A stretch of 20,789 bases of DNA from a virus: the IMG/VR virus record IMGVR_UViG_3300044612_001109, positions 1-20,789 of that record; one strand, given 5' to 3'. The first letter of the stretch is position 1. Each line of letters starts with the position of its first letter. The notes below the pieces were generated by a model. It did no database searches, was not told the origin of the DNA, and worked only from the letters and a program-made list of their open reading frames with translations. This document shows positions 1 through 20,789 of the stretch, piece by piece. The position numbers were made by a program, and so were the translations under genes.

Positions 1-191
1 GTAGAGTCGTTTGTAACACCAGATTTTTCAATAGTTCCACCATCGACTACAGCCACAATATCCCCGTTAAAAATCGCAGTGTTATAAGTACTTGCGATTG
101 GCAATTGACGGGTTGCACCAGCGTAGGGTTTGCCGTCTACGCTGTTGATTGGGACTAGTCCAGATGGAGCTGTTACGCTTGGATAAGCCAT
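1..191 (-). CDS. Phage structural protein, N-terminal part (cut by window edge)
   Basis: The reading frame begins at the ATG on 191-189 and runs off the left edge, giving 63 residues of the N-terminus. An AGGAG Shine-Dalgarno site lies just upstream. The start MAYPSVTAPSGLVPIN, followed by a Gly/Ala/Thr-rich stretch (YAGATRQLPIAS) and a beta-like segment with GDIVAVVDGGTIEK, resembles N-termini of capsid-region proteins that follow the scaffold gene in uncultured aquatic phages. Position after portal, GroES-like and scaffold-like genes fits a head component. Whether it is the major capsid protein or a head decoration protein cannot be decided from 63 residues. Confidence 0.7.
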   Translation of the reverse strand, partial: MAYPSVTAPSGLVPINSVDGKPYAGATRQLPIASTYNTAIFNGDIVAVVDGGTIEKSGVTNDS

Positions 192-213
192 AATAAATCT
201 CCTAAATTAAAAA

Positions 214-666
214 TTAACCACCTTTTCCAAAAGAACCCACCGTAACCTTCCCTTCATTAAAAAGAGGCATACGAGGATCATTCTGGCGCATAAGAGTGTT
301 CTCTACCGCCTTCATTTGAGCATCTGCTTGATCAGAGTAGTATTTGTTACGCTGTTCAACAAACTCAGTTGGGGTCTTGCAAAGTAACAATCCGCCAATC
401 TCAATGTTGTCTTTATAACGACTATTGGGATCAGCTAGCAGTCGTAATGCAGGTTGCTCTTCCATTAACACTGGTTCCCAACCTTCTCTGAGTTTGGCAG
501 ATAGGTTACGTGGGTCAGCGTTATTTAAAGATGCAACACGAATCCAGCGATAAGCGTACCCAGCCTGTTTGTCTGGCTCTGGTAACAACTCCGCGGGCGC
601 CCACTGCTTGGGACGCTCTGAGGTTGCTCGGGTTTCTACTTCGCGATCAATTCTTTTTTCAGCCAT
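214..666 (-). CDS. Conserved phage head-module protein, 150 aa
   Basis: I chose the ATG at 666 (MAEKRIDREV) rather than an upstream in-frame ATG because a GGAGG site sits 8 bases before it; the upstream start would need a 41-bp overlap with the scaffold-like gene. The remaining overlap is 8 bp, which suggests coupled translation. The protein has a charged N-terminal third, a segment with GYAYRWIRVASLNNADPRN (about residues 36-54), a helical Gln/Asp/Lys-rich part and a Gly-rich tail ending in GSFGKGG. No catalytic motif is visible. Its place between scaffold-like and structural genes suggests a virion or assembly role. I do not recognise a named family. Confidence 0.75.
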   Translation of the reverse strand: MAEKRIDREVETRATSERPKQWAPAELLPEPDKQAGYAYRWIRVASLNNADPRNLSAKLREGWEPVLMEEQPALRLLADPNSRYKDNIEIGGLLLCKTPTEFVEQRNKYYSDQADAQMKAVENTLMRQNDPRMPLFNEGKVTVGSFGKGG

Positions 667-1639
667 TTTGGGCCTCCAGTTTTCTAATTTCAAGAGCATA
701 TTGCTCCGGGGTTAATCCTAACTTCTTCGCCAATGCAACTTGTGTGTTTGTCAGCTTTATCCGTTTGGAGGATGTACTGCGCGTTGCAGGAGCGACTACG
801 TTACTCGATTTCCGGACAGGTTCGGCTGCCGGTTTTTCAACCTCCGGTTCCTCAAATTGCTCTGGGAATCGTTTACGCATTGTTTCGTCAATACGTTTGT
901 AGTACTCGTCAGAACCGATAGTAACACCATTTCGCTTAAGTTTTTCATGTAAACCAAGCGCGGTTGCGGTCATTTCTTCATCTTGACCAAACCAAGGATT
1001 GTCTTCTTGCCATTCCGTTGCCTTTTTGTCAGGTTCTGGAGCTTTTTCAGTCTGTTGAGGTATTTGTACCTCATTTCTTTCTTCTTGTAAAGCGGGCATT
1101 TTGAAGTTTTTTATTCTATCAAGCTGCAGGGTGGCATTTGTAATAGATTGCTGAGCATCCATCATGCCTTCGCTATCGCCCCCCTCGTAAGCCTCTTTAT
1201 AGGATTTTTTAGCCATTTCTAGCTGTAAATCAGCCGCTGTTTTCATAGCAGCAACGTATTCTTTTTCTCCATTAGAGAGTAAATCTTTGATCCGCTTGTT
1301 TTCCTGCATCAAACGTTGAGCAGCATCAATAGCCGCTTGGCGCTCTCTATCTGAAGAATCCGCACGGCGGCGCTCGTCATGCCAGACCTTTTTCATCTGT
1401 ACGAGCTTCTCTTTAGCCTCTGCGCTGTACTTGTCTAGCTCATCTACTTCAAGCTTTTCGACCAGTTCTTTTGGCAAGGGTTGACGGCCCCGATCTTCCG
1501 GTGGGGTATCATCTTCAATTTCAATCTCTATTTCTGGACTACCTTTAGCTTCCAGCTCTTCGGCAGGGGGTGCTTCTTGTTTGCCTTTTGCTTCTGCTTC
1601 GTCTGGAAACTCAAATTCTACTTTTTCCATTTCAGCCAT
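659..1639 (-). CDS. Scaffold-like head assembly protein, 326 aa
   Basis: This is a highly charged, Glu/Lys-rich protein with little hydrophobic core, as expected of phage scaffolding proteins that line the procapsid and are lost on maturation. An acidic, disordered N-terminus carries PEIEIEIED at about 35-43, then DTPPEDRGR. The middle (about 70-185) looks like long helices or coiled coil. The C-terminus is basic, and its last 30 residues (LTNTQVALAKKLGLTPEQYA) look like a small helical docking domain, which in scaffolds contacts the capsid protein. A GGAG site precedes the ATG. It lies between the GroES-like gene and capsid-region genes, the usual scaffold position. The assignment rests on composition and order, not on a catalytic signature. 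Confidence 0.7.
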   Translation of the reverse strand: MAEMEKVEFEFPDEAEAKGKQEAPPAEELEAKGSPEIEIEIEDDTPPEDRGRQPLPKELVEKLEVDELDKYSAEAKEKLVQMKKVWHDERRRADSSDRERQAAIDAAQRLMQENKRIKDLLSNGEKEYVAAMKTAADLQLEMAKKSYKEAYEGGDSEGMMDAQQSITNATLQLDRIKNFKMPALQEERNEVQIPQQTEKAPEPDKKATEWQEDNPWFGQDEEMTATALGLHEKLKRNGVTIGSDEYYKRIDETMRKRFPEQFEEPEVEKPAAEPVRKSSNVVAPATRSTSSKRIKLTNTQVALAKKLGLTPEQYALEIRKLEAQNG

Positions 1640-1653
1640 TTTTGTTAGCTCCT

Positions 1654-2061
1654 TTAAATAAACTTACGACTAATTCCGCGAGGATCGTCAACAACCGCCT
1701 CAACAGAATCATCATTGATAATACGAAATTCACGGCCATGGATAACAAGACGTGTGCCTGCGTTTGGTCGCACTAAGACAAAATCGCCTTTTTTACACCA
1801 AGCACCATTGGGAAAACGGGTTGGGTCTTTATAGCAATCAGAACCTAAATCCACAACAAACAATACGGTAGTCAACAATTCGTCGTAACGAAGAGTTTCA
1901 TCCGCTTTTGCTAATCCACTGTCAAATTCTTTTTCCACTTCTGGAATAGCACAAAGAATCCTATAGCCTTGTGGTTTTGGTAACTGCTTTGCTTTTTCTT
2001 CTGCTTCTTTATTTAATATCGCTGTTAGATCTATTGCTTGTGATAAATCTAAATTACTCAT
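1654..2061 (-). CDS. GroES-like co-chaperonin, 135 aa
   Basis: The C-terminal two thirds have the GroES beta-barrel pattern: PKPQGYRILCAIP near residue 30, a flexible acidic loop (the region that would be the mobile loop), then VVDLGSDCYKD, KKGDFVLVRPNAGTRLVIHGREFRIINDDSVEAVV at about 88-123. The KKGD-V-V-G-g-eyri-dd-aVv spacing is that of GroES, which caps the GroEL chamber. Phages encode GroES homologues (T4 gp31 is the known case) to fold capsid proteins with host GroEL. No GroEL gene is in the window, so it would act with the host's. The N-terminal 28 residues are extra. A GGAG site lies 8 bases before the ATG; the start overlaps the preceding gene by 8 bp. Confidence 0.75.
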   Translation of the reverse strand: MSNLDLSQAIDLTAILNKEAEEKAKQLPKPQGYRILCAIPEVEKEFDSGLAKADETLRYDELLTTVLFVVDLGSDCYKDPTRFPNGAWCKKGDFVLVRPNAGTRLVIHGREFRIINDDSVEAVVDDPRGISRKFI

Positions 2062-2242
2062 CAGAATGCTCCATCTTTTGTTTCAGGTCTAATATTTCTT
2101 GCCGCGCAATGAGCAGACCGTGTATCTCACCACACATCCTTTGGTAGTCGGCAAAGTCTTTGGCTTGTCCGCTTGCTACCCAATCTCGTTTTTGTACGAG
2201 CTCTCTATCTAGTTCTTGTACTAGAACATCAAATGCATTCAT
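2054..2242 (-). CDS. Small helical protein next to portal, 62 aa
   Basis: The start codon overlaps the portal stop codon by one base (TAATG), and AGGTGAT upstream is a good ribosome site, so translation is probably coupled to portal. The protein is predicted mostly helical: ELDRELVQKRDWVASGQAKDFADYQRMCGEIHGLLIARQEI. The SGxAxDFADYQRxxGxIxGL pattern recurs in small proteins beside portal genes of aquatic phages as far as I recall; I know no assigned function. A role as a portal accessory or head-tail connector is possible by position only. Confidence 0.7.
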   Translation of the reverse strand: MNAFDVLVQELDRELVQKRDWVASGQAKDFADYQRMCGEIHGLLIARQEILDLKQKMEHSDE

Positions 2243-4707
2243 TAATCACCTTTCTTAGGTTTCTTTTCCTTTTCAGGCCTTAGTGTTTCAAAAGCTTCTT
2301 TAATAAACATCTTTTCCTTGTCATCCCGCATTTGTGCTGCAGTCTTTAAGGCGTCAAACTTGTTTCGATCTGCATCGTTTTTGGCTTGTGTGGTCACACG
2401 CTCTTGGTCAACAGCAATTTGTTGTGCCTTGAGCATCGCATCGACTTGATCTTTTGTTGCTTTACGTTGCTGCTCCGCTTGCTTAATCTGGAGCTCCTGC
2501 ATTTGCATCTGAATAAGCGGGTCTTGCGCTTGCTGTTGCGCTTGTTGGGCTTGAGCTTCTTGTTGGGCCTGGCCGAGCAGTTTGGTACTAGCCTGAGCCA
2601 TGAGACGAGACAATTCAACTTCAACACTCTTAGGTAATACTCGCTCTTCATCTTCTTCATCAATAACAGGAATACTAACGCCAAGAGTTGCCTCAATTTG
2701 TTTGCGGTACTCCATCCCTACGTGCTCATTAATATGGGCAGTCATCGCCGCCTGCATCACCTGGGCGATCTGTGGGTTCATACCTAAAACTTGTTGGATC
2801 TTAGGATTCTGCATCGCGGTAGTATGTACTTGAATATGCGCTTGGTGGTCCTGATACATAAAGGCTTTTACTGGTTTGCCACGCAAAACATTCATGTTCT
2901 CGGTAACCGGATCCGTTGGCTTCTCGTCGTCTTCCATAGGCACCAGCTTTGCCGCATTTTTAATTCCAAGCACATCAAGCATCTGGCGATGTAAGAGGGG
3001 CATGTTGTAGAGTTGAGGAGCCTGTTGCGCCAACTGAAGTACCGCTTGATACTGAACAATCTTTTGCGCCATTGTTGCTGCATTAGGATCCGAAACCGGT
3101 ATAACCTCAACATTGTCATAGTCCGATCTCTTCGCGCGAGGCGAGCCTTCAACTGGTACATAGTTATATTCTTCTGGGGTGTACTCTGCAATAATTTTCT
3201 TTAGAAGTTTAAACTCCCGTTTCATGGAGTAATGGATACGTGCTTGAACCGCACTCATTACCTTTAGGGTTCTTTCTAAGATTGCCAGTGTGGTGCCTAC
3301 CGGCGCATTTGCGCTCATGTCAGAAACCTTCATGTCGCTTACCGAAGCAAACGCACGGCCCTCTTGAATTACTTTATCAAGCAGTTGAGCCAATACAATA
3401 GAAGGTTCTTTGTATGGAAGGGGTAGGATGTTATCCCGCATGGTTCCAGACGGAACGTCTACATCTCTAAACTCTCCAGGAGCAATTGGGGTATCGTCAC
3501 CCTTTATTCGCAAGCCACGGGTCTTAAAGCCACCCGGCAGATTTGAGAGGGTTCCAGCATCGACAAGCTGTCGAAGCATAGAGGTACCAGACTTAGCAAA
3601 AGCCCCAATAAGATGAATGAGACCAAAACAATAGAAACCAAAACCAGGGATGTATCCGTAATGGACGAAGTGCTGTCTCTTTTGATGCGTTTCATCGTCT
3701 GACTCCCAATTACGACGGATTGCTAGGATTGTGTTGCTGCCTTTCTCAATCGTTACAACATATGGCAGTGCAATACCAGTTTCTTCTCCGTCTTTATCTT
3801 TATGCTCGTAACCAGTAAGATCTAACTCAACGTGCATCTCAAGAATTTTGTAACGATCATCCGTTGTAGCTCTAAAGCCTAGCTTCTCTGCAATCTTTTT
3901 TTCTACTTCATCAAGGACGTTGTCGGGTTCACCTAAATCTATATCACGATAGAAGCCCGCATGTTGTAACCGTTTTAAATCGTTCTCGGTCTTGCGCATT
4001 ACGTGAGTAATACGTTCTGCAGTCTCTAAACTAGAGGCGCCATAGGGCACCACAATATCCTCTGCGGGAACAAACATGGCAACCTGACGATCAAGCGCCG
4101 GGTCAATATAAATCTTTTTAAATGCGTTACCTGCAAGGCCCAAGCCCCATAACATTCTCTCGTGCTCAGGTCTGTACTCCTGCATCACATCTGTTAATTG
4201 GTAATTCATGTCATCTTTGACACGCTCGGCGGCTTCTTTTTTCTCGGTGGTTTCTTTACCAATAATCTGTGTCTTAACGGGTCCCGCTGCGGGGAATGTA
4301 GACATCATCGTTTCCGATTGGAACTTGACTAGCGCTTCACTAAGGATGGGATGGTACACACCACAAGCACCTTCCCAAGGTTCTGTTCTTTCTTCGATCT
4401 TTAGACCGAGTAACTCTAGGCCATCAACATAGGTTTGAATCCAATCTTTTCTACTACCAATATCAGAATCAAAATCACCAATCAATTCACCAGCTAAACT
4501 AGTTAACTCACCCTCGCTCATGTACTCTGCAAGGTTGGCATCAAAATCTTCGTCTGTTTCTTTAGTGGGCTCTATCTCAATCTCTAACCCATCAACGCCA
4601 ATTGTTACCGACTCAGGATCCTCAATCTCAATCTCAATTTCTGGTTCTTCTGCCGCCAAGGCTTCGATTCCTTGTGGGAGCTGGTATAGCGCTTTTTCTA
4701 TTGCCAT
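2242..4707 (-). CDS. Portal protein, 821 aa
   Basis: Portal proteins form the dodecameric ring at one capsid vertex through which DNA is packaged. The gene directly follows terL (9-bp gap) and is of the long portal type. Residues about 75-130 (DWIQTYVDGLELLGLKIEER, then WEGACGVYHPILSEALVKFQ) and the following region ending VPAEDIVVPYGASSLETAERITHVMRK are characteristic of podovirus-like portals. The C-terminal quarter is very Gln/Ala-rich (about 700-760), consistent with the helical barrel that projects into the capsid, and the tail is Lys-rich. The acidic N-terminus has PEIEIEIED at 22-30 and LEIEIEP at 41-47, the first identical to a segment of the scaffold-like protein. AAGGAAAT precedes the ATG. 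Confidence 0.9.
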   Translation of the reverse strand: MAIEKALYQLPQGIEALAAEEPEIEIEIEDPESVTIGVDGLEIEIEPTKETDEDFDANLAEYMSEGELTSLAGELIGDFDSDIGSRKDWIQTYVDGLELLGLKIEERTEPWEGACGVYHPILSEALVKFQSETMMSTFPAAGPVKTQIIGKETTEKKEAAERVKDDMNYQLTDVMQEYRPEHERMLWGLGLAGNAFKKIYIDPALDRQVAMFVPAEDIVVPYGASSLETAERITHVMRKTENDLKRLQHAGFYRDIDLGEPDNVLDEVEKKIAEKLGFRATTDDRYKILEMHVELDLTGYEHKDKDGEETGIALPYVVTIEKGSNTILAIRRNWESDDETHQKRQHFVHYGYIPGFGFYCFGLIHLIGAFAKSGTSMLRQLVDAGTLSNLPGGFKTRGLRIKGDDTPIAPGEFRDVDVPSGTMRDNILPLPYKEPSIVLAQLLDKVIQEGRAFASVSDMKVSDMSANAPVGTTLAILERTLKVMSAVQARIHYSMKREFKLLKKIIAEYTPEEYNYVPVEGSPRAKRSDYDNVEVIPVSDPNAATMAQKIVQYQAVLQLAQQAPQLYNMPLLHRQMLDVLGIKNAAKLVPMEDDEKPTDPVTENMNVLRGKPVKAFMYQDHQAHIQVHTTAMQNPKIQQVLGMNPQIAQVMQAAMTAHINEHVGMEYRKQIEATLGVSIPVIDEEDEERVLPKSVEVELSRLMAQASTKLLGQAQQEAQAQQAQQQAQDPLIQMQMQELQIKQAEQQRKATKDQVDAMLKAQQIAVDQERVTTQAKNDADRNKFDALKTAAQMRDDKEKMFIKEAFETLRPEKEKKPKKGD

Positions 4708-4716
4708 AATATTTCC

Positions 4717-6246
4717 TTAGTAATACGCAACTTTGCGTCTAAACTCTCTTGGTTCATCTTCTTCATCCGAAGCCAACCGAATAAATCCACCTCTTCTAAA
4801 CCGTAGCAATGCCTGGGTCAGTGAGTCCACCAAGTCGTCATGCTCTCCAGACGGGAACGAGGCTACTTCCTCGACTAACTCCTCCGCCCAGTGCGTTCTT
4901 GGTACCCACACTCTACCACTTGCAAAAATGTCTGCAACCGCATTTAATCTTGCTATCTTATCATTGCCTTTTGACGGTGTATATTCCTGCACCGGGATAC
5001 CCATCGCTCTTAACTCGAATATTAACGGAGAACCCGCCGCTTTTGCTTCCACAATCAGTGAATCTGGCTCCCATTCTCTCCATTCTTCGTACGCGCGTTG
5101 TTTTAGCTCCGGAAACTCCATCCTTTTCTTAAACGCATTGAGGGCAATAATGTTAGCTTGCTCCCGGCCGTTTGTATCTGGTGCATAAAACACCCCCCAC
5201 GTCGTACACGCACTATAGTCGCTTCGTTCTGTCTTTAAGAACGCCGTATCCCACGATTGAATCAAAAAGTCACAGAACGGAGGGCTGTCGTCCTCCCACC
5301 ACTGCCACCACTCCCGTTTAATAATCGCCGAGACGTCGCTTGTAGGCTGCTGCATGTACTGCGCCTGCCATTTGGCGTTGGGTAACTCTGTCCGCAGGGC
5401 TTCTAATTCCTCCAGTTTCCAAAACTCCGGCCATAGAGGTTCTCCAGAAGGCAAAATCGCAGGAAAATCAATGACTTCCCAGTCTTCACCCTGTCGCTGC
5501 GCCGCCGCTTTGACCACCTGACCTGTTAAATCCTTCTTTGACCACCGTGTCATCACAACCACAATGGCGCCACCTGGCTGTAAACGCTGTCTTGGACCGG
5601 ATGTATACCATTCGTAGGTCTTGTCGTACACCTCGGGGTTTGTTTCGGCTATGGTTGCCTCTTGTTCTGAGTGAGGATCGTCGATAATGAGGATGTCAGC
5701 GCCTTTACCCGTGACTGCACCGCCAACACCAATAGCAAAATAGTCTCCGCCATGGTTAGTGTTCCACCGCCCAGCAGCTTTAGAGTCAGACTGTAGTTCA
5801 ACCGCCGGAAATAGTCGTCTATAGGCTTCGGAATCCACCAAGTTTCTGACTTTTCGTCCAAACCCAACAGCCAATTCAGCAGTGTGGGATGTCTGGATAA
5901 CCTTTTTATGAGGAAATCGTCCCAAGAACCACGCAGGTAGCAGGTAAGAAGCAAACTCAGATTTAGTATGACGAGGAGGCATGTTAATAATAAGACGCTT
6001 AATATCTCCATTTGCTACCCTTTCAAAGGCTCTCGCCATTTTTTCGTGATGTCGCCCATGAATGAAGCCTGGCCATACTTCTTCCACGAATTTCATAAAA
6101 TCTAGTGCTGATTCTTCCCGTTTTAGCCGGAGCGCAAGTTCATTTTTTAGGGAGGCAATGTGTAATCTGGCCGTTGGAGGCGCATTTTTGATGGCCGTTT
6201 CAATTTCAGCCACCGTAAAGTCGGATAACTTGGTTTTTGGCGTCAT
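4717..6246 (-). CDS. terL: Terminase large subunit, 509 aa
   Basis: This is the ATPase-nuclease motor that cuts concatemers and pumps DNA through the portal. The ATPase domain shows a Walker A variant MPPRHTKSE at about 89-97, an adenine or C-motif region with VVVMTRW at about 229-235, and Walker B ILIIDDPHS at about 185-193. The RNase H-like nuclease domain has the expected acidic residues: D333 in QSWDTAF, E400 in LIVEAKAAG, and D470/D471 in HDDLVDSLTQALL. Length fits the family. The ATG at 6246 has no clear Shine-Dalgarno site; an 11-codon upstream reading frame ends in a TAATG overlap with it, suggesting reinitiation. Small terminase is upstream, portal downstream. Confidence 0.95.
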   Translation of the reverse strand: MTPKTKLSDFTVAEIETAIKNAPPTARLHIASLKNELALRLKREESALDFMKFVEEVWPGFIHGRHHEKMARAFERVANGDIKRLIINMPPRHTKSEFASYLLPAWFLGRFPHKKVIQTSHTAELAVGFGRKVRNLVDSEAYRRLFPAVELQSDSKAAGRWNTNHGGDYFAIGVGGAVTGKGADILIIDDPHSEQEATIAETNPEVYDKTYEWYTSGPRQRLQPGGAIVVVMTRWSKKDLTGQVVKAAAQRQGEDWEVIDFPAILPSGEPLWPEFWKLEELEALRTELPNAKWQAQYMQQPTSDVSAIIKREWWQWWEDDSPPFCDFLIQSWDTAFLKTERSDYSACTTWGVFYAPDTNGREQANIIALNAFKKRMEFPELKQRAYEEWREWEPDSLIVEAKAAGSPLIFELRAMGIPVQEYTPSKGNDKIARLNAVADIFASGRVWVPRTHWAEELVEEVASFPSGEHDDLVDSLTQALLRFRRGGFIRLASDEEDEPREFRRKVAYY

Positions 6247-6278
6247 TAATTAGGGTTTACGAGTATTTTTGGAGTCAT
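6246..6278 (-). CDS. Possible 10-residue leader peptide before terL
   Basis: A short frame reads MTPKILVNPN and its TAA overlaps the terL ATG by one base. Its first 13 bases differ by one base from the first 13 bases of terL, which begins MTPKTK. It has no obvious ribosome site itself. It could be a leader peptide coupling terL translation, or only a remnant of a duplicated start. There is no evidence that it is translated. Confidence 0.25.
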   Translation of the reverse strand: MTPKILVNPN

Positions 6279-6279
6279 G

Positions 6280-6358
6280 GGTTTAATTTAGTCGCGACTT
6301 TTTTGCAAATAGGTTTAATTTAGTCGCGACTTTTTTGCAAATAGGTTTAATTTAGTCG
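6280..6358. repeat. 32-bp tandem repeats with TCGCGA palindrome upstream of terL
   Basis: Two full 32-bp units (6280-6311, 6312-6343) and a 15-base third copy (6344-6358) are essentially identical. Each full unit begins GGTTTAATTTAGTCGCGAC and continues with a T-run and GCAAATA. The centre GTCGCGAC is an 8-bp perfect palindrome. The truncated copy runs into the stop codon of the 87-residue gene, where AATTTAG-TCG-CTAAATT makes a second perfect inverted repeat. Such iterons between small and large terminase genes could bind the small terminase (a packaging site) or a regulator of late genes. There is no U-tract in the correct place for a leftward terminator. Confidence 0.85.
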
Positions 6359-6622
6359 CTAAATTGGTATCGGATCTAAAAACATTGGGGTTGTCTCACC
6401 CATATAGGCCCCTAGAATGTTGTATTCGTAGTATTCGTACGCCTCTTCCTCATCCATCCCATCTTCCATCAGGATTTCAATAATTTTTGACACGCTGTAA
6501 CACACTACTGGGTCCCGGTCTATCCGCGAAACGATCCCTACAACCGCCTCATCAAACCGCCCTGGCTCAAGCACCATCGCGCCTTCTGCAAATTCGTTCA
6601 AATAGTCCCGTTTACTCATCAT
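6359..6622 (-). CDS. Unknown acidic protein between terminase genes, 87 aa
   Basis: The gene begins 11 bp inside the end of the small terminase gene, after a GAGGAG site, so it is co-translated with it. The protein is acidic, with MMSKRDYLNEFAEGAMVLEP at the start, a helix VCYSVSKIIEILMEDGMDEEEAYEYYEYNI and a short hydrophobic end. DEEEAYEYYEYN is a striking Glu/Tyr stretch, a pattern I recall in small phage proteins that follow small terminases. No enzyme motif is seen. It may assist packaging, by position only. Its stop lies in the truncated third copy of the 32-bp repeat. Confidence 0.7.
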   Translation of the reverse strand: MMSKRDYLNEFAEGAMVLEPGRFDEAVVGIVSRIDRDPVVCYSVSKIIEILMEDGMDEEEAYEYYEYNILGAYMGETTPMFLDPIPI

Positions 6623-7211
6623 TTTTTTTCTCCTCTAGTTTTGGTTTCCTACCTAACTCCTCATCTAAATCAATACCTAGACTGGTACTTTCTTTACTCT
6701 CTACTACCTGCACCACACCCATGTATTTTGAAAGGGTGGCGACCAGTTCTTTCTCAAGCTCCTCGGTACTCTTGTTGTTGATATTCACTTCGAGGCGCTC
6801 CGTAAACAACCCAATCTCACTAACCTTGCCCATAAGTTCTAAGGCCCGCAGCTGCTCCATCGGTTTTGTGTCACTCGTAGGGTCTGAAATCTCTAGGAGC
6901 CGGTTGACGATATAGTTCCGTGCTTGAATGTTTGAGTCAATGACCTGGTGGTCGTACTCGGTGATGAGGGCTTTTAGTTGTCTAGCAACGGCTGATGAAC
7001 TGGGAACTTGTGGCGCTAGCTCGCTACCACTAAAAATTTGACGGGCTTCTTCTCTAGCCGTTTCGTCAGGCTTTACATCTCCACCCGCTTCGCGGATCAC
7101 CTCTGCGCTTTTAAAAAAAGCATCTGCACGGGCAGCAATTTCTGCCGGAGTCCCTTGTACATCTTGAATTAGCGGCACATCCTTGTCTGTAGGAATCACC
7201 ATCATTGTCAT
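6612..7211 (-). CDS. terS: Probable terminase small subunit, 199 aa
   Basis: The small subunit recognises the packaging start on phage DNA and loads TerL. The N-terminal half is helical with charged and Ala-rich stretches (TPAEIAARADAFFKSAEVIREAGG). The central part, RNYIVNRLLEISDPTSDTKP then EQLRALELMGKVSEIGLFTE (about 113-148), matches the region of phage TerS proteins that often reads ALELLGK...GLF, and the acidic C-terminus could contact TerL. Location two genes before terL supports the call. No clear helix-turn-helix can be seen by eye, so the assignment is moderate. AAAGGT precedes the ATG at 7211; ATGs at 7205 and 7202 are alternatives. Confidence 0.65.
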   Translation of the reverse strand: MTMMVIPTDKDVPLIQDVQGTPAEIAARADAFFKSAEVIREAGGDVKPDETAREEARQIFSGSELAPQVPSSSAVARQLKALITEYDHQVIDSNIQARNYIVNRLLEISDPTSDTKPMEQLRALELMGKVSEIGLFTERLEVNINNKSTEELEKELVATLSKYMGVVQVVESKESTSLGIDLDEELGRKPKLEEKKNDE

Positions 7212-7248
7212 CGCGTTTTACCTTTAGCTGTTTGTAGCTGTTGTCGCG

Positions 7249-7277
7249 ATTATATAACTATTTTGTATTGTGTTGTA
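7249..7277 (-). promoter_or_regulatory. Candidate leftward promoter before terS
   Basis: On the minus strand a perfect TATAAT lies at 7254-7249, 38 bases before the terS ATG. No good -35 box is present 16-17 bp upstream (best match 3 of 6). The -35 area instead reads TACAACACAATACAAAATAG, containing ACAATACA, which resembles half of the operator seen in front of the rightward genes. GTCGCGA just downstream of the -10 resembles the centre of the tandem repeats at 6280-6358. An activator or phage sigma factor could compensate for the weak -35. Confidence 0.4.
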
Positions 7278-7766
7278 CTACGCGTATGCGTACGCACTCT
7301 TCTTTGCTTTTTTAGGTCTAGCTTCGTGATGGATTTTGTACTTCCAATAGATAGCATGTTTGTAAGACCAGGGGTTGCCTGGTGTGTAGATTTTGAACCC
7401 GGCATTGATTAATGAGTTTGCACTAGCAGGGTTGTCCGTTGTATCCGTAATGACCCAGTTCCATCCTAGTTTTTTAGCCTGTTTGACTCGCGCGAGGATT
7501 AGTCGTTTCTGTAACCCATGCCCTGTGAAATCATCTAAGACTCCTGCTCTACACAAGTATCCGGTATCAGTCCAGACCATTGAGCGCACTAAGCCAGCAA
7601 ATGCTACTGGTTTTCCAGATTCTGTATATGTAATCCACCAATGACCGTGATCGGGTTTGTACAAGTTATCGCTAGGCAGGATTTCTTTTTGCAAGTGGTT
7701 GATCACGCTCACATGTGCGCTGTTGCGAATGTCAACTTTCCTGATTACAAACGTTTTTTCGCTCAT
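7278..7766 (-). CDS. GNAT-family N-acetyltransferase, 162 aa
   Basis: GNAT enzymes move an acetyl group from acetyl-CoA to an amine. The fold pattern is visible: a beta strand with WWITYTESGKPVAFAGLVRS (43-62), motif A with LCRAGVLDDFTGHGLQKRLI (71-90), where TGHGLQ is the pyrophosphate-binding turn and the next helix reads LARVKQAKKLGW, then WVITDTT and the typical C-terminal NPASANSLINAGFKIY (112-127). The last 15 residues are a basic/Ala-Tyr tail. The substrate is unknown; phage GNATs may modify host or virion proteins or defeat toxins. It lies upstream of terS in the leftward operon, with a GAGGGG ribosome site. Confidence 0.85.
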   Translation of the reverse strand: MSEKTFVIRKVDIRNSAHVSVINHLQKEILPSDNLYKPDHGHWWITYTESGKPVAFAGLVRSMVWTDTGYLCRAGVLDDFTGHGLQKRLILARVKQAKKLGWNWVITDTTDNPASANSLINAGFKIYTPGNPWSYKHAIYWKYKIHHEARPKKAKKSAYAYA

Positions 7767-7922
7767 GCCAATCCCCTCAAGAAGTAAGTGGTGGAAGGCG
7801 TCGTGAGACTGTAGACAGCTAATTATTTCAGGATCTATCCGAAAAGACTGGTGTGAGCTTCTAGCCCAGCCGGCCTTCCGAGATTAGTTTACTGTATTTT
7901 TAGGGGCGCGAGGCCCCTGGCA
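7767..7922 (-). other. Leader or intergenic RNA with long-range inverted repeat
   Basis: Between the 45-residue gene and the GNAT gene, GGAAGGC at 7793-7799 is the exact complement of GCCTTCC at 7873-7879, closing an 87-nt segment. On the minus strand the segment ends GCCTTCCACCA, which looks like a tRNA acceptor end. Inside, only short local hairpins such as CTGTAGACAG are visible, and D, anticodon and T arms cannot be drawn. A further hairpin, AGGGGC-GCGAG-GCCCCT at 7902-7918, lies at its far end. This could be a structured leader; chance is possible. Confidence 0.35.
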
Positions 7923-8060
7923 CTACTTGACTAGGGTTTTTAACTGCTGGAAACCGTAATCGATTGATTTTTCTACGTCTTTTTGCATATTCTCGAAAAG
8001 GCTTTTGCTGTACTCATACTGTTTTTCGACAATTGCTAGGTAGTTTTTAAAAAAGTCCAT
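7923..8060 (-). CDS. 45-residue helical protein, first gene of the leftward operon
   Basis: A frame of 45 codons begins at ATG 8060 after a good AAGGAGCGATC ribosome site and ends in TAG at 7925-7923. The product begins MDFFKNYLAIVEKQYEYSKS, continues helical with alternating charged and hydrophobic residues and ends QQLKTLVK. The composition recalls the helices of phasin-like proteins, but the match is weak and too short for a family call. It is the first gene after a candidate leftward promoter, so it would be the most abundant product of that transcript. Function unknown. Confidence 0.65.
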   Translation of the reverse strand: MDFFKNYLAIVEKQYEYSKSLFENMQKDVEKSIDYGFQQLKTLVK

Positions 8061-8087
8061 GATCGCTCCTTAGTTGTTGGAGTGTGT

Positions 8088-8116
8088 AGTTTAACCCACA
8101 TTTTGCTGCATTGCAA
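8088..8116 (-). promoter_or_regulatory. Leftward promoter of the assembly operon
   Basis: On the minus strand a -35 TTGCAA (8116-8111) and a -10 TAAACT (8093-8088) are separated by 17 bp, each matching the sigma-70 consensus in 4 of 6 bases, and lie about 28 bases before the first ATG at 8060. The -35 sits inside an inverted repeat TTGCTGCA-T-TGCAACAA (about 8103-8119), a possible operator. This is the best leftward promoter in the divergent control region. Confidence 0.5.
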
Positions 8117-8450
8117 CAAAGTCTAAAAAATTTTTATATATACCCCCCGGGGTGTTTCATTTAGAAGTCGAAGGGGGGTGTTTTTGTACAGAATAAGAAA
8201 CAAATCTAAGGGAAAACCCTTATGGGGGTGGGGGGTGTAACGTTTATGTTGCATTAGGAGGGTTAAGGATACGTTTATGTTACGTTAAAAAATTGCAGAT
8301 CTACCGTGCAAAATACAGTGTATAGAAGTACTAGGAGTCCCGAGTTGCCAAAATGGGGTGTGGGGGGTCAAGGAATGGGTGGGAGAAATCGGTGAGGGGG
8401 TGGGGTCAAAAGCTATCGAGAATCAAAACCGATTGGAAAATACAATCAAT
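8117..8450. other. G-rich divergent control region without genes
   Basis: No convincing gene lies here. Contents in order: an AT-rich track at 8124-8141; ACCCCCC (8142-8148) complementary to GGGGGGT (8173-8179) and followed by GTTTTTG, a possible rightward terminator; a run of G-tracts at 8224-8236; a 17-base direct repeat beginning ACGTTTATGTT (8240-8256 and 8271-8287); the palindrome ATACAGTGTAT near 8311; and a second set of G-tracts near 8354-8405 that could fold as a G-quadruplex on the + strand. It separates leftward assembly genes from rightward small genes. Confidence 0.6.
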
Positions 8451-8453
8451 AAT

Positions 8454-8497
8454 TAGGGTTTGCCCTAGGTTGACAGCGTATGACAATGTAATACAGT
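8454..8497 (+). promoter_or_regulatory. Rightward promoter P1 with upstream hairpin and operator
   Basis: A perfect -35 TTGACA (8470-8475) is separated by 16 bp from a -10 TACAGT (8492-8497). Between them lies the palindrome CGTATGACA-A-TGTAATACA (8477-8495), so a bound regulator would block RNA polymerase. Just upstream is TAGGG-TTTG-CCCTA (8454-8467), a small inverted repeat that recurs before other promoters here. The leader to the next ATG is about 46 bases. Confidence 0.75.
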
Positions 8498-8543
8498 TGA
8501 GGGGCAGTACCAAGTAACGCAGTAACTAACTAGGAGAAATAAT

Positions 8544-8738
8544 ATGTACAAAGTAAAAAACATTTTGGACCAATTCAAAGTACAGGGTTATGGCGGGAAT
8601 ATTGACCCTGAGACACCTATCAAGCTAGAAGGGTGGGTAGTTGGGTATTCAATACCATTACAGGGCTTTTATACCCGGGGTGAGTTACTCGCAATATGCG
8701 AAGACCTAAAAGCTTTCAACGATGCAGAGGAGAAATAA
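8544..8738 (+). CDS. Unknown small early protein, 64 aa
   Basis: This is the first gene after promoter P1; the ATG follows CTAGGAGAAATAAT, a leader word used before several genes in this region. The product has a charged N-terminus (MYKVKNILDQFKVQGYGGNI), a middle with IKLEGWVVGYSIPLQGFY and a helical acidic end (LAICEDLKAFNDAEEK). No motif or family is recognised. One base separates its stop from the next gene's start, so it is the head of a small operon. Confidence 0.7.
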   Translation: MYKVKNILDQFKVQGYGGNIDPETPIKLEGWVVGYSIPLQGFYTRGELLAICEDLKAFNDAEEK

Positions 8739-8739
8739 T

Positions 8740-8991
8740 ATGCAAACTACATTCATCACCAAAGTAATACACGGGCTTGAAGTTGAGTTAGACCTCGATA
8801 TGAATAATGATGGGGCTGATAGCTCGGAGCGAGTTACCGGGTGCTTCATCACCAAGGGTGGATTTGGTGGTTCACTAGATTTTCTAGATTTACATGGTGA
8901 GCTAATAAATCACGATACCGGTGAAGTACTCGAGATAAGCCCGCACACAATTGAAGTAATCACCAAATGGGCCGAGAAAAACGGGTATTAA
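8740..8991 (+). CDS. Unknown acidic beta-rich protein, 83 aa
   Basis: I chose ATG 8740 over the in-frame ATG at 8722 because GAGGAGAAATAAT directly precedes 8740, and 8722 lies inside the previous gene. The product begins MQTTFITKVIHGLEVELDLD, then has an Asn/Asp-rich turn, a Gly-rich segment (FITKGGFGGSLDFLDLHGEL) and a helical end (ISPHTIEVITKWAEKNGY). The alternating pattern suggests beta strands. No catalytic motif is seen. It is the second gene of the P1 operon, followed by a hairpin before the third. Confidence 0.7.
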   Translation: MQTTFITKVIHGLEVELDLDMNNDGADSSERVTGCFITKGGFGGSLDFLDLHGELINHDTGEVLEISPHTIEVITKWAEKNGY

Positions 8992-9006
8992 AAAACTAAC
9001 GCAACA

Positions 9007-9026
9007 CCCGGGGGATTTTCCCCGGG
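9007..9026 (+). other. Intercistronic hairpin before a ribosome site
   Basis: CCCGGGG and CCCCGGG form a 7-bp GC stem around a GATTTT loop. It has no U-tract and is followed after 5 bases by AGGAGAAATC and the next start codon. It is therefore better read as a processing or stability element, or a translational control hairpin, than as a terminator. Confidence 0.65.
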
Positions 9027-9040
9027 AACTAGGAGAAATC

Positions 9041-9175
9041 ATGGACGCAAAAGAAATTATTGGAATGTTGGTGGGGTTAGTGCATGACCTATACCCCGAT
9101 GCAGAGTACGCAGAGCTTTATGAGGTTGAAGAAAAGTTAGCATTGGCAAATAAATTTTTGGAGGAGTCAAAATGA
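9041..9175 (+). CDS. Unknown 44-residue acidic protein
   Basis: The frame starts at ATG 9041, 6 bases after AGGAG, and ends in TGA at 9173-9175, which overlaps the next start (ATGA). The product begins MDAKEIIGMLVGLVHDLYPD and continues as an amphipathic acidic helix ending KFLEESK. The strong ribosome site, operon position and coupled stop-start support a real gene. No family is recognised. Confidence 0.65.
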   Translation: MDAKEIIGMLVGLVHDLYPDAEYAELYEVEEKLALANKFLEESK

Positions 9176-9336
9176 ATTTACTCGTAGAACTTACTCAGGA
9201 GCAGTACGCTGCGATTGGAGATATTGTTAGTTATATTTTATGTAATGAGCAAATCCATTACGAGGAGTGTAAAGAAGAAGGTGAAGATGTTGAATTCCAC
9301 ATTTACCAAAAAGCTTTAAAGCTCCAAGATATTTAA
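9172..9336 (+). CDS. Unknown 54-residue acidic protein
   Basis: The ATG overlaps the stop of the 44-residue gene as ATGA, and GGAG lies about 9 bases upstream. The product begins MNLLVELTQEQYAAIGDIVS, is helical and acidic with a central CNEQIHYEECKEEGED, and ends KALKLQDI. It is the last gene of the P1 operon and is followed by a rho-independent terminator 17 bases after the stop. Function unknown. Confidence 0.65.
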   Translation: MNLLVELTQEQYAAIGDIVSYILCNEQIHYEECKEEGEDVEFHIYQKALKLQDI

Positions 9337-9353
9337 GTTTTTCTAGTAGTTTG

Positions 9354-9383
9354 CCCCCGGGAAACCGGGGGTTTTTTATTTTT
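9354..9383 (+). terminator. Rho-independent terminator of the P1 operon
   Basis: CCCCCGG-GAAA-CCGGGGG (9354-9371) forms a perfect 7-bp stem with a GNRA loop, followed by TTTTTTATTTTT. The word CTAGTAGTTTG lies immediately upstream, as at the next two terminators. Confidence 0.9.
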
Positions 9384-9413
9384 GATGATAGTATTCTAAT
9401 GCGTACGGGGAGG
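9382..9413 (+). repeat. 32-bp interspersed repeat, copy 1
   Basis: It begins TTGATGATAG and ends GCGTACGGGGAGG with an A/T-rich centre. It starts in the last bases of the U-tract of the preceding terminator. Five copies exist in this window, all on the + strand; a role as a phage-specific promoter or protein site is possible. Confidence 0.85.
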
Positions 9414-9500
9414 ATGCCTAGGGCGAGGAAAGCGAAAAAAAATTATCCGGAGAGGCCGAGAAAAAAACTATCGGGCGCGGAAATCGATTAAAAAATACAA

Positions 9501-9530
9501 TTAGAAAAATGTATGACAATGTATTACATT
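9501..9530 (+). promoter_or_regulatory. Rightward promoter P2 with operator
   Basis: The operator-like word TGTATGACA-A-TGTATTACA spans 9510-9528. A plausible -10 TACATT (9525-9530) overlaps its right half; the best -35 is a weak TTAGAA (9501-9506) at 18 bp. It lies 40 bases before the ATG at 9571. The TAGGG/CCCTA hairpin of other promoters is missing here. Confidence 0.55.
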
Positions 9531-9570
9531 ATATGTATGGCGCTTTGCCATGTTACTAGGAGAAAACAAA

Positions 9571-9762
9571 ATGGTATTAGATACCCCAAACCAAATAGAG
9601 CATTTTAGATTACTTACCCTACGCCAAATGCTAAAACTAGAATTGCTCGGCATGAAGCATAGTAGTGGTAAAAGCGCGTATGCAATGATTAAGCGCGAAC
9701 TAGGTTTAAAAGGTAGTCGTCAATCCGTCTTCGAACAATTATCCAAAATGTTGGGAAAATAG
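9571..9762 (+). CDS. Conserved small basic phage protein, 63 aa
   Basis: I chose ATG 9571, 8 bases after CTAGGAG, rather than an in-frame ATG at 9550 that overlaps the leader. The product begins MVLDTPNQIEHFRLLTLRQM and continues as basic helices with GKSAYAMIKRELGLKG and a final helix QSVFEQLSKMLGK. The IEHFRLLTLR and SAYAMIKRELGLKGS patterns recur in small proteins of aquatic phages as I recall, with no known function. The size, charge and helices would allow nucleic-acid binding. It is a single-gene unit between promoter P2 and a terminator. Confidence 0.75.
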   Translation: MVLDTPNQIEHFRLLTLRQMLKLELLGMKHSSGKSAYAMIKRELGLKGSRQSVFEQLSKMLGK

Positions 9763-9777
9763 TTTCCTAGTAGTTGG

Positions 9778-9800
9778 CCCCTCTTCGGAGGGGTTTTTTT
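9778..9800 (+). terminator. Rho-independent terminator after the 63-aa gene
   Basis: CCCCTC-TTCG-GAGGGG is a 6-bp stem with a stable UUCG loop followed by seven T. CTAGTAGTTGG lies immediately upstream. Confidence 0.92.
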
Positions 9801-9814
9801 ATGCCCAAAACTTC

Positions 9815-9846
9815 TTGATGATAGTTTTTTATCGCGTACGGAGAGG
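9815..9846 (+). repeat. 32-bp interspersed repeat, copy 2
   Basis: It matches the consensus start TTGATGATAGTTTT, with TTATC in the centre and CGTACGGAGAGG at the end (one G to A change). It lies 15 bases after a terminator and only 31 bp before copy 3; the gap contains a second direct repeat, TTTTCCGGCC. Confidence 0.85.
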
Positions 9847-9877
9847 ATTTTTCCGGCCTGTAGGTCGTTTTCCGGCC

Positions 9878-9909
9878 TTGATGATAGTTTTCTAACGCGT
9901 ACGGGGAGG
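9878..9909 (+). repeat. 32-bp interspersed repeat, copy 3
   Basis: It begins TTGATGATAGTTTTC and ends ACGCGTACGGGGAGG. Copies 2 and 3 form a pair, as do copies 4 and 5. Confidence 0.85.
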
Positions 9910-9966
9910 CGCGGGGATTTGTCGCGGAATGATGCGTATATTTTTACGGAATGTTTTTTTATTAAT

Positions 9967-10008
9967 TAGGGTTTATCCCTATATAAAAGTGTATTACATT
10001 GTACGACA
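9967..10008 (+). promoter_or_regulatory. Rightward control site P3 with hairpin and operator
   Basis: TAGGG-TTTAT-CCCTA (9967-9981) precedes the operator TGTATTACA-T-TGTACGACA (9990-10008). TACATT (9995-10000) could be the -10, with a weak TTATCC 16 bp upstream. ATTAATTAGGGTTTA at 9961-9975 is identical over 15 bases to the sequence covering the terL start region at 6245-6259. Confidence 0.55.
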
Positions 10009-10043
10009 ATTTAGTTTGTAGTACTTAACCACTAGGAGGAATT

Positions 10044-10670
10044 ATGAAATTAAAAGAAGCTTTAGAAATTGTAGGCGGGTTGTCGAACCCTTCTAAGATG
10101 CCATGCCATGCTTATGGGATATCGGCGCATTTATGTATAACGGGTGCGAAGCTTGTCAACATAGAGGGGAGCGTATGCGCGGATTGTTACGCTCTTAAAG
10201 GTATGTACGGGGACTGGAATAAGAATGTCAGTAATGCCCATGCAAGACGTGCAGAGGCCATAAACCGGCCGGACTGGGCCAAGACAATGGCCTTTATTAT
10301 TAACGCCAAGAAAATGGATTATTTCCGGTGGCATGACTCAGGAGATTTGCAAAGTTTTCAACATTTACTAAACATTGTCGCAATTGCAGAACAATGCCCA
10401 AGTACTAGGTTTTGGTTACCCACAAGGGAAAAGAAATTTATTAACCAGTATGCCGAGGCCTTCGGGGCTTTCCCTAAAAATTTAGTTGTACGGGTTTCGG
10501 CCACAATGCAAGACGAACCGGCCGGCAATTACAAAAACACGAGCACAGTACACCGGAATAAAAAACCTATTGGGCGCGGATGCAAGGCCCCTAGTCAAAA
10601 TGGTAAATGCTTAGATTGTCGGGATTGCTGGAACCCTAAGATTAAAAATGTTTCTTATGCTTACCACTAA
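10044..10670 (+). CDS. GP88-like cysteine-rich phage protein, 208 aa
   Basis: The pattern NPSKMPC (15-21), C31, VCADCYALKG (44-53), then YFRWHDSGDLQS (93-104) and RFWLPTRE (122-129) matches the phage protein family I know as gene product 88 of mycobacteriophages, whose function is not established. Conserved cysteines (C21, C31, C45, C48) and a second cluster near the end (C180, C189, C192, C195) suggest two metal or iron-sulfur sites; HDSGD may be catalytic. This is inference. The gene begins after CACTAGGAGGAATT and is followed 15 bases later by a 76-residue gene, the two sharing the P3 control site and a terminator. Confidence 0.75.
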   Translation: MKLKEALEIVGGLSNPSKMPCHAYGISAHLCITGAKLVNIEGSVCADCYALKGMYGDWNKNVSNAHARRAEAINRPDWAKTMAFIINAKKMDYFRWHDSGDLQSFQHLLNIVAIAEQCPSTRFWLPTREKKFINQYAEAFGAFPKNLVVRVSATMQDEPAGNYKNTSTVHRNKKPIGRGCKAPSQNGKCLDCRDCWNPKIKNVSYAYH

Positions 10671-10685
10671 CAGGAGGATTTAAAA

Positions 10686-10916
10686 ATGCAAAACAGACCA
10701 CTATTTACAATTGCCCGCGAAATTAAGGCCACATGGAAAAAACCTTATTTTGGTGCGGTGCCATATCTTGATGCGATGACCGAATTAAACCGGATTGAAG
10801 ATAAGTATTTTTTCGATAGCGCAGAGTCGGTAGTTCAATACTTTTTAGCTAATGCCGGAACATGGCGCGGGGATGATGCTAAGCGCATCAAGGCCGAATT
10901 AAAATCAATGCTTTAA
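10686..10916 (+). CDS. Conserved small phage protein, 76 aa
   Basis: The ATG follows AGGAGGATTTAAAA. The product is basic at its N-terminus (FTIAREIKATWKKPYFGAVP) and ends in helices with FDSAESVVQYFLANAGTWRG and AKRIKAELKSML. The pattern GAVPYLDAM, FDSA, YFLANA, WRG, RIKAELK recurs in small proteins of aquatic phages as far as I recall, next to genes like its partner. No function is known. It is the second gene of the P3 cassette and is closed by a strong terminator. Confidence 0.75.
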   Translation: MQNRPLFTIAREIKATWKKPYFGAVPYLDAMTELNRIEDKYFFDSAESVVQYFLANAGTWRGDDAKRIKAELKSML

Positions 10917-10931
10917 ATTCCTAGTAGTTGG

Positions 10932-10952
10932 GGGCCCTTCGGGGCCCTTTTT
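10932..10952 (+). terminator. Rho-independent terminator of the P3 cassette
   Basis: GGGCCC-TTCG-GGGCCC makes a 6-bp GC stem with a UUCG loop, followed by TTTTTG and another run of T. CTAGTAGTTGG lies just upstream. Confidence 0.9.
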
Positions 10953-10963
10953 GTTTTTCTAGT

Positions 10964-10983
10964 ACGCGGGTTAATTCCCGCGT
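10964..10983. other. Perfect hairpin abutting repeat copy 4
   Basis: ACGCGGG-TTAATT-CCCGCGT is a perfect 7-bp inverted repeat whose last base is the first base of repeat copy 4. There is no U-tract. It may be part of the repeat's function or an extra insulating hairpin. Confidence 0.6.
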
Positions 10984-11014
10984 TGATGATAGTTTTTTAT
11001 CGCGTACGGGGAGG
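10983..11014 (+). repeat. 32-bp interspersed repeat, copy 4
   Basis: It begins TTGATGATAGTTTT and ends ATCGCGTACGGGGAGG, differing from copy 2 at one base only. It follows a terminator and a separate perfect hairpin. Confidence 0.85.
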
Positions 11015-11060
11015 GTGTCCGGAAAGGTCTTGGCCCTTTAAATTTGGGCGCGGTTTAATC

Positions 11061-11092
11061 TTGATGATAGTTTTCTAATGCGTACGGGGAGG
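11061..11092 (+). repeat. 32-bp interspersed repeat, copy 5
   Basis: It begins TTGATGATAGTTTTC and ends ATGCGTACGGGGAGG. It is 46 bp after copy 4 and leads into the gene-free AT-rich region. Confidence 0.85.
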
Positions 11093-11099
11093 ATTCTCG

Positions 11100-11448
11100 C
11101 ACCGGCCATAAAGTTCTAATTGTTCCGTAAAGTTCTAGGGCGCCGGAACTTTATAAAAGGCATGAAAAACAAAGGGTTATAAGTATAAATATATATAAAG
11201 TTACTTAGTTACTTAATAATTATATATATGAAGGTATTTTTTTATTAATATATTTGTATTACAATGTATTTACTTTATTGTTTTTTTGGTAATGTTCTCG
11301 CTCTCGCTGAAAAAACACGGAACTTTAGGAACAAAGTAACTTTATCAAAAAAACTCTTATAAAACAAGGCTTAGAAAAGTTCCAAGATTTTTCGGCCTCC
11401 GGAACTTTATAGAACATTTCAGAACAAAGCGCACTACAAAAATTACAC
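11100..11448. other. AT-rich gene-free region with GGAACTTTA iterons; candidate origin
   Basis: No gene is seen. The word TAAAGTTCTA occurs at 11109-11118 and 11128-11137. Its inverse, GGAACTTTA, occurs near 11145, 11319 and 11401, with related GGAAC/GAACA words nearby and AAAGTTCC near 11377. The middle (about 11165-11285) is almost only A and T, with TATATATA tracts and GTTACTTAGTTACTTA. At 11255-11273 lies an operator-like TGTATTACA-A-TGTATTTAC. Iterons in both orientations flanking an easily melted core are typical of replication origins and of complex promoters; the choice cannot be made here. Confidence 0.5.
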
Positions 11449-11479
11449 TTGACTACATCGCAGTACACTATGATACAAT
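11449..11479 (+). promoter_or_regulatory. Candidate promoter of the ribbon-helix-helix gene
   Basis: TTGACT (11449-11454) is a good -35, but the best -10, TACAAT (11474-11479, the same box as promoter P4), is 19 bp away; TATGAT is only 14 bp away. Downstream lie CGCAATACAATTA and ACAACGCAATG, imperfect copies of an ACGCAAT word, which might be regulator sites. Confidence 0.4.
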
Positions 11480-11526
11480 TACAACGCAATACAATTAAAC
11501 ACAACGCAATGAAAGGTAATACAAAA

Positions 11527-11745
11527 ATGACTCAAAAATCGTGCAACATTTCACTACGACTGGACACACCTACATACAATGTCTTACAGGCCTTGGCCAC
11601 AAAAGAAGACACCACGCTATCGCAAATCATCCGCAGACATCTTAAAAGTGATCTGAAAAGACTAGGGTTGCTCCATGAAGAGAGCAAGGTAAAAGCTCCG
11701 GTAGTGTCACCCGATGCAGTACTGCCGGAAGACTGGGAGGCCTAA
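11527..11745 (+). CDS. Ribbon-helix-helix (CopG/Arc-type) regulator, 72 aa
   Basis: Residues 5-46 follow the ribbon-helix-helix pattern: a strand NISLRLDTPTY whose alternate side chains enter the DNA major groove, helix 1 NVLQALATKEDT, the turn with TLSQ and helix 2 IIRRHLKSDLKRLG. Such proteins dimerise and bind short palindromes as repressors. I prefer ATG 11527 because the upstream TTG frame start lies inside the promoter. The C-terminus is Pro/Val-rich and acidic (VVSPDAVLPEDWEA). It is the only classical repressor-like gene in the window, so it is the main candidate for binding TGTATKACA palindromes. It overlaps no gene and precedes a membrane peptide by one base. Confidence 0.8.
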   Translation: MTQKSCNISLRLDTPTYNVLQALATKEDTTLSQIIRRHLKSDLKRLGLLHEESKVKAPVVSPDAVLPEDWEA

Positions 11746-11746
11746 A

Positions 11747-11884
11747 ATGTGGACTGTCGCGTTATATCTATTTATGTTGGGTCTATTTGTTCTTGGCCTA
11801 GTATTTGGAATTTTCTTCGGGGTCTTCATCGCGGACAAACTCAGAGAAGATTTAAGCGAGCAAGTAGGCAAAAGGAGATTTTGA
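11747..11884 (+). CDS. 45-residue single-pass membrane protein
   Basis: The frame starts one base after the regulator's stop, with GGGAGG 8 bases upstream, and ends at TGA 11882-11884. Residues 4-29 are a strongly hydrophobic membrane helix rich in Leu, Phe and Gly, followed by a charged tail (KLREDLSEQVGKRRF). It is probably an inner-membrane protein. Roles such as superinfection exclusion or lysis control are possible for phage peptides of this type, but nothing in the sequence decides. Its pairing with a small DNA-binding protein also recalls toxin-antitoxin operons, which I regard as unproven. Confidence 0.7.
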   Translation: MWTVALYLFMLGLFVLGLVFGIFFGVFIADKLREDLSEQVGKRRF

Positions 11885-11887
11885 TAT

Positions 11888-11931
11888 TAGGGTAAACACC
11901 TATAGACAAATGTATGACAATGTAATACAAT
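11888..11931 (+). promoter_or_regulatory. Rightward promoter P4 with hairpin and operator
   Basis: -35 TAGACA (11903-11908), 17-bp spacing, -10 TACAAT (11926-11931). The palindrome TGTATGACA-A-TGTAATACA (11911-11929) fills the spacer and covers the -10. TAGG...CCTA (11888-11902) forms the upstream inverted repeat. This is the clearest example of the shared promoter design. Confidence 0.75.
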
Positions 11932-11937
11932 GTATTT

Positions 11938-11957
11938 AGAGCGTGAGGAAACGCTCT
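11938..11957 (+). other. Leader hairpin at the start of the P4 transcript
   Basis: AGAGCGT-GAGGAA-ACGCTCT is a perfect 7-bp stem placed within a few bases of the expected transcript start. The following TTTAAAA is a weak U-tract. A 5'-end stabiliser or attenuator is possible. The loop GAGGAA looks like a ribosome site but has no start codon at a proper distance. Confidence 0.6.
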
Positions 11958-11980
11958 TTAAAACCACACTAGGAGGAATT

Positions 11981-12289
11981 ATGAAAGGTCTAGAAAGAAG
12001 TTCAGAGCAGTACACATACGATGTAAAAGAAGTAGCAGTAAAAAGTGAAAGCGTAGATCGGTTCGTTGATCAGCCCCACCACTTTTATGCAAGTTCGTTT
12101 TGCACATGGAAGACAAGCCCTGACATCCGCGAGGTTATCAAGCATATGGAGAGTGAGGGTTATTCGTATTCCCTGTGGTATGTGCCGGTGGATAACAACG
12201 CGAACTACCAAATTAAGTACTACGCACCACAAGTACAAGGCGCATTCTTGATCGGCCAGTACGAGCCAAAGAAGAAAAGCCGGAAATGA
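11981..12289 (+). CDS. Unknown protein, 102 aa
   Basis: ATG 11981 follows ACTAGGAGGAATT and was preferred over an upstream in-frame ATG inside the promoter. The product has a charged N-terminus, VDQPHHFYASSFCTWKTSPD in the middle, a helix IREVIKHMESEGYSYSLWYV and a C-terminal part with NYQIKYYAPQVQGAFLIGQY, ending in a basic tail KKKSRK. The pattern suggests an alpha-beta fold with aromatic strands. I recognise no family. It is the first gene of the P4 operon, followed by a GC hairpin and a second gene. Confidence 0.7.
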   Translation: MKGLERSSEQYTYDVKEVAVKSESVDRFVDQPHHFYASSFCTWKTSPDIREVIKHMESEGYSYSLWYVPVDNNANYQIKYYAPQVQGAFLIGQYEPKKKSRK

Positions 12290-12294
12290 ACCTA

Positions 12295-12312
12295 GGAGGG
12301 GGAAACCCCTCC
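12295..12312 (+). other. Intercistronic GNRA hairpin
   Basis: GGAGGGG-GAAA-CCCCTCC is a 7-bp stem with a GNRA loop and no U-tract, lying between two genes of the same direction. The 5' arm contains an AGGAGG-like word that is sequestered by pairing. It resembles the hairpin at 9007-9026. Confidence 0.65.
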
Positions 12313-12334
12313 ACTACAAACACGAGGAGGAAGT

Positions 12335-12592
12335 ATGACAAAGAAAGAACTGGCCAAGGAAAAGGAAAGACTGCAAGGCATCGTCCGCAGATTAATAAAG
12401 CGGTATGGGGCGGAGATACTGTATCAAGGCGATTGGTTTTACCACTTGAAGTACTACACAATTAATATCTACGCGCCCGAAAACAGTAAGGTGTTTAGGG
12501 TCAGAGCGTACGAGGTCAAAGGTGACATCACAAACTGGGACTGGGACAAGTCGATAAACCTAGGTCGCGTTGATGCGTGGTTGTTGAAATAG
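12335..12592 (+). CDS. Unknown basic protein, 85 aa
   Basis: The ATG follows ACGAGGAGGAAGT, a leader word used again before later genes. The product has a Lys/Arg-rich N-terminal helix (KKELAKEKERLQGIVRRLIK) and then a beta-like, aromatic-rich part (YQGDWFYHLKYYTINIYAPE, VFRVRAYEVKG) ending in WDWDKSINLGRVDAWLLK. No catalytic motif is visible. It closes the P4 operon, being followed by a terminator-like hairpin before promoter P5. Confidence 0.7.
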   Translation: MTKKELAKEKERLQGIVRRLIKRYGAEILYQGDWFYHLKYYTINIYAPENSKVFRVRAYEVKGDITNWDWDKSINLGRVDAWLLK

Positions 12593-12604
12593 TGAGGAGG
12601 GTTA

Positions 12605-12639
12605 GGGTTTATCCTGATATAAAAACCCAATATTTTTTT
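12605..12639 (+). terminator. Probable terminator before promoter P5
   Basis: GGGTTT (12605-12610) pairs with AAACCC (12623-12628) around a 12-base loop and is followed by AATATTTTTTT. The stem is weak, so efficiency is uncertain. The left arm is also a copy of the TAGGGTTTATCC promoter-associated word. Confidence 0.5.
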
Positions 12640-12648
12640 AGATAATTC

Positions 12649-12676
12649 TTGACAAAGTAGTGAATTGTAGGACAAT
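12649..12676 (+). promoter_or_regulatory. Rightward promoter P5
   Basis: A perfect -35 TTGACA (12649-12654) precedes a -10 GACAAT (12671-12676) at 16 bp. TTGTAGGACAATTG at this -10 resembles one half of the operator seen at P1-P4. It lies 24 bases before the ATG at 12701 and appears to drive the long small-gene operon that follows. Confidence 0.6.
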
Positions 12677-12700
12677 TGATAAACAGAACGAGGAGGAAGT

Positions 12701-12952
12701 ATGAACAGATTCAATGAGGAACTAGAGCAAGGCGCAGTACAAATCACAATGAGTGCGGAAACCCTTGACGATAATTCGGTGGCCGTCAACTTCGATATGT
12801 GGGACAACGAGAATGGCCAAGTGGTAGCACAGGCCGGCTATGTATTGACCCGCCAAGACGATCAGGACAAATGCTTTTATGTGACTGTCTTTAATGCAGA
12901 GGGCGATGTCTTATCTGAAACAGTTGTACCGATGCACTTCAACGAATGCTAG
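12701..12952 (+). CDS. Unknown acidic protein, 83 aa
   Basis: This is the first gene after promoter P5, with ACGAGGAGGAAGT before the ATG. The protein is acidic and apparently all-beta: VQITMSAETLDDNSVAVNFD, GQVVAQAGYVLTRQDDQDKC, FYVTVFNAEGDVLSETVVPM. Small acidic beta proteins of phages often bind host enzymes or mimic DNA, but no specific family is recognised here. Eight bases separate it from the next gene. Confidence 0.7.
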   Translation: MNRFNEELEQGAVQITMSAETLDDNSVAVNFDMWDNENGQVVAQAGYVLTRQDDQDKCFYVTVFNAEGDVLSETVVPMHFNEC

Positions 12953-12960
12953 GAGGAGCC

Positions 12961-13158
12961 ATGAAAAAAACCATAGGCGAGATTCAAGAAGAAATGAATG
13001 CTATGGAGTACGAGTTGGAGAAGTTACGCAAACTCCAGTATTACGAGTGGCCTCTAGAAGATCGGATGCGTTACGGCCGGTTACAAGCAATGAAACAGAG
13101 GCGCATGGACGATTGGATAAGACAAACCAACAAAGACATTAGAGAGGAGGAAGTATGA
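12961..13158 (+). CDS. Small charged coiled-coil protein, 65 aa
   Basis: I chose ATG 12961, preceded by CTAGGAGGAGCC; an upstream start at 12946 would overlap the previous gene. The product is almost wholly helical and charged: IGEIQEEMNAMEYELEKLRK, YYEWPLEDRMRYGRLQAMKQ, then DDWIRQTNKDIREEEV. Heptad-like spacing suggests a coiled coil. Its stop overlaps the next start (ATGA). Function unknown. Confidence 0.7.
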   Translation: MKKTIGEIQEEMNAMEYELEKLRKLQYYEWPLEDRMRYGRLQAMKQRRMDDWIRQTNKDIREEEV

Positions 13159-13388
13159 AAGTCACAAATAAAATCACCGGCAAGGTATACGAATACCCAA
13201 CATCACAATTCTTAAACGATGCATTTCCCTACGCACTTGGATACTGGCAAGGTAGGTCGTCCGGTTACTTTGAGAATGGCACCTACGAAGACATGAGTGA
13301 GTTTCATCAAAGCCTATACAAGCTTGGGTACGATGCCGGAGTTGCTGACTATTGTGAAATGGATATGGAAAGAGGAGAGAAAGCATGA
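13155..13388 (+). CDS. Unknown protein, 77 aa
   Basis: The start overlaps the preceding stop as ATGA, and GAGGAGGAAG within the previous gene's end is its ribosome site. The product begins MKVTNKITGKVYEYPTSQFL, with an aromatic-rich middle (FPYALGYWQGRSSGYFENGT) and an acidic end with DAGVADYCEMDMERGEKA. The pattern GYWQGRSSG...YxxGYDAGxADY recurs in small phage proteins as I recall, without function. Coupled translation places it in the P5 operon. Confidence 0.7.
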   Translation: MKVTNKITGKVYEYPTSQFLNDAFPYALGYWQGRSSGYFENGTYEDMSEFHQSLYKLGYDAGVADYCEMDMERGEKA

Positions 13389-13459
13389 TCAGTTTTTTAT
13401 TAGGGCTTATTGTGGGGTATGCGATGGCTTATGTCGTATGTAAGGGGGGTTGGGTATGA
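13385..13459 (+). CDS. 24-residue membrane micropeptide
   Basis: The frame overlaps the previous stop (ATGA) and the next start (ATGA), and AGAGGAGAGAAAGC before it is a good ribosome site. The product is a single hydrophobic helix, MISFLLGLIVGYAMAYVV, with a short Cys-Lys-Gly-Gly end. Exact stop-start overlaps on both sides argue that it is translated. Function unknown; the size is typical of phage membrane micropeptides. Confidence 0.6.
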   Translation: MISFLLGLIVGYAMAYVVCKGGWV

Positions 13460-13650
13460 GCATACAAGGAAAACTAGCAAGGGTCATCGAGGCTAACCGG
13501 ATCGGTGATGTCAAGGCATATGGAGAGTATGACTACAACGAGAGAAGTGCGGGGGGTTTACGAAACACGCGAATCCAAAAGCTAATGCAAGAATCCATAG
13601 AGACCGGCAAGAAATTAAGAAGTATTGAACAGAAAGAGGAGGGGAAATGA
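13456..13650 (+). CDS. Small basic protein, 64 aa
   Basis: I chose ATG 13456, which overlaps the micropeptide stop, over a start six bases upstream. The product begins MSIQGKLARVIEANRIGDVK, has YGEYDYNERSAGGLRNTRIQ in the middle and a charged helical tail (ESIETGKKLRSIEQKEEGK). It is basic and probably partly disordered. No motif is recognised. Its stop overlaps the next start. Confidence 0.65.
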   Translation: MSIQGKLARVIEANRIGDVKAYGEYDYNERSAGGLRNTRIQKLMQESIETGKKLRSIEQKEEGK

Positions 13651-13841
13651 TTACGAAAAACGAGATTATAAAAGCGGGGTACGAAGTGCTACCCAAAGGC
13701 GGGTGGATTCGGATTGATCCTACGATTATCCCCCACGACTGGGACGATATATGTAAAGACTTTGGGGTGGACTCTAGTTGCTTAGAGATTATTTTATGTG
13801 TAGCGGGTGTTAAAGAAATTCATGAGGAGGAAACAGAATGA
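13647..13841 (+). CDS. Unknown acidic protein, 64 aa
   Basis: The ATG overlaps the previous stop (ATGA) and follows GAGGAGGGGAA. The product starts MITKNEIIKAGYEVLPKGGW, followed by IRIDPTIIPHDWDDICKDFG and a C-terminal hydrophobic-acidic part with CLEIILCVAGVKEIHEEETE. A mixed alpha-beta fold is likely. No family is recognised. It belongs to the coupled P5 gene run. Confidence 0.65.
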   Translation: MITKNEIIKAGYEVLPKGGWIRIDPTIIPHDWDDICKDFGVDSSCLEIILCVAGVKEIHEEETE

Positions 13842-14008
13842 GAATCACACCAGTAGCACCGGTCGTGCCGGTACAGAAGGACAAGCCATACAAGAGCATC
13901 GAGGAGGCCATCGTAGAGACCAAGCCGGCAGTAGTGGTGGATATTACTTGGGTACAAGGCTTTGATAAATTCGTAGGTGAGTTGGTACATGGGAGGAAAC
14001 ATGGATAG
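13838..14008 (+). CDS. Unknown 56-residue protein
   Basis: The frame begins inside the previous stop (ATGA), with GAGGAGGAAACAGA as ribosome site, and ends at TAG 14006-14008, inside the next gene's first codons. The product starts MRITPVAPVVPVQKDKPYKS, a Pro/Val-rich stretch, then has a helix IEEAIVETKPAVVVDITWVQ and a basic end. Both overlaps and the strong ribosome site support a real gene. Function unknown. Confidence 0.6.
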   Translation: MRITPVAPVVPVQKDKPYKSIEEAIVETKPAVVVDITWVQGFDKFVGELVHGRKHG

Positions 14009-14171
14009 GTTAGAGATGGTCACAGAGCTAGTGCAAAACGAAATTGATTGGGTTGTAGGTGACCCTACATTTGAGAATGTTCAGTCCATCGTAAAGTTTT
14101 TTGCCTTGGGTGGATTTAGTGGTTGCTCAGATGAGGAGCTTGAGCGTATGTATAAAAATTTAACGGCATAA
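14001..14171 (+). CDS. Unknown 56-residue acidic protein
   Basis: I chose ATG 14001, which follows GGGAGGAAAC, rather than a start 24 bases upstream. It overlaps the end of the preceding gene by 8 bp. The product MDRLEMVTELVQNEIDWVVG continues with ENVQSIVKFFALGGFSGCSD and a helix EELERMYKNLTA, so it looks like three short helices. The FALGGFxGCSDEEL turn pattern is distinctive but not assigned to any family I know. Confidence 0.65.
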   Translation: MDRLEMVTELVQNEIDWVVGDPTFENVQSIVKFFALGGFSGCSDEELERMYKNLTA

Positions 14172-14180
14172 GGGGGAACC

Positions 14181-14399
14181 ATGTTAAAAAATAATAATGT
14201 CGAGAGTATGTTAGAGGTGGTGTGGGAGGCCTTGCATGGGTACCGGCAGACTTGCATACCGGAGGGGGTCGAGGAATATGATGACGAGTGGAGCGACATC
14301 TGCACGGCCATGGCTTGGATCGAAGAAGACCTAGAGAACTATCACAACAGAGACGAGGACACCCCACAAGACGATCCGAACTGGGAGAGGCACCTATGA
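14181..14399 (+). CDS. Very acidic protein, 72 aa
   Basis: The ATG follows AAGGGGGAACC. The product is strongly acidic, especially its second half (EGVEEYDDEWSDICTAMAWI, EEDLENYHNRDEDTPQDDPN), with a helical N-terminal part. Phage proteins with such density of Asp and Glu are sometimes DNA mimics that block host DNA-binding defence enzymes; here this is only a composition-based suggestion. Its stop overlaps the next start as ATGA. Confidence 0.65.
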   Translation: MLKNNNVESMLEVVWEALHGYRQTCIPEGVEEYDDEWSDICTAMAWIEEDLENYHNRDEDTPQDDPNWERHL

Positions 14400-14647
14400 G
14401 AGATACCACAATAGACTTAATCATGCGCGAGACGGCACCCTGTGACAATTGTGAACACGCACAGAAATGCAAAAACGAATTGATGGCCTGTAGAGTGTTT
14501 GGAATGTACACAAGAACCGGACGCTTTAGCATAGAGTCACCGCGCGATCCAAGCTATACCTTGTACAACAAAATCTTTTCGGAGGATGAGAAGGAGTTAA
14601 TCAAAATCTTGAAAGAATTAAACAGGCGTGAGGCGAGCGATGTCTAA
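14396..14647 (+). CDS. Small four-cysteine (zinc-finger-like) protein, 83 aa
   Basis: ATG 14396 overlaps the previous stop (ATGA), with GGGAGAGG upstream. Residues C16, C19, C25 and C32 in APCDNCEHAQKCKNELMACR form a compact four-cysteine motif that probably binds zinc. A middle segment FGMYTRTGRF follows, then a charged helical end (FSEDEKELIKILKELNRREA). Such knuckles occur in many small phage proteins and may bind nucleic acid or protein. No named family. Its end overlaps the next gene by 8 bp. Confidence 0.7.
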   Translation: MRDTTIDLIMRETAPCDNCEHAQKCKNELMACRVFGMYTRTGRFSIESPRDPSYTLYNKIFSEDEKELIKILKELNRREASDV

Positions 14648-14879
14648 AAACGAAAAGCTAGTTTGGTTTGGTGACATGGAATTTGGCCAGTTCATAGCGG
14701 GCGAGGAGTCTTATTCTTTTGTGGTGGTGCATGACATATTCGAGAAGATTAACCTACAAGAAGCGCACATCGAGGACTACGCAGAACAATGTGGGTACTC
14801 AGACTACTTGATTCCAAAAGATTTTGAAGGTGAGGTTGTGTTTAGTAAAACATTTTTGAGGAGGATGTTAGGACTATGA
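14640..14879 (+). CDS. Unknown acidic protein, 79 aa
   Basis: I chose ATG 14640 (MSKNEKLVWFGDMEFGQFIA), which has GAGGCGAG upstream; an earlier start at 14628 is further into the preceding gene. The product continues GEESYSFVVVHDIFEKINLQ, EAHIEDYAEQCGYSDYLIPK, ending in a basic helix KTFLRRMLGL. A beta-alpha arrangement is likely. No motif is recognised. The stop overlaps the next start as ATGA. Confidence 0.65.
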   Translation: MSKNEKLVWFGDMEFGQFIAGEESYSFVVVHDIFEKINLQEAHIEDYAEQCGYSDYLIPKDFEGEVVFSKTFLRRMLGL

Positions 14880-15052
14880 GATACGAAGACGAAGAGTTGA
14901 GTTGGGATAATCGAAGCAAGCGAGTAAGCGGTTTTGTTGATCCGGAGTACTTAGCGCGCGAGTTAGACGGGTGTTCTTCAAAGCGGACAATGAGGTGGAT
15001 GCTAGAAAGAATGGAGGAGGATTTTGAACAGGATGGGGAGGGATGGAGATGA
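14876..15052 (+). CDS. Unknown charged protein, 58 aa
   Basis: The frame begins at ATG 14876 inside the previous stop, with GAGGAGG 14 bases upstream, and ends at TGA 15050-15052 overlapping the next start. The product is highly charged: MRYEDEELSWDNRSKRVSGF, VDPEYLARELDGCSSKRTMR, and a final helix WMLERMEEDFEQDGEGWR. Start-stop coupling on both sides supports translation. No family is recognised. Confidence 0.6.
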   Translation: MRYEDEELSWDNRSKRVSGFVDPEYLARELDGCSSKRTMRWMLERMEEDFEQDGEGWR

Positions 15053-15327
15053 CGACATTTACAAGCGAGGATAGGGAGAATGCGATGAAAGACGAGGAGT
15101 ATGCCGGTGGGATACCGATCCCGTTCATGGGGTGGGCGCAGATTGATCAAGAGGATACCGAGAAGATGCTCCGAGACCAGTTACACATGGTGAATCAGAA
15201 ATTGCAAGAGGCCAACCAGTTAATTGGTGAGCAGAAAAAAGTATTAGAGTTGTACCAAGAGTTTGTGAAAGAAAACAATTTATTTAATGTATGGATGTTC
15301 TTTATGGGAGATAGAAAAGATGTCTAA
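15049..15327 (+). CDS. Coiled-coil protein, 92 aa
   Basis: ATG 15049 is 6 bases after GGGAGGG; the in-frame ATG at 15043 would be too close to that site. The first 30 residues are acidic with a Pro/Gly-rich turn (AGGIPIPFMGWAQ). Residues about 35-77 form a long helix with heptad-like spacing (MLRDQLHMVNQKLQEANQLI, GEQKKVLELYQEFVKENN), probably a coiled-coil dimer. The end is hydrophobic (NVWMFFMG). Function unknown. Its end overlaps the next gene by 8 bp. Confidence 0.65.
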   Translation: MTTFTSEDRENAMKDEEYAGGIPIPFMGWAQIDQEDTEKMLRDQLHMVNQKLQEANQLIGEQKKVLELYQEFVKENNLFNVWMFFMGDRKDV

Positions 15328-15589
15328 TTTTGGAACAATGAGCGATGGTATTTGGACAACAGTTAATAATGTTGAAGAGTGCACTTACAAGATAAAAAAT
15401 GTAGCAAATGTTCTTGAGATCATAGCGGTGGCCGAGACCGGTGATGTAGAAAGCGGTGCCTTGTGGTTGATGCGCGATAACCTGATGGAGCTAACCGATA
15501 AGATTGAGTTGTATACCCAAGACTTACTGGACTGCAGACGAGAGCTCATGGAGGAGATGAACAAACCCAAAACGAGTAAGAAGAAATAA
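15320..15589 (+). CDS. Unknown helical protein, 89 aa
   Basis: I chose ATG 15320 (MSNFGTMSDGIWTTVNNVEE), preceded by GGGAGATAGAAAAG; the longer frame start is inside the previous gene. The protein has a central hydrophobic helix (VANVLEIIAVAETGDVESGA), a second helix (LWLMRDNLMELTDKIELYTQ) and a basic tail (KPKTSKKK). Two helices of this sort suggest a small oligomeric protein. No family is recognised. A 64-bp gap with duplicated GGGAAA ribosome-like words follows. Confidence 0.65.
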   Translation: MSNFGTMSDGIWTTVNNVEECTYKIKNVANVLEIIAVAETGDVESGALWLMRDNLMELTDKIELYTQDLLDCRRELMEEMNKPKTSKKK

Positions 15590-15653
15590 CCCTATCGGGA
15601 AAGAATGTCAAAAAACTGAACCAAACAAACAAAAATTTACCGAACGGGAAACA

Positions 15654-15962
15654 ATGAAACCTAGTGACGAGTACAAGGTCTGTAGTTTGGAGGAAGCCGA
15701 GGAGTTTGCACAAAAGCGAGAAAAGGAGAGTGAGCACGGATACTGCCCAAACTGCAAGGCCGACTTAGATGGTGGGTCGATATGGGAGCATTTCTACAAG
15801 TTGACTGGGTCAGAAGAGAAGGCCGACAAGAGCGCAAAAGCGTATGGTGCCACTCGGGAGAAGGGGCAATGGGGTCGGGCAGTTGGTATTTACGATAGGG
15901 ATTTAGACCGGACTGTGGCATGGTTTTGTCCGGATTGTCATCATAAATGGGGGAGGGTATGA
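15654..15962 (+). CDS. Split zinc-ribbon protein, 102 aa
   Basis: Two CxxC pairs, CPNC at 31-34 and CPDC at 92-95, are separated by 57 residues that are helical and charged (WEHFYKLTGSEEKADKSAKA). Together they would form one zinc ribbon with a long insert. Zinc ribbons bind nucleic acids or partner proteins. GGGAAAC precedes the ATG. The stop overlaps the next start as ATGA. The pairing of the two CxxC knuckles is inferred, and a specific family is not recognised. Confidence 0.7.
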   Translation: MKPSDEYKVCSLEEAEEFAQKREKESEHGYCPNCKADLDGGSIWEHFYKLTGSEEKADKSAKAYGATREKGQWGRAVGIYDRDLDRTVAWFCPDCHHKWGRV

Positions 15963-16294
15963 ACAAAAAGAATTTTCCACCGCACATTGTGGATGGTGGG
16001 GCTAGTTATCAAAAGAAAGTGGAGGAGGCGCCATATCATCCAGGCTACGAGGATGCAGTTGTAACTCCGGCACCGAAACGCAAAGACCTAAGAGAGATGG
16101 ACACAGGGCTATTTGATGATGTACAGATCAGTAACCCAGCGAGAGATAAAGCATGGGAAGCATTTATTAAACGCAAAGATGTTGCGGGTTGGGCGGTTGA
16201 TAAGGAGGGCTTTCCTTTGAATGGCTTTTACGATGTGTGGTGCATTGCATGGAGTAAGGGTTGGGATACTGGATATGAGGCACAAGAGAAATGA
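15959..16294 (+). CDS. Unknown protein, 111 aa
   Basis: ATG 15959 overlaps the previous stop; GGGGGAGGGT is its ribosome site. The N-terminal half is Pro-rich and probably disordered (MNKKNFPPHIVDGGASYQKK, ending APKRKDLREMD). The C-terminal half, ARDKAWEAFIKRKDVAGWAV then FYDVWCIAWSKGWDTGYEAQ, shows a Trp-rich helical pattern (AFxxGxxxGW) that recurs in small phage proteins as I recall. Its stop overlaps the next start. Function unknown. Confidence 0.65.
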   Translation: MNKKNFPPHIVDGGASYQKKVEEAPYHPGYEDAVVTPAPKRKDLREMDTGLFDDVQISNPARDKAWEAFIKRKDVAGWAVDKEGFPLNGFYDVWCIAWSKGWDTGYEAQEK

Positions 16295-16647
16295 ACGCAT
16301 ACGAATTAGCTGATGCTCTTGATAATTTTGTTAACCCTAGTCGGGAAATTAAAGAATCACAAGCCATGCTACGCTACCAAGCAGACCAAATAAAAGAGTT
16401 AACAGATACTATTAAAGGAGAGAAGCAAATGGACATCAAAGTAAAAATTATTAGAGAAAACAAAGACGGGTCGGCCAACGCACAGGTGGACTTTGATAAA
16501 GAAGGACTAGAGTTCTTGGTGCAGGAAGGATTGCTATCCATAATTACTCAGTTCATAAAGAACAACGAAAACGCGCAAAAAGGTATGGCTATGCGTAAAC
16601 GGATTGTTACCAAGGAAAAGAAAAGTGCCATTAAAAAGAGTAAATAA
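16291..16647 (+). CDS. Two-part protein with internal start, 118 aa
   Basis: The first 46 residues (MNAYELADALDNFVNPSREI, then AMLRYQADQIKELTD) look like one small phage protein, and the last 72, from an internal ATG at 16429 (MDIKVKIIRENKDGSANAQV), look like another. The internal ATG is preceded by AAGGAGAGAAGCAA, a good ribosome site. The sequence therefore suggests two once-separate genes fused in frame, with the second still able to start on its own. The C-terminal part has VDFDKEGLEFLVQEGLLSII and a basic tail. Function of both parts is unknown. ATG 16291 overlaps the previous stop. Confidence 0.65.
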   Translation: MNAYELADALDNFVNPSREIKESQAMLRYQADQIKELTDTIKGEKQMDIKVKIIRENKDGSANAQVDFDKEGLEFLVQEGLLSIITQFIKNNENAQKGMAMRKRIVTKEKKSAIKKSK

Positions 16648-17083
16648 GATTGAAGGCCATCTTGTAACAAGACCGGCTAAAGATCACCCCGACTTAGCGT
16701 ATTGGTTTGCATTAAGAAACCTCAAGGTAATTGATCAAGATTATCAATGCGCGACTTGTTGGCGATCAAGCGAAGATTATTCTATGGAGTTGCATCACCG
16801 GCACTACGACAATTGGGGGCAAGAGCGCCTTGAAGATGTAGCGTTGTTATGTGTGAGTTGCCATGATGCGATTACAAACACAATTCGCAGTAGACGGAGG
16901 GCCCTAGGAGATCAGACTCTTAGTACTATCATCTCAGAGCCCAAACCAGTTCGGTCCAAAAGACCAAAGACTAGGAAAGTAAAAAATCCTAGGGCAGTAA
17001 AGGCCAAAAAGGTTGTGAAATCTAGAAAGCCTAAGATTAAAAAAAGAGTAGTTCCAAAAGTCAAACCTTATAAGGAGAATTAA
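16625..17083 (+). CDS. HNH endonuclease with basic tail, 152 aa
   Basis: HNH nucleases cut DNA with a metal held by a beta-beta-alpha fold. Residues QCATCWRSSEDYSMELHHRH (41-60) carry the first CxxC zinc pair and the catalytic His pair; YDNWGQERLEDVALLCVSCH (61-80) carries the Asn-bearing region and the second CxxC with a following His. The last 50 residues are almost only Lys, Arg, Pro and Val, like a histone-type DNA-binding tail. I favour GTG 16625, 8 bases after AAGGA; a TTG at 16604 is the alternative. A homing, packaging or host-DNA degradation role cannot be distinguished; it lies in the small-gene region, away from terL. Confidence 0.85.
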   Translation: MPLKRVNKIEGHLVTRPAKDHPDLAYWFALRNLKVIDQDYQCATCWRSSEDYSMELHHRHYDNWGQERLEDVALLCVSCHDAITNTIRSRRRALGDQTLSTIISEPKPVRSKRPKTRKVKNPRAVKAKKVVKSRKPKIKKRVVPKVKPYKEN

Positions 17084-17084
17084 C

Positions 17085-17693
17085 ATGGCAGGATATATGC
17101 AATACGATGTAACACTACAGGGCGACTCGTTGATCATGCACAACGGTCAAACCGCAAACCCACTTAACCCATTCTCAAAAGCAATGAAAGAGATTAGTGG
17201 TAAACGTAAGAAAACAGACTCGGACTACGAGGCGATGTCCAACATCGAATACAAAGCGGGTTTATATGTGGATGCTAAAAATAATGTAATCATCCCATCG
17301 CGTGTATTGGAGTCGGTATTGGCTGAAGGTGCCAAGAAATCAAAAGAAGGCAAACTGGCACTATCGGGTATGTTTGTGGATACCGATGCGCTTCTAATTT
17401 ATGATGGCCACCCCATGAGTCTTGATGAGTTGATGAATAGCCCTGAGCATCGTCTGTGTGTAGCAGTACGAGTTGGGATGTCAAAGGTTATGCGTACGCG
17501 CCCACATTTTAAAAACTGGTCGGCTAAGTTTAAGGTCTCTCTTAATGCCGATGTAGCCAACGAAGGCCAGTTACGTAGATGGGTTGAAGATGCCGGCGCA
17601 TATGTTGGGATCGGTGACTGGAGACCACGCCATGGTCGGTATGAAATTGTGAAGTTTGAGTCAGTCAGTAAGGGTCTCAAAAAGGTTGCCTAG
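17085..17693 (+). CDS. Conserved phage protein, 202 aa, next to the pentamer array
   Basis: The ATG follows AAGGAGAATTAAC, one base after the HNH stop codon. The product starts MAGYMQYDVTLQGDSLIMHN and contains NPFSKAMKEISGKRKKTDSD, then YKAGLYVDAKNNVIIPSRVL, a strand-rich middle, and a C-terminal motif AYVGIGDWRPRHGRYEIVKF. I recall similar proteins (MHNGQ, KRKKTD, GIGDWRP) in many phages of Proteobacteria, without firm function. The Gly-rich loop near the end resembles those of RAMP-like RNA-binding folds, but this is a weak impression. It is the last gene before the G-rich array and could act on it. Confidence 0.7.
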   Translation: MAGYMQYDVTLQGDSLIMHNGQTANPLNPFSKAMKEISGKRKKTDSDYEAMSNIEYKAGLYVDAKNNVIIPSRVLESVLAEGAKKSKEGKLALSGMFVDTDALLIYDGHPMSLDELMNSPEHRLCVAVRVGMSKVMRTRPHFKNWSAKFKVSLNADVANEGQLRRWVEDAGAYVGIGDWRPRHGRYEIVKFESVSKGLKKVA

Positions 17694-18315
17694 GTAGGGG
17701 TTTCATGGTGAGGTCTGGTTCGGAGCGGTGTGGCAGGGTGGGGTCAGGCAAGTTAGGGTTTGGGTTTCGTGGTGATGCGGGATGCGGTTAGGTCGGGTCG
17801 GGCGGGGTGAGGTTTGGACTGGCGAGGGTTTCTAGGTTGTGCTAGGTGTGACACGGTTCGGTTTGGCACGGTATGGAAAGGTATGGGTTTCTAGGCTAGG
17901 TGGGGCGAGGTGTTGTGCGGTGATGCTTGGAGTGGTATGGGTATCAAGGTGTGGCACGGCTCGGTACGGTCGAATGCGGTGCGGTTAGGCAGAGCACGGC
18001 ACGGCTCGGGTTTTAGGGCGCGGTACGGTCCGGTTTATTTAGGCGGGTTGTGGTGGGGTTGTGGTGGGGTCGTGCAGGGCAAGGGATTCGTGGCCGGGTG
18101 CGGTCGGGTTCTGTGCGGTGCGGTGAGTCATGGCCTTTTGTGGTGTGGTAGGGATTTCGCGGCGAGGCGGGGCGATGCGTGGTTTGCTCAAGTCTGGTCT
18201 CGTAAGGTATGGCAAGGTAGGGGTTTTATGGCTAGGTCAGGCATTTTTTAGTTGGGTCAGGCAATGTTAGGTGGGGTATGGTGGGGCACGGTTGGGACAT
18301 CAAGGTTTTTTAACA
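17694..18315 (+). repeat. G-rich 5-bp-periodic array (GGNNN) in blocks
   Basis: About 600 bp directly after the 202-residue gene is dominated by GG every five bases, with variable bases between (for example GGTAT GGCAA GGTAG). The register shifts at recurring words such as GGGTTTC, GGGATTC, GGGTATC or GGGTTTT, found near 17697, 17755, 17825, 17883, 17938, 18006, 18081, 18149, 18218 and 18294, so blocks of roughly 50-75 bp are delimited. C is mostly rare and never in long runs, so the strands differ strongly in G. A 113-codon open frame inside is a by-product of the repeat. It ends at AACAGGAGG of the next gene. Confidence 0.9.
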
Positions 18316-18325
18316 GGAGGAAGTT

Positions 18326-18568
18326 ATGGGAGCAGTTTTAGAATTAAGAAAATCAACATTAAATTCAGAGTTCATTGAAAAGGTTGCGCACTTCGCGCAT
18401 GAGGGATTACCCTACATGAAAAGCGGTGACAACTGGGTAGACTTCAATGACACATGGGTCGTTAATATTTGGTGGGATGCTACCGAAAACACATATCGCG
18501 CAACAATGTATAAAAAACATGGGGTAAACCATGAAGCAGATTTGCGTAGTGGTGTTGATTTATTTTAG
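18326..18568 (+). CDS. Unknown protein, 80 aa
   Basis: The ATG follows AACAGGAGGAAGTT, immediately after the G-rich array. The product starts MGAVLELRKSTLNSEFIEKV, continues AHFAHEGLPYMKSGDNWVDF and has an aromatic-rich part with NDTWVVNIWWDATENTYRAT before a basic-acidic end. It appears alpha-beta with strands around the Trp-rich region. No catalytic motif is seen. Normal codon use contrasts sharply with the array upstream. Confidence 0.7.
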   Translation: MGAVLELRKSTLNSEFIEKVAHFAHEGLPYMKSGDNWVDFNDTWVVNIWWDATENTYRATMYKKHGVNHEADLRSGVDLF

Positions 18569-18604
18569 AAATTGTTTACAATGTCAATCAAGAGGAGAAA
18601 AAAA

Positions 18605-18880
18605 GTGAACACAATCAAAACAGGTATTGTGCTAGAGGGTTTGGATTTACAAAACCCCAAAAGCTTTCATAGCATTACAGACATACATCACTACGTAGGT
18701 AGAACAAGTCGGTCAGCAAGCGAAGCATTTAAAGATGCGCAGTACGCATATGCTCTAGAAAAACACAGTTCCGATTTAAGACACGCGCTCAATTGGTTCT
18801 CAGATTTTATTGCATTTTTCTTTTGGGCGGGGTTTGCCATTAGCTTACCTATCCTACTTGTTCACTGGATTACGAGGTGA
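18605..18880 (+). CDS. Single-pass membrane protein, 91 aa
   Basis: I chose GTG 18605, which follows AAGAGGAGAAAAAAA; ATG 18581 lies before that site and would use none. Residues 1-62 are soluble and mixed-charge (SITDIHHYVGRTSRSASEAF). Residues about 64-87 (WFSDFIAFFFWAGFAISLPI onward) form a membrane helix, with a short Arg-ending tail. The orientation with the bulk in the cytoplasm is plausible. No family is recognised. The next gene begins 2 bases after its stop. Confidence 0.65.
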   Translation: MNTIKTGIVLEGLDLQNPKSFHSITDIHHYVGRTSRSASEAFKDAQYAYALEKHSSDLRHALNWFSDFIAFFFWAGFAISLPILLVHWITR

Positions 18881-18882
18881 TT

Positions 18883-19068
18883 ATGAAAGGTTATCAATTA
18901 AAACTAGATTTTGGTGAGGGCCCGGAGTGCCACAAACTTTATGAAGAGTTTTTACAAGAAACCGGCATAGAAGATACTGCTGAGCAATGGGGTATGTTTG
19001 TGAATTGCTATCAGGTTATTGAAAGCATGAAGGTTATGGAAGAAAGCAAGAGGCATACACTGCAATGA
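18883..19068 (+). CDS. Unknown acidic protein, 61 aa
   Basis: ATG 18883 follows ACGAGGTGATT; a GTG two codons upstream is the alternative. The product begins MKGYQLKLDFGEGPECHKLY and is helical afterwards (EEFLQETGIEDTAEQWGMFV, NCYQVIESMKVMEESKRHTL). No motif is visible. Its TGA overlaps the start of the VRR-NUC gene (ATGA), so the two are probably made together. Confidence 0.65.
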   Translation: MKGYQLKLDFGEGPECHKLYEEFLQETGIEDTAEQWGMFVNCYQVIESMKVMEESKRHTLQ

Positions 19069-19373
19069 CTCCGGAAGGCAAAGTTAAACAGCGGGTATCC
19101 AAAATCCTAAAAGAGCACGGCGCATATTATTTTTCGCCAGTGACCGGAGGGTTTGGCCGTAGTGGGGTACCCGATATTGTGGTTTGTTATCAGGGAGTTT
19201 TTATTGGGATCGAGTGCAAAGCGGAAAACAATAAGCCTACTGCTTTGCAATTGAAGAACCTTGAAGACATTCACACGAATGGTGGATGGGGGATGATTGT
19301 GAACGAGGAAACCGCTGGGGATGTTAAAGCGGTATTAATGTACATAAAACATTTACGGGAGAAAACGAAATGA
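19065..19373 (+). CDS. VRR-NUC domain nuclease, 102 aa
   Basis: The core GVPDIVVCYQGVFIGIECKA (34-53) has the PD-(D/E)xK signature: D37, then E50 and K52 in IECKAE, plus Q62 in the following helix (TALQLKNLEDI). Together with the N-terminal EGKVKQRVSKILKEHGAYYF this matches stand-alone phage VRR-NUC proteins, which are predicted structure-specific nucleases of the Holliday-junction-resolvase type. The length is normal for the single-domain form. It begins in the previous stop and its own stop overlaps the DUF3310 gene. A role in processing replication or recombination intermediates is likely. Confidence 0.85.
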   Translation: MTPEGKVKQRVSKILKEHGAYYFSPVTGGFGRSGVPDIVVCYQGVFIGIECKAENNKPTALQLKNLEDIHTNGGWGMIVNEETAGDVKAVLMYIKHLREKTK

Positions 19374-19708
19374 ATTGGTTAGTAAAAGATCAAGAGGTAG
19401 CAGTAAACCCAGTACAGGCAATCATTGCTAATGCTGAGAGCGGTAATTTGGAAAAGCCCATGATGGCTAAGGCAACTACCAAGAAGCGTAAGGAAAAACT
19501 ATTTAGCGATATAGTAAATAGCCCAGCGCACTACACATATGGTGGCATTGAGACCATTGACTTCATTGAGGCCAAGCAATTAAGCTACCACTGCGGGAAT
19601 GTAATCAAATACGTTTCTCGTGCCGGTAAAAAGGGCGAGCGTCTTGAGGATTTACGCAAGGCCCAATGGTATTTAAATCGTGAGATTGAGCGCTTAGAAA
19701 AAGAATGA
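19370..19708 (+). CDS. DUF3310 protein with N-terminal extension, 112 aa
   Basis: Residues 49-111 (VNSPAHYTYGGIETIDFIEA, LSYHCGNVIKYVSRAGKKGE, LEDLRKAQWYLNREIERLEK) show all the hallmarks of DUF3310: the PxHY start, GN-IKY-RAGxKG centre and the LxKAxWYLxREI end. The domain is known from the nucleotide kinase gp1.7 of T7-like phages and many others. The first 48 residues are a basic, low-complexity extension (MMAKATTKKRKEKLF). The ATG overlaps the VRR-NUC stop. It probably serves nucleotide metabolism. Confidence 0.85.
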   Translation: MNWLVKDQEVAVNPVQAIIANAESGNLEKPMMAKATTKKRKEKLFSDIVNSPAHYTYGGIETIDFIEAKQLSYHCGNVIKYVSRAGKKGERLEDLRKAQWYLNREIERLEKE

Positions 19709-19908
19709 ACGAACAAGATAAAGAATATCTAGAAGCGTTGTACGCAGGGTTTGCGATGGTTGGGTATTTAATGAATGGTGACTATTCACCTGAAGAAATA
19801 CCTGGCCTGGCAAAGCGGATGGCAAGGACCATGATGGAGAATGGAGAAAATGAAGGAGGAATCGTTGCAATTAAACCAAGACGAAAAACCGAAAGAAAAA
19901 AGGATTAG
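19705..19908 (+). CDS. Small phage protein, 67 aa
   Basis: ATG 19705 overlaps the previous stop. The first half, MNEQDKEYLEALYAGFAMVG then YLMNGDYSPEEIPGLAKRMA, is two helices; the end is basic (IKPRRKTERKKD). The pattern LYAGFAMxGxLxxGDYSPEEIPxLAxRMA is one I recall from small phage proteins beside DUF3310 genes, with no function known. Its last 59 bases overlap the start of the sigma-like gene in another frame. Confidence 0.7.
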   Translation: MNEQDKEYLEALYAGFAMVGYLMNGDYSPEEIPGLAKRMARTMMENGENEGGIVAIKPRRKTERKKD

Positions 19909-20065
19909 TAAATTACCCGTCCCGGATCCGAACATGACCCAAAAAGAAATAGGGAGTGAGCTTAGAATGAATCGGCACGAGGTTGCTTGGGTTGAAGCGG
20001 AGGCACTTAGAAAATTAAAACGCCGGCTCGAAGAAAAGGGCTACGACAAAGACAGTTTCTTTTAG
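19850..20065 (+). CDS. Sigma region 4-like DNA-binding protein, 71 aa
   Basis: Residues about 29-58 (MTQKEIGSELRMNRHEVAWV then EAEALRKLKRRL) match the helix-turn-helix of sigma factor region 4, which reads the -35 box; the ALRKLKRRL end is the usual hallmark. No other sigma region is present. It could redirect host RNA polymerase or act as a free transcription factor. ATG 19850 has GGAGA 9 bases upstream; ATG 19841 abuts that site and is less likely. It overlaps the preceding gene by 59 bp. Confidence 0.7.
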   Translation: MKEESLQLNQDEKPKEKRISKLPVPDPNMTQKEIGSELRMNRHEVAWVEAEALRKLKRRLEEKGYDKDSFF

Positions 20066-20075
20066 AGGAGAAAAC

Positions 20076-20135
20076 ATGATTTATGTATTAGAAGCGCTAT
20101 TTATTTTGTTTACTATTTGGGTATGCTTAAAATGA
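20076..20135 (+). CDS. 19-residue membrane micropeptide
   Basis: The frame follows TTTTAGAGGAGAAAAC, a strong ribosome site with little other purpose here, and its TGA overlaps the next start (ATGA). The product is one short hydrophobic helix rich in Ile, Leu and Phe, ending in Cys-Leu-Lys. The pairing of a good ribosome site and a stop-start overlap supports translation. Function unknown. Confidence 0.55.
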   Translation: MIYVLEALFILFTIWVCLK

Positions 20136-20437
20136 ACAAAGACATTAGAGACCTAGAGACCCACATTCATAGACTGTGGAGTGTTAAAGAACAGGTTAGC
20201 ATTTTGATGTGGAGATACTTAGATCACCCTGAACAAATGACCGAAGACGAGATGGCCAATCAATTAATGGCGGTCGAGCACACGTTAGATTTGTACTGCG
20301 AAAAACTATTTGACGAGTATAAGCAGGTTTGTCAGATTGATGAGTACGCTCCATACGAAGTAAAAATGGAACGAGAAAAGCTACTTAAAAAATTATATAA
20401 AAAGAAAAAAGATCTTGATATAGATGGTAGGTGTTAA
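20132..20437 (+). CDS. Unknown helical protein, 101 aa
   Basis: I chose ATG 20132, overlapping the micropeptide stop, instead of an in-frame start 15 bases upstream. The product is almost wholly helical and charged: MNKDIRDLETHIHRLWSVKE, QVSILMWRYLDHPEQMTEDE, then CEKLFDEYKQVCQIDEYAPY and a Lys-rich end. It is probably a helical bundle or coiled coil. No family is recognised. Two bases separate it from the methyltransferase gene. Confidence 0.65.
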   Translation: MNKDIRDLETHIHRLWSVKEQVSILMWRYLDHPEQMTEDEMANQLMAVEHTLDLYCEKLFDEYKQVCQIDEYAPYEVKMEREKLLKKLYKKKKDLDIDGRC

Positions 20438-20439
20438 AA

Positions 20440-20789
20440 ATGTTACCTAATTGTGAACTAGTAAAAGCAGATGGCACACAGTTTCTTGTGTTCAAAGGGC
20501 AAGACTTAATATCGAATCATTTGAAGAAGGAATTGTACGAGAACGATATACATCAACTATGTCTCAAACTTTTAATTAACGAAGAAGCGGGTGTAGTGTT
20601 AGACATTGGTGCTAACTTGGGCACGTTCTGTATACCCTTGGCTAAGAAAGTATCAAAGCATACCTATCATGCCTTTGAACCACAACGGATAATATATTAC
20701 CAACTATGTGCCAATACGTTTATTAACGGGCTAGATAATGTCCATTGCCATAACTTTGGGCTGTCTGATAAAGAAGAGCGGATGGTACT
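20440..20789 (+). CDS. FkbM-family methyltransferase, N-terminal part (cut by window edge)
   Basis: The frame begins at ATG 20440 and runs off the right edge (116 residues). Residues 53-62 (VLDIGANLGT) are SAM-binding motif I, HAFEPQ (78-83) holds the acidic residue that binds the SAM ribose (E80), and YYQLCANTFINGLDNVHCHN (86-105) matches the asparagine-rich segment after it in FkbM-type enzymes. These methylate sugars, glycans or small molecules. In phages the target may be surface polysaccharide or DNA-associated sugars; nothing here decides. AGGT upstream is a weak ribosome site. Confidence 0.8.
   Translation, partial: MLPNCELVKADGTQFLVFKGQDLISNHLKKELYENDIHQLCLKLLINEEAGVVLDIGANLGTFCIPLAKKVSKHTYHAFEPQRIIYYQLCANTFINGLDNVHCHNFGLSDKEERMV

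Follow-up and report, generated by a model that had tools for sequence, protein, structure and literature searches.

A probable phage-borne VIPR locus with guides that fit genes of rival elements and of the host core

The window (the whole stretch of viral DNA analysed here, 20,789 nucleotides) very likely carries a phage-borne VIPR locus made up of an HNH gene, the gene vipr and an array of nine vrRNA guides, some of which fit genes of rival elements and some host core genes, with silencing of both as the probable outcome; we put the probability of this reading at roughly 0.8. VIPR (Viral Interference Programmable Repeat) was presented in a preprint of April 2026 as an inter-phage weapon and a possible forerunner of CRISPR, with a RAMP protein, Vipr, with vrRNAs of 9-16 YNNGG repeats whose NN letters pair with double-stranded DNA at a 1-nt skip, with repression of competing phages and with seven types (bioRxiv 2026.04.26.720920, PMC13142463). 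For SUSP1, guide binding, DNA recognition and repression have been shown by others (PMC13142463). No further paper on VIPR beyond this preprint was found in the open literature, and literature searches for the repeat, for phrog_4652 and for RNA-associated Cas7-like phage proteins did not turn up the array. VIPR itself is known; measured against the main text of the preprint, the targeting of host core genes and the link to an HNH gene are the new part. The locus comprises the following features:

16604-17083, + strand: HNH-domain gene, 159 aa, probable VIPR accessory gene (Pfam HNH E 9.6e-6; ends 1 nt before vipr)
17085-17693, + strand: vipr, 202-aa RAMP-like protein of phrog_4652 (E 1.8e-47; PDB 36pp; predicted model)
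17694-18310, + strand: predicted vrRNA guide array, nine guides of YNNGG units (autocorrelation, HMM parse, no excess folding)
17700-17703, 17764-17767, 17828-17831, 17887-17890, 17941-17944, 18010-18013, 18085-18088, 18154-18157, 18223-18226 and 18297-18300, + strand: 4-nt words (HMM parse)

No Pfam family was found for the 202-aa protein at E 0.01, and the function of its family, phrog_4652, is not annotated. The sole strong PDB match was 36pp, 'SUSP1 Vipr protein' (E 9.2e-61; profile A2, 71 homologues). AlphaFold2 gave a model with a pLDDT of 91.2, and all 50 Foldseek matches listed, of 59 at E<=0.001, were chains of type III/VII CRISPR complexes, the top match having E 9e-6 and a TM of about 0.5. 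Judged by homology and predicted fold, the protein is Vipr, a RAMP homologue of the SUSP1 protein, and membership in the Vipr family is also what the window shares with VIPR type II of Escherichia phage SUSP1. The model further resembles, as a predicted fold, the Cas7-type backbone proteins of class 1 CRISPR systems; Cas7, as the preprint states (PMC13142463), has a 6-nt period and a continuous guide, whereas the window has a 5-nt unit of which only NN would be read. Matches of the 202-aa protein were obtained by tblastn in 129 phage records and 6 plasmid records.

Upstream of vipr an HNH gene was present in 36 of 100 loci (the window included, remote ones counted down to E 4.6e-4), and downstream of vipr a phrog_5926-like gene in 52; 12 loci had neither and none had both, L021-L033, L056 and L016 being omitted from this count. 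At the window, no phrog_5926-like gene was detected among the ORFs from 4 kb upstream to the window end, 3.1 kb downstream. The HNH gene is probably a VIPR accessory gene and may correspond to one of vap1-6 of the preprint. Alignment of 14 HNH proteins revealed C49, C52, H64, H65, C83, C86 and H87 as invariant; because the usual N of the motif, by reading of the same alignment, is not conserved, catalysis is in doubt. Nucleases or helicases have been assigned to VIPR types III-V, with nucleases only in III and V, both in defence islands (PMC13142463), whereas the HNH gene of the window resides in a phage.

A sequence-only reading of the window had described a GG every 5 bp on one strand, and the autocorrelation of 17694-18325 bore this out: GG-GG coincidences at lags 5, 10, 15, 20 and 25 led to z = 7.6, 8.9, 6.4, 5.7 and 4.2, 0/1000 dinucleotide shuffles reached the observed count at any of these lags, and all three best windows of a two-strand scan lay on the + strand. 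Parsing by an HMM that combines a YNNGG unit with a 4-nt insert placed the array at 17690-18296, close to the 17694-18315 first proposed, and divided it into nine guides of 10-14 units each. The three bases between GG pairs had been described as variable, which holds for the two N; the first is not free but a pyrimidine, with base counts of T 761, C 619, A 39 and G 6 in 127 guides from 15 related arrays. Likewise, the GGGTTTC-type words do delimit blocks, with lengths of 54-75 nt, but the word itself comprises a 4-nt insert (GTTT, GTAT, GATT, ATTT or ACAT) that follows a GG, together with the Y of the unit after it; the insert adds an autocorrelation peak at lag 39 (z 4.7). The suggestion that the regular GG reflects a repeated protein contact fits, with the 202-aa neighbour as the likely partner; the spacing is that of the 5-nt unit of VIPR guide RNAs and not half a helical turn of DNA.

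The view that the array is non-coding and no microsatellite was also confirmed, and protein coding was rejected, as the ORFs inside the array are mechanical. A structured long RNA, another of the earlier proposals, was rejected as well, since folding of the array region was no better than that of shuffles (z -0.65; 4/20 shuffles equally good). Searches for known RNA families found none at gathering score in seven loci (including L021, a copy of the window array), none at E<=1 in two actinophage loci and one tRNA in 19 further loci. Promoters (6 found, 3.8 expected) and terminators (1 found, 1.5 expected) were predicted, none of them within the array. The window array has no shared unit beyond the 4-nt words, and so there are no near-identical CRISPR repeats with contiguous spacers. 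Its likeness to VIPR covers the Vipr homologue, GGY/NN repeats within the range of 9-16 units, an array beside vipr, the 1-nt skip, a phage as carrier and some mobile-element targets, whereas the compact array, the 4-nt punctuation and the absence of a visible folded tail set it apart, as do guides with matches to housekeeping genes and a tRNA gene of the host, a kind of target absent from the main text of the preprint. A structured 3' tail per guide as in SUSP1 was not seen in the window, where the 4-nt words alone and the folding z-score given above were found. In Felixounavirus wV8, which is related to SUSP1, a phrog_5926 gene is present and visual inspection suggests hairpins separating the guides; the window is without both. 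The 'staggered arrays' of the preprint could be the architecture seen in the window.

For the search of targets, 88 distinct guides from 17 loci were scanned, guides of fewer than nine units or with an indel being omitted. In G068, one Burkholderiales genome, 22/88 guides matched at E<0.01 with a 1-nt skip and 15 at E<1e-3, compared to 1/88 at E<0.01 with skip 0 and 0/88 each with skips 2 and 3. Specificity was judged in this one genome of the likely host genus against shuffled and reversed guides, which at E<0.01 and skip 1 gave 1/440 and 0/88 matches, respectively. Counted by guide family, 13/46 matched, against 1, 0, 0, 0, 0, 0, 0 and 0 in eight shuffled sets. The predicted targets in G068 with the 1-nt skip are:

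Genes of polyprenyl (octaprenyl-type) diphosphate synthase, phosphoglucomutase/phosphomannomutase and a YicC-family protein (tested as a fragment), all three approximate names below NCBIfam's own cut-off
ribBA, moaC, bamA, lysS, gyrA, ubiA and the gene of 2-dehydropantoate 2-reductase
hemB, a name that rests on its sequence only
tRNA-Arg(TCT)

In 10 of the 11 target protein genes, on either strand, the skipped base is codon position 3, although codon phase played no part in the search. As the skipped base is the third codon position, a guide would be matched to the two letters per codon that are conserved best and would tolerate synonymous change. The exception is hemB, with the skip at codon position 1 and an E of 0.0085, among the weakest matches, and for this reason some matches may be due to chance. 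From the matches and their controls, the NN letters are read as carrying target information under a 1-nt skip rule. For the nine guides of the window, the following assignments were obtained:

17704-17763, + strand: guide 1, 12 NN; fits patchily occurring phage-type integrase genes, best 22/24 letters
17768-17827, + strand: guide 2, 12 NN; fits a second integrase type, best 22/24
17832-17886, + strand: guide 3, 11 NN; no target found
17891-17940, + strand: guide 4, 10 NN; no target found
17945-18009, + strand: guide 5, 13 NN; no target found
18014-18084, + strand: guide 6, 14 NN, lengthened by an 11-bp duplication; 18/18 letters of the first nine NN agree with host tRNA-Arg(TCT)
18089-18153, + strand: guide 7, 13 NN; fits host ribBA, antisense, 23/26 (G068)
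18158-18222, + strand: guide 8, 13 NN; fits the host polyprenyl (octaprenyl-type) diphosphate synthase gene, 24/26 in G068
18227-18296, + strand: guide 9, 14 NN; fits a YqaJ-type phage recombinase gene, antisense

When up to 3 mismatches were allowed, guide 1 matched in 12/101 and guide 2 in 6/101 genomes of the likely host genus, the reversed controls giving 0 in both cases and about 0.08 matches being expected by chance for 24-letter guides in these 101 genomes. Both tested targets of guide 1 were Phage_integrase genes (E 9e-27 and 9e-28), and the two tested targets of guide 2 showed Phage_int_M, Arm-DNA-bind_3 and Phage_integrase domains. Guide 9, searched with NN5 wild and the last NN omitted, was found at 7 places in 5/101 genomes (control 0), and two tested targets proved to be YqaJ genes (Pfam E 4e-30 and 2e-31) with the skip at codon position 3; at full length the window form reached at best 24/28 and the L001 form 26/28. 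Guide 6 contains an 11-bp tandem repeat at 18045-18074, which shifts its register and breaks the match to tRNA-Arg; the shorter form occurs in L001 and L003, and the unduplicated form of its relatives fits tRNA-Arg(TCT) with 21/24, whereas the full form of the window fits nothing. Guide 8 (12 NN, one letter left as Y) matched in 110/399 Burkholderiales genomes at <=3 mismatches, with about one chance match expected across the 399 and none for the reversed control. Most of these matches read as one conserved peptide, AEGEV-QLLN, the gene having been identified in G068 only. No match was observed for guide 3 in 101 genomes (against 4 genomes for its reversed control, a measure of the noise with shorter guides), for guide 4 in 61 genomes at <=2 mismatches (control 1 match) and for guide 5 in 399 and in 151 genomes (control 2 genomes and 1 genome, respectively). 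In total, six of the nine guides have a predicted target under the 1-nt skip and three (guides 3, 4 and 5) have none, guides 6, 7 and 8 fitting core host loci and guides 1, 2 and 9 integrase or recombinase genes of mobile elements. Points against our reading are the three guides without a target, the mismatches of guide 7 (3/26), guide 9 (4/28 at best) and guides 1 and 2 (2/24 at best) and the duplication that disrupts guide 6.

The first 12 NN of guide 8 matched exactly in four of the 399 genomes, with sizes of 1.7-2.1 Mb, and G068, covered by the same search, is one of them. By their size and order, these exact-match genomes may belong to Polynucleobacter. As judged from the guides, the likely host is a member of one Burkholderiales genus whose genomes measure about 2 Mb.

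A second scan with the 88 guides covered 3.34 Mb of relatives, with L021-L033, L056, L115, L116, L121, L251 and L291 left out. Here 2/88 guides matched at E<1e-3 with skip 1, compared to 0/264 shuffled and 0/88 reversed guides at E<0.01, and none of the window guides had a significant target. One of the two, a guide of L012 (7206-7260), agrees in 21/22 letters at skip 1 with the DNA polymerase gene of phages of the window type and in 17/22 with the gene of its own phage, and from this match sister phages may aim at each other. The other, from L003, would fit a start-site region, a match that is unproven. Matches at skip 3 (one with E<1e-3) were rejected, as they fall in incompletely masked arrays; the same was seen in the un- or partly masked scan. 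In viral contigs, exact 10-NN patterns of guides 8 and 5 gave nothing, and 8-NN patterns of guide 1 (7 stretches) and guide 3 (31 stretches) were judged on inspection to be mostly chance. One 8-NN match of guide 1, in L334, falls in a gene that is integrase-like by sequence.

From the protein family, the array, the code and the predicted targets found here, a mechanism can be proposed in which the array would be transcribed and processed at the 4-nt words, and Vipr, as a small RAMP protein, would coat each guide with one molecule per unit. GGY would hold the protein, each NN would pair with the target DNA and one target base would be skipped. In this way the phage would silence rival elements and probably also host genes, with host shut-off as the presumed result; the HNH protein encoded next to vipr may add cleavage of the DNA that has been bound. 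A stronger version regards the array as a weapon of host takeover, in which the two-letter reading of codons in conserved core proteins, or the reading of a tRNA, would fit many host strains despite their synonymous differences and the HNH protein would cleave the host chromosome together with resident mobile elements; we consider this a real possibility, at somewhat below even odds. Compact phage-borne guides, some against host transcription and translation genes and some against phages, have a precedent in the CRISPR arrays of huge phages, which differ in having contiguous spacers, CRISPR repeats and partly cas genes (PMC7162821). If VIPR guides of phages also strike host core genes, this would amount to an RNA-guided host takeover with a code blind to synonymous variation, and guides could then also reveal the hosts of uncultivated phages, here one Burkholderiales genus.

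Alternatively, the array might be directed against rival mobile elements only, with the matches to host core genes as by-products, for example of guides captured accidentally from host DNA. The natural targets in the preprint, satellites and prophages (PMC13142463), would agree with this, as would the integrase and recombinase genes fitted by guides 1, 2 and 9 and the L012 guide for the DNA polymerase gene of sister phages. However, ten protein genes matched in wobble phase and a tRNA-Arg gene in one genome, and 13/46 families compared to 0-1 in shuffled sets, speak against by-products, and accidental capture does not predict that five arrays retain slightly altered members of the guide-8 family or that three guide families fit one tRNA-Arg(TCT) gene. 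We therefore consider a restriction to mobile elements unlikely.

The 127 guides of the 15 related arrays were grouped into 46 families, and guide 5 of the window is kept in eight other arrays. Vipr is identical in the window and L001, yet only guides 4 to 9 are common to both, and window guide 2 recurs in L012 and L013, where Vipr is 78% identical. Singletons make up 18/60 guides in the half next to vipr and 6/60 in the far half (Fisher p 0.011, a hint, as rows are related). In guide pairs with at least 75% identity (n=100), sites differed at Y in 19.9%, N1 in 8.0%, N2 in 11.3%, G1 in 10.6% and G2 in 6.5%, while in unrelated pairs (n=2424) the values were 43%, 66%, 67%, 27% and 22%. By these comparisons, NN is stable inside a guide family but not from one family to the next, as required for a guide, and guides behave as modules that are shared and replaced between phages, new ones lying more often close to vipr. 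The origin of the guides is a question this clade could answer; the main text of the preprint names no guide-acquiring genes (PMC13142463). A decaying array with little present function might be suspected from the about 24% of GG pairs that deviate in the 127 guides and from the duplication in guide 6, but NN changes less than Y within families, guides are shared and replaced between phages and singletons are more frequent near vipr, which makes decay very improbable.

To follow the array in further genomes, loci were gathered by protein similarity alone, not by array, and each stretch of 250 nt was scored by its GG triples spaced at lag 5 in comparison with those at lags 4, 7 and 8, a score of at least 5 counting as an array. 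A sense-strand array was found near vipr in 90/101 loci and an antisense one in 1/101, copies L021-L033 and L056 being omitted and near copies kept, so that rows in this and the 100-locus count are not independent (L049 is the L101 contig, and L045-L047, L067/L070, L077/L082 and others are alike). Arrays beside homologues of the 17085-17693 protein had been proposed as a check of the sequence-only reading and are hereby found. The tallies for the place of the array (59 + 23 + 7) sum up to 89, as the peak of one locus falls in neither flank. The 11 loci below the score are L017, L048, L049, L050, L052, L058, L062, L092 (where the contig continues for only 328 bases), L101, L103 and L111 (phiHSIC). 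Background windows far from vipr scored 3.0 at maximum (n=1425), and no array was detected on either strand in the 0.69 Mb taken from 15 relatives with the DNA polymerase gene in common but without a Vipr match (maximum 3.0), the absence of Vipr resting on an empty search answer, weak alone, and on a Vipr profile that also found none in the fetched pieces. Six arrays were encountered blind in the polymerase and terminase relatives. One belongs to the contig of L014 itself and two sit where a contig ends; in the remaining three (L184, L187 and L191) a distant Vipr was recognised (E 1e-16 to 1e-17).

An element acting at the DNA level, such as an R-loop origin, a Chi-like shield or a packaging or ejection signal, would account for the strong period and the strand bias, but is hardly credible given that the array is tied to vipr in unrelated phages and prophages, was not seen in Vipr-less relatives and carries target information in NN under one skip rule. 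Of the DNA-level roles first proposed, a recombination hotspot, Chi-like shield and packaging or ejection signal found no support, nor did an R-loop origin, even though the pairing of a guide RNA with DNA would loosely resemble an R-loop.

Several of the loci deserve mention on their own. The arrays of L184, L187 and L191 are very regular and seemingly punctuated by GGCAGGT words, and these phages share the DNA polymerase gene. The phage phiHSIC (L368/L111, AY772740) has a Vipr homologue, ORF22, yet no GG array in its whole genome (maximum 3.0), and may contain a lone Vipr or a different repeat. In Pseudomonas phage LESphi2 of P. aeruginosa LESB58 (L110), P21_9 is homologous to Vipr, P21_8 is a phrog_5926 gene and the array is located upstream. 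In the arrays of Gordonia phage MakoManhole (L018:2880-3160) and Mycobacterium phage LittleE (L020:4140-4460), hairpins resembling a tRNA T-arm appear by eye as separators; they have GGTTCGANTCC-type loops, are without an anticodon arm, are not called by ARAGORN and Rfam, and might be RNase P processing signals or guide tails.

Elsewhere in the window, an exact 32-bp tandem repeat of 2.5 copies is located at 6280-6359, just upstream of the minus-strand terminase gene, and a 10-bp unit, AATGTATGAC, occurs in tandem at both 9508-9528 and 11909-11935. Gene direction and GC skew flip at about 7800-8500, with the terminase side to the left on the minus strand and the region of the VIPR locus to the right on the plus strand.
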